A DNA stretch of 56,356 nucleotides from Protofrankia sp. CiT1 (lineage in GTDB: Bacteria > Actinomycetota > Actinomycetes > Frankiales > Frankiaceae), in the NCBI RefSeq assembly GCF_917627385.1, contig NZ_CAKJTL010000134.1, positions 46,426 to 102,781 on the forward strand, written 5' to 3'. This document shows positions 1 through 56,356 of this stretch, one piece after another (the stretch's first letter is position 1; each line of letters starts with the position of its first letter). A program made the translations under genes and the position numbers. The notes under the pieces were generated by a model. That model ran no database searches. It was not told the DNA's origin and saw nothing but the letters and a program-made list of their open reading frames with translations.

Positions 1-52
1 GATCTCAAACACGCTCTTACGACCGGATGCCCGCGGTGGCAGCGCTCGATCG

Positions 53-58
53 TAAGCT
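53..58 (+). promoter_or_regulatory. Candidate -10 box of the PASTA kinase gene
   Basis: TAAGCT fits the actinobacterial TAnnnT -10 pattern and ends 7 nt before the ATG at 66. This spacing predicts a transcript starting at or next to the start codon (leaderless). No Shine-Dalgarno sequence is present. It decides in favour of ATG 66 over ATG 27. Confidence 0.5.
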
Positions 59-65
59 GTGCGAT

Positions 66-2009
66 ATGGACGCGACCGTCGCAGACCCCGTCATCGGACG
101 GTTACTGGACGGGCGCTACACCGCGCAGGAACGCATTGCCGTGGGCGGGATGGCGACGGTCTACGTCGCTCACGACAACCGGCTTGACCGGCTGGTCGCT
201 CTCAAGGTCATGCATCCGGCCCTCGCCCACGACCAGGACTTCATCCGGCGCTTCCACCAGGAGGCGACCGCCGCGGCCCGGCTGAACACTCCGCGCGCGG
301 TCTCCATCCTCGACCAGGGCAGTGATCACGGCCCCCACGGGAATGTGACCTACCTGGTGATGGAGCTTGTGCGGGGCCAGACTCTGCGCCAGTATATCGG
401 CAGCCGCGGCCGGCTGTCCCCGACCGATGCCGTCGAGATCATCGAGCCGGTCCTCGAAGCTCTCACCGCGGCCCATGAGGCCGGGATCATACATCGCGAC
501 ATCAAGCCGGAGAACATCCTCCTGGGCAACGACGGCCAGGTGAAGGTCGCGGACTTCGGGCTCGCCCGGCCCCTCAGCCAGTCAACCTACGCCATGACAC
601 AAGGTGTGGTGATGGGAACGGTCGGCTATCTGGCGCCGGAACAGGTCAGCGACGGATCGGCCGACACCCGCAGTGACATCTACGCCGCCGGGGTCGTGCT
701 CTACGAGATGCTGACCGGGCAGTTGCCCCACACCGGCAGCACCCCGATGTCAGTGGCTTACCAGGCGGTCCACGGCGAGGTTCCCGCGCCATCCACCGTC
801 GTGCCGGGTATCCCCGCCGCGCTGGACACGCTCGTACTGCGCGCCACGGCACGCGACCCGAACCAACGGCCACCCGACGGCGGCGCCATGTTGGACGAGC
901 TACGCCAGCTCGCGGCGTACCTGCCGGAGCCCGGTCAGGACTCCGGCCAGCCCGCCGATTACGTCGGCGGTGCCCACTGGGGGCTGCCGGCAGCCAGCCG
1001 GTCGCGAGCAACCACCGGCTACGAACTGGCTGGCGGGGAACCACACGGTCTCGAGCCGCGCTATCGGCCACAGCCGCGTTGGTCACGCGGCCGGCTCGCC
1101 GCGATAGCGATCGTCTCCCTCATCGCCCTGCTCGGGGGGCTTGCGGCGATGAAGGTGCTGGCCGGGCCGGGCACGGTGCGGGTTCCCCCGCTGGTCGGTC
1201 TCGACCGGGCCACGGCCGAACGCCGGCTCACCGACGCCGGGCTGCTCGCGGCCTTCGACGATCCCGCCACCAGCGACACGTTTGCCGAGGGCAAGGTCAT
1301 GGAGCAGGCTCCGGCCGCTGCCGCCGAGGTGAAGCCCAACAGCACGGTGCGGATACGCCTCAGCCTGGGCAAGGCGAAGGTCCGGGTACCCGACGTCGCC
1401 ACCCTGACGGTGGCCGAAGCCCAGAGCCGGCTCACCCGTCAGCAGCTCAACGTGGCGGCCGTGTCACGCCAGGAGGCCAGCGACACGATCGTGGCCGGCA
1501 ACGTGATCAGAACAGACCCGGTCGCGGGCACCGAGCTCGCCCAGAGCGCCCAGGTAACGCTGGTCGTCAGCACCGGTCCGGCCACCCTCGTGCTGCCCAA
1601 CGTCATCCAGCAGCCCTTCGAGCAGGCCCGGAATCAGCTCCAGGCCATCGGCCTCAAAGTCATCGCTCAGAACATCAACGACGACACCGTCCCCGTCAAC
1701 AGCGTCGTACGTACCTCCCCTGATCCAGGACAGCAGGTCAATCGCGGCTCCACGGTCACGTTGTTCGTCTCCCAGGGCCCCGCCGACAACGGGGGCAACG
1801 GCAACGGCGGGGGTGGCGACGGCCAGCTGGTCCAGGTTCCCGATGTTGTCGGGCTCAGGTACCCGGCCGCCGCCCGGGAACTGCAGCGCGCCGGGCTGAA
1901 GGCCGAGCGCGACGGGTTCGGCCTCTTCGGTGACACCGTCAAGAGCATGAACCCGCCCGCCGGCAGCACGGTCGACCGGGGCACCAAGGTGACCCTCACA
2001 GTGGGATAG
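66..2009 (+). CDS. Membrane Ser/Thr protein kinase with four PASTA repeats
   Basis: This is a PknB/StkP-type sensor kinase that phosphorylates Ser/Thr and is thought to sense peptidoglycan fragments through its extracellular repeats. The 647-residue protein has a kinase domain at about 10-280, with the glycine loop GGMATV, the ALK lysine, the catalytic HRDIKPEN loop at 143-150 and DFG at 163-165. A linker and one membrane span (about 343-366) follow, then four PASTA repeats starting near 370, 438, 508 and 590. A Gly/Asn-rich linker separates repeats 3 and 4. An in-frame ATG at 27 would add 13 residues, but ATG 66 has the TAnnnT box at the usual distance and is preferred. Codon 12 or so is TTA, which is rare in such genomes. 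The position next to aroG resembles the Streptomyces arrangement. Kinase identity is certain; the ligand is inferred from the family. Confidence 0.95.
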   Translation: MDATVADPVIGRLLDGRYTAQERIAVGGMATVYVAHDNRLDRLVALKVMHPALAHDQDFIRRFHQEATAAARLNTPRAVSILDQGSDHGPHGNVTYLVMELVRGQTLRQYIGSRGRLSPTDAVEIIEPVLEALTAAHEAGIIHRDIKPENILLGNDGQVKVADFGLARPLSQSTYAMTQGVVMGTVGYLAPEQVSDGSADTRSDIYAAGVVLYEMLTGQLPHTGSTPMSVAYQAVHGEVPAPSTVVPGIPAALDTLVLRATARDPNQRPPDGGAMLDELRQLAAYLPEPGQDSGQPADYVGGAHWGLPAASRSRATTGYELAGGEPHGLEPRYRPQPRWSRGRLAAIAIVSLIALLGGLAAMKVLAGPGTVRVPPLVGLDRATAERRLTDAGLLAAFDDPATSDTFAEGKVMEQAPAAAAEVKPNSTVRIRLSLGKAKVRVPDVATLTVAEAQSRLTRQQLNVAAVSRQEASDTIVAGNVIRTDPVAGTELAQSAQVTLVVSTGPATLVLPNVIQQPFEQARNQLQAIGLKVIAQNINDDTVPVNSVVRTSPDPGQQVNRGSTVTLFVSQGPADNGGNGNGGGGDGQLVQVPDVVGLRYPAAARELQRAGLKAERDGFGLFGDTVKSMNPPAGSTVDRGTKVTLTVG

Positions 2010-2208
2010 TGCGGATGACTATCTGGCGATCGTTCAGAATGGGTGTATCCCCGGGTGTACCGGCCCACCCGGACGAATCACCATGGGCGGCGAGGGCGAG
2101 ATACGTGCCCACGCGGGGTGTTCCCCGTCACCATGGGACCGGACGGTGTATACGGGTGCCGATCAGCGCCTGGACGGCGCACCGTACAGGGGGAACAGGG
2201 GGACGTCC

Positions 2209-3357
2209 GTGGGAGTGCCACTCACTCGGCGGCGAGCGGAACACTTCGACCGGTTAACGGACGGTCGACAGCCCGTCGTCGGCTCACGCGACCGCGCCAG
2301 GATGGATGTCGTCAGCGCGCTGCGAGCGGTTGAACAGGTATCGCCGCGGGAGGAGTTCCGCGCGTCCCTGCGCGCCCTGCTGTGCGCGGAAACCTCGGAC
2401 ACCTGGCTGCTGAGCAGCGAGCTACCGGCCGCGGCGCTCCCGGCTACCGAGCTCCTGACCAGCGCCGGGCGTACTCCCGCGCGCGGCTCCCGCGCGCGGG
2501 TCTGCGTCCGCCCGGCCCTGATCGGTGCCCTCGCCACCTCGGTCGTGGTGACGGGCATCGCGGTCAACACCGATCGGGCGCTTCCCGGTGAGCCTTTCTA
2601 CGGGCTCAAGCTCCGAGTCGAGCAGATCCAGCTCGATCTCACCAACAGCCGGGTGGAAAAAGCCAAGGTCCATCTCGACATTGCCCGGACCAGGCTCGGG
2701 GAGATCCGCACCATCATGGACGACGGGCTGCTCCCGAGGAGGACCACCGAGGTTCGCGCTCTCCTCACGGCCTGGCGCAACGAGGCGTCGGCCGGTGGGG
2801 AGGTGCTGGTCGCCGAGGCCCGCAGCGGCAGCGATGACGCGTTGCGCACGGTCCGGGATTTCACCACCGACCAGTCCCGAGATCTGCGCGCGCTGCTCGA
2901 CGGCCTGCCCGGCGGTCTGCTGCGCACGATGGCCTCCGCCGCTCTTGACTACGTGCATGGTGTGAACGACACCGTCACCGCCGTAATCGCGACGCCGTCG
3001 CGTGGGAGCGCCCCGCAGGCCGCTCCCACCCAGGCGGACGGTTCGCGCACCCGGCAGCCGGCCCGCCAGGACACGGACGGGACGCCGCCGATGAGCCCGT
3101 CCCCCACACCGGTCTCCGGCGCGGGTGTCCCGACAACCCCCAGCGCACCGAGCACGGTCACTACCGATCTCCCGGCGGTGAGCCCCACCAGCCCGGCTAC
3201 CACCGGACAGCCCGCGAACACCAGCACCGCGACCGCAACCACCACCCCGGCCACCGGGGCATCGCGGACGCCGAGCGCGCCACCGACCGAGAGCGATCCC
3301 GCTGTCGATCCCGAGGGCATCGTGGCGGGTCTGCTGGACTCCGCCGACCCGGGCTGA
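2209..3357 (+). CDS. DUF5667-domain membrane-anchored protein
   Basis: The function is unknown. DUF5667 proteins are actinobacterial and often sit beside sigma factor genes; none is visible here. The chosen GTG at 2209 is preceded by a G-rich Shine-Dalgarno (AGGGGGAACAGGGGG), giving 382 residues. An upstream in-frame ATG at 2083 lacks such a site. The N-terminal part is soluble and contains an EEFRASLRALL helix. One hydrophobic span lies at about 102-120. The DUF5667 core follows immediately (LPGEPFYGLK at about 125), with heptad-like helices to about 260. The last 120 residues are Pro/Ser/Thr/Ala-rich and low in complexity, probably an extracytoplasmic stalk. It ends 55 bp from the convergent aroG. 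Domain assignment is confident and the cellular role is not known. Confidence 0.8.
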   Translation: MGVPLTRRRAEHFDRLTDGRQPVVGSRDRARMDVVSALRAVEQVSPREEFRASLRALLCAETSDTWLLSSELPAAALPATELLTSAGRTPARGSRARVCVRPALIGALATSVVVTGIAVNTDRALPGEPFYGLKLRVEQIQLDLTNSRVEKAKVHLDIARTRLGEIRTIMDDGLLPRRTTEVRALLTAWRNEASAGGEVLVAEARSGSDDALRTVRDFTTDQSRDLRALLDGLPGGLLRTMASAALDYVHGVNDTVTAVIATPSRGSAPQAAPTQADGSRTRQPARQDTDGTPPMSPSPTPVSGAGVPTTPSAPSTVTTDLPAVSPTSPATTGQPANTSTATATTTPATGASRTPSAPPTESDPAVDPEGIVAGLLDSADPG

Positions 3358-3412
3358 CCCAGCCAGCTCCCGCGATCAGCTCCGCCACGCCCGCTGGATC
3401 GACAAAGATGAT

Positions 3413-4801
3413 CTATGTTGCCCCGGTGGATCTGGCAGGCGCTACCCGGGCGCTGGCAGGCGCCACCCCGGAGGCGCCCTGCTGAAGCATCTCAGCGACG
3501 AGGAAGGCCAGCTCCAAGGCTTGGCCGGTGTTGAGACGCGGATCGCATGCGGTCTCGTACCGACCGGCGAGATCGGCCTCACCGATCTGTTCGCCACCAC
3601 CGAGGCACTCCGTCACGTTGTCACCGGTGAGCTCGATATGCACGCCGCCAGGATGGGTGCCCAGCGACTTATGGACCTCGAAGAAACCGAACACCTCGTC
3701 GAGGACATCGTCGAAGTGCCGGGTCTTCACCCCGTTCACGTCACGGGTGTTGCCGTGCATGGGATCGCACGACCACACCACAGGATGCCCGGCGGAGTTG
3801 ACCTTCTCGATAATCGCGGGAAGCACCTCGCGGACACGGCCCGCTCCCATCCGGGTGATGACCGTGAAACGGCCTGGGATGTGCTCAGGGTCAAGCCGAT
3901 CGACCAACGCGAGGACGTCGTCCGGGGATGCGTTCGGGCCCACCTTGCACCCGATGGGGTTGCCGACCCGGGACATCAGGTCCACATGCGCGCCATCGAG
4001 ATGACGGGTACGTTCACCGATCCAGAGCATGTGCGCGGAGAGATCGTAGACCGCGCCGCTCGCCTCCTCTGTCCGGGTCAGCGCCCGCTCGTACTCCAGC
4101 AGGAGCGCCTCATGGCTCGTGAACAGCTCGACGCCGTGCAGGCTGGGCGCGCGTTCGGGACTGATGCCGCAGGCCGCCATGAACGACAACGCCCGCTCGA
4201 TGTCGGTGGCCATGAGCTCGTACCGGCGCCCAGCCGCGGAGTCCCGCACGAACGTCTTGTTCCACTCGTGCACCTTCGACAGATCGGCGAATCCGCCGGT
4301 GGCGAAGGAGCGGATGAGGTTCAGCGCGACCGCGCTGGCATGGTAGGCATCCACCAGTCTGCGGGCGTCGGGCCGGCGGGCCGAGGCCGTCGCGGCGATG
4401 CCGTTGACCGCGTCACCGCGGTAGGACGGCAGCCCCGTGCTCGCCTCGATGTCGGCTGACCGCGGCTTCGCATACTGACCGGCTATCCGGGCGACCTTCA
4501 CCACCGGCACGCTCGCGCCGTAGGTAAGCACAACCGCCATCTGCAGCAGCGTTTTCACCTTGTCACGAATCTTGTCGGCGGTGTTCGCGGCAAAGGTTTC
4601 CGCGCAGTCGCCGCCCTGGAGCAAAAACGCCTCGCCCCGGGCGACCGACCCCAGCCGTTCGGTCAGCACCCGAATTTCCGGCGCGGTGACCAACGGCGGG
4701 AGGATCGCCAACCGGTCACGGGCTGCGGCCAGTTCCACCGGGTCGGGCCAGCTCGGCTGTTGCTTGGCCGGCAGGGTCCGCCAGACATCCAGTTCGTCCA
4801 C
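3413..4801 (-). CDS. aroG: 3-deoxy-D-arabino-heptulosonate 7-phosphate synthase, class II
   Basis: It condenses phosphoenolpyruvate and erythrose 4-phosphate to DAHP, the first step of the shikimate pathway, in the cytoplasm. At 462 residues it has the same length as the M. tuberculosis enzyme. Class II hallmarks are visible: LQGGDCAETF near residue 80, the KVARIAGQYAKPRS segment, RMGAGRVREVLP and the metal/substrate motif VVWSCDPMHGNT. The start is GTG at 4801. No Shine-Dalgarno precedes it, but TAGCCT lies 8 nt upstream, suggesting a leaderless message. It is monocistronic, convergent with the DUF5667 gene, and lies downstream of pfkA on the same strand with its own promoter. Identity is very confident. 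Allosteric control by aromatic amino acids is known for the family but cannot be read from the sequence. Confidence 0.97.
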   Translation of the reverse strand: MDELDVWRTLPAKQQPSWPDPVELAAARDRLAILPPLVTAPEIRVLTERLGSVARGEAFLLQGGDCAETFAANTADKIRDKVKTLLQMAVVLTYGASVPVVKVARIAGQYAKPRSADIEASTGLPSYRGDAVNGIAATASARRPDARRLVDAYHASAVALNLIRSFATGGFADLSKVHEWNKTFVRDSAAGRRYELMATDIERALSFMAACGISPERAPSLHGVELFTSHEALLLEYERALTRTEEASGAVYDLSAHMLWIGERTRHLDGAHVDLMSRVGNPIGCKVGPNASPDDVLALVDRLDPEHIPGRFTVITRMGAGRVREVLPAIIEKVNSAGHPVVWSCDPMHGNTRDVNGVKTRHFDDVLDEVFGFFEVHKSLGTHPGGVHIELTGDNVTECLGGGEQIGEADLAGRYETACDPRLNTGQALELAFLVAEMLQQGASGVAPASARVAPARSTGAT

Positions 4802-4809
4802 AGTGTAAT

Positions 4810-4815
4810 AGGCTA
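4810..4815 (-). promoter_or_regulatory. Candidate -10 box of aroG (leaderless type)
   Basis: On the minus strand TAGCCT ends 8 nt before the GTG start of aroG, and no Shine-Dalgarno lies between. It fits the same TAnnnT-N6-8-start arrangement seen at eight other genes in the window. Confidence 0.5.
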
Positions 4816-4895
4816 CGGCGTAAAGATTTGATCATGCATCACCGCAGCCGTGCCGTGCCTCGGCCGTGTCGGCTCCGCCGTGTCCCAGCCATGTC

Positions 4896-5921
4896 TCAGC
4901 CGAAGAACACCTCCGCCTCGGTGTAGAGCTCCTCGGGGACCAGCTTGAGCTGACGGGTCGCCTCCGTCAGCGGTACCCGCTCGATCCGGGTTCCGCGCAG
5001 AGCGACCATCGTGCCCCAGGCGCCGTCATACACGGCATCAATGGCATGCAGGCCGAAACGGGTCGCAAGCCAGCGGTCGAACGCCGTTGGTGTACCGCCC
5101 CGCTGCACATGGCCGAGTACGGTGGCGCGGGACTCGCGCCCGGTACGGCCACGGATCTCAGTCTCCAGGACGGACGCGATTCCCTGCAGCCGGACATGTC
5201 CAAAGGCATCAAGTTCGCCCTCCTTGACCACTAGGCTGCCGGCCACCGGGCTCGCGCCCTCGGCCACCACGATGATCGGCGCATAGTGCGAGGCAAAACG
5301 GTGCTCGACGAAGGCGCAGACCTTGTCGATGTCGAACGGCCGTTCCGGGATGAGGATCACGTTGGCGCCGGCCGCCATCCCGCTGTGCAGGGCGATCCAG
5401 CCGGCGTGCCTGCCCATGACCTCGACGATGAGGACCCGGTGGTGGCTCTCGGCGGTGGTGTGCAGCCGGTCGATGGCCTCCATCGCGATGTTCACCGCCG
5501 TATCGAACCCGAAGGTGTAATCGGTGGCCGACAGATCGTTGTCGATGGTCTTGGGAACCCCGACAATCGGAATGCCCTCGGCGTGCAGCCGGGCGGCGAC
5601 GCCGAGGGTGTCCTCGCCCCCGACGGCGACAAGGGCGTCGATCCCCAGGCTGTTGATTGTCTGCCGGATGCGATCCGCCCCGTCATTCACCTTGTAGGGA
5701 TTTGTGCGGCTGGAACCGAGAATCGTCCCACCGCGCGGAAGAATCCCCCGGACCGCAGCTACGCCAAGCGGCACCGTCGAATTTTCCAGAAGACCGCGCC
5801 AGCCGTCCCGGAAACCCACGAAAGAATATCCATAGATATCCACTCCCTTACGGACAACCGCCCGTATGACCGCGTTCAGTCCTGGGCAGTCCCCACCGCC
5901 TGTCAGTACGCCGACCCGCAC
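4896..5921 (-). CDS. pfkA: 6-phosphofructokinase, predicted pyrophosphate-dependent
   Basis: It phosphorylates fructose 6-phosphate to fructose 1,6-bisphosphate. The GTG at 5921 is used because AAAAGGGG lies 7 nt upstream and the protein then begins VRVGVLTGGGDCPGLN as in the family; the result is 341 residues, typical of actinobacterial PfkA. Active-site motifs are present (GGGDCPG, PKTIDND with the catalytic Asp, MGRHAGW, HVQRGG). Numbering matches E. coli PfkA exactly: residue 104 is Asp (GGED) and residue 124 is Lys. In the family Asp104/Lys124 marks PPi-using enzymes such as that of Amycolatopsis methanolica, whereas ATP enzymes have Gly104. The phosphoryl donor is therefore predicted to be PPi, which makes the step reversible. 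This is an inference from two residues. It is transcribed toward aroG. Confidence 0.93.
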   Translation of the reverse strand: MRVGVLTGGGDCPGLNAVIRAVVRKGVDIYGYSFVGFRDGWRGLLENSTVPLGVAAVRGILPRGGTILGSSRTNPYKVNDGADRIRQTINSLGIDALVAVGGEDTLGVAARLHAEGIPIVGVPKTIDNDLSATDYTFGFDTAVNIAMEAIDRLHTTAESHHRVLIVEVMGRHAGWIALHSGMAAGANVILIPERPFDIDKVCAFVEHRFASHYAPIIVVAEGASPVAGSLVVKEGELDAFGHVRLQGIASVLETEIRGRTGRESRATVLGHVQRGGTPTAFDRWLATRFGLHAIDAVYDGAWGTMVALRGTRIERVPLTEATRQLKLVPEELYTEAEVFFG

Positions 5922-6134
5922 GACCGCACCCCTTTTCGCCACCTTGACGCCTTGACGACTTGCCTTGATGACCCGCATCGAGCCCATCAGGGCGGAGCGT
6001 AGTCGTGGCGGAGCGTTCCAGGAACAGAACCGGCATCCGTGGCGCGAAAATCCGGTTGAACAAAAACCAAAAGATCATAGTTCCGCTCGCACGGCCGGGC
6101 CGGCGGCCCGGAAGAACCGCCGGAAGAGGCGCTC

Positions 6135-6695
6135 CTATCCGGCGGCTTCCGCGGCTTCCGCAGCTTCCGCAGCTTCCGCGGCCAACGATGACGCGGCTGC
6201 CCGCAACGGCGCCAGCACACGCCAGCGGGCCAGGTTGTGCCGGGCGTCGGCGAGGGCGTCATGGGCGTCGTGGGGCGGCCGCGGCAGCGGTGGCCGGCCG
6301 ACCTCCTCCCAGAGCTGGCGCAGGTCACGGGTGAACCGGGGGAAAGGACGGGGAAGATCGGTCATTGTGCCGAAAAGCTGACAAAGCACCACATGGTCAT
6401 AAGCGGCGTACCAGGCCCACAGCTCCGGCGGCCCGTCGACACCGAGGAACTCGGCGATGTCCGAACGGATCCGCGACCGCGACCGCCAGCACGGATCGGC
6501 CGGCGGCGGAAGTTTGTCCAGCACGTTGCGCCGCACCCACGGCACCGCGAAGGCTGGATCGAACTCAGTGGACACAGCGTAGTATTCTCTGGCGCCGTCC
6601 TCACTGACGATCCCGATGCTCACCAGATCCAGCCAGTGGTGGCCGGCTTCGGAACGTTCGATGAACTCGGTGTCATAAAGATATCGGGTGCCCAC
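6135..6695 (-). CDS. DEDDh 3'-5' exoribonuclease (polyadenylate-specific exoribonuclease AS family)
   Basis: This is the counterpart of M. tuberculosis Rv2179c, an RNase T-superfamily 3' exoribonuclease. Acidic active-site residues are visible in YDTEFIE at the N-terminus, in the segment around WYAAYDHVVL, and in the terminal DAHDALADARHN motif with the DEDDh His/Asp. The GTG at 6695 gives 186 residues and places the catalytic DTE near the N-terminus as expected; no strong ribosome-binding site is seen. It follows the glycosidase-like gene with a 22 bp gap, so it is probably co-transcribed with it. The C-terminus is extended by an Ala-Glu tail (EAAEAAEAAEAAG) encoded by a 9-bp tandem repeat. 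Residues beyond the His/Asp motif are not expected to be catalytic. Confidence 0.88.
   Translation of the reverse strand: MGTRYLYDTEFIERSEAGHHWLDLVSIGIVSEDGAREYYAVSTEFDPAFAVPWVRRNVLDKLPPPADPCWRSRSRIRSDIAEFLGVDGPPELWAWYAAYDHVVLCQLFGTMTDLPRPFPRFTRDLRQLWEEVGRPPLPRPPHDAHDALADARHNLARWRVLAPLRAAASSLAAEAAEAAEAAEAAG
6142..6177. repeat. Four 9-bp tandem repeats in the exoribonuclease C-terminus
   Basis: Units of GCGGCTTCC or GCAGCTTCC, four in a row, encode the Glu-Ala-Ala tail on the minus strand. The repeat length is a multiple of three, so copy number could change without frameshift. Confidence 0.9.
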
Positions 6696-6717
6696 CCGTC
6701 CAGTTTGCCTGCCCACG

Positions 6718-8253
6718 TCAGGGAAAGCGCCGGCTGCCGGCGACAGCCGCCCGTCCGCCGCGGCCGCGGCCGCGGCCGCGGCGCATTCTCCACCGCAGAC
6801 CGCCCAGGACCGACGCCATTCCCACGGCGCCAGCCAGCGGCAGTGCCCACAGCGCCATGCCGCCAGGCTGGCCGCCTCCCGTGCCGCCAGCCTGGCCGGT
6901 GGCACGGGAGGCGGCTCTGTCCGTCCGCATGGCGCCGTCCACGGCCTGCCCTCCGGCGGGAGGCGCCGTTGGCCGCGCGGTGACCCCTGGGCAGGGGTCA
7001 CCAGCCACCGGCGCGGCCACCGGTGGTTCCCGCCCGGCGGCCGCGGGTTCGACCCTGACGTCCACCCGGGCGGCTCGGGCATCGGTGACCAGGCAGAGCA
7101 CACCCGCGCCGGGAGCGGACACCACCGTCGCCCCGTTCGCCCGGACCACGTAACCGTCAGGGTAGACGCGCGTGGGAACACGGATCTGGGTCGCGGCCCC
7201 ACCGCTGAAGGCACCTCCGCCGGCCGGCACCGGTACGTAGGACAGTGTCAGCAGCCGCCCCGACGGACTGTAGGTGAAGCCGACCGGTACACCGGCCACC
7301 GCGGCCGGATAGGGCCTGGCGACGGCACCGAGCGTGGTGTCGTTCAGCGGCCGGTCGAAGAACCATCCGAGCTGGGTCGCGTCGGCGGCCGACACCAGCC
7401 GCAGCACGGTCGCGGGATCGCCGGCGGCCCACCCGACCAGCAGCGCGGCCTCGTCGTTGGTCACGACACTCGCGGCCGCGTCGAACGGGGCGATGCTCTG
7501 CCGCCACAGCAGATGGTGGGCATCGGTGTCCCGGACCGCTCCGTTGAGCGCGGGTGAACCGGCCGGGGCAACGAGCTCGAAGCCGACCAGCCCGGCGACA
7601 TCGTGGAAGCGGCCAGCCACCCGCCGTAGGCCAGCGGCGAATGCCTCATCACCGGCTCGCACCGCGGCGGCGGTCGGCACAATCTGGATCATGACTCGCA
7701 GTCCCCGACCGACAACGGCATCGACAGCCGTGGCAAGCTGCTCAAGCCCGGGATCGGAGCCATCGGCGGCCGCCCGAGCCGGCATGCCAGCGTGGCTGGA
7801 ACTGCTGGAACTGCTGGAACTGCCAGCGAACGTCCCGTCGGTGTCCATCCGCACGCCGATACTCACCGCGTTGAAGCCCTCGGCCGCCCACTGCCCAGCG
7901 GTGGCGGTGTCAACGACAGCCCCTGGAGGGACCGAGGGACCGTGCAGGAACAGCACACGGCCTTCAAGATCAACAATAAAGCGGCCCGCGCGCAGCACGG
8001 TGCCGGCGGGCGGGCCACCCGCCGCGATCGCGGTCAGCGCCAGGCCCGTCGGTTCCGCGCCGCGCGCGGGCTGAGCCCCGAGCGCCGAGACAACGCCGGC
8101 CGTCGCCGCTACCGTGGTGACAGCCACGGTCACACCCGTTGTGATCAGCCGTCCCAGGCCGCGCCGCCCCGCCGCGAAACGCCCGGTCGGCCGGTGTTCG
8201 TTCCAGCGCGGCCTCGGCGCTCTGGGGGCCCCCGATGAGTACACGCCGACCAT
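6718..8253 (-). CDS. Endoglycoceramidase-like (GH5) membrane-anchored protein, predicted non-catalytic
   Basis: The 511-residue protein has a cytoplasmic basic start, a signal/anchor helix at about 36-60, a GH5-type barrel (GRVLFLHGPSVP, AAEGFNAVSIGVRMD), the endoglycoceramidase-type C-terminal domain (RPYPAAVAGVPV then RVPTRVYPDGYVV), a Pro-rich linker and a second hydrophobic segment before a very basic tail. Where family members carry the acid/base in a NEP motif, this protein reads GFELVAPA (224-231). Where the nucleophile VGEFG is expected, it reads VGWAAG (273-278). Both catalytic glutamates thus appear lost. A run of nine serines is encoded by a tandem repeat. ATG 8253 lies 25 bp after the acyltransferase stop, so it is probably translated from the same mRNA. 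Fold assignment is fairly confident; a lectin-like or scaffold role is only inference. Confidence 0.75.
   Translation of the reverse strand: MVGVYSSGAPRAPRPRWNEHRPTGRFAAGRRGLGRLITTGVTVAVTTVAATAGVVSALGAQPARGAEPTGLALTAIAAGGPPAGTVLRAGRFIVDLEGRVLFLHGPSVPPGAVVDTATAGQWAAEGFNAVSIGVRMDTDGTFAGSSSSSSSSSHAGMPARAAADGSDPGLEQLATAVDAVVGRGLRVMIQIVPTAAAVRAGDEAFAAGLRRVAGRFHDVAGLVGFELVAPAGSPALNGAVRDTDAHHLLWRQSIAPFDAAASVVTNDEAALLVGWAAGDPATVLRLVSAADATQLGWFFDRPLNDTTLGAVARPYPAAVAGVPVGFTYSPSGRLLTLSYVPVPAGGGAFSGGAATQIRVPTRVYPDGYVVRANGATVVSAPGAGVLCLVTDARAARVDVRVEPAAAGREPPVAAPVAGDPCPGVTARPTAPPAGGQAVDGAMRTDRAASRATGQAGGTGGGQPGGMALWALPLAGAVGMASVLGGLRWRMRRGRGRGRGGRAAVAGSRRFP
6757..6780. repeat. Four 6-bp GCCGCG tandem repeats
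   Basis: GCCGCG is repeated four times near the 3' end of the glycosidase-like gene. It encodes an alternating Arg-Gly tail (RGRGRG) on the minus strand. Confidence 0.85.
7795..7830. repeat. Four 9-bp tandem repeats encoding a poly-Ser run
   Basis: GCTGGAACT is repeated four times perfectly. Read on the minus strand it encodes the Ser-only stretch in the glycosidase-like protein, between two predicted secondary structure elements of the barrel. Confidence 0.9.
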
Positions 8254-8278
8254 CCTGCCGTGCCCACCGCGCGAGCCG

Positions 8279-9130
8279 TCAGCCTGCCTGGCGGGTATCC
8301 GTCCCGTCCGCGGCGTCGCGGCTGTCGCGGTCCCCGGCAATCCCGCCATGAGCGCCCGCGGCCCGAGACACCGCGGCAGCCTGGCGATCGTGCGTCCGCC
8401 CGGCGGGACCCGGAGTTCCCGTACCCCCGGCCGCCTCGACCGCGGCCTCACGCGCGGCGGCAATCTCAACCTTGGCACGCTGGGCGTACACGTCGACGTA
8501 CTCCTGGCCTGACAGCACCATAAGCTCGTACATGATCTGGTCAGTCATGGAGCGCAGCACAAAACGATCATCCGCTGTTCCCTCGTACCGGCTGAAGTCG
8601 AGGGGACGGCCGATCCGAATACCGACGCGGCGGATCCGGGGAATCACCTTCCCCTGCGGCTGCACCTCGAAAGTACCGATCATCGCGATCGGGATCACTG
8701 GAACCTTCGATTCCAGCGCCATCCGAGCGACGCCGATTTTACCACGGTACAGCCGCCCGTCGGGCGACCGGGTGCCCTCCGGATAGATGCCCAGCAGTTT
8801 GCCGTGCTGCAACACCCTGACCCCGGTTCGTAGCGCCGCGTCACTCGCGGCCCCGCCGCTGCGGTCAATAGGGAGCTGCCCCGCGCCGCTGAAGAACACC
8901 CGCTTGAGCCAGCCCTTGATCCCCGGCGCGGTGAAGTAGTCGCTTTTAGCCAGAAAGGTGACCCGGCGCGGCACGACCAGCGGGAGAAAGAAGTGGTCCG
9001 CGAAGGACAGATGATTACCCGCAAGGATGGCGGGACCCCGCTCCGGGATGTTTTCCAGCCCCTCCACCCAGGGCCGCCAGAAGAGTCGCAGGAAGGGGGT
9101 GAGAAATGCCTTGACGACCCAGTAAAACAC
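8279..9130 (-). CDS. 1-acyl-sn-glycerol-3-phosphate acyltransferase (PlsC family)
   Basis: It transfers a fatty acyl group to a lysophospholipid-type acceptor at the membrane, probably making phosphatidic acid. GTG 9130 is preceded by GGGAG at 7 nt; the protein has 283 residues. Acyltransferase motif I is NHLSFADH (HX4D), motif II GQLPIDRSGG, motif III YPEGTRSPDG with GKIG, and motif IV VPVIPIAMIG. An amphipathic or hydrophobic start (VFYWVVKAFLTPFLRLFW) suits membrane attachment. The last 40 residues are Ala/Gly/Arg-rich and lack family similarity. It corresponds to Rv2182c in the conserved mycobacterial neighbourhood. The glycosidase-like gene follows at 25 bp. The exact acceptor (lysophosphatidate or a PIM precursor) cannot be decided. 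Confidence 0.9.
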   Translation of the reverse strand: MFYWVVKAFLTPFLRLFWRPWVEGLENIPERGPAILAGNHLSFADHFFLPLVVPRRVTFLAKSDYFTAPGIKGWLKRVFFSGAGQLPIDRSGGAASDAALRTGVRVLQHGKLLGIYPEGTRSPDGRLYRGKIGVARMALESKVPVIPIAMIGTFEVQPQGKVIPRIRRVGIRIGRPLDFSRYEGTADDRFVLRSMTDQIMYELMVLSGQEYVDVYAQRAKVEIAAAREAAVEAAGGTGTPGPAGRTHDRQAAAVSRAAGAHGGIAGDRDSRDAADGTDTRQAG

Positions 9131-9499
9131 GTCAGCTCCCGGTGTGGTCGTCCACCAAATATTCGCCGGACACACCCGCGCACGGTGGCCGGAATAACCC
9201 TATGTATCCCCGCTGGTGGCGTCCACCGGCAGGTGCCGAACCATGCCAGCGTGTCGCCGCCGTCACAAGCGCCTCGCCGCAACCACCTCCGCTGCCTCCC
9301 ACCCGCGAGCACCGGCTCGGAGCCCATGCACGGGGCCGCCGGCAACGGGCGCGCCGCCTCGAGCGGCACACTGAGCATGGCCTGTCTCTCCCGGGCGTGC
9401 GAGCATGCTGCAAAACCGGTTTGCGTGACGATGACGGAGAAGCCATCCGCCCCCACGGGAGGCGAACGGTCCCGCGCATCTGACGAGAGGGCGGAAACC
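9131..9499. other. Divergent intergenic region
   Basis: These 369 bp separate the acyltransferase (minus) and the esterase (plus). Open frames through it lack ribosome-binding sites and family similarity. It should hold both promoters. I can point only to AT-richer stretches around 9159-9166 and 9196-9210, not to convincing -35/-10 pairs. Confidence 0.5.
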
Positions 9500-10297
9500 A
9501 TGGGGAGCGGACCGCGGAGTTCGGTCATGCCGGGCGCTGAGCCCTTCGAGCTCGGCGGTGGTGGCACCGGCGTGCTGCTGGTCCACGGATTCACAGGCAC
9601 ACCGCACAGCATGCGCCCATGGGGCGAGTTCCTCGCGGAGGCCGGCCTGACAGTGTGCTGTCCGCTGCTGCCGGGCCACGGCACCCGCTGGCAGGACATG
9701 AACGCCACAACCTGGCAGGACTGGTTCGGCGCGGCGGACGCCGCGTTCACGCGGCTCCGGGAACGCTGCGAGACTGTTTTCGTCATGGGGCTGTCCATGG
9801 GTGGAACGCTGACCTTGCGTCTCGCGGAGGTACACGGCTCAGCTGTGGCCGGCGCGGTCACCGTCAACCCGAGTCTCGGCACCGATCGGAAGATTTCAGT
9901 ACTCGCCCCGCTGCTCTCTCGCATCATACCGGCTGTGCCGGGGGTGGCCAGCGACATCAAAGCCCACGGCGAGCGGGAGATCGCCTATCAGCGCGTGCCG
10001 CTGCGGGCCTACGTCTCCCTGTCCCACCTGTGGCGGGTGACAGTCGCGGAACTGGGACGCATCGTGTGCCCCGTGCTGACCTTCCGCAGCCGCGTCGACC
10101 ACGTCGTCGAGGCCTCGTCCGGGCAGATCCTGCTGGCTGGAGCGGCATCGTGCACCGTCTCCGAACGTGTCCTGGAGGACAGCTATCACGTGGCGACGCT
10201 GGACAACGATCGCCAAACAATCTTCGAGGAAAGTCGTGAGTTCATCCGTACCCACGCGCTGCCGCAGGCCCAGGCCTCCGGGCCGCTCTCGGGCTGA
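9500..10297 (+). CDS. Alpha/beta hydrolase, carboxylesterase / monoacylglycerol lipase type
   Basis: It is a predicted cytoplasmic serine esterase of the Est30/monoglyceride lipase type. ATG 9500 has GAGAGGGCGG upstream; the product has 265 residues. It shows the oxyanion-loop motif VLLVHGFTG, the nucleophile elbow GLSMGG, the acid in SRVDHVV and the catalytic His in DSYHVATLDND, in the order and spacing of the family (compare the S-H-V-x-x-x-D ending of Est30). No signal peptide. It is the first gene of a pair with the membrane protein that starts 3 bp after its stop. Lipid or small acyl ester substrates are likely, given the divergent acyltransferase gene, but this is inference. Confidence 0.88.
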   Translation: MGSGPRSSVMPGAEPFELGGGGTGVLLVHGFTGTPHSMRPWGEFLAEAGLTVCCPLLPGHGTRWQDMNATTWQDWFGAADAAFTRLRERCETVFVMGLSMGGTLTLRLAEVHGSAVAGAVTVNPSLGTDRKISVLAPLLSRIIPAVPGVASDIKAHGEREIAYQRVPLRAYVSLSHLWRVTVAELGRIVCPVLTFRSRVDHVVEASSGQILLAGAASCTVSERVLEDSYHVATLDNDRQTIFEESREFIRTHALPQAQASGPLSG

Positions 10298-10300
10298 GCC

Positions 10301-10981
10301 ATGACCGACATGACACCCGGCGACCGAAAAGATTCCGATCACGGCTCGGGCCAGCGGGCGCGGCATGATGCCGAGGGCAACCGCCGCGACGGGGGCGAGG
10401 GTGGCGGCCGGGGCGAGCCGACGGGTGGGCCCGCCCAGACGTACGACGCACGCCAGTGCGGCCCCGCACCCGCGCACGGCACTTCAGACCGGGAGCCGGC
10501 ACCTGGCGATTTCCCGGCTGACGCGACGGCGGACGAAAGTTCCGCGCTCCGGGCGCCAGCGCCGGCCGCTGCCCTGAGCGACAACGCGGCGGAGTGGGAC
10601 GCGGCGTTCGCCGCGCTGGTCGCCCGCCTGACCGACGGGACAGCTGGCAGCGGAACAGCTGGCAGTGGCCCCACCTACGGCCCCGACTACGTGCCGGCCG
10701 CCGATCAGGTGGCGGGCGCTTACGGACAGTCCGATCACTACGAACCACCACCACCGCCGCCGGTACCACGGATGCGTCCTGTCACGCGGTGGGCATTGTG
10801 CTCCCTCGCGCTCGGCCTTGGAATCCTGCTCGTACCAGCGGTGGCCGGCATCAGGCAGGGCACGGGTCATGACATTGCCGGAGTCGTGCTTGTGCTGGGC
10901 GGAGTCGCCACACTGGTAGCACAGCTGGGGGATCGACCACCCACCGATTCCGACGACGGCGACGACGGCGCGGTCGTCTGA
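10301..10981 (+). CDS. Hypothetical protein with C-terminal two-helix membrane domain
   Basis: I do not recognise the family. The 226-residue product begins 3 bp after the esterase stop, so translation is probably coupled. The first 155 residues are polar and low in complexity (Gly, Ala, Pro, Asp), ending in a short PPPPPP stretch. Two hydrophobic segments follow (about 165-182, RWALCSLALGLGILLVPAVAG, and about 192-209, IAGVVLVLGGVATLVAQL). The tail is strongly acidic (DSDDGDDG). Both ends are therefore probably cytoplasmic with a single hairpin in the membrane. The pairing with an esterase suggests an envelope or lipid context, nothing more. Confidence 0.7.
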   Translation: MTDMTPGDRKDSDHGSGQRARHDAEGNRRDGGEGGGRGEPTGGPAQTYDARQCGPAPAHGTSDREPAPGDFPADATADESSALRAPAPAAALSDNAAEWDAAFAALVARLTDGTAGSGTAGSGPTYGPDYVPAADQVAGAYGQSDHYEPPPPPPVPRMRPVTRWALCSLALGLGILLVPAVAGIRQGTGHDIAGVVLVLGGVATLVAQLGDRPPTDSDDGDDGAVV

Positions 10982-11036
10982 GCCTGGCTCCGGGTGGGCC
11001 TCGGCGCCAGAGCTACGGCATGGAAGGGGCGGCTGC

Positions 11037-12308
11037 GTGCGCTTTCACGAAACGGTCGAGATCCACGGTCACCTGATGGACACCGGGGTTCTCGCTCGTG
11101 TGCTCGATGACGTCCTGAGCTACGGGGGCGATTACGAGGTCGAGAGCATTGATCTCGGCAAGAGCCACGATGACGAGTCACACGCAAAGATCATCGTCGG
11201 AGCGGATTCAGCGAACCAGCTTTCCCGGATTCTCATGCACATCCAGGTGCATGGTGTCAACAGCGTGAGCTCTGACGAGGTGCTGCTACGGCCTGCCGAG
11301 CGCGACGGCGTCTTCCCCGCGGACTTCTACTCGACCACCAATCTGGAGACCGTGGTCCATCTCGGCGGCCAGTGGGTGCCGGTGGAACATCCCGAGATGG
11401 ACTGCGGCCTGGTCGTCTCCGGCGGGCGGGTCCGCACCATCCCGGTGTCCGAGGTCCGGGCCGGCAACATGATCGTGTGTGGAGTGTCCGGAGTGAAGAC
11501 CGTGCTACCGGTCAGCGATCACTCGACCCGCATGTACGGAACCTTCCAGTCCCTGTCGTCGTCAACGACGTCGATGTCACCGCAGTACCAGGCGCTGCTG
11601 GTCCGCACGATCGCACGCCAGATCCGCGAGCTCAAGGCCGAGGGCTTCTCAGTCCTGTGGGTGGCCGGGCCGGCGGTCGTGCAGGCCGGCGCGGCTCCCG
11701 CCATGGTCGCTCTGGTCGAGGCGGGCTATGTGGACGTGTTGTTCTCCGGGAACGCGTTCGCCGCCCTCGACATCGAGGCGGCCCTCTACGGCACGGCGAT
11801 CGGCAACGAGTCGGCCCGCGCCCACACCACTGAGCGTGGTCACGAACAGCGCATCCGGACGATCAACACGATCCGGGGCGCTGGTTCGATCACCACGGCG
11901 GTTGAGGACGGCATCCTCACCAGCGGGATCATGCATGCGATCGTCAAGGCCAACAAGAAGTTCGTCCTGGTCGGCTCGGTTCGCGATGACGGTCCGCTGC
12001 CTGACGTTCATACCGATGTGCTGGCCGGGCAGCGAGCCATGCGAGAGGCCCTGCACGGTGTCGGATTCGCCATGATGATCGCATCGATGCTGCACTCGGT
12101 GGCAACCGCGAACATCCTGCCCGCATCCATCCCGGTAGCCTGTGTCGACATCGACCCGAGCAACGTCACCAGGTTGGTCGACCGCGGGTTCGCCCAGGCT
12201 GTCGGTGTCGTCACCGACAGCGGCCTGTTCCTGGAACAGCTGGCTCAGGAACTGGTCGCGGACTACCCGTCCCGCTCCGGGACGGGGCCGCTGCCGGGGC
12301 CTGCCTGA
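11037..12308 (+). CDS. TIGR00300 / LOR-SDH-domain protein, archaeal-type ornithine cyclodeaminase-like
   Basis: The 423-residue protein begins with the LOR/SDH bifunctional-enzyme conserved region (about 1-110: MRFHETVEIHGHLMDTG, then HVQVHG-type pairing and DEVLLRPAERDGVFP). The TIGR00300 body follows, with NAD-contacting segments such as VLWVAGPAVVQAGAAPAM and VDVLFSGNAFAALDIE. GTG 11037 has GGAAGGGG upstream. Methanococcal proteins of this family and the C-terminal half of cyanobacterial ArgZ/AgrE convert ornithine to proline and ammonia with NAD. Here the N-terminal arginine dihydrolase domain of ArgZ is absent, as in archaea. The enzymatic assignment is inferred from family members. It stands alone, convergent with glk at 38 bp. 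Confidence 0.82.
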   Translation: MRFHETVEIHGHLMDTGVLARVLDDVLSYGGDYEVESIDLGKSHDDESHAKIIVGADSANQLSRILMHIQVHGVNSVSSDEVLLRPAERDGVFPADFYSTTNLETVVHLGGQWVPVEHPEMDCGLVVSGGRVRTIPVSEVRAGNMIVCGVSGVKTVLPVSDHSTRMYGTFQSLSSSTTSMSPQYQALLVRTIARQIRELKAEGFSVLWVAGPAVVQAGAAPAMVALVEAGYVDVLFSGNAFAALDIEAALYGTAIGNESARAHTTERGHEQRIRTINTIRGAGSITTAVEDGILTSGIMHAIVKANKKFVLVGSVRDDGPLPDVHTDVLAGQRAMREALHGVGFAMMIASMLHSVATANILPASIPVACVDIDPSNVTRLVDRGFAQAVGVVTDSGLFLEQLAQELVADYPSRSGTGPLPGPA

Positions 12309-12346
12309 ACGACGGCTGGCACCCCACGGGGCGGGGCGGCGGGAAC

Positions 12347-13336
12347 TCAGTGTCGAGCCAGGTCCGCGGCACCGATGATCCCCGCTGGCGGCCCGAGTTC
12401 CGCCACGACTATCTCCGCCTCAGGACGGTATTCACGACCTGACAAATTGTTACGAAACTCCGCCCGCACCGAGCCGAGCAGAAGATCCCCTGCTTCCGCC
12501 ACGCCGCCACCGACAACAAAACGGCCGGGATCAAGGATCGTGGCAAGGCTGGCCAGCCCCCGGCCCAGCCAGCTGCCGACCTCTTCGAAACACTTCACCG
12601 CGAGCGGATCGCCCTGCCGGGCGACATCAGTAATCATCGGACCCGTCAGGCAGGTCACATCGCCATCTGTCAGCTCCAGCAGCCGACGGCCGGCCGCGGG
12701 CGAAACCATTATCATTTCATGGGCGGTCCGGACCAGTGCGCGGCCGCTCGCGTACTGCTCGAAACATCCCTTGTTCCCGCAGCCGCACGGGTGGCCCCCG
12801 GGCACCATCTGCATGTGCCCGATCTCGGCACCGATGCCAGCGTGTCCCCGGTACAGCTTCCCGTCGAGCACGATCCCGCCGCCGATACCGGTCCCCACGG
12901 TGACGCACAGCAGGTCGTCATGGCCACGGCCGGCGCCGAACCGGTACTCCCCCCATGCCATCGCGTTCGCGTCGTTTTCGACGATCACCGGCAGCCCGAT
13001 CCGGGCGCTGACCTCATCCCGCAGCGGTTCGTTCCGCCAGGCGAGGTTCGGCGCGAACAGGACGTGTGACCGTTCACGGTCGATCCAGCCGGCCGCTCCG
13101 ATACCGACCGCCTCCACCGGACGAGGCGACACAGCGGCGCGCAGGTCATCGACTGCCGCGGCGATCGAGTCGGCCACCTCGGCCGGCTCCTTGGTAGGAG
13201 TCGGCCAGCGGACCGAGGCGAGGACCGCCCCGTTCCGGTCGACGACGCCCGCGGCAACCTTGGTTCCGCCGACATCCACACCGATCACCAGACCCGACTC
13301 TGGGTGGCTGTGCCCCAAGGCCGTTGCGGCAGTCAT
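12347..13336 (-). CDS. glk: ROK-family glucokinase
   Basis: It phosphorylates glucose with ATP in the cytoplasm. From ATG 13336 the protein has 329 residues, close to Streptomyces GlkA. Visible motifs are the phosphate loop DVGGTK, the sugar-binding ENDANAMAWGEYRFG with catalytic Asp, the second phosphate motif GTGIGGGIV, the EIGHM glucose contact and the ROK zinc site CGCGNKGCFEQY. AGAGGATCG upstream serves as ribosome-binding site. The same reading frame stays open upstream through the CPVCR gene (to 13912), so automated annotation could call a 521-residue fusion. The ATGA overlap with the alternative frame argues for two genes. It is the last gene of the SRPBCC-ArsA-CPVCR-glk operon. Confidence 0.93.
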   Translation of the reverse strand: MTAATALGHSHPESGLVIGVDVGGTKVAAGVVDRNGAVLASVRWPTPTKEPAEVADSIAAAVDDLRAAVSPRPVEAVGIGAAGWIDRERSHVLFAPNLAWRNEPLRDEVSARIGLPVIVENDANAMAWGEYRFGAGRGHDDLLCVTVGTGIGGGIVLDGKLYRGHAGIGAEIGHMQMVPGGHPCGCGNKGCFEQYASGRALVRTAHEMIMVSPAAGRRLLELTDGDVTCLTGPMITDVARQGDPLAVKCFEEVGSWLGRGLASLATILDPGRFVVGGGVAEAGDLLLGSVRAEFRNNLSGREYRPEAEIVVAELGPPAGIIGAADLARH

Positions 13337-13831
13337 TCGACATCGATCCTCTGAACACGCGACCGGGGCCGCGGTCGCTCGGCCGTGCTCTCCTGCCTGT
13401 CTGTCCCAGCATGGCTGCCGGCGCTTCCGGGGACGTCGGAGACGGGGGCCCGCAAGGGTCGCCCGCAGCGCCGCGGCAAGCGACGTCACGGCGGCGAACA
13501 GATGTACCGCCACCTCCGGCCGACCGGCGGCGACAGTCGCGACGAGCCGACACACCGGACACGCCTGGCAGGCCACGATCTGCGCCCCACCAGATCGATC
13601 GTCCTGCTGGCCCGCTGGAAAACCGGTATGGGCCTGGCTGCCGTCGCAGCCCGCGGTCCGCCCGAAAAACGGTCCGGTGCCGAATCCCGCCGCCGCACCA
13701 TCATGATTATGATCCGCACCGCCCGCACCGCCCGCACCGGCGTGCGCCGCCGGCTCGGCAAGCAGGTCGCGCAGAGCCGCGGCCAGCAGGGCTGCCTCCC
13801 GCGCCAGCGGCCCAGCCGTGCTACGGGTCAT
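13333..13831 (-). CDS. Small conserved CPVCR-motif protein, apparent frameshift near its 3' end
   Basis: ATG 13831 overlaps the ArsA stop (ATGA). The first 125 residues or so (MTRSTAGPLAREAALLAAAL, then ACQACPVCRLVATV and RPEVAVHLFAAVTSLAAALR) look like the small CPVCR proteins found between arsA-like and glucokinase genes in Streptomyces and relatives. In that frame no stop occurs and translation would run into glk. A +1 shift at the five-C run on the minus strand (about 13450-13455) instead gives a typical acidic/basic tail ending VQRIDVE, with its TGA overlapping the glk ATG. I infer either one extra base (mutation or sequence error) or, less likely, a real fusion. Function unknown; the two-Cys motif hints at metal or redox chemistry. 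Confidence 0.65.
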
Positions 13832-15030
13832 GTGCGTACCCAGAAGTCCGGATTGGGCACAAAAGAGACCACCAGACGATCGTCTCGCAACACCGCGCCA
13901 CGCACGTCGCAACGACGCAGCGCTGATGGCAGGCTGAACAGCCGTCGTTGCAGTCCGACGGACACCATCAGCTCGTCATCCCCGATCCGTGCAAGGTCGA
14001 TCTCGGAGCGTTCCACGAACGGCAGGCTCAGCGAGAGCGAGAAGCCATCACCGGTGCGCTCGACGCGCAGCGCTTCGCTGCCGGTCAGTCCGCCACCGCC
14101 GAGAACAGCCACGGGGTCCAGGCCCGAGTAGGCGGCGGCGGCAAAAGCCGCCAGCTCCTCCAGACCGATCGGCTCACCAGCGCGGTAGGCCGCGCGCAGG
14201 ACCGGGATCGGCGCGAAGGACACCTCGACGTCCAGCAGCTGCTCGCGGTGGACGGCCACCCACCCGGCCCGCCAGGCATCGGCACCGGCCTGGGTGTGCA
14301 CCCGGTTAGCCACCACCGCGTCCACGCCGAAACCGTGCAACGCGAGCGCCGTCAACGCTCCGCGGGTCTGTCCCACCACCACGCTCTCCGGAGTCAGAAC
14401 GAGCCGCACGCTCGATCGTGACGGGTCCAGGAGCACCTCCCGGACTTCGTTCATGATCTCTCGTAGCCGAGTGACGGCGCCCGTCAGCGGTTCCGTCACG
14501 TCGCCGCGCCCGAGTATGCGAGAGGTCGGGCGCAGCAGGTGGGCAATGCGGTAATCCACCGGGATCATCCGGCGCAGGTACCACGACAGCGTCTCGGGAA
14601 GCGTCAGCAGGCGCAGCAGCTGCGCGACCGGGCCGGTATCGAGCACGACGACGTCGTAGGCTCCGGACCTGATCTGATCAAGCAGCTGGAGCAGGGTGAG
14701 CACCTCCTCGGCGCCGGGGAGCGGCATCAGCTCACCGGCGTCGATCGGTTCGGTTCCCGTCGCCTCCCACAGCCGCCCGAAGGAACCGCGAAGCACCTGC
14801 CACTGGTCCTCGAACGCCCGCTGGATGTCCACCTGCTGTGCGAACAGGCCGGACTCGATCTCAACAGGAACATCGGCCAGCGGATGATCCAGGACAGCCG
14901 CGAGGCCTCGCGCCGGATCCGCCGACATCACCAGCGTCCGGTTACCGCGCTGAGCCGCCAGAGTTGCCGTTGCCGCGGCGACCGTGGTTGTCCCGACGCC
15001 TCCCTTGCCGGAAAAGAGCACGCATCGCAC
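13828..15030 (-). CDS. ArsA/GET3-like ATPase
   Basis: It is a deviant-Walker P-loop ATPase of the ArsA/Get3/MinD class, corresponding to Rv2184c. The 400-residue protein starts at GTG 15030 (GAGAG upstream, inside the end of the SRPBCC gene). The nucleotide loop is GKGGVGTTT at 8-16 and the switch-I-like motif SADPARG follows. DVVVLDTGP and a C-terminal region LSLPFVERSEIDLARIGDDELMV resemble the ArsA_HSP20-like beta domain. A single ATPase half is present, so it would act as a homodimer. It has no arsenic resistance genes around it. Conserved linkage with an SRPBCC lipid-binding-like protein suggests a role in protein or lipid handling rather than arsenite export (inference). Confidence 0.9.
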   Translation of the reverse strand: MRCVLFSGKGGVGTTTVAAATATLAAQRGNRTLVMSADPARGLAAVLDHPLADVPVEIESGLFAQQVDIQRAFEDQWQVLRGSFGRLWEATGTEPIDAGELMPLPGAEEVLTLLQLLDQIRSGAYDVVVLDTGPVAQLLRLLTLPETLSWYLRRMIPVDYRIAHLLRPTSRILGRGDVTEPLTGAVTRLREIMNEVREVLLDPSRSSVRLVLTPESVVVGQTRGALTALALHGFGVDAVVANRVHTQAGADAWRAGWVAVHREQLLDVEVSFAPIPVLRAAYRAGEPIGLEELAAFAAAAYSGLDPVAVLGGGGLTGSEALRVERTGDGFSLSLSLPFVERSEIDLARIGDDELMVSVGLQRRLFSLPSALRRCDVRGAVLRDDRLVVSFVPNPDFWVRT

Positions 15031-15036
15031 GCGCTG

Positions 15037-15471
15037 TCAGCTCTCGAGATACTTTTTGAGATCCTTCAGCGCGGCGTCGACAACGCCGTTCTGGACCTTG
15101 CGCCGGAGCAGGCCAGGAATTTTGATCTTAAGTTCGACGGTCAGGTCGTAGGTGACCTCGGTCTTGCCATCACCAAGATCAAATAGAACATAACTGCCCT
15201 CCTGGGCAGTCATGTTGTGCCCCTCGACAAGCGTCCAGCTCACCGACTCGTTACCCGACCAGGTGTACTCGATGACGAATTCTTCCTTCGCCACCATCGC
15301 GTTGACCAGGAAGCGGCTCCGGCGAGGACGACCATCCGGCCCGACCTCGATGACCTCGGATCGTTCCACTGGCCCCGACCAGGTCGGATACGCCGCGGTG
15401 TCGGCAATCGCAGCCATCACCTCCGCGGGCTCGGCATTGATCGTAAGGGTGGCTCGGGCTTGATCCGCCAT
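15037..15471 (-). CDS. SRPBCC (START-like) family protein
   Basis: The 144-residue product has the same length as Rv2185c. ATG 15471 gives the start MADQARATLTINAEPAEVMAAIADTAAYPTW, the classical polyketide-cyclase/START opening. GGAGG lies 12 nt upstream; an in-frame GTG 18 bp earlier has no site. The helix-grip fold is indicated by the alternating strand pattern (ATLTINA, RSEVIEVG, RSRFLVNAM, EEFVIEYTW, SVSWTLVEG, GSYVLFDLG, TEVTYDLTVELKI) and a long C-terminal helix. It probably binds a hydrophobic ligand. It is the first gene of the operon with ArsA (6 bp gap). Confidence 0.85.
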   Translation of the reverse strand: MADQARATLTINAEPAEVMAAIADTAAYPTWSGPVERSEVIEVGPDGRPRRSRFLVNAMVAKEEFVIEYTWSGNESVSWTLVEGHNMTAQEGSYVLFDLGDGKTEVTYDLTVELKIKIPGLLRRKVQNGVVDAALKDLKKYLES

Positions 15472-15690
15472 CGGTGACAGTGCCTCCACAAACTACCCGG
15501 GCATACCCGGCGTCGCTGACATACCGGTTGCCTGACATACCGGCTCTCCAGGTTCTCCAGGCCTCCCGGAACCCGGGAACCCCGACGCGAGAAGATTCAC
15601 GATCAAGAAGTCTTCCACCCACTGGAAGCCAGGATAATCATCGTGACCGGTCGTCGAGGCTACCGGATGGCCCGCAGGCCCGTCCGACAG

Positions 15691-16458
15691 CTACCACTCC
15701 AGCACGAACGGCGTCCCTCGAGCGTTGAAATGGCCGACGTTCACGCACCGCGTTCGTCCGATCTCAAGAACCTCACGATAGGGCTGATGAACATGCCCAA
15801 AAAGCACATACCTGGGCTGAATTTCGTGAATAGCCTCCAGTACCGCCACACTGCCTCGCTCGTAACGCCGAGCAACCGTGTCGTACACGAGTTCGGGCAG
15901 GTGCGGCGGAACGTGACAGCACAGTACATCCACCACCCCGACAGCGGCGACCTTCGCGGCATAGATGTCATCGTCGATCTCGCAGGGAGTACGCATCGGA
16001 GTGCGCAGCCCCCCGCCCACGAAACCGAAACGCAGCCCGCCGATCTCAGCCACCTCACCGTCCAGGAGCGTGACCCCGTCGCGCAGGTAGTCCTGGTAAA
16101 GATGCGGAAGATCCACATTGCCGTAGGTCAGGAAGGTCGGCGCCGGAAAAGCGGCGAACACCTGTTCGTACTGCTTGCGGATCGCCGCTTCAATGATCTC
16201 CTGACGGTCGTCGCCCAGCGTCGCCCACAGACCTCGCGACCATTCGCGCGCCTCGTCAAAACGCTGCTCGGTCCTCAGTTTGATCATTTTTCCGACCGCC
16301 ACCGGGCCGAACAGATCACCCATGATCCCCCGGCTGTGATCGCGGTAGTCCACGTAGAGAATGAGGTCGCCCAGGCAGACGAAGGCGTCCGCGTCCCTTC
16401 CCGCCGCGGCAAGCGCGTCGGCACGCCCATGGACGTCACTGACCACGTGTACCCTCAT
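15691..16458 (-). CDS. Calcineurin-like metallophosphoesterase
   Basis: The 255-residue phosphoesterase shows all dimetal-site blocks: DVHGR (8-12), CLGDLI, YGNVD, CCHVPPH and FGHVHQPY. The substrate is not predictable. The C-terminal part ends in the family-typical TRCVNVGHFNARG segment. No signal peptide, so it is cytoplasmic. ATG 16458 has no Shine-Dalgarno but TAGACT ends 8 nt upstream, predicting a leaderless mRNA. It stands between the SRPBCC operon and pimB on the same strand with 219 and 132 bp spacers, so it is probably transcribed on its own. Confidence 0.88.
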   Translation of the reverse strand: MRVHVVSDVHGRADALAAAGRDADAFVCLGDLILYVDYRDHSRGIMGDLFGPVAVGKMIKLRTEQRFDEAREWSRGLWATLGDDRQEIIEAAIRKQYEQVFAAFPAPTFLTYGNVDLPHLYQDYLRDGVTLLDGEVAEIGGLRFGFVGGGLRTPMRTPCEIDDDIYAAKVAAVGVVDVLCCHVPPHLPELVYDTVARRYERGSVAVLEAIHEIQPRYVLFGHVHQPYREVLEIGRTRCVNVGHFNARGTPFVLEW

Positions 16459-16466
16459 GCGCGGTA

Positions 16467-16472
16467 AGTCTA
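16467..16472 (-). promoter_or_regulatory. Candidate -10 box of the metallophosphoesterase gene
   Basis: TAGACT on the minus strand ends 8 nt before the ATG at 16458, with no ribosome-binding site between. Confidence 0.5.
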
Positions 16473-16590
16473 GGGACCGTGGGCTTCACAATCATGATGC
16501 TGCTCACAGGCCCGCAGACCCGCCGCCATGACACGCCGGCCACGGGCATGTGCCCGCTCACGGGCTCGGGTCCAGACCGTGGCAAGGCCG

Positions 16591-17718
16591 CTACCCCGGG
16601 GAGGTAAGCAGGTCGTGCAGCCTGGCCGCGAGGATGTCCCAGCGCCACGATACCTCGACCCAGGCACGGCCGGCCGCACCCATCGCCCGCGCGCGCCCAG
16701 GATCGGCCAGCAGCCCACCGACAGCGTCGGTGACCCGTGCCAGGTCACCGCCATCGACCACGATGCCGGTCCGGCGGTCGAGCACCGCGTCCGGCGCTCC
16801 GCCGCTGCGCCCGGCCACCACCGGCAAACCCGTGGCGGACGCTTCCAGGTAGACAATACCGAGCCCCTCGACCTCCAGCCCCGCCAACCGCGTCCGGCAC
16901 GGCATGGCGAACACGTCCCCGGCGGCGTAGTGGGCCGGCAGTTCCTCCCAGGGCACGGGACCGGTCATCACCACGTGCTTGTCGACCTCGGCCTCACGGG
17001 CGAGACGCGCCAGCGCCACTCGGTGTGCTCCCCCGCCGACCAGCAGAAGCGCGGCTCCGGGTACCCTGCGGCGCCAGGCCGGCAGGGCTTTGATCAACAT
17101 ATCCTGCCCCTTGCGCCGAACCAGCCGGCTCACGCACACGACAACCGGACGATCGGTCAGGCCGTGGCGCTTGCGTATGTCGTCGCGGCCCGCCCCCGGC
17201 CGGAAAAGCTCCGTGTCGACACCGCTGGGCAACCTGGCCAGGGCCGGATGGCGGCCGAAGGCCGACGCAAGGCGCACCTTGGTGTAGTCGGTGAGATAGG
17301 TCACAGCGTCGACCGACCGCCCGATCCTGCGCAGCACCTGACGGGGGCCTGGCAACGCCGCCCAGCCCACCTCATGGCCGTGCGTGCTCGCGATGATCCT
17401 GCGCACCCCCAGATCACGGCGCAGCCCCGTCGCGAGCAGGCCCAGCGGCGCGGCGGCCCCGAACCACACCGCATCGCAGCCGTGTGACCGGGCGACCTCC
17501 CGGGCGCGGCGAAGCACATCCGGGGTAGGCAGCATCAGCGAAGTCGGATGGCGCACCACCGGGAACGGCGCGGCCGCGTCGAAGGCGACCGCCCCCTTCC
17601 AGGCGGGCGCGTACACGGTTACCGCTCCGCCGGGAAGACGGCTGGCAAAATTATGTATATAGGCTTGAATCCCACCCGGACGGGGCGGAAAATCGTTGGT
17701 CACAACAAGCACCCGCAT
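16591..17718 (-). CDS. pimB: GT4 glycosyltransferase, PimB-like (phosphatidylinositol mannoside synthesis)
   Basis: It is the counterpart of Rv2188c (PimB'), which adds the second mannose from GDP-mannose to PIM1 on the inner face of the membrane. ATG 17718 has GGGGAG upstream; 375 residues. The GT-B fold is clear: the N-terminal MRVLVVTNDFPPRPGGIQAY acceptor loop, the HGHEV segment, VVCVSRLVRRKGQDMLIKAL at the start of the second domain, and the EX7E-type motif EGLGIVYLEASATGLPVV. It lies 86 bp downstream of the MA-type peptidase gene on the same strand. Assignment to PimB rather than another GDP-Man or UDP-sugar GT4 rests on synteny and the start of the protein. Confidence 0.82.
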   Translation of the reverse strand: MRVLVVTNDFPPRPGGIQAYIHNFASRLPGGAVTVYAPAWKGAVAFDAAAPFPVVRHPTSLMLPTPDVLRRAREVARSHGCDAVWFGAAAPLGLLATGLRRDLGVRRIIASTHGHEVGWAALPGPRQVLRRIGRSVDAVTYLTDYTKVRLASAFGRHPALARLPSGVDTELFRPGAGRDDIRKRHGLTDRPVVVCVSRLVRRKGQDMLIKALPAWRRRVPGAALLLVGGGAHRVALARLAREAEVDKHVVMTGPVPWEELPAHYAAGDVFAMPCRTRLAGLEVEGLGIVYLEASATGLPVVAGRSGGAPDAVLDRRTGIVVDGGDLARVTDAVGGLLADPGRARAMGAAGRAWVEVSWRWDILAARLHDLLTSPG

Positions 17719-17773
17719 CAGGCCATACTCCCCTGTTCCATCAACACCGCGGCGGCCGGCTCGAGCCCGGGCG

Positions 17774-17803
17774 TCCACACCGGTCAGCACCGGTCAGCAC
17801 CGG
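17774..17803. repeat. 10-bp direct tandem repeat
   Basis: CACCGGTCAG appears twice in a row, followed by a third partial copy, between pimB and the peptidase gene. Confidence 0.7.
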
Positions 17804-17804
17804 C

Positions 17805-18797
17805 TCATGCGGGCGGCCGCCGGTCCGTCCCGGTCGGGAGCTGAGCACGCAGGTACGACCTCCACCGGGCGACGAAACCGGCCTCCGTGGTGCCCAGGAA
17901 CCGCTGGAAAGCCCCGGCCAGCCGAGTATTCGGGCCGCCTTCGCCCGACCCCACCTGTCGGTAAAAGCCGATGAGCCCGTCCGTGCCGACCGTGTCCGCG
18001 ATCAACTTGCAGGCGAGCCACGCCTCCTGGTAACTACGGGGAACCGTCCCATCCGTGGCTGTGAACGCCGCGTCACCCGGCAGCGCGTCAGGCAGCCAGC
18101 CAGCCTGGACCTCGACCGCCAGTTCCGGGGCCGCCCGGCGCACGCTCAGGGCCACGCCGGCATGCCCCACCGCTTCGGCAAGACCCTCCACCAACCAGGT
18201 GGGGGTACCGGGGCCGGTCACATCCGCACTCGCCAGATGGGTCAGCTCATGGCGCAGTACCACCTGGCGGCCCTCGGGGGTAAGCCGTTCATAGACATCG
18301 GGATTGATGACCACCCGGGTGGCATCGCCGCCCGGTGCTCCAGCCCCACCCGCCCGCGGGATCACCGCGACCGCAGCCTCGCCGTCCGTGCCCGCGCGGC
18401 CCACCCGTGCGCGGAACCCCGCGCTGTCCGCGGGAAGGTCGATCCTGACAGGGGCGGACCATGCCCCGTCCCAGACACCACGCACGTAGCGCAGCGCGTC
18501 ACCGGCTTCCCGCCGGACCTGAGTAAGCCGTGCGGGTGACACGCCGTAACCCGTGATGGTCAGCTGGTCGGTGGGGCGATGGGCCGCATCGGCCTGGTCC
18601 GAAGGAGCGACGGCGACCAACGACGCCCCGACGCCGGCCGCGACCGGCAGGAACACGAGCGCAACCACGATCACAATCGATGACAAGCGCCGCGGCCCTC
18701 GTCTCGGCGGTCGCCGCGGACCGCGCAACGATGGCCGGCCCCTCGATGACAAGCGCCATCGGCCAGTGCCGCGGGGCTCAGCCGGCTCGGCGCGCAC
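17805..18797 (-). CDS. Membrane-anchored MA-type metallopeptidase
   Basis: The 330-residue protein has a basic start, one hydrophobic signal/anchor segment at about 40-62 (SSIVIVVALVFLPVAAGVGA) and an extracytoplasmic peptidase-MA-like domain. The zinc motif is RHELTHL (HExxH), followed by WLVEGLAEAVG, where Glu would be the third ligand (gluzincin pattern). GTG 18797 overlaps the end of the Cys-rich gene by 20 bp, which suggests translational coupling. A ribosome-binding site is not obvious. The C-terminal ends with EAGFVARWRSYLRAQL as in the family. Substrate unknown; the neighbours suggest envelope function. Confidence 0.8.
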   Translation of the reverse strand: MRAEPAEPRGTGRWRLSSRGRPSLRGPRRPPRRGPRRLSSIVIVVALVFLPVAAGVGASLVAVAPSDQADAAHRPTDQLTITGYGVSPARLTQVRREAGDALRYVRGVWDGAWSAPVRIDLPADSAGFRARVGRAGTDGEAAVAVIPRAGGAGAPGGDATRVVINPDVYERLTPEGRQVVLRHELTHLASADVTGPGTPTWLVEGLAEAVGHAGVALSVRRAAPELAVEVQAGWLPDALPGDAAFTATDGTVPRSYQEAWLACKLIADTVGTDGLIGFYRQVGSGEGGPNTRLAGAFQRFLGTTEAGFVARWRSYLRAQLPTGTDRRPPA

Positions 18798-19035
18798 GTC
18801 CGTGTGAGCGTTGCGCGGGCGAGAGGCGTGCCGGCCCGGCAGGGGGTGGTGTGAGCGGCACGGGATGCGGCCACGGGGTCATGCGCGCCAGCAGCCCGGC
18901 GTCGGCCAGTAGCGCCAACGCCCGCAGCTCGGTCTCGTCCCAGCTGGCCGCGGGTTCGGACCCGAGCAGGACGTGCAGCGCACAGTCGCCACAGGCGTCC
19001 CCGCGAACCGCGCAGGTGCCACAGTCGATCAACAT
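18778..19035 (-). CDS. Small Cys-rich conserved actinobacterial protein
   Basis: The 85-residue protein begins MLIDCGTCAVRGDACGDCAL, giving two CxxC pairs at 5/8 and 15/18. This could bind zinc or an iron-sulfur cluster. A helical middle (ETELRALALLADAGLL) and a Pro/Arg-rich tail follow. GGAGGGGCGG precedes ATG 19035, so translation is well supported. Similar proteins are common in actinobacteria with no known role. Its end overlaps the metallopeptidase start. Confidence 0.75.
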   Translation of the reverse strand: MLIDCGTCAVRGDACGDCALHVLLGSEPAASWDETELRALALLADAGLLARMTPWPHPVPLTPPPAGPARLSPAQRSHGRARRAG

Positions 19036-19211
19036 CGTCTCCGCCCCTCCAGCCGATACCGGCCGCCTACGTCACGATTCCCCAGCACCTGCGGCAACAC
19101 AGGCAACGAGTAGCACTGAGACACAACGTAGCCACGGGGTCCGACAAGTTTTCCCAACCGTCCCGACGGTGCTGAGGCCCGGCCGCCCGGTCAGCGCCCA
19201 GGCCCGGCGGC

Positions 19212-20531
19212 TCAGGATCGGTCGAGGCGAGTCAGCAGCGCGGCGGACGGGACCGGCCGGGCACCCGACATCCGGCTCGTTTCCGCCACTTCCCGATCGG
19301 AGGTCACCACAGCCACCGGGCGGCCCGCCGGCTCAGCCCGCACCAACCGGATGATCTCCTCGTCGGCAAGCTGACCGGACCGGCTGAACACCACCCGCAC
19401 CCCGCGGGGCGTGGCCACCCCGACCGGCCGCGCGATCACCGCGGTCGCGTCGAAGACCACCGTGATCTCGCTCTCGGGCGCGCGACCGACCAGCGCGCCG
19501 AGCCCTGACAGCAGCCGGGCGCGCTGCGCCTGCAAGGTCAACGAGCCATAACCACGCTTGGTCACATTGTAACCGTCGATAATGAGGTGCACTCCGGGAA
19601 CCGCCAGGACCTCGTCGACAACCCCGGGATCGTCCTCAGCCAGGCCGCGCACGCCCACCCCGCAGAACGGATCGAACAGTGCCGTGCCATCGTTCTCGCG
19701 ACCGGCGACATCCGCGGGCCGCCGTACGGCGGTCGGCAGCGAGAGCTCCTTGCGGAAACCGTTCGCGGCGGCCATCAGGGTGTCAAGCAGAACGCGCAGG
19801 CGCACGTCCTCCACGGACCTGGCTTCCCGGCTGCCTCGCCGCGCCGCCGCCAGCGCCGCCTCGAGCTCGACGACCCGCTGTCGCAACCGGCGGGTCTCGG
19901 TCTCGGCCTCCCGGGCCGCGGCGACCGCGTCGTCGCGACTGCGCTCAGCCCTCTGGATGGCCTCCTGGGCGTCCAGCTCGGCCCGACGCACCCGGTCAGC
20001 CGATGATCTCAGCCGCCGACGAGCATCCTCAACCTCGGTCCGGGCCGCCGCCAGCCGGTCACGCAGCTGATCGCTCTCAGCCCTGGAACTGCGCTTCAAC
20101 GCCTCGAGCCGCTCATGGAGACGTGCGGCGGCATCGGCGGCCTGCGCCGCGCGGGCCGAAGCGGCCGTCTCGGCCAGTTCCTGAGCGGCGGCCTCGACCA
20201 TCCGCTCCCAGCCGGGCAGGCGCAGGACGTAGGCGACGGCCGCGATCTCCTCGGGTGGGGCCGCTTCGGGCGGTCCCTCGGCTGAGGAAAGTGCCGCGAC
20301 GAGATCGGGCAGGGCGAGCCGGACCCGCTCGGCCACCCGCCCGCGGAAAACCGCGTCGTTCGCGATCGCGGCGGCCAACGGGGTGGCCCCGAGCCGAGCG
20401 CGTCGCGACGGGATGAAGCGCCGGACCGCGATGAGCGCGGCCGGCACATCCTGCTCGGGAATGTCCGCGAGGGTGTCAGCGGCAAACGTGACGACCTGCG
20501 CCCGGACGTTGGGCGGGAGTGGCTCGCTCAC
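19212..20531 (-). CDS. NYN-domain (YacP-like) RNA-binding protein with coiled coil
   Basis: The 439-residue protein has a helical N-terminal domain (about 1-120), a long Ala/Arg/Glu coiled coil (about 125-235) and a C-terminal NYN/PIN-fold domain from about 285. NYN features are HLIIDGYNVTKRGYG with the catalytic-type Asp, VVFDATAV, VVFSRSGQLADEEIIRLV and VVTSDREVAE. YacP/Rae1-type NYN proteins are endoribonucleases acting on mRNA or rRNA, so a similar activity is likely. The coiled coil suggests oligomerisation. ATG 20531 overlaps the stop of the zinc-ribbon gene (ATGA). A frame opposite to the coiled coil is a shadow. Confidence 0.87.
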   Translation of the reverse strand: MSEPLPPNVRAQVVTFAADTLADIPEQDVPAALIAVRRFIPSRRARLGATPLAAAIANDAVFRGRVAERVRLALPDLVAALSSAEGPPEAAPPEEIAAVAYVLRLPGWERMVEAAAQELAETAASARAAQAADAAARLHERLEALKRSSRAESDQLRDRLAAARTEVEDARRRLRSSADRVRRAELDAQEAIQRAERSRDDAVAAAREAETETRRLRQRVVELEAALAAARRGSREARSVEDVRLRVLLDTLMAAANGFRKELSLPTAVRRPADVAGRENDGTALFDPFCGVGVRGLAEDDPGVVDEVLAVPGVHLIIDGYNVTKRGYGSLTLQAQRARLLSGLGALVGRAPESEITVVFDATAVIARPVGVATPRGVRVVFSRSGQLADEEIIRLVRAEPAGRPVAVVTSDREVAETSRMSGARPVPSAALLTRLDRS

Positions 20532-20764
20532 CCGGACGCCGGCCGAGGCTCACACACCACGCTGTCCACCGCGCCACACCACCGACACCAGACATGCTCG
20601 ATCTTCTCGTCCACGATGTCCCGTTCCTCTACACGCGGGACACCAGCAAGATCGACATGGACGTAGTCCCGTGACCGTAGCGTTCTCGCCACATCGAAAC
20701 GGGTTAGATTACCACATATCCCGCACCGCCAGCGGGTATGCGGTCCGGGCAGGTCGACGGGCAC
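20528..20764 (-). CDS. Small zinc-ribbon protein
   Basis: GTG 20764 with GGAG upstream gives 78 residues. Two CxxC pairs (WRCGICGN near the N-terminus and VWCRWCGA near the C-terminus) form a probable zinc ribbon, with a charged middle that reads ARTLRSRDYVHVDLAGVP. I know no function for it. It is translationally coupled to the NYN-domain gene by an ATGA overlap, so it may work with that putative RNase. An upstream in-frame ATG at 20932 would add a low-complexity segment without a ribosome-binding site. Confidence 0.7.
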   Translation of the reverse strand: MPVDLPGPHTRWRCGICGNLTRFDVARTLRSRDYVHVDLAGVPRVEERDIVDEKIEHVWCRWCGAVDSVVCEPRPASG

Positions 20765-20981
20765 GGCGCAGGCTCCGGGGCGCGATGGGAACAACGATGA
20801 CGCATCAGCGTATAGGGAGCAGGCAGGCCCTTCCGGATCGCCAGCGTTCCGCGCCGGCTCGTCCCAGCGGTGACAAACCGGGGGACGCGGCATCGCGGGG
20901 CTGGGGCACGCGCCTCCTGCCGGGCGCGCCAAGCCCAGCTGATCATTTTACGCGGCTGAGCTCGCCCGCCGGCGGCGACCA
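20765..20981. repeat. Intergenic region with a dispersed repeat segment
   Basis: No gene is seen. The stretch 20881-20900 (GGGGACGCGGCATCGCGGGG) is identical to 48637-48656, and both continue into similar CG-rich sequence ending near a TGCCGG. Confidence 0.65.
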
Positions 20982-21377
20982 CTAGATCAACGCGGTCCGG
21001 ATACGGTCAGCCGCGTCATCCAGCGCGGCCGGGTCGGGATTGTGATCAGCTCTGGCAAAGGAAAGCTCGGCCTCAGAATCGATCGCGACGATATGCACGT
21101 GGACGTGCGGCACTTCCAGACCGGCCAGCAGCGCGGCCACCTTCCGGGGACGGAACGCCTTGTCCACGGCCCGTCCCACCCGCGCGGCTCCGCTCCACAG
21201 CTCCCGCAGCACGTCCGACGGAAGATCAATCCAGTGATCGACCTCCAGCCGCGGGACCACCAGGGTGTGCCCGGGGGTGAGAGGAGCAATCGTCAGAAAC
21301 GCCACGCAGTGGTCGTCCTCATAGACGATCCGCCCGGGCAGCTCACGATTGATGATCCGGGTGAAGACGCTGGCCAT
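20982..21377 (-). CDS. HIT-family hydrolase
   Basis: This 131-residue histidine-triad protein hydrolyses nucleoside phosphate derivatives, for example nucleoside 5'-phosphoramidates or dinucleoside polyphosphates. The family signature HVHVHIV occurs at about 92-98, with the conserved N-terminal F-x-x-I-x-x-x-x-x-P-x-x-x-x-x-E/Y-D-D pattern and APLTPGHTLVVPR. ATG 21377 has no Shine-Dalgarno, but TAGTGT ends 6 nt upstream. It is divergent from the exonuclease-UvrC gene, whose promoter carries the same CTACCGATAG string. Confidence 0.93.
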   Translation of the reverse strand: MASVFTRIINRELPGRIVYEDDHCVAFLTIAPLTPGHTLVVPRLEVDHWIDLPSDVLRELWSGAARVGRAVDKAFRPRKVAALLAGLEVPHVHVHIVAIDSEAELSFARADHNPDPAALDDAADRIRTALI

Positions 21378-21383
21378 ACCTGG

Positions 21384-21389
21384 ACACTA
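21384..21389 (-). promoter_or_regulatory. Candidate -10 box of the HIT gene
   Basis: TAGTGT on the minus strand ends 6 nt before the ATG at 21377. It is preceded by CTACCGA, shared with the divergent promoter at 21586. Confidence 0.5.
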
Positions 21390-21585
21390 TCGGTAGGAGG
21401 GTCATCGGCACGAGGTGCCGCCCGGGGGCTCCAACCGGTCGGCCCCGCCACCGAGGATGACGAGAAAGCCACCCGCTGAAAGAGAGCCGTCCGCCTTGGC
21501 ACCCGTCCGCGGCGAAACCCGGCTGCCACCCAAACCCGGCTATGGCACAAAACATGTCCGCGGCAGAACTGTCCGCGGCTACCGA

Positions 21586-21591
21586 TAGCCT
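21586..21591 (+). promoter_or_regulatory. Candidate -10 box of the exonuclease-UvrC fusion gene
   Basis: TAGCCT ends 8 nt before ATG 21600 with no Shine-Dalgarno. CTACCGA precedes it, as at the HIT promoter. Confidence 0.5.
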
Positions 21592-21599
21592 GCGCGGAC

Positions 21600-23363
21600 A
21601 TGAGCCTGTTCTCGCAGGCGCCTGGCGGCGGCCACCAGACCCCGCCGGTGCCCTTCTCGACGCAGCCGTCGCCGCCCACGGCCCGCTCCCAGCCGCGACA
21701 GGCCAGTCTCGAGGAGCTGGGCCGGCCCCTGCGGGACGTCACCTTTGTTGTCGTGGACCTCGAGACCACCGGTACCCGCAGCGCCGACAACGAGATCACC
21801 GAACTCGGCGCGGTCAAGGTCCGCGGCGGGCAGGTCCTCGCGGAGATGGCGGCCCTCGTGCGGCCGGCCGCGCCGATACCGCCGTTCATCTCGGTCCTGA
21901 CCGGGATCACCGACGCGATGGTCGCCACCGCGCCGCCCATCGGCGCCGTGCTGCCGGCTTTTCTGGAGTTCGCCCACGGTAGCGTCCTGGTCGCCCACAA
22001 CGCCCCGTTCGATCTGGGCTTCCTGCGCCAGGCGTGCGTACGCGGCGGCTACCCGGTTCCCGAGTGGGAATACCTGGACACCCTCCGGATCGCCCGGCAG
22101 ATCCTGACCAGGGATGAATGCCCGGACCGCACACTGGCCTCGCTGGCCCGGCTCTTCCGCGCGGACGCCGAGCCGTGTCACCGGGCTCTCGCGGACGCGC
22201 GGGCGACTGTCACCGTCCTGCATGGCCTGTTCGAGCGGCTCGGCAGCCTCGGCGTGACCACGCTGGAGGACGTCCACGGTTTCACCCGGAAGGTCTCCCC
22301 GGCGCGGCGGCGCAAACGGCACCTGGCGGACGGGCTGCCGACCGGGCCCGGGGTCTATGTGTTCCGCGATCGCAGCGGCCGGGCGCTGTACATCGGGACA
22401 TCGCGGTCGGTGCGCGCACGCGTCCGCTCCTACTTCACCGCGAGTGAGCCACGGGCACGGATGACCGAGATGGTGGCGACGGCCGAACGGGTGGACGCGA
22501 TCGCGTGCGCGCATGCGCTGGAGGCCGAGGTCCGCGAGCTGCGACTGATCGCCGAATACAAGCCTCCGTACAACCGCCGGTCCCGGCATCCGGAGCGGGC
22601 GGTCTACCTGCGGATCACCGACGAGCCGTTCCCGCGGCTGGCACGGGTGCGGGCGGTCCGCGATGGCGGGACCTACCTCGGCCCGTTCGCGGGGACCGCC
22701 GGGGCCGAGCTCGCCGCGGCCGCGATCCACGCGGCGATTCCACTGCGGCAGTGCACCGCCCGCCTGTCGCCACGGCGTTCGGTGCCGGCCTGCGCACTCG
22801 CGGAGCTGGGACGTTGCGGAGCCCCTTGCGACGGCCGGGAAAGCCCGCAGGAGTACGCCCGGCATGTGGAAGCGGCCCGCCGGGCCATCACCACCGACCC
22901 GTCTGTGGTCGTTGCCGCCGCGCGGGAACGCATCGAGAGCCTCGCCGCCGAAGAACGTTTCGAGGACGCGGCCGTCCAGCGGGACCGGTTGCTCGCGTTC
23001 CTGCACGGCGCGCGGCGGCTGCAACGCCTGTCGGCGCTGACCGGCGTGGCCGAGATGGCCGCGGCCTCACCCAGCGGTGACGGTGGCTGGGACATCGCGG
23101 TGATCCGTCACGGCAGGCTGGTCGCGGCTACCCGCACCCCGCCGCGAGCGCATCCGCGGCCCTGGGTCGCCGCGGCACAGGCCAGCGCCGAAACCGTGTG
23201 CCCGGGGCCAGGGCCCACGCCGTGCGCCAGCGCGGAGGAGACGGAACGGATCCAGCGCTGGCTGTCCGCTCCCGGTGTCCGTCTTGCCGTCCTGGAGGGC
23301 GAATGGGCCTCGCCGGCGAACGGAGCCGCCCGGGAGATGTTCCGGTTGGGACAGGGGCTGTGA
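21600..23363 (+). CDS. DEDDh 3'-5' exonuclease fused to a UvrC/GIY-YIG nuclease
   Basis: The 587-residue protein joins two DNA-processing domains, as does Rv2191. The N-terminal DnaQ-like exonuclease has VVVDLETTGT (Exo I, about 50-59), VAHNAPFDLGFL (Exo II) and CHRALADARAT (Exo III). The C-terminal half begins with a GIY-YIG endonuclease (LPTGPGVYVFRDRSGRALYIGTS from about 243), has the conserved LIAEYKPPYN, and continues with a UvrC-like Cys-containing region (CALAELGRCGAPCDG) and a UVR-like helix pair (ERFEDAAVQRDRLL). The UvrC RNase H-like and HhH domains are missing. A role in DNA repair, like Cho, is likely. The start is ATG 21600, supported by the -10 box. Confidence 0.92.
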   Translation: MSLFSQAPGGGHQTPPVPFSTQPSPPTARSQPRQASLEELGRPLRDVTFVVVDLETTGTRSADNEITELGAVKVRGGQVLAEMAALVRPAAPIPPFISVLTGITDAMVATAPPIGAVLPAFLEFAHGSVLVAHNAPFDLGFLRQACVRGGYPVPEWEYLDTLRIARQILTRDECPDRTLASLARLFRADAEPCHRALADARATVTVLHGLFERLGSLGVTTLEDVHGFTRKVSPARRRKRHLADGLPTGPGVYVFRDRSGRALYIGTSRSVRARVRSYFTASEPRARMTEMVATAERVDAIACAHALEAEVRELRLIAEYKPPYNRRSRHPERAVYLRITDEPFPRLARVRAVRDGGTYLGPFAGTAGAELAAAAIHAAIPLRQCTARLSPRRSVPACALAELGRCGAPCDGRESPQEYARHVEAARRAITTDPSVVVAAARERIESLAAEERFEDAAVQRDRLLAFLHGARRLQRLSALTGVAEMAAASPSGDGGWDIAVIRHGRLVAATRTPPRAHPRPWVAAAQASAETVCPGPGPTPCASAEETERIQRWLSAPGVRLAVLEGEWASPANGAAREMFRLGQGL

Positions 23364-23430
23364 CAGCCGACGCCAGGGACCGGCTGGACGCGGCTCGCCT
23401 GGGCGAGCGTGATGCGGAACAGGCTCCTGA

Positions 23431-24312
23431 TCATCGAGCCAGGCGGCCGAGCAGCGCGCTGGCCACAATGATCGTCAAAACCGCGGAGCCCGTGAGAACG
23501 GCGAAATCCAGCACGAGGTGGCCGTGGGTACCGATGAGCAGGCCGCGCAACGCGTCGACCAGATAACTCAGCGGGTTGAGATAGCTGACCACGCGGACCC
23601 AGCTCGGCATGATGGACACCGGGTACAGGGCGTTGCTCGCGAAGAACATCGGCATCATGATTGCCTGGCCGATTCCCATCAGCCGGTCCCGGGAGAGCAC
23701 CAGCCCAGCGATCACGATGGACAGGCAGGAGAAGAAGGCCGCGCCAAGCAGCACCGCGACCGCGGCGCCGACCAGTTTCAGCGGGTTGGCGGTGAGCCCT
23801 ACGCCGAGCAGAGCCGCCAGCAACAGGACGACGGCGACCTGTATCAGCGCCCGCACCCCGGCCGCAAACGCCTTGCCCGCGACCAGCGCCGTTCGTGGTG
23901 TCGGGGTGACCATGAGCTTGGCCAGGACGCCCGCGTCCCGGTCCCAGATGATCTGGATGCCGTAGAAGATCGAGATGAACAGCGCCGACTGGGCGAGAAT
24001 CCCCGGTGCCAGATAGTCCAGGTAGGGCACGGATCCGGTCGGAATGGCGTGGATACGGCTGAAAGTCACGCCGAAAACAAGCAGCCACAGCGCGGGCTGG
24101 ACCGCCCGGGTGTAGAGCTCGACCCGGTCGTGGCGCAGCTTCTGCAACTCCACCAGGGAGAGGGTCGCGAAACGGCGGAACAACAGCCGCGCCGCGCCGA
24201 ACGGCCCGTCACGATCTCCATCAAAGATGATCCCCGCCGAGGACAGGGGGCTCGGTGGATCGGCGCGCTCAACCGGCCCGGCTGGCGACACGGCGGATCT
24301 GCTGGACATCAC
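23431..24312 (-). CDS. ABC transporter permease, DrrB/ABC-2 type
   Basis: It is the membrane partner of the ATPase upstream. GTG 24312 (or ATG 24309) follows an excellent GGGGGAGGTGAT ribosome-binding site; about 293 residues. After a 55-residue cytoplasmic start come six hydrophobic segments, beginning LWLLVFGVTFSRI and ending VLTGSAVLTIIVASALLG. Family marks are YLDYLAPGILAQSALF and the amphipathic SYLNPLSYLVDALRGL before the last helix. The start overlaps the ATPase end by 44 bp, so the genes are translationally coupled. Such pairs export drugs, lipids or polysaccharides; the cargo is unknown. Confidence 0.9.
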   Translation of the reverse strand: MMSSRSAVSPAGPVERADPPSPLSSAGIIFDGDRDGPFGAARLLFRRFATLSLVELQKLRHDRVELYTRAVQPALWLLVFGVTFSRIHAIPTGSVPYLDYLAPGILAQSALFISIFYGIQIIWDRDAGVLAKLMVTPTPRTALVAGKAFAAGVRALIQVAVVLLLAALLGVGLTANPLKLVGAAVAVLLGAAFFSCLSIVIAGLVLSRDRLMGIGQAIMMPMFFASNALYPVSIMPSWVRVVSYLNPLSYLVDALRGLLIGTHGHLVLDFAVLTGSAVLTIIVASALLGRLAR

Positions 24313-25129
24313 GGAAATCACCTCCCCCGCCACCCTCAAGCGCATCACCGGTGTGGTGGCGGAACACGTCCTCAAGGCTCGTCCGCGCTCCGATGGCCGC
24401 CTTGAGCTCATCCGGGACACCGGTGACGCGTACCCGGCCGGTGTGCATGAGCGCGACCCGGTCACACAGGGCGTCCGCTTCCTCCATGTAGTGCGTGGTG
24501 AGCAGGACGGCTATCGCCTGCTCAGCACGCAGCCGGTGGACGTGTGCCCACACGCTGTCGCGGGCGATCGGGTCCAGCCCCACCGTCGGCTCGTCGAGGA
24601 TCAACAGGCGTGGCGCGTTGACCAGCGCCTGGGCCAGCTCCAGCCGGCGCACCATCCCGCCGGAATAGGTACGCGCCAACCGGTCCGCGACATCGGTCAG
24701 CCCCATCGCGGCCAAGGCCTCGTTGACCCGCGCCCGCCGCTGCCGCCGTGGTACGTCGAACAGCCCCGCGAACAGTGCCACGTTCTCCCGCCCGGTCAGG
24801 CCCGAATCCGCCGAGAGCATCTGTGGCACGTAGCCGATGAGGCGGCGCGCACGGATGGGATAACGTACCGCGTCCATCCCGAACACGCGCACCGACCCGG
24901 CCGCCGGCCGCAGCAGCGTGACAACGGCACGGATCGCCGTGGTCTTACCGGCTCCGTTCGGCCCGAGCAGGCCGAGTATCTCCCCTGCCGCGAGGTCGAG
25001 GTCGACCGCGTCAACCGCTGTGTGCCCGCCGAACCGGTAGGTCAGGCCTCGGACCGCCAGGGCCGGCGGGGCCGGCGGGTCACCCGAGGACGCGCTGGAC
25101 GGGGCACGTACGGACTGCTCGATGGACAT
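24269..25129 (-). CDS. ABC transporter ATP-binding protein, DrrA type
   Basis: The 286-residue ATPase powers the ABC-2 exporter encoded downstream. Walker A is GPNGAGKTT, the signature is YSGGMVRRLELAQAL, Walker B is LLILDEPTVGLD, and the H-loop LLTTHYMEEADALCD follows. The DrrA/NodI-type C-terminal extension is present. ATG 25129 has a GGAGG only 4 nt upstream, which is short. The upstream region is AT-rich (25139-25190), an unusual patch in this window that probably contains the promoter. The end overlaps the permease gene. Confidence 0.93.
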   Translation of the reverse strand: MSIEQSVRAPSSASSGDPPAPPALAVRGLTYRFGGHTAVDAVDLDLAAGEILGLLGPNGAGKTTAIRAVVTLLRPAAGSVRVFGMDAVRYPIRARRLIGYVPQMLSADSGLTGRENVALFAGLFDVPRRQRRARVNEALAAMGLTDVADRLARTYSGGMVRRLELAQALVNAPRLLILDEPTVGLDPIARDSVWAHVHRLRAEQAIAVLLTTHYMEEADALCDRVALMHTGRVRVTGVPDELKAAIGARTSLEDVFRHHTGDALEGGGGGDFRDVQQIRRVASRAG

Positions 25130-25391
25130 CCAGCCTCCATATCTTTTCCTTCATACAACTAACTATCTGCCTTTCTCGTCCTCTCGTCACCCGGATCGGG
25201 CGCCTGACCTCGGCCAACGCCCGGCCCGCGCCGCCGAGGACGGCCGCTGGAACAAAAACAGGGGTCGTTACGCCCTGGTATCGGACGTAACGACCCCTGG
25301 TTCGGGATCGAGCGTTGCTCGGCGTCTACCGCGCCTGAAAACCCGCTCCGCGGGCGGCCCGGTATCGTTCCTGATCCAAAAACTGTCCCGC
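25130..25391. other. Intergenic region: ABC promoter and qcrB terminator
   Basis: No gene is seen. The first 60 bp are AT-rich and should carry the ABC operon promoter (TTAGTT and TAGTTGTAT strings on the minus strand). The middle holds the terminator at 25259-25299. Confidence 0.6.
25259..25299 (-). terminator. Rho-independent terminator of the ctaE-qcrCAB operon
   Basis: A perfect 14-bp stem (arms CAGGGGTCGTTACG and CGTAACGACCCCTG) has a 13-nt loop. On the minus strand the stem is followed directly by TTTTTGTT. It lies about 90 bp beyond the qcrB stop and separates it from the ABC operon. Confidence 0.88.
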
Positions 25392-27011
25392 TCAGTGCCT
25401 GCCGGCGGGCTGATCAGGAGATTCACCGGTGGACTCGCGCGGCGGAGTCCCCTGCGCGTCCTCCTCCTCGACGAAGAACCCGGTCACCGCCTTGCCCGCG
25501 CGCCGGACAAGACCACCCTTGGCATCCCCGTTCTCCCCGGCGGGCAACGCCACCCGGTCGGTCGGCACCCGGCGGTGGTCGGGCACCGGGGGCAGCTTCG
25601 GACGATGTTTCTCCACGAACTCCCCGTCGGGAAGCTGGTGGATGATCCCGGTCTCGATACCATGCTCGGCGATCTCCCGATCACGAGCCTGCAGGTGGAG
25701 ACACAGCCTCTTCGTCACCGTGAAGGCGATCGGCGGGACGACGATGCAGCCGATCCGACCGGCCCAGGTCATGGCGTTCAGCGAGATGTCGAACGTCTTC
25801 GCGATGACGTCGTTACCACCGGAGATCCACAGCACCAGGTAGAAGCTGATGGCCATGGCGCCGAAGCCGGTGCGGGCCGGGGTGTCACGCGGCCGCTGGA
25901 GCAGGTTGTGCGGCCTGGAGTCACCGGTGAACTTCGCCTCCAGGAAGGGGTACACCGCGAGCAGCGTGAACAGGATCCCCGGCAGCACAACGGTCGGCCA
26001 GAACACCGCTGGGACGGTGTGCCCAAGGCCACGGAACTCCCACGGCGGGAACAGCCGGGTAGATCCGTCAAGGAAGCCGATATACCAGTCGGGCTGTGAG
26101 GCGGAGCTCACGTTGCCCGGGTCGTAGGGGCCGAAGCTCCAGATCGGGTTGATCTGCGCCAGCCCGCCGAGCAGGGCGAGCATCGCGAACACGAGCATGA
26201 AGAACCCGGTGGACTTGACCGCGAAGACCGGGAAGACGCGGTGCCCGATCACGTTGTGCTCGGTCTTGCCCGGCCCGGGGAAGTCGGTGTGCTTCTGGTG
26301 CCACAGGATGCCCAGGTGGGCGCCGATCAGCGCCAGCAGGATCCCCGGCACCAGCAGAATGTGAATGACATACAGCCGGGGGATGAAGCTGTCACCCGGC
26401 CACTCGCCGTTGAAGACCAGGAACGACGCCCAGGTCCCGATGACCGGGATCGACTGGGCGATCGACGCGGCGATGCGCAGCCCGGTGCCCGACAGCAGGT
26501 CGTCCGGCAGTGAGTAGCCGGCGAAGCCCTCGAGGATGCCCAGGACGAGCAGCCCCACACCGATCAGCCAGTTGACCTCACGAGGCTTGCGGAAGGCACC
26601 GGTGAAGAACACCCGCATCAGGTGCACCACGATCGAGGCCACGAACAGCAGCGCCGCCCAGTGGTGGATCTGGCGGAAGACCAGCCCCGCTCGGGTGTCG
26701 AAGCTGATGTCGAGGGTCGAGGCGTAGGCCCGGCTCATCTCGACGCCGCGCAGCGGGATGTACGAGCCGTTGTAGGGAATCTCGACGTTGCTCGGGTCGA
26801 AGAACAACGTCAGGTAGATACCGGTCAGGACCAGGATGACGAAGCTGTAGAGGGCGATTTCCCCGATCATGAAAGACCAGTGGTCGGGGAACACCTTGTT
26901 GAGGTTGCGGCGCAGCGCGGCCTGAGACCCGAAACGCTCGTCGACAGCCCGGTTGAGCTTGCGGACCGGGCCCGGCCGCTTGACCAGGGAGGGTGGCGGG
27001 GCTGTGGTCAT
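25392..27011 (-). CDS. qcrB: Cytochrome bc1 complex (menaquinol) cytochrome b subunit
   Basis: QcrB binds two b hemes and oxidises menaquinol in the actinobacterial bcc-aa3 supercomplex. The 539-residue protein has about eight or nine hydrophobic helices. Heme-ligand His pairs lie in [21 protein letters not shown] and [18 protein letters not shown]. The Qo motif appears as [11 protein letters not shown] (PEW-type segment modified as in actinobacteria). A long polar C-terminal extension (about 430-539, Asp/Glu/Arg/Pro-rich) is typical of QcrB in actinobacteria. ATG 27011 overlaps the qcrA stop (ATGA). It is the last gene of ctaE-qcrC-qcrA-qcrB and is followed by a terminator. Confidence 0.97.
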
Positions 27012-28153
27012 GGACGCTCCCAGAAGGCGGGACCGACGGGCTCGGTGTAGTCGCCGTCTCGCGCGATGAAGTACCCGTCGTCATCAATACCGATCGCCAG
27101 CTGTGGCAGGGACCGGCTGGCCGGACCGAAGATCGCTCGACATCCGTCCAGGACGTTGAACACGGACTGGTGACAGGGGCAGAGCAGGTGATGGGTCTGC
27201 GCCTCGTAGAGGCTGACCGGGCAGCCCGCATGAGTGCAGATCTTGGAATAGGCGACGTGGCCGTCGTAGGCCCAGTTCTCTCGTCCGGGCCGCGGCCGGT
27301 TCTCACCCGGGGCGAGCCGGATGAGGATGGTGACGCTGTCGGCCTTCTCATGCAGGCTCAGCTGGGGCTCGAAGCGGACGCTGCCGTCGGCCTCGGTGAC
27401 CGGGACCGCCGGGAAGACGGTCTCGATACCGCCGATAGCGATGTCACCGACCCTGACCGGGTTGCCCTCCCCGTTCACCAGCCGGGCGCCCTTCACCCAG
27501 TGGCTGTGCTTGAGCTGCGCACCCGGCTTCCGGTTGGTCAGGTTCAGCAACGGCACCACCAGCAGAGCGCCGAGCACCGTGCCCGCGCCCAGCATGGTGC
27601 GGCGGAGCAACGGCCGGCGGGCAAGGCCGGTGTCGGCGAACCCGAGAGCAACCGTCTCCTCGGTGGCGGCGATCTCAGCATCCGAGGAGGCGAAGGGATG
27701 ACGCTCCTGGACGGCCTCCTCATGCGGCATGAGGCGCTTCGCCCAGAGGATGACCCCGAACCCGATGCCACCCATGGCGAGGCCCAGGGCGGTGCCCATG
27801 CACGGGGTGTAGTACTCGGCATGCTTGTCACCGACGAAGTTGGTGACCACGAAGCCGATCGTCCCGACGATGGAGACCATGAACCAGAACGCCACCAGCC
27901 GCTCGGCCCGGCGCTCGGCCCGGCGGTCGATCTCCTCGGCATGGGCCGGGGGGACAGCCGCGCTCCGCTCGCCCGGCTCGGCCAGCAGGACCGTTGAGCC
28001 CTCCCGGGCCGAATCGGTCTGGTGCGGCGGGGTACCGAGACGCTCGGGGCCGTCGTCGTGGCCCTGACGCGGTTCGGGCTTGGCACGGTCGAAGATGCTC
28101 CCGCTCTCGGCGGGAACGTCCGGCCCGGTCGTCCCGTCTTCCTGCTTGCTCAT
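27008..28153 (-). CDS. qcrA: Rieske iron-sulfur subunit of the bc1 complex
   Basis: QcrA carries the 2Fe-2S cluster that takes electrons from menaquinol to cytochrome cc. ATG 28153 is used because AGAAGG precedes it and it overlaps the qcrC TGA (ATGA); the protein has 381 residues. An in-frame start 30 bp upstream is possible. The actinobacterial form has three membrane helices, visible at about 100-121 ([20 protein letters not shown]), 135-158 and 205-225. The cluster motifs are CTHAGCPVS and CPCHQSVF. The N-terminal 90 residues are polar and charged. Confidence 0.96.
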
Positions 28154-28962
28154 ACCTTCTGCCTCGCTCCGATCCACATGCACACCGCGAGCAGGCCACC
28201 GATCCCGGCCAGCCAGGCCAGCAGCCCCTCCGGAACCGGGCCGTACTTGCCCAGCGTGCTACCACCGGCGCTCGGCGCCTCAGTGACGAAGCGCACGTAC
28301 TTCGCGATCGCCACGGCGCTGGCGTCGTCGATCTGCCCAGGACCGAACACGGGCATCGACTCGGGGCCGGTCCGCATGGCCTCGATGATCTGTGACGGGG
28401 TGGCCTTGCTCAGGTCGGGCGCGTACTTGCCGTATGTCAGCGGCGCACCGGCGCCCACAGCCTGGTGGCACTGCGCGCAGTTGGCCCGGTAGAGCTCCCC
28501 GCCCTGGGCCAGATCCGCGTCATCGAGTGCGTTCCTGGTGACGACTGCCTGCTTGGGGCCGCCACCGAGGCTGTCGACGTAGGCGGCCAGCTGGTCGATC
28601 TGGGTCTGGCTGTAAACGGGGTCTTTGCGCTTGGCCTGCGCGCCCGGCGCGGCAAGCGGCATCCGGCCGGTGCTCACCTGGAAGTCCACCGCGGCGGCGC
28701 CGACCCCGATGAGGCTCGGAGCCTGACCAGTGCCCTGAGCGTTCAAGCCGTGGCAGCTTGAACAGCCCTGGAGGTAGAGTGCCCGCCCCTGCCGTACGGC
28801 CTCGTTCGCATCCGGGGTGCTCTGGGCCGTGCCGCGCGGCGCGAACGCGGTCCAGAGCACCCCGGTGGCCGCGAGCGCCAGCAGAAGGACGACAGCGGAG
28901 GAACGCCGACGCCGGTGTGTGGATGCGCGGGCAGCGCCCAAAGATGCAGTCATGTCGCTCAC
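28150..28962 (-). CDS. qcrC: Diheme cytochrome c subunit of the bc1 complex
   Basis: QcrC is the membrane-bound diheme cytochrome cc that replaces soluble cytochrome c and passes electrons directly to the aa3 oxidase. The 270-residue protein has an N-terminal signal/anchor helix ([16 protein letters not shown]), two CxxCH sites (CSSCHG and CAQCHQ) and a C-terminal membrane helix ([19 protein letters not shown]). Axial Met candidates lie in GRMPLAAPG and [12 protein letters not shown] 28962 overlaps the ctaE stop. No separate cytochrome c gene is seen in the window, consistent with a bcc-aa3 supercomplex. Confidence 0.96.
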
Positions 28963-29597
28963 TGGAGGAGGTAGATGGTCGCGTACAGGCCGATCCAGAC
29001 GACGTCGACGAAGTGCCAGTAGTACGACGTCACGATCGCCGAGGTCGCCTTCTCAGGGGTGAAGCTGCCGTAGGTCGACCGGGCCAGGACGATCACGAAG
29101 GCCACCAGCCCACCGATCACGTGCAGCCCGTGGAAGCCGGTCGTGAGGTAGTAGACAGACCCGTAGGCATGCGACGAGATCGAGAACTCGTTCTCGTGGA
29201 AGTACTCCCACGCCTGGCCACCGACGAACACGGCACCCATGACCAGCGTGATGAGGTACCAACGACGCAGGCCGTACACATCGCCTCGTTCCGCGGCGAA
29301 GACGCCCAGCTGGCAGGTCAGGCTCGACAGCACCAGGATCGTCGTGAAGACGAGCGCGTAGCCGACGTGCAGGTGCACCGGGCCGATCTCGGACCCCGCG
29401 GGATCGCCGGTGACCGGCGGCCAGTTGTCGCTGTTGACCGAGCGGATCGTGTAGTACATCGCGAACAGGGCCGCGAAGAACATCAGCTCCGACGACAGCC
29501 ACACGATCGTTCCCACGGAAACCATCGACGGCCGGTTGGCCGTGGGGTGCGGCGGCGGAGCCTTCTCAAGGACGGGGGCGGAGGCCACGTCGGTCAT
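28959..29597 (-). CDS. ctaE: Cytochrome c oxidase subunit III
   Basis: It is a membrane subunit of the aa3 oxidase. ATG 29597 gives 212 residues beginning [15 protein letters not shown], with five predicted helices as in short actinobacterial subunit [20 protein letters not shown], the [11 protein letters not shown] motif and the terminal [21 protein letters not shown] are diagnostic. The ribosome-binding site is weak. It is the first gene of the operon with qcrCAB, as in mycobacteria, so the bc1 and oxidase subunits are made together. Divergent from the ctaG-like gene. Confidence 0.96.
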
Positions 29598-29702
29598 TCT
29601 GGCACGCGTTCCGCCAAGCGCCACCGTAGGTTCGACATTCGGTAGGACTACGAGCCGTCGAGGGCTCGAGCGAGCCCCGGCCCAAGCGAGGTGACGGAAG
29701 TC

Positions 29703-30782
29703 GTGACCAGTCCCGGCACGCTTGCCCCAACAGCTGCGCAAGACCTGTTCGCAGCCTCCGGACAGGGACAACTGCCGCCCCCACCGACTGTCGGGCGGAT
29801 GCTCCTGCACGTTTCACCCGAGCCCGGCCCGCTGCTCCTGATCGCCACGATGGCCGGGCTGTACCTGCTCGGAGTGCGCAGGCTCACAGATCGCGGCGAC
29901 GCCTGGAGCCCGTGGCGGACGGCGTCCTGGCTCGCCGGCCTGGTTGTCGTCGGGTACGCGCTCGTCGGCGGGATCGCCGCCTACGACACCGCGCTGTTCA
30001 GCGCACACGCCGTCCAGCACCTGTTGCTGGGCACGGTCGCACCGATACCGCTCGCGCTCGGGGCGCCGGTCACGCTCGCGCTGCGCGCGCTGCCGCGACG
30101 TTCCCGCAGCCTGCTGGTGAGGCTGTTGCACAGCCGGGTGGCCCGGGTGATGACCTTCCCGCTGGTCGGCTTCACCGTGTTCATCGTCAGCCTATACGGA
30201 TTGTACTTCACCAGTCTCTACGAGTCATCATTGCGGCACCCGCCGCTGCATCTCCTCCTGCACATCCACTTTCTGCTGGTCGGCTGCCTGTTCTACTGGC
30301 CGGTCATCGGGCTTGACCCCATCCCCGGCCGCCTGCCCTACTGGGGGCGCCTGCTCCTGCTGTTCGTGACGTTCCCGCTGCACGCGCTGTGGGCGCTGGC
30401 GATGTTCACGACCAATGACGTCTTCGCCGAAGGCTGGTACGCCTCGCTGGGGCGAACCTGGGGGTCCAGCCTGTTGGGCGACCAGCAGACCGGTGCGGGG
30501 CTCATGTGGGCCGCGGGCGAGCTGGTGGGCGCGGTGGTGTTCGTCGCCCTGTTCATCCAGTGGTCACGAGCCGATGGCCGGGAAGCCGCCCGGGAGGACC
30601 GCCGGCTCGACCGGCTCGACCGGCTGGCGGTCTCCCCCGCCGCGGTGCCCGCCACCGGTCCGGACAAGGACCTGGACGCACCGCGGGCCCCGGAGCCGGA
30701 GGCCGAGCTGCTCGCCCGGGAAGCGGCCTACAACGCCTGGCTGGCTCGGCTCGCGGCCCGGGACAGCGCCCGCGGCCGGTGA
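29703..30782 (+). CDS. CtaG-type cytochrome c oxidase assembly protein
   Basis: This caa3_CtaG family membrane protein probably helps copper insertion or assembly of the oxidase. GTG 29703 is chosen because GAGGTGA lies 8 nt upstream; GTG 29691 overlaps that site. The 359-residue product has about seven helices. Conserved His residues in [24 protein letters not shown] and [16 protein letters not shown] are the probable metal ligands of the family. The last 60 residues are charged ([12 protein letters not shown]) and cytoplasmic. It shares a 105-bp promoter region with ctaE, which fits a joint role. Confidence 0.87.
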
Positions 30783-30823
30783 CAGCGCCCGCGACCGGAA
30801 CGCCCCGGGCCCGCCCGGCGCTC

Positions 30824-31420
30824 TCAGCCACGCAGTGTGAGATCCGCGATCAAACTCTTCCGGGCCGCGCCCGTGACCGGGGTCGCCTCGTTGTACGCGG
30901 GGTGATCGACCACCAGTTCGACCAGCACAGCCGGATCACGGAAGGCGTCACGAGCGGAGTCGCTCAGGGGAAACCGCAGCATGTGCACGGAGACAGTCGC
31001 GGTGGGAACGCCCGGGGCCTCGTCCGGACCCGGGATCTCCTCGGCCGGCACCGGGAGCCCGCCGATCTCCAGGCGGATGCTGCGCTGGATCCCGGCCAGC
31101 CGCGCCAGCTCCGCGCGGACGGTCTCAGCGACGTCAAGCTCGATAAAGACGGTGGTGGTCAGAACGTGGCTGGCGGGAAGCAGCCGAGAATAGATCTCGA
31201 TCTCATGCGCGACGTCCGCGAGGCTGCGCAGGCGCTCGGTATAGACCATCTCCTGCACCTGATAACGCAGGGTTTCCTCATTCTCGAACTCGAAGAGAAG
31301 CATGTCCCCGACCCGGATGCGGCGTTCCGCTCGGACCGGAAGGATCCGGGCGCGGGCGTCCTGGCGCCGCGCGGAGTAGACCTCGGGGTCAGTGACAATG
31401 TCAGCGACAGTGAGTGCCAT
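30824..31420 (-). CDS. DUF3501 family protein
   Basis: The function is not established. ATG 31420 has GGGAG 9 nt upstream; the product has 198 residues. It shows the family pattern of an N-terminal R-rich segment (ARRQDARARILPVRAERRIRVGD), LLFEFENEETLRYQVQEMVYTERL and a C-terminal VSVHMLRFPL. In other bacteria DUF3501 genes travel with rubrerythrin and Fe-S oxidoreductase genes, in line with the rubrerythrin gene 119 bp upstream here. A role in oxidative stress protection is therefore suggested by context only. Confidence 0.8.
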   Translation of the reverse strand: MALTVADIVTDPEVYSARRQDARARILPVRAERRIRVGDMLLFEFENEETLRYQVQEMVYTERLRSLADVAHEIEIYSRLLPASHVLTTTVFIELDVAETVRAELARLAGIQRSIRLEIGGLPVPAEEIPGPDEAPGVPTATVSVHMLRFPLSDSARDAFRDPAVLVELVVDHPAYNEATPVTGAARKSLIADLTLRG

Positions 31421-31538
31421 CGTTGGAACTCCCACACGTCTGATGGGGACGATCTGATGGGGACGGTCACGGTTCGCCCGGCCGCCGGCGGCGCACGATG
31501 ACCGCGCCGCCGTTGGCCGGGCGGCTGTTACGGAAAGA

Positions 31539-31985
31539 TCAGGCTTCCTGCTCGGCCTTCTCGTCAGCGACGACCGCGTCGAGCGCCTTCTTGAAACGTC
31601 CGGCATGGGTCTTCTCGGCCCGCGCGAGCGTGGCGAACCAGTCCGCGATCTCCTCGAAGCCCTCGTCCCGCGCGGTCTTGGCGAAGCCCGGGTACATCGC
31701 GGTGAACTCGTAGGTCTCCCCCGCCACGGCGCTGGCGAGATTCGCCGTGGTCTTGCCCAGCGGTTCCCCGGTCGCGGGGTCGCCCACCGCGGCCAGGAAG
31801 TCCAGATGACCGAAGGCGTGCCCGGTCTCGCCCTCCGCGGTGTCGCGGAAGAGCGAGGCCGCGTCGGTCAGGCCCTCGATGTCGGCTCGGCGGGCGAAGT
31901 ACAGGTAACGGCGGTTCGCCTGGCTCTCGCCCGCGAACGCCTCCTTGAGGTTCTCGTGTGTCTTCGTACCGTCAAGCTGCGGCAT
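31539..31985 (-). CDS. Short rubrerythrin (diiron ferritin-like protein)
   Basis: Rubrerythrins reduce peroxide with a diiron centre in a four-helix bundle. The 148-residue product (ATG 31985 with AAAGGAGATCC) has two E-x-x-H-type pairs, visible in [16 protein letters not shown] / [13 protein letters not shown] and [18 protein letters not shown] / [13 protein letters not shown]. It lacks the C-terminal rubredoxin domain, so it needs another electron donor, like sulerythrin-type proteins. It follows the PerR-like gene with a 100-bp gap, probably in the same regulon. The Ala-rich C-terminus is a family trait. Confidence 0.93.
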
Positions 31986-32085
31986 GTGGATCTCCTTTGT
32001 CGATCGTGGTCCGCCCCGGCGCCGGAGCGACGGCCGGGGATACTGATTGTCGATCCAGGCACTAGGCCCCTGGATATCGGAGCCC

Positions 32086-32493
32086 CTATCTCGGACCGTT
32101 GGTCTGACAGGCCGGACACAGGCCACGGAATTGCAGGTCGTAACCTGTGATCGCGAATCCGGTACGCCGCGACAGCGCGTTCACCAGCTCCGCAGGAACA
32201 GGAAGATCTATATCCGCGGCCCGGCCACAGCGGTCGCAGACCGCGTGGTCGTGACGCGCGACATTCGCGTCGTACCGGGCCGCGACACCGTTACCGAGGC
32301 TGAGTTCCAGGGCGTAGCCGGCCCTGACCAGCAGCCCCAGCGCCCGGTAAACGGTCGCGGCGCCGATGCCCGGCGCGACCGCCCGGACACGAGCGTAGAC
32401 CTCCGCCGCCGTCGGATGGTCATGGGCGGTTCGGAGCACCTCCAGCACCGCGCGGCGCTGAGGCGTGAGGCGAAGATCCTGCTGACCAGCCAT
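32086..32493 (-). CDS. Fur-family regulator, PerR-like
   Basis: From ATG 32493 the protein has 135 residues: a winged helix (LTPQRRAVLEVLRTA, ATVYRALGLLVRAGYA) and a dimer/metal domain. The regulatory-site ligands of PerR are all present: HPTAAEVY (His37 type), RYDAN (Asp85 type), HDH (His91/93 type) and ADIDLP (Asp104 type). Structural zinc Cys pairs lie in VCDRCG and LCPAC. This favours a peroxide sensor over iron, zinc or nickel regulators, as does the adjacent rubrerythrin. The ribosome-binding site is poor. A longer in-frame start at 32538 exists. Palindromic sequences upstream are likely autoregulatory operators. Confidence 0.85.
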   Translation of the reverse strand: MAGQQDLRLTPQRRAVLEVLRTAHDHPTAAEVYARVRAVAPGIGAATVYRALGLLVRAGYALELSLGNGVAARYDANVARHDHAVCDRCGRAADIDLPVPAELVNALSRRTGFAITGYDLQFRGLCPACQTNGPR

Positions 32494-32521
32494 GACACAT
32501 CCGATGTTGGCGACCGTATGT

Positions 32522-32572
32522 ATCCATACGCCGTACATCCCGACCTAGCGCGTGGATACGCAGCGTATGGAT
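32522..32572. promoter_or_regulatory. Inverted repeat upstream of the PerR-like gene
   Basis: ATCCATACGC at 32522-32531 is the perfect reverse complement of GCGTATGGAT at 32563-32572. The second arm also forms the 13-bp palindrome ATACGCAGCGTAT at 32556-32568. It is a candidate operator 30-80 bp upstream of the regulator start. Confidence 0.6.
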
Positions 32573-32604
32573 GCTGATTCAGGTACATCGATACTCGTCC
32601 ATAG

Positions 32605-32621
32605 TATGAGAACGAGTCTCA
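32605..32621. promoter_or_regulatory. Candidate Fur-family box
   Basis: TGAGAACGAGTCTCA (32607-32621) fits the 7-1-7 layout of Fur-family operators, with five of seven arm positions symmetric. Its position about 115 bp upstream of the PerR-like gene is compatible with autoregulation or control of the divergent gene. Confidence 0.45.
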
Positions 32622-32901
32622 CTATCTCTCAGCCAGGGTCCCCTCGCAACTGGCGAAACGCTCCCCTGCGCTCCCCTGCGCGCCGATGTCAGCCGATGTC
32701 AGCCGCGGGACACGAGCGGCGGTGTCCCGGCCGGACCAGGCGGAGCCACCGCCCACGGGCGTCATCGGATAGCCTGCCGGCGGGTTCCCAGTTGTCCGGT
32801 TGCCGCTCAGGTCGTGCATGCGTGCGCGGCAGGTGGATCAGCCACCGGGCGCCGGGGCGCGCCCAGCCAGCACACCACCCGACTGAAAGGCTCGCGGTCA
32901 C

Positions 32902-33339
32902 ATGAGTACGGTTCTCGTGTACGCGGACAGGCCCGACATCCGCGAGCGGGTGAGACTCGCCATCGGCCCGCGGCCTGACCCCGAGCTCGGGCCGCTCGAG
33001 TTCCTGGACGTGGCCGACGGCCCGGCCCTCATCGATGCCGTCGACCACCGGGACGCCGACATCTGTGTGCTGGACGCGGAAGCGACGCCGGCCGGCGGCA
33101 TGGGGCTCTCCCGACAGATCAAAAACGAAATCCCGAACTGCCCGCCCACCGTCCTGCTGGTGGCCCGGCGGGACGACCGCTGGCTCGGCAGCTGGTCACA
33201 GGCGGACGCGGTGGTCACCCATCCGGTGGACCCCGCCGAACTCGCCGAGGTCGTGGTCGCCCTGCTGCGTGCCCGACGCTCGCTCGCGGCGCGGCCGGGC
33301 TCCTCGCCCGCGGCTGGTACGCCGGTCGCGGGCGCCTGA
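32902..33339 (+). CDS. Receiver-like protein with degenerate phosphorylation site
   Basis: The 145-residue protein is a stand-alone CheY-like fold (MSTVLVYADRPDIRERV, ADICVLDAEATP, TVLLVARRDD, VVTHPVDPAEL). The Asp at 58 could accept a phosphate, but the second acidic residue of the N-terminal pair is Ala8-Asp9, the switch Thr/Ser is Ala, and the invariant Lys is His (THP). It is thus probably not regulated by classical phosphorylation. GAAAGG precedes ATG 32902. It is 22 bp from trpD and may be co-transcribed; similar proteins lie next to trpD in other actinobacteria. Confidence 0.8.
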   Translation: MSTVLVYADRPDIRERVRLAIGPRPDPELGPLEFLDVADGPALIDAVDHRDADICVLDAEATPAGGMGLSRQIKNEIPNCPPTVLLVARRDDRWLGSWSQADAVVTHPVDPAELAEVVVALLRARRSLAARPGSSPAAGTPVAGA

Positions 33340-33361
33340 GCCCGACCGTGACCGTGAGCAG

Positions 33362-34519
33362 ATGCTGCGGGCCCACCGACAGACGGGCGAGATGGTGACG
33401 GGCGCACCGGTTCCACCGGCGGATGCGGGCGCGGACCTGGAGCCTGGCGCGGCGCGCTCGGCCGCGCGGGGCTGGCCCGGTCTTCTCGGCATGCTGTTGC
33501 GGAACGAGGCCCTGGGTGCCGCGGACACCGCGTGGGCGATGGCCCAGATCATGTCCGGTAACGCCTCCCCCGCTCAGATCGCTGGTTTCGCGGTCGCGCT
33601 GCGGGCCAAGGGCGAGACCCCCGAGGAGGTCCGCGGGCTGCTCCGGGCGATGCTCGACTTCGCGACGCCGCTGGAGGTCCCCGACGACGTCCGCGAACGC
33701 GCCGTGGACACCTGCGGTACCGGGGGCGACCAGTCGCATTCGGTGAACGTGTCGACCATGGCCGCCCTCGTCATCGCGGGGTCCGGCATACCTGTGATCA
33801 AGCATGGGAACCGGGCCGCGTCATCCGCCTGCGGATCGGCCGATCTGCTGACCGAACTCGGCGTTGTCATCGATCTGTCGCCTGCCGGTGTCAGCGCCTG
33901 CCTCGCCAAGGCCGGCGCCACGTTCTGCTTCGCGCCGGTCTTCCACCCGGCCATGCGACACACCGCCGGGACCAGGCGCGAACTCGGCGTGCCCACGGTT
34001 TTCAATATCCTTGGGCCGCTGAGCAACCCGGGCCGCCCCGCGGCCCAGGCCGTCGGCGTCGCCGATGCGCGGCTCGCGCCGGTCGTCGCCGGGGTTCTCG
34101 CCGCGCGCGGGACGCGAGGGCTGGTGTTCCGCGGTGACGACGGCCTCGACGAGCTCACGCCCGCCACCACCTCGACGGTGTGGGTCGTCGCGGGCGGCGA
34201 GGTGCGCATGGAGACCTTCGATCCCCGGGACATCGGTATCCGCCCCGGCGACCCGGCGGAACTGCGGGGAGCCGACGCCGCTTACAACGCCGAGGTGACC
34301 CGGAAGCTACTGGCGGGACGTCCTGGGCCGGTGCGGGACGCTGTCCTGCTGGCCGCCGCGGCCGCGCTGGTCGCCGCGGTCGGGCCGACGACCACCACGC
34401 CCGTGGCCGAACAGCTGCGACGCCAGTTCAGCCGCGCCGCATGGTCGCTGGACTCCGGCGCGGCCGAAGCCGCTCTGCGGCGGTGGATCCAGACGAGCCA
34501 GGCCATTGCTCCGGCCTGA
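33362..34519 (+). CDS. trpD: Anthranilate phosphoribosyltransferase
   Basis: It transfers the phosphoribosyl group of PRPP to anthranilate in tryptophan synthesis. Motifs: CGTGGDQSHSVNVST (PRPP/Mg loop), KHGNRAASSACGSADLLTELG, HPAMRH, NILGPLSNPG and DGLDELT. The start is uncertain: ATG 33362 gives 385 residues, ATG 33392 gives 375; neither has a convincing ribosome-binding site, and both leave an N-terminal extension of about 30 residues over E. coli-type TrpD. It is solitary here, with no other trp genes, as in mycobacteria. It ends convergent with ctaF at a strong terminator. Confidence 0.95.
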   Translation: MLRAHRQTGEMVTGAPVPPADAGADLEPGAARSAARGWPGLLGMLLRNEALGAADTAWAMAQIMSGNASPAQIAGFAVALRAKGETPEEVRGLLRAMLDFATPLEVPDDVRERAVDTCGTGGDQSHSVNVSTMAALVIAGSGIPVIKHGNRAASSACGSADLLTELGVVIDLSPAGVSACLAKAGATFCFAPVFHPAMRHTAGTRRELGVPTVFNILGPLSNPGRPAAQAVGVADARLAPVVAGVLAARGTRGLVFRGDDGLDELTPATTSTVWVVAGGEVRMETFDPRDIGIRPGDPAELRGADAAYNAEVTRKLLAGRPGPVRDAVLLAAAAALVAAVGPTTTTPVAEQLRRQFSRAAWSLDSGAAEAALRRWIQTSQAIAPA

Positions 34520-34586
34520 AGCGGCGGTCTGAGGGCGTCCGCCATGCCGGTGCCGGCGCTGCCGCCGGCTGCCCAGCACGGTCGAG

Positions 34587-34629
34587 GGCTGGTGGTGCCC
34601 CGGCGCGCACCGCCGGGGCACCACCAGCC
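34587..34629. terminator. Bidirectional terminator between trpD and ctaF
   Basis: A perfect 18-bp stem (arms 34587-34604 and 34612-34629, GGCTGGTGGTGCCCCGGC type) encloses a 7-nt loop. There is no U tract. It lies in the convergent gap of trpD and ctaF, 67 bp after trpD and 6 bp before the ctaF stop. Confidence 0.85.
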
Positions 34630-34635
34630 GACCGC

Positions 34636-35037
34636 TCAGTCCTCCGGGACCGGTGGGTGCCAGAAGTTCTCAAACAGCAGGCACACGACGAACAGCAACG
34701 TCATGAGCACCCCGATGAGAGCCAGCCAGACCCCGAAGATGACGCCGAGAATCACCAGGCTGGCGCTGGCCGCAATGAAGAACGGATAGTAACTGCCCGG
34801 GGTGAAGTGACCGAGCTCGCCGGCACCGTCCGCGACCTCGGCATCGAGAAGATCCTGCGGCCGGGCCCCGATACGCCGGGCGGTGAACAGCAGGTACCCG
34901 CCAACGAGCAGGCCGAGGCCGCCGCACAGCGCGAGCGCGACCGTACCGGTCGGGTCCTGCGAGGTGAACCAGTAAACGATGTCGACCACCGTGCAGAAGA
35001 CGGTGAACACGAGGAAGACGACGCCCTCGATCTTCAT
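34636..35037 (-). CDS. ctaF: Cytochrome c oxidase subunit IV (actinobacterial)
   Basis: The 133-residue small oxidase subunit is found only in actinobacteria. Four hydrophobic helices are clear (VVFLVFTVFCTVVDIVYWF, LALCGGLGLLVGGYLLF, FFIAASASLVILGVIFGVWL, ALIGVLMTLLFVVCLLF). The family sequence PQDLLDAEVADGAGELGHFTPGSYYPF lies between helices 2 and 3, and it ends ENFWHPPVPED. GGAGCGGAGCAGCC precedes ATG 35037. It follows ctaD by 35 bp in the ctaC-ctaD-ctaF operon. Confidence 0.95.
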   Translation of the reverse strand: MKIEGVVFLVFTVFCTVVDIVYWFTSQDPTGTVALALCGGLGLLVGGYLLFTARRIGARPQDLLDAEVADGAGELGHFTPGSYYPFFIAASASLVILGVIFGVWLALIGVLMTLLFVVCLLFENFWHPPVPED

Positions 35038-35072
35038 GGCTGCTGCTCCGCTCCAGCTTCTTCCGGGCCCGG

Positions 35073-36749
35073 CTACCTGATCTCGGGTGTGGCGTGATAG
35101 TCGATTTTCCCGGCCGCCTGCGGATAGTGCAGGTCAAAGGCGGGCCGTTCCGACCGGATGCGTGGCAGCGAGCGGAAGTTGTGCCGTGGCGGCGGGCAGG
35201 ATGTCGCCCATTCCAGGGAGTTTCCATAGCCCCAGGGGTCGTCCACGACGGCCAGCTCGCCCTTTTTGTAGGAACGCCAGACGTTGTACATGAACGGCAG
35301 GGTCGACGTGGCCAGCAGGAAGGCACCGGCCGTGGAAATCGTGTTGTACGTGGTGAATCCGTCGGTCGGCGAGTAGTCGGCCACCCGTCGCGGCATGCCC
35401 TTGACACCCAGCCAGTGCTGGATCATGAAGGTCAGGTGGAAACCGAAGAACAGCGTCCAGAAATGGACCTTCCCGAGCTTCTCGTCGAGCATGCGCCCGG
35501 TCACCTTCGGGAACCAGAAGTAGATCCCGGCATATGCGGCGAAGACCACCGAGCCGAACACCACGTAGTGGAAGTGGGCGACCACGAAGTAGCTGTCACT
35601 GACGTGGAAGTCGATCGGCGGGCTGGCCAGCAGGACACCCGTCAGACCACCGAACAGGAAGGTCACGAGAAAGCCCAGGGCGAAGAGCATGGGCGTCTCG
35701 AAGCTGACCTGGCCCCGCCACATGGTGCCGATCCAGTTGAAGTACTTCATGCCGGTCGGCACCGCGATCAGGAAGGACAGGAACGCGAAGAAGGGCAGCA
35801 GGACCGCGCCGGTGACGAACATGTGGTGCGCCCACACCGCTACCGACAATGCCCCGATCCCGATCGTGGCGAAGACGAGGCCCTTGTACCCGAACAGCGG
35901 CTTCCGGGAGAAGACCGGCAGTACCTCACTGATGATCCCGAAGAACGGCAGGGCGATGATGTAGACCTCGGGATGGCCGAAGAACCAGAACAGATGCTGC
36001 CACAGGATGGCGCCACCGTTGGCCGCGTCAAACACGTGGGCGCCCAGGCGCCGGTCGGCTTCCAGCGCCAGCAGCGCACCGGCGAGCACCGGGAAGGCGA
36101 CCAGAACCAGGATCGACGTGACGAGGAAGTTCCAACAGAAGATCGGTAGCCGGAACATGGTCATGCCCGGGGCGCGCAGGCAGAGGATCGTCGTAATCAT
36201 GTTGACGGCGCCGAGGATGGTGCCCAGACCCGACACCGCCAGGCCCATGATCCACATATCGGCACCGGCGCCCGGCGAGTAGACCGCGTTGTTGAGCGGC
36301 GCATAGGCGAACCAGCCGAAGTCCGCCGCACCGTTCGGGGTCAGGAAGCCGGCGATGACGGTGAGGCTCCCGAAGAAGAAGAACCAGAACGACAGGGCGT
36401 TGAGCCGCGGGAACGCCACGTCCGGCGAGCCGATCTGCAACGGGATCAGGAAGTTCGCGAACGCGAACGCCATAGGTGTGGCGAACATCAGCAGCATCAG
36501 CGTGCCGTGCATGGTGAACAGCTGGTTGAACTGCTCGTTCGACAGGAACTGCAGGCCGGGCCTGGCCAGCTCCGCCCGCATCATCTCGGCCATGATCCCC
36601 GCGAAGAGGAAGAACGCGAACGCCGTCACGCCGTACATCACGGCGATGTCCTTGTGCGACGTCGTGCGCAGATAACCGAGCAGGTTGGTACGCGGCTTGG
36701 CGTGCAGGTCCTCGACGTGGCCGGCTGGCGGCTCGTGCACCAGTGTCAC
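35073..36749 (-). CDS. ctaD: Cytochrome c oxidase subunit I
   Basis: It is the catalytic subunit of the aa3 oxidase, with heme a, heme a3 and CuB. The 558-residue protein has twelve helices. HGTLMLLMF holds a heme a ligand, [13 protein letters not shown] contains the CuB His cross-linked Tyr region, WAHHMFVTG the CuB pair, and HFHYVVFG the heme ligands. The K-channel motif GLTGVLLA is present. ATG 36749 overlaps the ctaC stop (ATGA). The C-terminal region is polar and short. One gene copy is visible in the window. Confidence 0.97.
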
Positions 36750-37699
36750 TGTCCGCTCCCGGGAGTGGTAGTTCCGGCGGATGTCAGCGTGGTCGCCCCA
36801 GGGGTGACCGGCCCGGCCGCCGCCAGCGCGGCCGGCCGGGTCCGCTCGGCGATGAAGCGGTCGTACTCGTCACCCGGGACGACCTTCACGTAGAAGTTCA
36901 TCCGATCATGATCAACCCCACACAGTTCCGCGCAACGACCGATGAAGGTCCCGGTCTTGGTGATCGTGAGCTGGAACTGGTTGATCCGGCCGGGGACGAC
37001 GTCCCGCTTGAACAGGAACTCGGGCACCCAGAAGGAGTGGATGACATCCGGGGAGGTCTCCACGAAACGGATCGTGCGGCCCTGCGGGAGCACCAGCACC
37101 GCGGGCTCGCCGGGCCTGCCGGTGACCTCCACCGGGATCGTGCCGTGCTGGCCCGTGTCGAGGTAGCGGAACTGCCAGTTCCACCGGAAACCGATCACAT
37201 TGACGGTGACATCCGGGTTGGGCGGAAGTTTGTCGATCTCGATCTCATCGCGGGCGGTGTAATAGAACAGTCCGGCGACGATGACCAGCGGCACGACCGT
37301 GTAAAGAATCTCGACCGGGAGGTTGTACCGCACCTGTTGGGGCAGCTCGTCCGACTTCCTGCGGAACATGATGATCGCATAGAAGATCAAAGCCCAGGTG
37401 AACGCACCCACGGCAAGCGCCGCGATCACAGAGCCCTGCCACAGGTTCAGGATGCGCGGCGTAAGGTCCGTCACCCCATCCGGAAACCCGAAGTTGGGTA
37501 CGTCACAGGCAGTTGCCAGCAGTGCCAAAAATGCAAAGCCGGTCACTAGTCGTAGCGCCCGCCACGGGGAACCGGATCGGACAGAGCGCCGGCCAGCGCT
37601 CCTCGCGCGGTTCGTGCTCCCCGCCGAAGGAACGTCGCGGGCAGTCGCCACCTCGACATCGGCGGGCAACGGCCGAGTTCGGCCGAAGGATCGGGTCAC
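36746..37699 (-). CDS. ctaC: Cytochrome c oxidase subunit II (lipoprotein)
   Basis: It carries the CuA centre receiving electrons from cytochrome cc. GTG 37699 follows GGGAGGCAGG and gives 317 residues. A basic N-terminal of about 60 residues precedes a lipobox (LLATAC), so it should be a lipoprotein. Two membrane helices follow ([22 protein letters not shown] and [17 protein letters not shown]). The CuA motif is [12 protein letters not shown], with the upstream His in [11 protein letters not shown]. The C-terminal tail is Thr/Pro-rich. The start of an open frame continues far upstream (to 37981) through repeats and is not used. Confidence 0.95.
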
Positions 37700-37900
37700 C
37701 AGGTCCTGCCTCCCACGAATGCGCCGATCCGACCGAACCAAGCGGTCGGCGCAAGGCTCTTCGACAAGCTGTAGATGCTGCCGCAGGAGCGTATCCCAGC
37801 CGCCCGTCCCGTATCGCGTCAGAGCCCCACGAGCCCGGTCCCACAATCTCACCGGCGCCCCGCGGGAGACAGTGCGGAGCGCGCCCGGCGCGGCCCAACC

Positions 37901-38005
37901 GCGCCCGAGCCCATCGCGCCCGAGCCCATCGCGTCCAGGCCCCTGGCATTGCCAGGCCCATCGCGCCCGAGCCCATGGCATTGCCCAGGCCCATCACATT
38001 GCCCG
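37901..38005. repeat. Imperfect 15-bp tandem repeat array
   Basis: The unit GCGCCCGAGCCCATC is repeated two times exactly, then as variants of 15-18 bp with GCATTGCC inserts, about six units in total. Confidence 0.8.
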
Positions 38006-38077
38006 GCATCCCGGCCCACCCGAGCCCGCCTGGTGCGTTCGCGCTCGTCGTCCCCGTCAGCGCGTGACGTGGTCGCA

Positions 38078-38214
38078 GCCGCAAGCCGGGGTTCTGGCCG
38101 GCTGGGCGAAGCCGATCTGGGAGGCCCGTCAGGGCATGCCAGCTGCCCGGCGGATGCGTCCCGAAGCGCCGTCCGGACGCCGCGAGCCGGCCAGCCCTGT
38201 TACCGGAGCCGCTC
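38078..38214. repeat. Direct repeat copy A
   Basis: About 137 bp starting GCCGCAAGCCGGGGTT and ending near CGCTC. It is nearly identical to 38381-38515, with a handful of substitutions and a 2-bp difference close to the end. Confidence 0.9.
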
Positions 38215-38380
38215 AAAACTCCGGCCGTTGGCGACGCGACAGAACCACGATCGCATCGCCTGTGGCCCGCCAGGCGAACCCGCTCCGTACCGGCCGGCTG
38301 TCGGATAGATCACTATCGGCTGACACGCCGGCGGATACATCCGGCGCTATTGATGACCTACCGGCCCCGCCTTACGGGCC

Positions 38381-38515
38381 GCCGCAAGCCGGGGTTCCGG
38401 CCGGCTGGGCGAAGCCGATCTGGGAGGCCCGTCAGGGCATGCCAGCTGCCCGGCGGATGCGTCGCGAAGCGCCGCCCGGACGCCGCGAGCCGGCCAGCCC
38501 TGTTGCTGGTCGCTC
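38381..38515. repeat. Direct repeat copy B, ending at the DUF4193 stop codon
   Basis: Near-identical to 38078-38214. Its final part (CTGTTGCTGGTCGCTC) is the dispersed motif also seen at 39952, 48681 and 49607. It abuts the stop codon of the DUF4193 gene. Confidence 0.9.
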
Positions 38516-38809
38516 TTATGCCGCGCAGTCGGCACAGATCATGCGCCGGCTGTCGGCGAGCTGGCTGCGGTGGTGGACCAGGAAGCAGCTCTTGCAGGTG
38601 AACTCGTCCGCCTGGCGGGGCAGGACGCGGACCGTCAGTTCCTCGCCGGACAGATCCGCGCCGGGTAGGTCAAGTTCGGCCTCGAACGGGTCGACATCGT
38701 CTCCGAGGTCGGCCGCCGCATCCGCCCGCCGCGCCTTGAGCGCCTCCAGACTCTGCTCGGAAACCTCCTCGGCATCGGTGGTGCGGGGGGTGTCGTAATC
38801 GGTGGCCAC
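38516..38809 (-). CDS. DUF4193 small protein with zinc-binding Cys pairs
   Basis: The 97-residue protein starts at GTG 38809 with GGGAG 7 nt upstream and reads VATDYDTPRTTDAEEVSEQSLEALKARR, matching the family's conserved start. The middle is acidic (DLGDDVDPFEAEL). The C-terminus has two CxxC pairs (FTCKSCFLVHHRSQL and MICADCA), a probable zinc site. It is conserved across actinobacteria and of unknown function. Its stop codon sits at the border of a direct repeat. Confidence 0.87.
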   Translation of the reverse strand: MATDYDTPRTTDAEEVSEQSLEALKARRADAAADLGDDVDPFEAELDLPGADLSGEELTVRVLPRQADEFTCKSCFLVHHRSQLADSRRMICADCAA

Positions 38810-39028
38810 TGAAATTCTCCCGTGAATTGAGTACGTCTCGTGCGCAACCCACAACGCACGACCGGTGGGGTATGTGCCCGTTAGGACGATCCCCATCGGG
38901 TGTGGCCTTCGCCACATCAATTTCGATGATCATAAACGAAAGTCCGTCCAGCCGGAACCCAGCCGGTGCGTCTCGTCGCCGCCGGGCGGGCCAAGGCCGC
39001 ACGCTGGGACCGGGCGGGAACAGCCGGG
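38810..39028. other. Intergenic region, no feature seen
   Basis: A 219-bp stretch between the DUF4193 and DUF3145 genes, both on the minus strand. It should hold the DUF4193 promoter. An AT-richer patch lies at 38915-38940. Confidence 0.4.
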
Positions 39029-39568
39029 TCAGCCCGTCCGGCGCAACCAGGTCACCGGAGCTCCGTGGGCTGCCTGCCGGAACGGCTCCAAGGCCTCGTC
39101 CCATGCCGTGCCCAGCAGGCGCTGCAGCCCTCTGGCGAGGGTCTCCCGCCCCTCTCCCCGCTCGATGAGGGCACGCAGCGCGGCTTCCCCAACGACGATG
39201 TCCCCGTTCGCGGCGATCGACGCGCGGTGCAGACCGAGCTCGGGCGTATGGGAGTAGCGCTCCGAATCGCAGCCCGGCGACGGGCCCTCGACCACGTCGA
39301 AGGAGACATGACCGAGGCGACGCAGCTGGCCCGCGAGACGCCCGGCCGTGCCGCACGGAGCCTGCCACTCCAGGCCCGCGTAGAGCGAGCCCGGGGACCG
39401 TGGCTGTTCGCTCCAGGTCAGCGACACCGGCGAGGACAGCACGGCGGACACGGCGAACTCCAGGTGCGGACACAGCGGCGGCGGGCAGGCCAGAACCGCC
39501 AACATGCCGGGAACCTTGAAGGACGCCGGACCTGACACAAGATCTCGTGCTGATGACATTGCGACCAC
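39029..39568 (-). CDS. DUF3145 conserved actinobacterial protein
   Basis: The 179-residue protein begins at GTG 39568, chosen because GGAGG lies 6 nt upstream. It aligns in pattern with DUF3145 proteins: ALCPHLEFAV-type start after about 30 residues, SLTWSEQP, WQAPCGTAGRLAGQLR, SERYSHTPELG, HRASIAANGDI, and the ending LGTAWDEALEPFRQAAHGAPVTWL. The family is actinobacteria-specific and of unknown function; it is related in sequence to no enzyme I know. It has no signal peptide or membrane segment. Confidence 0.85.
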   Translation of the reverse strand: MVAMSSARDLVSGPASFKVPGMLAVLACPPPLCPHLEFAVSAVLSSPVSLTWSEQPRSPGSLYAGLEWQAPCGTAGRLAGQLRRLGHVSFDVVEGPSPGCDSERYSHTPELGLHRASIAANGDIVVGEAALRALIERGEGRETLARGLQRLLGTAWDEALEPFRQAAHGAPVTWLRRTG

Positions 39569-40155
39569 GCAAGACCTCCGTCGACGAGTTACGCCTTCCC
39601 CTGCGACCTCGCCTCACGATCGTCCGCGCCGTGCGGTACCGATGGTGCCATGGGCTGCCGCCGCGTCCATACCCGCCCCCTGGCAGACAATCCATGTTCA
39701 TTCGGGCGATATCCGGATGATTCGTGACGGTCGCCGGCCGGTCCAGTGACCGGGCGCGTCCCAGCACCGGCGCGCCGCGGCCGGGCTCATGGCCGGAGCA
39801 CGGTCAGGGCGTGTTTCGGGAGCCGCCTGGACGCGGGCTCCCTGATCGAACGACGACTTCCGGGACACGCCGTAGCGCGACCAGCAACGGAAGTGGCTCC
39901 CCGCGCCGCCTCGCGATACACGCGCCCCAGCCCCATTCCTTGATCTACTCTCCTGTTACCGGTCGCTCTTATGGCCGGCAACACGAATGGACCGAATCCG
40001 CATATGATCACATCACGGTACGGCTGATCCCCCCGCAACGATCGGGCCTGGCACGATCCAGCCTGACAGGATCAGAAAACCGTCCGCCTGGACTCACCCG
40101 GCCCGTGGGGCTCATCCAGACCCGCGCCGGTCGGCGCTGGATCCCCGACCACCCG
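39569..40155. other. Intergenic region between DUF3145 and glgX
   Basis: About 590 bp without convincing coding sequence. It holds the dispersed motif at 39952-39974 and an AT-richer patch around 39990-40020. The glgX -10 box is at its right end. Confidence 0.55.
39952..39974. repeat. Dispersed short motif, copy 3
   Basis: CCTGTTACCGGTCGCTC followed by TTATGG. Related copies occur at 38498-38520, 48681-48699 and 49607-49623. Confidence 0.6.
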
Positions 40156-40161
40156 TAGGCT
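40156..40161 (+). promoter_or_regulatory. Candidate -10 box of glgX
   Basis: TAGGCT ends 8 nt before ATG 40170, supporting that start over the GTG at 40164. Confidence 0.45.
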
Positions 40162-40169
40162 CCGTGCGT

Positions 40170-42401
40170 ATGTTGCAAGTCTGGCCGGGCAGCCCCTATC
40201 CGCTCGGTGCCACCTATGGCGGCACCGGGACCAATTTCGCGATCTTCTCCGAGATCGCCGAGAAGGTCGAGCTGTGCCTGTTCGACGATGACGATGCCGA
40301 GACACGCGTCGAGCTGAAGGAAGTCGACGCATTCGTCTACCACGGGTTCCTGCCCAGCATCGGCCCCGGCCAGCGATACGGCTATCGGGTGCACGGCCCT
40401 CACGACCCGGCGAGGGGGCTGCGTTGCAATCCCCACAAGCTGCTCCTCGACCCGTACGCGAAGGCCGTTGACGGCGAGATCGACTGGGACCAGTCGGTGT
40501 TCGGTTACAACTTCGGCGACCCGGACAGCATGAACACCGCCGATTCCGCCTCACGGATGATGAAGTCGGTGGTCATCAGCCCGTTCTTCGACTGGGACAA
40601 CGACCGCCCGCCGCGCACCCCGTACAACGAGACCGTCATCTACGAGGCGCACGTGCGCGGCCTCACGATCGCGCACCCGGGACTGCCGGCGGAGTACCGC
40701 GGCACCTATGCCGGCGTGGCACATCCGATCATGATCGACCACTACCATCGGCTCGGTGTGACCGCCGTGGAGCTCATGCCCGTCCACCAGTTCGTCCAGG
40801 ATGAGCATCTGGTCAGCCGCGGCCTGCGCAACTACTGGGGATACAACTCACTGGCCTTCCTGGCCCCCCACAACGCCTACGCGGCCGCGACCCGGGCCGG
40901 GCAGCAGGTCCAGGAGTTCAAGCTGATGGTGAAGAACCTGCACGACGCCGGTATCGAGGTAATCCTCGACGTGGTCTACAACCACACGGCCGAGGGCAAT
41001 CACATGGGTCCCATGCTCTGCTTCCGCGGGATCGACAACACCGCCTACTATCGGCTGATAGAGGACGATCCGCGCTACTACATGGACTACACCGGCACGG
41101 GGAACAGTATGCGGGTCCGTCACCCGCATGTCCTCCAGCTCATCATGGACTCGCTCCGTTACTGGGTTACCGAGATGCACGTCGACGGATTCCGGTTCGA
41201 TCTGGCCGCGACGCTGGCACGCGAGTTCTACGAGGTTGACCGGCTGTCCTCCTTCTTTGACCTCGTCCAGCAGGATCCGGTCGTCTCCCAGGTCAAACTG
41301 ATTGCCGAGCCCTGGGATCTGGGCGCGGGCGGTTACCAGGTCGGCAACTTCCCACCGCTGTGGACCGAGTGGAACGGTAAGTACCGTGACACCGTGCGCG
41401 ACTTCTGGCGCGGCCAGGACCATGGCATCGCCGAGTTCGCCTCCCGCCTGACCGGGTCGAGCGACCTCTATGAATCCGACGGCCGGCGGCCGTCCGCCTC
41501 CATCAATTTCATCACGGCCCACGACGGCTTCACCCTCAATGACCTGGTCTCCTACAACAGCAAACACAATGAAATCAATGGCGAGGACAACTGGGACGGA
41601 TCGGATGACAACCGGTCCTGGAACTGCGGGGCGGAGGGACCGACCGACGATCCGGACGTGCTCGCGCTACGCGCGGCCCAGGTCCGGAACTTCCTCACCA
41701 CGCTCTTTCTCTCGCAGGGCGTACCCATGCTGGTGGCCGGTGACGAGATGGGGCGCACACAGCACGGCAACAACAACGGCTACTGCCAGGACAACGAAAT
41801 CTCCTGGTTGGACTGGTCGCTGGCGGAACGCAACGCGAGCCTGGTGGAGTTCACCGCGCTCGTGTCCGCCCTGCGCCGGGAACACGCGGTGTTCCGCCGC
41901 CGGCGGTTCTTTCAGGGGGACGCGATTCGTGGCTCCGGTGGTACCTCGGGGCACGGCTCGGACGGCGGGGAGCCGCTCAAGGACGGGGAGCCGCTCAAGG
42001 ACGGGGAGCCGCTCAAGGACATCGTCTGGCTCCTGCCGGATGGCACCGAGATGTCCGACGCCGACTGGGAGTTCGGCCTGGCGCGCTCCCTGGGAATGTT
42101 CCTCAACGGCCACGGCATACCCGATCGCAACCATCGTGGTGAGAACGTCGTCGACCAGTCGTTCCTGCTCTTCTTCAACGCGCACTTCGAACCGCTCGGA
42201 TTCCGCGTGCCACCGGAGAACTTCGGCACCAGCTGGGAGATCGTCATCGACACCCGGGTACCCACCGCGGTCGTGACCGCGGCTGCCGGCACGCGTGAGA
42301 GCGCCGCGCCGGACGCGCGCGCCACCAGCCGGATCGTGAAGGCCAACGACCCGATCGAGGTCGACGCCCGGTCAGCCCTGGTGCTGCGCTGTGCCGACTG
42401 A
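40170..42401 (+). CDS. glgX: Glycogen debranching enzyme (isoamylase-type)
   Basis: GlgX/TreX cleaves alpha-1,6 branches in glycogen and starts the TreX-TreY-TreZ route to trehalose. The 743-residue protein has an N-terminal CBM48-like domain ([23 protein letters not shown]) and the GH13 barrel: [15 protein letters not shown] (region I), VDGFRFDLA (II, nucleophile Asp), LIAEPWD (III, acid/base Glu), NFITAHDG (IV). [17 protein letters not shown] is typical of GlgX. An insertion of about 26 residues near residue 600 has three GEPLKD copies, each from an 18-bp repeat. TreY begins inside its last codons. Start: ATG 40170 is supported by the -10 box; GTG 40164 is possible. Confidence 0.95.
41967..42020. 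repeat. Three perfect 18-bp tandem repeats inside glgX
   Basis: GGGGAGCCGCTCAAGGAC occurs three times with no mismatch, encoding GEPLKD x3 in a Gly/Ser-rich loop between conserved segments. Confidence 0.95.
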
Positions 42402-44874
42402 GCCACGGGACGGCGGCATCCCGGCGCCCGCCCGGCCGGTCCCCGGCTCGACCTACCGGCTGCAACTGAGCATGGAGTTCTCCTTCACCGACGCGGCTGT
42501 CATCGTGCCCTACCTGGCCGCCCTCGGGGTCACCCACCTGTACTGCTCGCCCGTGCTTGAAGCGGTCGACGGTTCGGCCCACGGCTACGACGTCGTCAAC
42601 CACGATCAGATCAGCCCCGAGCTCGGCGGTCCGGCCGGCTTCCGCCGGCTGGTGACCGCCTGCCGCAAGGCGGGCCTCGGCCTCGTGGTGGACCTGGTGC
42701 CGAACCACATGGCGATCGCCGCGCCGGAGTCGGTGAACGCCGGCTGGTGGTCGGTGCTGCGGGAGGGCCGGGCGTCGCCGTACGCCTCCTGGTTCGACAT
42801 CGACTGGGACTCCCCGGACAACCCCGGCAAGGTCGTCGTCCCGATTCTGGGTGAGCCGCTGGCGGACTGCCTCGCGGGCGGGGAGATCAGGCTCGCGACG
42901 AACGACGACGCCGAATCAGTGATCGTTTATCACGACCACGTGCTGCCGGTGGCCGAGGGGACCGCCACACCAGGCGACATAGCCGCCACCCTCGACCGGC
43001 AGCACTACCGGCTGTGCTTCTGGCGGGTCGCCGGCACCGAGCTCAACTACCGCCGGTTCTTCGACATCACCACCCTCGTGGGCCTGCGCCAGGAGGAGCC
43101 GGCCGTCTTCGCCGCGACCCATCGCCTGATCCTCGACCAGGTGCGCGCCGGCGCCGTCGATGGCCTGCGGGTCGACCATCCAGATGGCCTCGCCGATCCC
43201 GAGGACTACCTGCGCAGGCTGTCCGAGGCCACCGGCGGCGTGTGGACGGTCGTGGAGAAGATCCTCGAACCGGGCGAGGCCCTGCCCGGCACCTGGGCCT
43301 GCGCCGGCACCACCGGCTACGACACACTCAACCGGCTCACCCGGCTGTTCATCGACCCGACAGCGGCCAGGCCCATCACCCAGCTGTACACCGGTATCAC
43401 CGGTTCGTCGCCCGACTTCGCGGCCGTCGCCCACACGGCGAAGCTGGACGCGCTCACGGATGTCCTGCGCCCGGAGCTGGAGCGGCTGGCGGCACTCGCG
43501 CTCACCGAGGCGCGGCGGCGGCGCGCGGACCTGACGCGTACCGGTCTTCGCGACGCGCTCGCGGAGGTGCTGGCCGCGTTCGCGGTCTACCGCGCCTACA
43601 TCCGGCCAGGCGGGGCCGCGACCCTGGAGGCTCGAGCGCACGTGGTCGGGGCGTGCGAGCGCGCCCGGGAGTCCCTGCCGCGGCGGTCCGGCGAGATCGA
43701 TCTCATCGAGAACCTGGCGCTGGCCGGCCCGTCCGAGTTCGTGGTGCGGTTCCAACAGACCACCGGGCCCGTCATGGCCAAGGGCATCGAGGACACCGCC
43801 TTCTACCGTTACGGCCGGATGATCGCCCTCAACGAGGTCGGCGGCGCTCCCGGCGACTTCCCCGGCTTTCCCGCCGGGCATCCGCACAGCGCTGTGCACG
43901 AGTTCCACGAGGCCAACGCGATCATCCAACGGACGTGGCCGCTGACGATGACGGCGCTGTCCACCCACGACACCAAGCGCTCGGAGGACGTGCGGGCCAG
44001 GCTCGCCGTCCTGACCGAGGACCCGCACGGCTGGGGCGAGCTGGCCCGCCGCCTGATCGCCCTGGGCGAGCGGCACACGGACACCGAACGTGGCTGGCCG
44101 GACCGGGAGGCCTGCTACCTGCTGGCGCAGACCCTGGTCGGCGCGTGGCCGCTGCCGATCGAGCGCGCCCGGGATCACCTGCTCAAAGCCGTCCGCGAGG
44201 CCAAGATGTACACCTCCTGGACCGACCCGGACGCCGGCTACGAGGCCGCGCTGGTGAACTACGTCGACGCCGTCCTCGACGACCGAGACTACGTGGCCGC
44301 CCTGGAAACCTATGTTGCGGCCCTGGTGGAGCTCGGGCGCCAGAACTCCCTCGCCCAGAAGCTTCTCCAGCTGGTCTGTCCCGGCGTGCCCGATGTCTAT
44401 CAGGGCCAGGAAGTGTGGGACGCCTCCCTGGTCGACCCGGACAATCGGCGGCCGGTCAACTTCGGCGAGCGGGCGAAGCTGCTGACCGAGCTCGGGCCGG
44501 ATCCAGGCGCCCGCAAGCCACCCGCGCTCGACGACACCGGCGCGGCGAAACTGCTGGTTGTCGCCCGTGCGTTAAGGCTGCGCCGGGAACATCCGCAGTG
44601 GTTCGGCGCGGAAGCGACCTACCGGCCGCTGTGGGCATCAGGCTCGGCGGCCGAGCACGTGGTCGCCTTTGTCCGCTCCGGGGAGGTGATCGCGGTGGCG
44701 CCCCGGCTGGTGCTCGGGCTGCGCCGCGGCGGCGGCTGGCGGGACACCACTCTCCCGCTGCCCGACGGTCGTTGGACCGACCTGTTCACCGGCCGCCGGC
44801 ACGACGGCGGCGTCGCCTACGTCCTGCGGTTGCTGCGCGACTTCCCCGTCAGCCTCCTCGTCCGCACCGCCTGA
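42391..44874 (+). CDS. treY: Maltooligosyl trehalose synthase
   Basis: TreY converts the reducing end of a maltodextrin into an alpha-1,1 linkage. The 827-residue GH13_26 protein has STYRLQLSMEFSFTDA (start), GLGLVVDLVPNHMAI, VDGLRVDHPDGLADPEDY, VEKILEPGE, and STHDTKRSEDVRARL as in the family; VPDVYQGQEVWD is near the end. GTG 42391 overlaps the glgX stop by 11 bp. A long alternative frame inside it (43014-44900) is a high-GC shadow. It ends 294 bp before treZ, a larger gap than expected for one operon. Confidence 0.95.
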   Translation: MPTEPRDGGIPAPARPVPGSTYRLQLSMEFSFTDAAVIVPYLAALGVTHLYCSPVLEAVDGSAHGYDVVNHDQISPELGGPAGFRRLVTACRKAGLGLVVDLVPNHMAIAAPESVNAGWWSVLREGRASPYASWFDIDWDSPDNPGKVVVPILGEPLADCLAGGEIRLATNDDAESVIVYHDHVLPVAEGTATPGDIAATLDRQHYRLCFWRVAGTELNYRRFFDITTLVGLRQEEPAVFAATHRLILDQVRAGAVDGLRVDHPDGLADPEDYLRRLSEATGGVWTVVEKILEPGEALPGTWACAGTTGYDTLNRLTRLFIDPTAARPITQLYTGITGSSPDFAAVAHTAKLDALTDVLRPELERLAALALTEARRRRADLTRTGLRDALAEVLAAFAVYRAYIRPGGAATLEARAHVVGACERARESLPRRSGEIDLIENLALAGPSEFVVRFQQTTGPVMAKGIEDTAFYRYGRMIALNEVGGAPGDFPGFPAGHPHSAVHEFHEANAIIQRTWPLTMTALSTHDTKRSEDVRARLAVLTEDPHGWGELARRLIALGERHTDTERGWPDREACYLLAQTLVGAWPLPIERARDHLLKAVREAKMYTSWTDPDAGYEAALVNYVDAVLDDRDYVAALETYVAALVELGRQNSLAQKLLQLVCPGVPDVYQGQEVWDASLVDPDNRRPVNFGERAKLLTELGPDPGARKPPALDDTGAAKLLVVARALRLRREHPQWFGAEATYRPLWASGSAAEHVVAFVRSGEVIAVAPRLVLGLRRGGGWRDTTLPLPDGRWTDLFTGRRHDGGVAYVLRLLRDFPVSLLVRTA

Positions 44875-44909
44875 CCGAAACACCTGACCGAAACACCTGA
44901 CCGAAACAC
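44871..44909. repeat. Three perfect 13-bp tandem repeats over the treY stop
   Basis: CTGACCGAAACAC is repeated three times. The first copy contains the treY stop codon. Confidence 0.95.
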
Positions 44910-45168
44910 CGCCGGGCACGCGCCGAAAGAATGATCGCCGGTAACCAGGAGAACGGGCGTGACCCGGCTGAAAATCAGCTGAAACGCTGTGCGGGACGGG
45001 CCCGCATGTGATGCCCTGAAACATGGCACAGCAAGCTCCAGCTCGTCCGGCGGGCGACGAAACCCCTTCCGAGGCAGCCGTGTGGCGTGTCCTACGCCAC
45101 ACCGGTAACAGTGCCGTGAAATCAGGATCACAGATGCTCACGGATTCGACGACGGGTAGACAGTACGG

Positions 45169-46920
45169 ATGAGCACTTTCCGCGTGTGGGTGCCAGAAGC
45201 CAAAACGGTGAGCGTGATCACCAATACTGGTGGTAACGAGACCGTCCACGAGATGCTGACCGACGACGGCGGCTGGTGGTGGGTGAACGTACCCGCCGCG
45301 GGCCACGGCACCGAGTACGCCTACCTGATCGACGGTGAGGTCGACGAGGTACCGGACCCGCGCTCCGCCAGCCAGCCGCACGGCGTCCACGGTCGCTCCC
45401 GGCTCATCGACCACTCTCTGTTTACCTGGACGGATGGTACGTGGCGAGGGGTGACGCTGGCCGGTAGCGTCCTCTACGAACTGCACATCGGCACGTTCAC
45501 CCGAGCCGGCACCTTCGACGCGGCCATCGAACGGCTCGACCATCTGGTGGCCCTCGGGGTGGACGCCGTCGAGCTGCTGCCCGTCAACGCCTTCGCGGGC
45601 CGCCACGGTTGGGGCTACGACGGTGTGGGCCTGTTCGCCGTGCACGAGTCCTACGGCGGCCCGGACGGGCTCAAGCGGTTCGTCGACGCGGCCCACAGCC
45701 GGGGAATCGGCGTGATCATGGATGTCGTCTACAACCATCTCGGCCCCGACGGAAACCACCTCGCCCGCTTCGGCCCCTACTTCACCGACTCCCACGACAC
45801 TCCGTGGGGGCCGGCCGTCAACCTTGACGCCCCCGGCTCCGACGAGGTCCGGGCATTCATCATTGACAACGCGCTCAGCTGGCTGCGGCATTACCACTGC
45901 GACGGCCTGCGGCTGGATGCGGTGCACGCCTTTGCCGACACCCGTGCCATCCACATCCTTGAGGAGATCGCCGTCGCGGTTCACGGGCTCGCGGCCCAGC
46001 AGCGCCGGCCGCTGTTCGCGATCGCCGAATCCGACCTCAATGACCCCCGGCTTGTCACCGCCCGCGAAGCCGGTGGGCACGGCCTGGACGCGCAGTGGTG
46101 CGATGATGTTCATCATGCCATGTGGGCGGCGCTGTCGGGTGAGCGTCACGGCTACTACAGCGACTTCGGCACCCTCGCGGCCCTGGCCAAGGCGATGGAA
46201 CGCGCGTTCGTCCATGACGGAACGTACTCGGCGTTCCGCGGGCGCTCCCACGGCCGCCCGGTACCCAGCCACATCCCGGCGCATCGGTTCGTGACCTTCC
46301 TGCAGAACCACGACCAGATCGGCAACCGGGCGGTCGGCGACCGCGCCGGGCAGACGCTCAGCGCGGGCCTGCTGCGGGTGGGCGCCGCGCTCCTGCTGAC
46401 CTCGCCGTTCACGCCGATGTTGTTCATGGGTGACGAGTGGGGGGCGACCACGCCGTGGCAGTTCTTCAGTGACCACAACGCGCCCGGACTGGCCGAGGCC
46501 GTTCGCAAGGGGCGCCGGAGCGAGTTCGCCGCGCACGGCTGGGGACCGGACGAGATCCCCGACCCGCAGGACGAGGCAACCTTCATCCGCTCAAAGCTGG
46601 ACTGGGCGGAGCTCAGGACCCCGCGCCACGCCGGTCTGCTGAAGTGGTACCGGCGGCTCATCACCCTGCGCCGGACCCTGCCGGACCTCACCGATCCAGG
46701 CCTGTCCCGCGTGCGCTGCAGTTTTGACGAGGATGCCCGGTGGTTCGTACTGCGCCGCGGCCAGGTCGCGATCGTGTGCAACCTCGCGCGGCGGCGGCAG
46801 CCGGTACCGGTCGAAGGCGTGCCGTTCGACGTCCCGGCCGCGTCCACCAGCGGGTTCACCTACATGCCGGGCCGCATCGAACTCGACGGGGAGTCAGTGG
46901 TGATCGCCCGGCTGCTCTGA
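45169..46920 (+). CDS. treZ: Maltooligosyl trehalose trehalohydrolase
   Basis: TreZ releases trehalose from maltooligosyl trehalose made by TreY. The 583-residue protein has an N-terminal beta-sandwich (FRVWVPEAKTVSVI), VLYELHIGTFTRAGTF, region I GIGVIMDVVYNHLGPDGN, nucleophile CDGLRLDAVHAF, the FAIAESDLNDPR acid segment, and FLQNHDQIGNRAVGDR, all family-typical. ATG 45169 has only a weak upstream box (TAGACA) and GTACGG. The 294 bp upstream hold the 13-bp repeats and no gene. It ends convergent with the small membrane protein gene. Confidence 0.95.
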   Translation: MSTFRVWVPEAKTVSVITNTGGNETVHEMLTDDGGWWWVNVPAAGHGTEYAYLIDGEVDEVPDPRSASQPHGVHGRSRLIDHSLFTWTDGTWRGVTLAGSVLYELHIGTFTRAGTFDAAIERLDHLVALGVDAVELLPVNAFAGRHGWGYDGVGLFAVHESYGGPDGLKRFVDAAHSRGIGVIMDVVYNHLGPDGNHLARFGPYFTDSHDTPWGPAVNLDAPGSDEVRAFIIDNALSWLRHYHCDGLRLDAVHAFADTRAIHILEEIAVAVHGLAAQQRRPLFAIAESDLNDPRLVTAREAGGHGLDAQWCDDVHHAMWAALSGERHGYYSDFGTLAALAKAMERAFVHDGTYSAFRGRSHGRPVPSHIPAHRFVTFLQNHDQIGNRAVGDRAGQTLSAGLLRVGAALLLTSPFTPMLFMGDEWGATTPWQFFSDHNAPGLAEAVRKGRRSEFAAHGWGPDEIPDPQDEATFIRSKLDWAELRTPRHAGLLKWYRRLITLRRTLPDLTDPGLSRVRCSFDEDARWFVLRRGQVAIVCNLARRRQPVPVEGVPFDVPAASTSGFTYMPGRIELDGESVVIARLL

Positions 46921-46965
46921 CGCGGCAACGGAGCGGGGCCCGCGGAGAAACCGAACTGGGGCGCG

Positions 46966-47011
46966 ATCGCGGGGACAGGCTGTAATCGCGGGCACAGGCT
47001 GTACCAGCCTG
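46966..47011. repeat. 19-bp tandem repeat and 7-bp hairpin
   Basis: ATCGCGGGnACAGGCTGTA occurs twice in a row (46966-46984 and 46985-47003, one mismatch). The second copy forms CAGGCTG-TAC-CAGCCTG (46995-47011), a small hairpin between the convergent treZ and small membrane gene. Confidence 0.8.
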
Positions 47012-47023
47012 CCGTACCGCCCG

Positions 47024-47134
47024 TCAGTGTCGGCGCTCGCGGCGTTCAGCGCGGGACAACAGCACATACAACAGGCCGAGCACAGCGGCGGCGATCAGCA
47101 GCACGACGACCAGCAGCACAACATAGGTCGTCAT
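47024..47134 (-). CDS. Small single-span membrane protein (36 residues)
   Basis: The open frame encodes 36 residues: a short start, a 22-residue hydrophobic helix of Val/Leu/Ala (about 4-26) and a tail with a charged RAERRERRH. Upstream AAAGGACGG, 11 nt from the ATG, is a plausible ribosome-binding site. The positive-outside rule places the C-terminus in the cytoplasm. It shows no paralogue in the window. Small proteins of this kind often stabilise membrane complexes, but no partner is visible: zapE lies 240 bp upstream on the same strand. The call rests on the frame, the site and the amphipathic layout; conservation is not known. Confidence 0.55.
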   Translation of the reverse strand: MTTYVVLLVVVLLIAAAVLGLLYVLLSRAERRERRH

Positions 47135-47374
47135 GCGTACAACCGTCCTTTCCGGCCGAAGGCGACGCGGCGAGCCTGCGGTACCGGGCATCGCCGACGC
47201 CTCGGTCCATCAGCACCGCCCCGCCAGTATCGCGTCCGGGCGACGGCGACGCATCCCGCGGCCCGGTCGTCGGCCTGATCACCCGCGCCCGGGAGCCCGC
47301 GTCCCAGGATGCCACACGCGCCGCGACGGCCTCCCTTCTCCGCAACAGCCGCCGGTGGCGTGTCCTGGACCCTG
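47135..47374. other. Intergenic region, no feature seen
   Basis: 240 bp between the zapE stop and the small membrane protein start, both on the minus strand. It contains several GC-rich direct repeats but no clear hairpin or gene. Confidence 0.4.
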
Positions 47375-48496
47375 TCAGGACGCCTTGGCAGTGCCTTCCC
47401 AGCCGGTCAGCTCGCCGGGCCCGCCGTCGCGGGCCAGCGCCGAAAGCCGCGAGATCGCGCGCTGGAACTTCTTGCGGTGCGGCCCGGCGAGCATCTCGGC
47501 CGAGAACAGCTCGTTGAAGGGCTGGCCGGAAGCCACGACCGGGATCGACCGGTCGTAGAGACGGTCCGCGAGGACCACGAGCCGCAGTGCCATCGCCTGG
47601 TCGGCAACCGCGGTGACGCCATGCAGACAGCACAGTTCCACACCGTCAACAAGCGCACCGTAGCGGGACGGGTGCAACTGGCCGAGATGCGCGCACAGCT
47701 CGGTGAACCCGTCCTCGCTGGCGCCGGGGGTTATCGCGGCACGGCGGCTGACCTCGTTGTCGCGGTGCGGGGCGGGCGGCTTGGGCAGACCGCGGTGGCG
47801 GAAGTCCTCGCCCGCGATCCGCAGGATGTCGAACCGTGACGACAGCCCCTGGATCTCGCGCAGGAAGTCGTCCGCGCCGAACCGGCCGGCGCCAAGATCC
47901 TCCGGCTGGGTGTTGCTGGTCGCGGCCAGGTGCACGCCGGCCTCGACAAGCCTCGTCAACAAGGTGGAGACGAGCACCGTGTCGCCGGGGTCGTCGAGCT
48001 CGAACTCGTCGATCGCCAACAGCCGCAGGCCGGACAGCGCCTCCACCGTGCGGGCGAACCCCAACGCGCCGACCAGCGACGTTATCTCCACGAACGTCCC
48101 ATAGGCCTTGGGTCCCGGCACCGCGTGCCACAGCGACGCGAGCAGGTGGGTCTTGCCGACCCCGAAGCCGCCGTCGAGATAGACCCCGGGCCGGGCGGGG
48201 CCGGCATCCGGCCCACCAACGGCGTTGCGGGCGGTGCGTCCGCCGCTGTCACGGCGTCCGAACCGGAGCAGGCCTCGGCCACCGGCAGCGGCCGGCCCCC
48301 CCGGCCGGCTCCCGCCCGGTGCGACCCGGCCGGCAAAGCGGGCGAGCGCCGCAACGGCATCGGCCTGGCTCGGCTCGCCCGGATCCGGCCGGTAGGTGGC
48401 GAAACGGACGTCGCTGAACCGTGGTGGCGGAACAAGAGCCGCGACCAAGTCGTCCGGACGTACCTCAGGATGGCGGTCGACCAGACTCTCCGGCAT
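47375..48496 (-). CDS. zapE: AFG1/ZapE-family ATPase
   Basis: A P-loop ATPase of the AFG1 family; E. coli ZapE influences Z-ring behaviour at division. The 373-residue protein has Walker A GGFGVGKTHLL (about 109-119), Walker B LLAIDEFELDDPGD, the conserved FVEITSLVGALG and an arginine in SSRFDILRIAGEDFRHRG. The N-terminal RFATYRPDPGEPSQADAVAAL is family-typical. A Gly/Arg-rich insert occurs before Walker A. ATG 48496 has TAGGGT 6 nt upstream and no Shine-Dalgarno. Divergent from the RibD-like gene, as Rv2670c/Rv2671 in M. tuberculosis. Confidence 0.92.
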   Translation of the reverse strand: MPESLVDRHPEVRPDDLVAALVPPPRFSDVRFATYRPDPGEPSQADAVAALARFAGRVAPGGSRPGGPAAAGGRGLLRFGRRDSGGRTARNAVGGPDAGPARPGVYLDGGFGVGKTHLLASLWHAVPGPKAYGTFVEITSLVGALGFARTVEALSGLRLLAIDEFELDDPGDTVLVSTLLTRLVEAGVHLAATSNTQPEDLGAGRFGADDFLREIQGLSSRFDILRIAGEDFRHRGLPKPPAPHRDNEVSRRAAITPGASEDGFTELCAHLGQLHPSRYGALVDGVELCCLHGVTAVADQAMALRLVVLADRLYDRSIPVVASGQPFNELFSAEMLAGPHRKKFQRAISRLSALARDGGPGELTGWEGTAKAS

Positions 48497-48502
48497 GTTT
48501 TC

Positions 48503-48508
48503 ACCCTA
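48503..48508 (-). promoter_or_regulatory. Candidate -10 box of zapE
   Basis: TAGGGT on the minus strand ends 6 nt before ATG 48496, without Shine-Dalgarno. Confidence 0.5.
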
Positions 48509-48613
48509 CGGATACGCCGCTGGTCGATGTCACCCCGAGAAGTACCGGGCGAGGTAACTCACACCATCTCACGCTGACCGCCATGATATGCGACAGCCCA
48601 CACATGACGCGCC

Positions 48614-48699
48614 CGGCAACAGGGGACGCGGCAACAGGGGACGCGGCATCGCGGGGCCGGCGGGACCGGGGCGCGCGCCGCCTGTTGCCGGTCGCTCGT
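48614..48699. repeat. Repeat segment between zapE and the RibD-like gene
   Basis: CGGCAACAGGGGACG is repeated twice (48614-48643). It continues into GGGGACGCGGCATCGCGGGG, identical to 20881-20900, and ends with CCTGTTGCCGGTCGCTC at 48681-48697, the dispersed motif. Confidence 0.7.
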
Positions 48700-48737
48700 G
48701 GCGCTGTCGCTCACACAACGGTCGGCAGCGGGTGGAA

Positions 48738-48743
48738 TAGAGT
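48738..48743 (+). promoter_or_regulatory. Candidate -10 box of the RibD-like gene
   Basis: TAGAGT ends 7 nt before GTG 48751. The first base of the gene could be the transcription start. Confidence 0.5.
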
Positions 48744-48750
48744 CCGCGAA

Positions 48751-49584
48751 GTGCGCCGGTTGTCGTCCCCTCAGGAGCTGTCCGCCCGCCTGCTGGCGGC
48801 GGAGCATCCCGGGGAGCGGTACCGCGGCGACCGACCGGCGGGCCAGGCCGCGGCCGGCGGCCATGGCGAGCCCGCGCCAGACGACGTCGACCTGGATGCC
48901 TGGTACCGGCTGCCGCCGGTCGCGGCCGGCAAGGTCCACGTCCGTTCGAACTTCGTCTCCTCCCTCGACGGTGCCGCCGAGGTGGACGGCCGTTCCGGCG
49001 CGCTGGGCGGCAGCGCCGACCGCCGGGTCTTCCGGACCCTGCGCTGGCTCGCCGACGTCGTCCTCGTCGGTGCCGGCACCGCGGTCGCCGAGGACTACGG
49101 GCCGGTCATCGTGCCACCGCAACGGCGCGAGCAACGGCTCGCGGCCGGGCAGGCACCGGTCCCGCCGGTCGCCGTCATCTCCGGCAGCCTGCGGCTCGAC
49201 CCGTCCGCCCGGCTGTTCGGAGCTGACGTGCGTCCGCTGGTGCTCACCTGCCGGGCCGCGCCGGCCGACCGGTACCGGGAGCTCGCCGCGGTCGCCGACA
49301 TGCTGGTCTGCGGCGACGAGACAGTGGATCTCGCGGCGGCGCTGGACGCACTCGCCGAACGGGGGCTGGGACGCGTGCTGTGCGAGGGCGGCCCGTCGCT
49401 GCACGCGGCTCTCGCGGGGGCCAGCCTCCTTGATGAGCTGTGCCTGACCCTCGCCCCGTTGCTGGTCGGCCCCGACCGCATCCGGATCGTCGGCGGCCGC
49501 CGGTGGCCGACGCCCGTCACGATGGCGCTCGGTCATGTCCTCGAGGAGGACGGCAGCCTGTTCCTGCGCTATCTGCGTCGTTGA
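48751..49584 (+). CDS. RibD C-terminal-like reductase (pyrimidine / dihydrofolate reductase family)
   Basis: The 277-residue single-domain reductase matches Rv2671, annotated RibD but lacking the deaminase domain. It uses NADPH; Rv2671 can act as a dihydrofolate reductase analogue when overproduced. Motifs: VRSNFVSSLDGAAEVDGRSGALGGSADR (substrate/cofactor loop), VLVGAGTAVAEDYGP, RVLCEGGPSLHAAL. GTG 48751 has the TAGAGT box 7 nt upstream and no other site. It is divergent to zapE with 254 bp between, and convergent with cysN at 37 bp. Confidence 0.85.
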   Translation: MRRLSSPQELSARLLAAEHPGERYRGDRPAGQAAAGGHGEPAPDDVDLDAWYRLPPVAAGKVHVRSNFVSSLDGAAEVDGRSGALGGSADRRVFRTLRWLADVVLVGAGTAVAEDYGPVIVPPQRREQRLAAGQAPVPPVAVISGSLRLDPSARLFGADVRPLVLTCRAAPADRYRELAAVADMLVCGDETVDLAAALDALAERGLGRVLCEGGPSLHAALAGASLLDELCLTLAPLLVGPDRIRIVGGRRWPTPVTMALGHVLEEDGSLFLRYLRR

Positions 49585-49606
49585 GCCCCGGCCCCGCCCC
49601 ACGCCG

Positions 49607-49623
49607 CTGTTGCCAGGCGCTCT
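49607..49623. repeat. Dispersed short motif, variant copy
   Basis: GCTGTTGCCAGGCGCTC in the convergent gap between the RibD-like gene and cysN. It differs from the consensus CCTGTTRCCGGTCGCTC at four positions. Confidence 0.45.
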
Positions 49624-50866
49624 AAAGAATCATGCCGGCGCCGACTGTGGACCCGGTCGCCTCGTCGATGAGGATCACGCTGCCCGTCGTCCGGTTACGC
49701 CGGTACGGGTCGAAGCACAGCGGCGTCATGGTCCGGACCGTCACCCGGCCGATATCGTTGAGCCGCAGCTCCGACACGGTCTCGTCGCGGTGCAGCGTGT
49801 CGACGTCCACCCGGTAGGCGATCTTCTTCAGCACGCCGCGCACGGACCGGGTGGTGTGTTTGATCCCGAGCCGGGCCTTGGCCGACAGTGGCGCGTCCGC
49901 CATCCAGCAGACCATCATGTCGATATCCTGACCGACCATCGGCTGGTTCGCTGGTCGAGCGATCATGTCCCCGCGGGAGACGTCCAGATCGTCTTCGAGG
50001 CGTATCGTCACCGACATCGGCGGGAAGGCCTCGGCGACCGGGCCGTCAAAGGTGTCGACGGCGGCGATCCGCGAGGTCAGACCGGACGGCAGGACGATCA
50101 CGTCGTCCCCTGGTTTGAGGACGCCACCGGCGACCTGGCCAGCGTACCCGCGGTAATCATGCAGCTCGCCGGAACGCGGCCGGACCACCCACTGCACGGG
50201 AAAGCGCACGTCGATGAGGTTGCGGTCGGAGGCGATGTGCAGCTCCTCCAGGTGATGCAGCAGCGAAGTGCCCTCGTACCAGGGGGTGCTCGGTGAACGG
50301 GAGACGATGTTGTCCCCGCCGAGCGCGGAGACCGGGATCGTCGCGACGTCGACGATCTCGAGTTTGGTGGCGAACCCCCGGAACTCATTTTTGATCTTCT
50401 CGAACACGTCTTCGTCGAACCCGACGAGGTCCATCTTGTTCACGCACAGCACCAGGTGCGGAACGCGCAGCAGGGAGGCCAGGAAGGCGTGCCGGCGGGT
50501 CTGCTGGAGCAGCCCCTTGCGCGCGTCCACCAGCAACAGCGCCAGATCAGCGGTAGACGCGCCAGTGACCATGTTGCGGGTGTACTGAACATGCCCAGGG
50601 GTGTCGGCGAGGATGAACGACCGCTTCGGTGTGGCGAAGTACCGATAGGCGACATCAATGGTGATGCCCTGTTCCCGCTCGGCTCGCAGCCCGTCGGTGA
50701 GCAGCGCCAGGTCGACGTAGGCGTCGCCGCGCTCACGGCTGGTGCGTTCCACCGCCGCCAGCTGATCGGCGAACAGCGATTTGGTGTCGAAGAGCAGCCG
50801 TCCGATCAGCGTGGACTTGCCGTCGTCGACAGAACCAGCGGTGGCGACCCGCAGCAGCTCCCCCAT
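49622..50866 (-). CDS. cysN: Sulfate adenylyltransferase subunit 1 (GTPase)
   Basis: CysN is the GTPase subunit that drives CysD in making adenosine 5'-phosphosulfate. ATG 50866 has GGGGAAG upstream and gives 414 residues. G motifs: GSVDDGKST (G1), DTPGHVQYTRN (G3), NKMDLV (G4). The EF-Tu-like beta domains follow (YAGQVAGGVLKPGDDVIVLP). It is the stand-alone form without a fused CysC domain, consistent with the separate kinase gene at 52937. It follows cysD by 16 bp. Confidence 0.96.
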   Translation of the reverse strand: MGELLRVATAGSVDDGKSTLIGRLLFDTKSLFADQLAAVERTSRERGDAYVDLALLTDGLRAEREQGITIDVAYRYFATPKRSFILADTPGHVQYTRNMVTGASTADLALLLVDARKGLLQQTRRHAFLASLLRVPHLVLCVNKMDLVGFDEDVFEKIKNEFRGFATKLEIVDVATIPVSALGGDNIVSRSPSTPWYEGTSLLHHLEELHIASDRNLIDVRFPVQWVVRPRSGELHDYRGYAGQVAGGVLKPGDDVIVLPSGLTSRIAAVDTFDGPVAEAFPPMSVTIRLEDDLDVSRGDMIARPANQPMVGQDIDMMVCWMADAPLSAKARLGIKHTTRSVRGVLKKIAYRVDVDTLHRDETVSELRLNDIGRVTVRTMTPLCFDPYRRNRTTGSVILIDEATGSTVGAGMIL

Positions 50867-50882
50867 CAGAACAGCTTCCCCA

Positions 50883-51797
50883 TCAGAAGTAGCCCTCCCT
50901 CTTGCGGTCCTCCATGGCAGCCTCGCTGACCCGGTCGTCGGCACGGGTCGCGCCGCGTTCGGTCATCCTGCTGACCGCCACCTCCGCGATCACCTCGCCG
51001 ATCGTCGCCGCGGTCGACGCGATCGCCCCGGTGCAGGACATGTCTCCGACCGTGCGGTAACGCACCTGGCGCGCAACGGCCCGCTCCCCTTCCAACGGCG
51101 GCGTCACCGGGGTCACCGCCAGCAGCATCCCGTCCCGTTCGAGCACGTCCCGGGTGTGCGCGTAGTAGATCGACGGAATGTCCAGGTTCTCCTGTGCGAT
51201 GTAGCGCCAGATGTCGAGCTCCGTCCAGTTCGACAGCGGAAAGACCCGGATGTGCTCGCCCGGACGGTGACGTCCGTTGTAGAGCGACCACAACTCAGGG
51301 CGCTGGCTCTTCGGGTCCCACTGACCGAACTCGTCCCGGAAGGAGTAGACGCGCTCCTTGGCCCGGGCCTTCTCCTCGTCCCGGCGCGCCCCGCCGAACA
51401 CCGCATCGAACTTGTTCTTCTCGATGGTGTCCAGCAGCACCGGCGTCTGCAGCTGGTTACGGGAAGCACCGGGCCGGATGTCTTCTGTGATCACTCCAGC
51501 GTCGATCGCGTCCTGGACGGAACCGACCACAAGGCGGGCCGACAGCTGCGCGACCCGGGCGTCGCGGAACTCCATCACCTCGCTGAAGTTGTGGCCGGTG
51601 TCGATGTGTACCAGCGGAAACGGCAGCTTCGCCGGCCAGAACGCCTTCTCGGCGGCCCGGAGCATGACGATCGAGTCCTTGCCGCCGGAGAACAGCAGCG
51701 CGGGACGCTCGAACTCGGCCACCACCTCCCGGAAGATGTGGATCGCCTCGGCCTCGAGCATCTGCAGATGGGTGAGTTCGTAGCCTGTGACAGGCAT
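50883..51797 (-). CDS. cysD: Sulfate adenylyltransferase subunit 2
   Basis: CysD is the catalytic ATP sulfurylase subunit. ATG 51797 follows GGGGGATTCCGC; 304 residues. The PP-loop SGGKDSIVML is at about 38-47. VHIDTGHNFSEVMEFRD, DAVFGGARRDEEKARAKER and FPLSNWTELDIWRYI are characteristic, and the end reads RKREGYF as in all CysD proteins. It is the first gene of a cysDN operon. The 202 bp upstream have short GATG-GCAACG-type direct repeats (51837-51893) and probably the promoter. Confidence 0.97.
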   Translation of the reverse strand: MPVTGYELTHLQMLEAEAIHIFREVVAEFERPALLFSGGKDSIVMLRAAEKAFWPAKLPFPLVHIDTGHNFSEVMEFRDARVAQLSARLVVGSVQDAIDAGVITEDIRPGASRNQLQTPVLLDTIEKNKFDAVFGGARRDEEKARAKERVYSFRDEFGQWDPKSQRPELWSLYNGRHRPGEHIRVFPLSNWTELDIWRYIAQENLDIPSIYYAHTRDVLERDGMLLAVTPVTPPLEGERAVARQVRYRTVGDMSCTGAIASTAATIGEVIAEVAVSRMTERGATRADDRVSEAAMEDRKREGYF

Positions 51798-51970
51798 GCG
51801 GAATCCCCCTGTCGACCCCAGTGGACAACATCGATGGATGGCAACGCCGATGGACGGCGATGCTGGTAGATGACAACGCTGGTAGATATCAGCCCAACGT
51901 AGCCGAGGAACCGGCACTCGGGACAGCGAAGCGACTCACCGGATACAAACTGTCGCATAAAGACAAACAC

Positions 51971-52017
51971 ATCGCTGATCGCTGATCAGCGATCAGCGAT
52001 CAGCGATCAGCGATCAG
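51971..52017. repeat. 30-bp perfect palindrome and 7-bp repeats at the cysQ end
   Basis: Positions 51971-52000 form a perfect palindrome centred on TGATCA, built from GATCAGC / GCTGATC units. On the right the GATCAGC unit continues to 52017 into the cysQ coding end. The cysQ stop overlaps its edge. It may act as a terminator for cysQ without U tract. Confidence 0.8.
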
Positions 52018-52845
52018 TGCCAGAATGCGGCCGGCCAGATCCGGGCGGCAGACGAGCAGGTCGGGCAGGAGCGGATCCGGCCGGTTATAGACCAGGGGGG
52101 ACCCGTCCAGCCGGCTGGTGTGCAGGCCAGCCGCACGGGCTACGGCAACCGGCGCGGCCGAGTCCCATTCGTACTGGCCGCCAGCGTGCACATAGGCGTC
52201 GGCATCGCCACGGACAACGGCCGCCACCTTCGCGCCAGCGGAACCGACCGGTACGACCGAACCGCCCAATGCCTCGGCCAGCGTGCCGACCAGCGCGGGC
52301 GCCCTCGTCCGGCTGGCCACGAACCGGGGGCCGCCCACCGGGGCGGGACGCCGCGGCAGCGGTGTGCCGGTCGCCAACGTGACGCCCTGCGCCGGGAGCG
52401 CAACAGCGCCCTGGACAAGATCGCCATCTTGCCACAACGCGACGTGCACGGCCCAGTCCAGCCGATCACGCTCGCCGAATTCACGGGTCCCGTCCAGCGG
52501 ATCGATGATCCATACCCGTCGGGCGGTCAGCCTCGCCGGGTCGTCGACCGCCTCCTCGGAGAGCACCGAGTCATGCTGGCGGTGCCGGGCGAGCGTACCC
52601 GCGAGCCACGCCTGCGAGCGGGCGTCACCAGCGTCGCGTAACGCGGCCGGGTCACCGAATCCCAGCTCCGCCCGGAGCCGCAGCAGGAGAGCGCCCGCGT
52701 CGGTGGCCAGCCACGCCGCCAGGACGGCGTCCGCGGCCTCGCCGGGCGCCGGCAGGCCGGCGCTGTCCTCATCCCGTACACCCGCCGGCCTGGCCGGATG
52801 GCGCGCGGCCGGGCCGGCCGCCGCCGCGTTCCCGTCACTGTTCAC
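52000..52845 (-). CDS. cysQ: 3'(2'),5'-bisphosphate nucleotidase family protein
   Basis: CysQ removes the 3' phosphate of PAP (or PAPS), recycling the by-product of sulfate activation. GTG 52845 gives 281 residues; the ribosome-binding site is weak and other starts are possible. The inositol-monophosphatase fold marks are LSEEAVDD (first metal-binding Glu), DPLDGTREFGER (second, with DxxDGT), and GQYEWDSAAPVAVARAAG (WD motif). The protein ends in IADR, directly in the GATC repeat region. It is divergent from cysC and adjacent to cysDN. Confidence 0.9.
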   Translation of the reverse strand: MNSDGNAAAAGPAARHPARPAGVRDEDSAGLPAPGEAADAVLAAWLATDAGALLLRLRAELGFGDPAALRDAGDARSQAWLAGTLARHRQHDSVLSEEAVDDPARLTARRVWIIDPLDGTREFGERDRLDWAVHVALWQDGDLVQGAVALPAQGVTLATGTPLPRRPAPVGGPRFVASRTRAPALVGTLAEALGGSVVPVGSAGAKVAAVVRGDADAYVHAGGQYEWDSAAPVAVARAAGLHTSRLDGSPLVYNRPDPLLPDLLVCRPDLAGRILALIADR

Positions 52846-52924
52846 CCATGGCAGTCTGCCACCGAGCGACGGGCGGGGGTGGGCCGCGGCCGCCCGTCGC
52901 CGTGGCAGGACGGACCTCAACCGC

Positions 52925-52930
52925 TACGGT
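52925..52930 (+). promoter_or_regulatory. Candidate -10 box of the cysC fusion gene
   Basis: TACGGT ends 6 nt before GTG 52937; no Shine-Dalgarno is seen. Confidence 0.45.
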
Positions 52931-52936
52931 CAGAGT

Positions 52937-54526
52937 GTGCCCACCATCCGGCAGAGGAGCGCGTTGCTGGTCGACGAGGCGCGCGCACGAGAGCTGACCA
53001 AGGCGTCACTGCGCTGGCCGTCGCTGACGCTGACAGCCACCCAACTTTCCGATCTTGAACTTCTGCTGTCCGGCGGGTATCCCGCTCTCGGCGTCCCGGC
53101 GGTGGCCGGCGATGCGTACGACGGCCCGGCACAGCTGCCGCGGCACACCGTTGAGGTGGGCGACGCCTACCCGGTGACCGCCGGGAGCGCCGACCTACCG
53201 CGCATACCGCGCCCTGGAACGACGGTCGCGCTCAGGGACTCCGAAGGCGTGATGATCGCCGCATTGCGGGTGACCGACGCGGCGGGCTCAACGTTGTCAG
53301 GCCTCGTGGAGGGGCTACGGCTGCCCGATCACCCCGACTACCCCGAGCTGCGGTTCACCCCCGCGGCGTTGCGCCTGGAGCTGCTCCGACGCGGCTGGAT
53401 CACACCGACCGGCCCGGCCGCCACCGCGCTGTGGGCCGACGGCCTGCTGCATACCGCGGACCTGGACCGCATCGAAGCCCTCGCCGCCGCCGGGAACAGC
53501 ATCGTCGTGCTCGCCGCGGTCGGTGGCGCGGATCCCGCGGACGCTCGTCATCACCTGCGCGTACGCTGCCTGCGAGCGGCGCTCGCCACGCTGAGCGACG
53601 TTCGCGTGATGCTCGCCCTGGTTCCGGTCCGTGCGATGCCGCGGCTGACCGAGGCGGTCGCCTTCGGCCCCGACAACACGATCCACGCGGGGGCCACCAC
53701 CGGCGACCAGTCGGACGCCGGCCAGGCAACAGACCAGACAACAGGCCACCGGCCGGCCGACGACCGGGAGACCGAGCCCGCGCTCGCCGCGGAAATCATC
53801 CACCGGACGCAGGTCTCGCTCGCCTACGGGCTCGGCTCAATGATCGTCGGACCAGCGCCGAACGCGCCCGGAGCAAGCGCGCTGGCGCTGCTGCTCGACC
53901 ACGGAACACGGCTGCCACCCATGCTCACACCACCCGCGGTCGCCGCCGAGCTGGTCCGGGCACAGCCACCGCGGGGTGAACGAGGGTTCACCGTGATGTT
54001 CACCGGCCTGTCCGGATCGGGCAAGTCCACCCTGGCTGGACTGCTCGCCTGCCGCCTGCTGGAACGCGGTGACCGACGGGTGACGCTCCTGGACGGGGAC
54101 GTCGTCCGCCTGCACCTGTCCAAGGGGCTCGGTTTCTCCCGCGAGGACCGGGACATCAACGTGCTGCGGATCGGCTTTGTCGCCGCGGCCGTCACCGCGG
54201 CGGGCGGCACCGCCGTGTGCGCGCCGATCGCCCCTTACGGCACCGTCCGACGGCAGGTCAGAACGATGGTCGAGGACAGTGGAGGTGGGTTCGTCCTAGT
54301 CCATGTGGCCACCCCGCTGGAGATCTGCGAGGCACGTGACCGCAAGGGCTTGTACGCCAAGGCGCGCGCCGGCATCATCCCGTCCTTCACCGGGGTGTCC
54401 GATCCCTATGAGGAACCCACGGATGCCGAGATCGTCATCGACACCACGCAAACATCACCGCAGGCCGCGGTCCAGAGCATCCTCGACCACCTCCATACCC
54501 ACGGCTGGCTCACACCCACCCCCTAA
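52937..54526 (+). CDS. cysC: APS kinase with degenerate ATP-sulfurylase-like N-terminal domain
   Basis: The 529-residue protein combines two sulfate-activation folds. Residues 350-529 form an intact adenylylsulfate kinase: GLSGSGKST (357-365), DGDVVRLHLSKGLGFSREDRDIN, APIAPYG and FTGVSDPYEEP. Residues 1-330 follow the ATP sulfurylase layout (LTATQLSDLELLLSGGYPALG like the DLELL-GAFSPL-GF motif; TVALRDSEGVMIAAL), but the active-site QxRNPxHxxH becomes a segment around GGADPADARHH and GRDHAGPG becomes GPAPNAPG (about 304-311). Thus CysDN should supply APS, and this protein makes PAPS. The N-terminal domain may bind APS or be regulatory. GTG 52937 has a TACGGT box. Confidence 0.9.
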   Translation: MPTIRQRSALLVDEARARELTKASLRWPSLTLTATQLSDLELLLSGGYPALGVPAVAGDAYDGPAQLPRHTVEVGDAYPVTAGSADLPRIPRPGTTVALRDSEGVMIAALRVTDAAGSTLSGLVEGLRLPDHPDYPELRFTPAALRLELLRRGWITPTGPAATALWADGLLHTADLDRIEALAAAGNSIVVLAAVGGADPADARHHLRVRCLRAALATLSDVRVMLALVPVRAMPRLTEAVAFGPDNTIHAGATTGDQSDAGQATDQTTGHRPADDRETEPALAAEIIHRTQVSLAYGLGSMIVGPAPNAPGASALALLLDHGTRLPPMLTPPAVAAELVRAQPPRGERGFTVMFTGLSGSGKSTLAGLLACRLLERGDRRVTLLDGDVVRLHLSKGLGFSREDRDINVLRIGFVAAAVTAAGGTAVCAPIAPYGTVRRQVRTMVEDSGGGFVLVHVATPLEICEARDRKGLYAKARAGIIPSFTGVSDPYEEPTDAEIVIDTTQTSPQAAVQSILDHLHTHGWLTPTP

Positions 54527-54696
54527 ATGGGAGCTACCGGGCCGCCGCAGGGCAGGATCGGTGCCGGTAGCCGCCGGCAGATGAGCACTCTCGCCCTCTG
54601 ACCGGCGAGGAGCGGCTGGAGACAGCACCGTCGGCCGACCACGAGCCCGCCGCCGATTCGCGGCCCATGCTCGCGCGTCTCCTGCGAACACACACG
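54527..54696. other. Intergenic stretch before the radical SAM gene
   Basis: No promoter or gene is convincing. A frame open from 54571 runs into the radical SAM gene, so the true start may lie anywhere from here to about 55050. Confidence 0.4.
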
Positions 54697-56356
54697 ATGG
54701 AGATCATCTTTGCCCTCGGCGACCGCGACGCACCGACCCGCTACCGCACCCTCACAACCCCGCTGCTCCCCCGCTGCGCAGCAGCCTCGCCTTCTGGGCG
54801 CCAAGCTCTGCTAACGCTGCCCAGCGCCCAATCGGCGTCCGGAACGCGAAACGCCCCGGGCGGTCTCGGCGAACCGTCGGGGCGTCGCTACGACCATTTG
54901 ACCCCGCCCAGGTTCAACCAGATCCGCCATGCTCGGCACGGGGACTTGGCTGACGACACGCTGGACCGGCGACTGGCGGAGCTGGCGGCCGACCGCCCGG
55001 GCATCGTCTTCGACACGTGGGCGTTGGCATGGCTGGCACCTGGGCCGATGATGCGCGTATGGATCGAGTCCGATCTGGAATCCCGCGCCCGCACGTGTCA
55101 TGTGTCCCAAACACACACGGCCCTGTCGCTGCCCGAATGCCGTGATCTCGCGCGGGACAAGGACGAGGACACCCGCGCGAACTTCCTCCGCCGGCATGGT
55201 TTCGACTTGTTCACCGACCGCCACCGCTACGACCTGGTGCTCTGTAACTCCCACGTGATACCGGTCGCGGATCGCTCGTGCGCGGACAACGGAATCGCGG
55301 TCTTCGCCCCGGTCGTCGGTGAGGCTGTGTCCGCGCTGCTGGCACAGCGCCCGATCCACGACCTTGCCGCACTCGCCTACCGCCGTCCGGCGGAAATCCT
55401 CCGTATCGGCGCTGTTCAGCCCGACGAGCTGGGCCTGGACCTCACCGGCTATGACGTTGTAGGGTTCAGCCTCGCTTCTTCGGCGACCTACGGGTTCATG
55501 CGGGAGGTCCGCGAGCACAGTCAGATCGACCCTGGCGCGCTGGTGATGGTCGGCGGCGTGCACGCCAACTTCTACCCCAAGGAGTCGTTAGCCGACTTCC
55601 GCGCGGATGTGCTCTGCGAGGGCGAGTCGGAAGAAGCGATCGTCGAGGTGCTGGACCGGGCCGGCGCCGGCCGCTCCTTCGCCGGTGTTGGTGGCGCCCG
55701 CTGGGTCGAGAACGGGCAGGTTCGCGTCGAGCCACAGCGCCGGCTGATGAAGGACATTGACCGACTGCCTCTGCCTGCCCGGCATCTGCTGCCCGACGAG
55801 GACGTCGTGATGGCCGACAGGCTCGCCGGCCGGGACATCAGGATGGCGCACGTGATGTTCAGTCGGGGGTGCCCATTCCCGTGCTCGTTCTGCGCGGCTG
55901 GGCAGACCCGCATCCAGTACCGGTCCGGGGCCAGCGCCCGCACCGAGCTGACCCACCTCGTCGACCGGTACGGGGTGCGGGGGTTCGCCATCGTTGACGA
56001 CAACTTTATCGTCAACAAGCGGAAGGTCTCCGACATCTGCGACGCGATCGTCGATCTTGACCTGTCCTGGTCGGCGCTGTCCCGGGTCGACACCGTTGAC
56101 GCGGCCCTGCTGAAGACGATGGCGGCAGCGGGCTGCATTGAGATCAGATACGGTGTCGAGTCCGGCAGCGAAGCCCTGCTGCGGGCGATGCGGAAGAACA
56201 CCACCCGCGAGCAGATCAAGGCGGCGTTCGCCGCGACCACCGACGCCGGGATCGGCGGCAAGGCGTTCATCATCCACGGGTTTCCCGGCGAGAGCGCCGA
56301 GACGACCGCGGAGACGATGAGCCTGCTGACCGAGCTAGTGGTCGCCGCCGGAAGTT
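54697..56356 (+). CDS. B12-binding radical SAM protein with nucleotide-kinase-like N-terminal segment (incomplete, runs off the window)
   Basis: One frame is open from 54571 to the window edge without stop. The part encoded at 54913-55350 resembles the C-terminal two-thirds of (d)CMP-kinase-like P-loop kinases (RVWIESDLESRARTC, ARDKDEDTRANFLRRHGFDLFTDRHRYDLVL). No GxGKS/T loop is found in any plus-strand frame upstream. A B12-binding-like domain follows (YDVVGFSLASSATYGFM, MVGGVHANFYP, LCEGESEEAIVEVL), then the radical SAM core with SRGCPFPCSFCAAG (CxxxCxxC, Cys from 55870), AIVDDNFIV and RYGVESGSEALLRAM. Start is unsure (ATG 54667, 54697 or 55048), with no ribosome-binding site. One TTA codon occurs near 55588. 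Substrate unknown. Confidence 0.7.
   Translation, partial: MEIIFALGDRDAPTRYRTLTTPLLPRCAAASPSGRQALLTLPSAQSASGTRNAPGGLGEPSGRRYDHLTPPRFNQIRHARHGDLADDTLDRRLAELAADRPGIVFDTWALAWLAPGPMMRVWIESDLESRARTCHVSQTHTALSLPECRDLARDKDEDTRANFLRRHGFDLFTDRHRYDLVLCNSHVIPVADRSCADNGIAVFAPVVGEAVSALLAQRPIHDLAALAYRRPAEILRIGAVQPDELGLDLTGYDVVGFSLASSATYGFMREVREHSQIDPGALVMVGGVHANFYPKESLADFRADVLCEGESEEAIVEVLDRAGAGRSFAGVGGARWVENGQVRVEPQRRLMKDIDRLPLPARHLLPDEDVVMADRLAGRDIRMAHVMFSRGCPFPCSFCAAGQTRIQYRSGASARTELTHLVDRYGVRGFAIVDDNFIVNKRKVSDICDAIVDLDLSWSALSRVDTVDAALLKTMAAAGCIEIRYGVESGSEALLRAMRKNTTREQIKAAFAATTDAGIGGKAFIIHGFPGESAETTAETMSLLTELVVAAGS

Follow-up and report, generated by a model that had tools for sequence, protein, structure and literature searches.

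A truncated kinase fused in frame to a B12-radical SAM enzyme in Protofrankia sp. CiT1 is very probably a decaying chimera of two neighboring operon genes

The stretch of DNA analyzed here (the window; 56,356 nucleotides) comes from Protofrankia sp. CiT1, whose assembly is a 5.02-Mb draft of 191 contigs with a gap of 242 N just beyond the window end. Toward that end, positions 54841-56356 translate as a single frame with 0 stops, within a stop-to-stop opening that starts at 54571 (Table 1). Three Pfam domains are recognized in this frame: (i) PF13189 (Cytidylate_kin2) at residues 39-138 (E 6e-8), where the match covers positions 80-176 of 176 in the profile and therefore represents the C-terminal half only, (ii) PF02310 (B12-binding) at residues 203-270, the N-terminus of which is absent, and (iii) PF04055 (Radical_SAM) at residues 339-496. 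Identity to the best relatives, 62-66% for the kinase part and 76-77% for the radical SAM part, is far above chance. Upstream of the kinase part, none of the six frames encodes a P-loop (GxxxxGK[ST]) from approximately 54275 to 55074. To this extent an earlier note on the same DNA, which had described a continuous frame leading from a truncated nucleotide-kinase-like sequence without a P-loop to a B12-binding domain and a CxxxCxxC radical SAM core, is confirmed by translation, by Pfam, and by the full-length P-loop genes of relatives. Upstream of the frame (49622-54526), the genes were read from their sequence as sulfate activation genes. The minus strand carries a CysN-like gene, a CysD-like gene, and a gene for a CysQ-like phosphatase, whereas the plus strand encodes a protein in which a sulfate-adenylyltransferase-like part is fused to an APS-kinase-like C-terminus.

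Table 1. Features of the fused frame and its breakpoints, in window coordinates.
Feature	Position	Strand	Remarks
Short repeat, 30-36 bp	54877..54912	+	Three other genomic copies, 86-93%
PF13189 (d)CMP-kinase-like remnant	54910..55410	+	Residues 52-218 of 234
Deletion junction	55411..55413	+	~240 bp absent relative to relatives (alignments)
B12-radical SAM gene remnant	55414..56337	+	Residues ~47-354 of 437
Truncated B12-binding domain	55447..55650	+	Profile 51-120 of 121; intact relative 9-120
CPFPCSFC, intact [4Fe-4S]-binding CxxxCxxC motif	55870..55893	+	Translation
Left inverted repeat GTGGTCGCCGCCGGAAGTT of inserted small mobile element	56338..56356	+	TA target duplication

In the relatives of this locus, the two parts of the frame are separate genes. 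The kinase and the B12-radical SAM enzyme are full-length neighbors in 5 Frankiaceae loci and in 11 other actinobacterial loci (16/16); the intact order is nucleotide kinase, B12-radical SAM enzyme, AlkZ-like protein, and MazG. Relatives within the family include Frankia torreyi and Pseudofrankia asymbiotica. In the Frankiaceae loci, a kinase of about 234 residues with a P-loop (GLTAAGKTTHA...) ends at its own stop codon and is followed, after approximately 54 bp, by a radical SAM protein of 437 residues, which begins at its own start codon with MRVxLLYPEVYDMARFRERRREFPPFG. Downstream of the latter, Pfam identifies an AlkZ-like gene (PF06224) and then a gene for a MazG-like pyrophosphohydrolase (PF03819). 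Both are kept by the source genome past the window (L004 6342-7532 and 7582-7917, respectively), the MazG assignment resting on similarity to the relatives' gene. Homologs that start at the B12-binding domain had been named beforehand as an observation that would speak against a new fusion enzyme, and such homologs were indeed found. Likewise, the kinase-like part, which the note had taken for a domain of the fusion, is elsewhere a separate full-length P-loop kinase gene. No kinase-radical SAM fusion was seen among the loci read, and a search for the same order of domains in one frame of another genome yielded none, the genes being separate in all 16 kinase-adjoining loci. Two apparent fusions, open frames of 711 and 741 residues in G027 and G031, were rejected, as they consist of two same-frame genes split by a stop codon.

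When compared with these intact genes, the window copies are damaged at three points. The kinase remnant lacks its first 51 residues, including the P-loop GLTAAGKTTHA that is invariant in relatives, and its last ~16. Its C-terminal half retains the substrate-binding and lid region, yet Thr stands in place of Lys113, a residue that all seven aligned intact kinases share. The short repeat, which carries a GTCGCTACGAC palindrome, sits exactly at the 5' breakpoint of this remnant. At the deletion junction, the radical SAM protein has been deprived of its first ~46 residues, and the kinase tail, the stop codon, and the ~54-bp spacer are gone as well; it is this loss that joined the two frames. The near-invariant N-terminus of the radical SAM family (YPEVYDMARF...RxEFPPFG) is thus missing, and the B12-binding domain, deprived of these ~46 residues and of the invariant EFPP.G motif, is incomplete. 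Between the breakpoints, 1.4 kb run without a stop or frameshift, and neither part contains indels.

The third point of damage is an insertion. The frame runs into GAGCTA and breaks off in GTGGTCGCCGCCGGAAGTT, which occupies the final 19 bases of the window. This 19-mer has 69 copies in the genome (≤2 mismatches) versus 0 for a reversed-pattern control, and it makes up the inverted termini of elements that are most often 161 bp long; most of the complete copies lie between TA or TNA duplications. Past the 242-N gap, ACCAC/TAGGCAGC corresponds to the other end of the element (right end at L004 6025) and is followed by the expected C-terminus. This C-terminus resumes in another frame, beyond the element and the gap, so that the FHIHHNxxHWWG region within the last ~83 residues is cut off. 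In silico removal of the insert restores ELGSSLSRVSLF and brings the C-terminus back in frame, and the flanks joined at one TA read ...LLTELGSSLSRVSLFRFVPLPGTQVYADP..., in agreement with the relatives. A typical 161-bp copy placed in silico at the site leads to a stop codon when inserted one way round and shifts the frame when turned the other way; 161 bp is the typical length of copies elsewhere in the genome, and the 242 N at the site itself are a gap estimate.

The family has the inverted ends, target duplication, and many copies by which MITEs are recognized, with the right end at the site comprising five visible bases and the interior lying in the gap. MITEs of the IS5/IS427 type likewise have short, near-perfect 19-bp inverted ends, TA/TNA duplications, and many copies; the element presumably belongs to this type, as judged from its target duplication. 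Many copies of the family (e.g., L039 1501-1661, L059 1501-1661, and L061 1501-1660) lie at contig ends or gaps, which suggests that the element itself probably breaks the assembly. In genomes of cluster-2 Frankia (Protofrankia), abundant transposases and genome instability have been described (PMC6735867).

With a probability of roughly 90%, we consider that the frame is a chimera in decay, formed from two neighboring genes of a patchily distributed kinase/B12-radical SAM/AlkZ-like/MazG operon. A deletion joined the remnant of the kinase gene, its 5' half gone, to that of the radical SAM gene, and the MITE-like element interrupts the latter near its 3' end; given these three lesions, the locus should make neither complete enzyme. 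Three observations weigh against this reading: the 1.4 kb that remain open, the low dN/dS, and a draft assembly interrupted by a gap just where it matters; in view of the first two, the frame may retain some residual role. When the radical SAM remnant is compared with intact copies, dN/dS is 0.22-0.27, whereas intact copies compared with one another give 0.12-0.24; the corresponding values for the kinase are 0.20-0.33 and 0.19-0.41. That the ratios of the remnants remain so near those of intact copies indicates that the decay is recent, and the frame is a recent pseudogene rather than a new enzyme class.

It is very improbable that the chimera is instead a working protein, in which the radical SAM core would use the C-terminal half of the kinase to bind nucleotides. 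The open frame, the absence of indels in either part, the modest dN/dS, and the intact CxxxCxxC motif speak for such a protein; however, it would have to function without the P-loop half and Lys113 of the kinase, without the N-terminal part of the B12-binding domain (EFPP.G), and without the C-terminal FHIHHNxxHWWG region, and its fusion occurs in no other genome searched. Just as improbably, the junction could be a misassembly of a genome that in reality has two intact genes, as might be suggested by a draft in 191 contigs that has both a gap and repeats at the very site, but the junction lies within contiguous sequence away from the gap, a search of the same genome with the whole frame (a query without the N-terminal half of the kinase) found elsewhere only distant radical SAM matches, the inserted element is bordered by a regular TA duplication and has many matching copies in the genome, and both parts diverge coherently from their relatives.

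The new enzyme architecture put forward in the earlier note thus gives way to genes that are separate in relatives, a deletion, and the insertion of a repeat. Of its idea that nucleotide recognition is coupled to radical chemistry, one part survives, namely that the kinase belongs with the radical SAM enzyme, but it does so as an adjoining gene and not as a fused domain. With the claimed enzyme falling away, no effort need go into expressing a broken gene, and the locus shows how a deletion in a GC-rich genome can join two genes in frame so that the chimera looks like a fusion of domains.

The intact genes can be compared with known proteins. The intact kinase covers the full PF13189 profile, P-loop included, in contrast to the window copy with its C-terminal half. 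Its best NCBIfam match is the (d)CMP kinase TIGR02173, below the cut-off, and its model (pLDDT 81) resembles shikimate, CMP, and adenylate kinases with moderate scores. The radical SAM protein has in common with OxsB, AprD4, MgmA, and TsrM a B12-binding domain followed by a CxxxCxxC radical SAM core; the fold of its model (pLDDT 85) matches MgmA (9ccb), AprD4 (6fd2), TsrM (6wte), and OxsB (5ul4), to which its identity is ~16-19%. At least 25 NCBIfam models match it, all far below their cut-offs, so the enzyme is, as judged from its sequence, a separate cobalamin-dependent subfamily. OxsB-type enzymes act on a purine deoxynucleotide, but the relation here is only a distant one, by sequence and fold. 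A further parallel is offered by vertebrates, in which the genes for viperin (RSAD2) and CMPK2 are paired: there, too, a radical SAM enzyme adjoins a nucleotide monophosphate kinase. Viperin, however, has no B12 domain, whereas the enzyme described here is closest to B12 enzymes in sequence and fold.

The AlkZ-like protein matches PF06224, the family of the AlkZ/YcaQ (HTH_42) DNA glycosylases, above the cut-off. In that group, the catalytic motif (Q/H)-aliphatic-(Q/D) is required (PMC9040887), but the operon protein has HAA instead. This HAA is invariant in 16/16 AlkZ-like sequences aligned (e.g., L078 8335-9531), a subfamily that is encoded next to this radical SAM enzyme wherever loci were read, and it aligns with the catalytic QAQ of AlkZ in an alignment to AlkZ (5uuj) that is weak. 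The substitution makes the glycosylase activity of the AlkZ-like protein doubtful; the protein may act by binding instead of cutting, or its mechanism may be a different one.

A scan of species genomes gave 17 loci. Outside Frankiaceae, kinase-adjoining loci were found in Umezawaea, Solihabitans, Nonomuraea (two), Streptosporangium, Pseudosporangium, Streptomonospora, Nocardiopsis (two), Micromonospora rosaria, and Actinophytocola. In these 11 loci, the radical SAM enzyme shows 65-69% identity, and the gene for a P-loop kinase immediately precedes it, in several loci overlapping it by 4 bp. This kinase is thymidylate-kinase-like and not of the PF13189 type: PF02223 was matched above the cut-off in six tested, and four more align with those six. 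The Umezawaea kinase shares the P-loop and the C-terminal segments of the other thymidylate-kinase-like copies but appears incomplete. In most of the 11 loci, an AlkZ-like gene and a MazG gene come next; the exceptions, as returned by a simple gene caller, are Solihabitans, where the AlkZ-like gene was not recognized, and Actinophytocola, where MazG was called on the opposite strand. An Actinoallomurus locus has no kinase, and two short metagenome contigs are incomplete. At E 1e-150, the radical SAM protein is present in 6/394 genomes of the class, and four genus mates have neither this protein (same threshold) nor the AlkZ-like gene. This rarity and the absence from the genus mates suggest that the operon of the source genome was likely gained by transfer and then decayed. 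On plasmids, the radical SAM protein was not found at E 1e-60. The operon gave no convincing match to a defence family in PADLOC, and neither the open-access literature on this gene combination nor that on pVip/kinase pairs yielded a relevant paper. The intact operon is a rare, patchily distributed, and apparently undescribed variant of nucleotide-modifying radical SAM systems.

What this operon does is much less certain than the remnant nature of the window frame. The same B12-radical SAM enzyme is accompanied, according to lineage, by two families of nucleotide kinase in a compact operon. A nucleotide kinase thus seems to be needed, with its family being interchangeable (PF13189 in Frankiaceae, thymidylate-kinase-like elsewhere), which points to a nucleotide as the substrate of the radical SAM enzyme. 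This swap is a stronger pointer than homology, and it makes the chemistry of the enzyme directly testable. The intact operon probably makes an unusual or modified nucleotide. From the gene content, it can be proposed that the radical SAM enzyme would alter a nucleotide or nucleoside, that the kinase would add one phosphate to the product or the substrate, and that MazG and the AlkZ-like protein would limit damage by the product in the nucleotide pool and DNA of the producer. At slightly under even odds, the intact operon may be an undescribed pathway to a modified nucleotide antimetabolite, antibiotic or antiphage, with built-in protection of the producer.

Somewhat more doubtful is a pathway to a nucleoside antibiotic or genotoxin like that of oxetanocin (OxsB), with the AlkZ-like protein and MazG providing self-protection. 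MazG-type enzymes hydrolyze nucleoside triphosphates, as would suit this role, and OxsB is among the solved relatives by both sequence and fold. Moreover, AlkZ relatives confer self-resistance within genotoxin clusters (PMC9040887). However, the operon is very small and has no constant exporter or tailoring set, and the HAA that replaces the catalytic QAQ weakens the case for a protective glycosylase. An antiphage system comparable to viperin and CMPK2, in which the radical SAM enzyme would make a chain-terminating nucleotide, is unlikely. A thymidylate- or CMP-kinase-type kinase directly upstream in 16 loci and the rare, patchy distribution are consistent with such a system, but the enzyme is B12-dependent and closest to AprD4, MgmA, TsrM, and OxsB rather than to viperin, PADLOC gave no strong match, and the AlkZ-like and MazG genes suggest a producer that protects itself.

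Other gene sets were observed near these operons or in related genomes. Next to two Frankiaceae operons (L033 1-5308 and L074 7377-12719) lie an NsdA-like regulator, an adenylate-kinase-like gene, a diverged SAH-hydrolase-like gene, and a putative methyltransferase, a set of neighbors that is conserved in both Frankia torreyi and the second genome of the pair. A second, related operon is present in other Frankiaceae (L036 7981-11744, L035 7703-3941, and L037 ~8409-12095). It starts with a kinase of the PF13189 type (41-49% identity to the window copy), followed by an adenosine-deaminase-like protein and a P-loop kinase, and further includes a 317-residue protein with no Pfam match and a protein that resembles HAM1/ITPase in sequence; it constitutes another nucleotide-handling set, one without a radical SAM enzyme.
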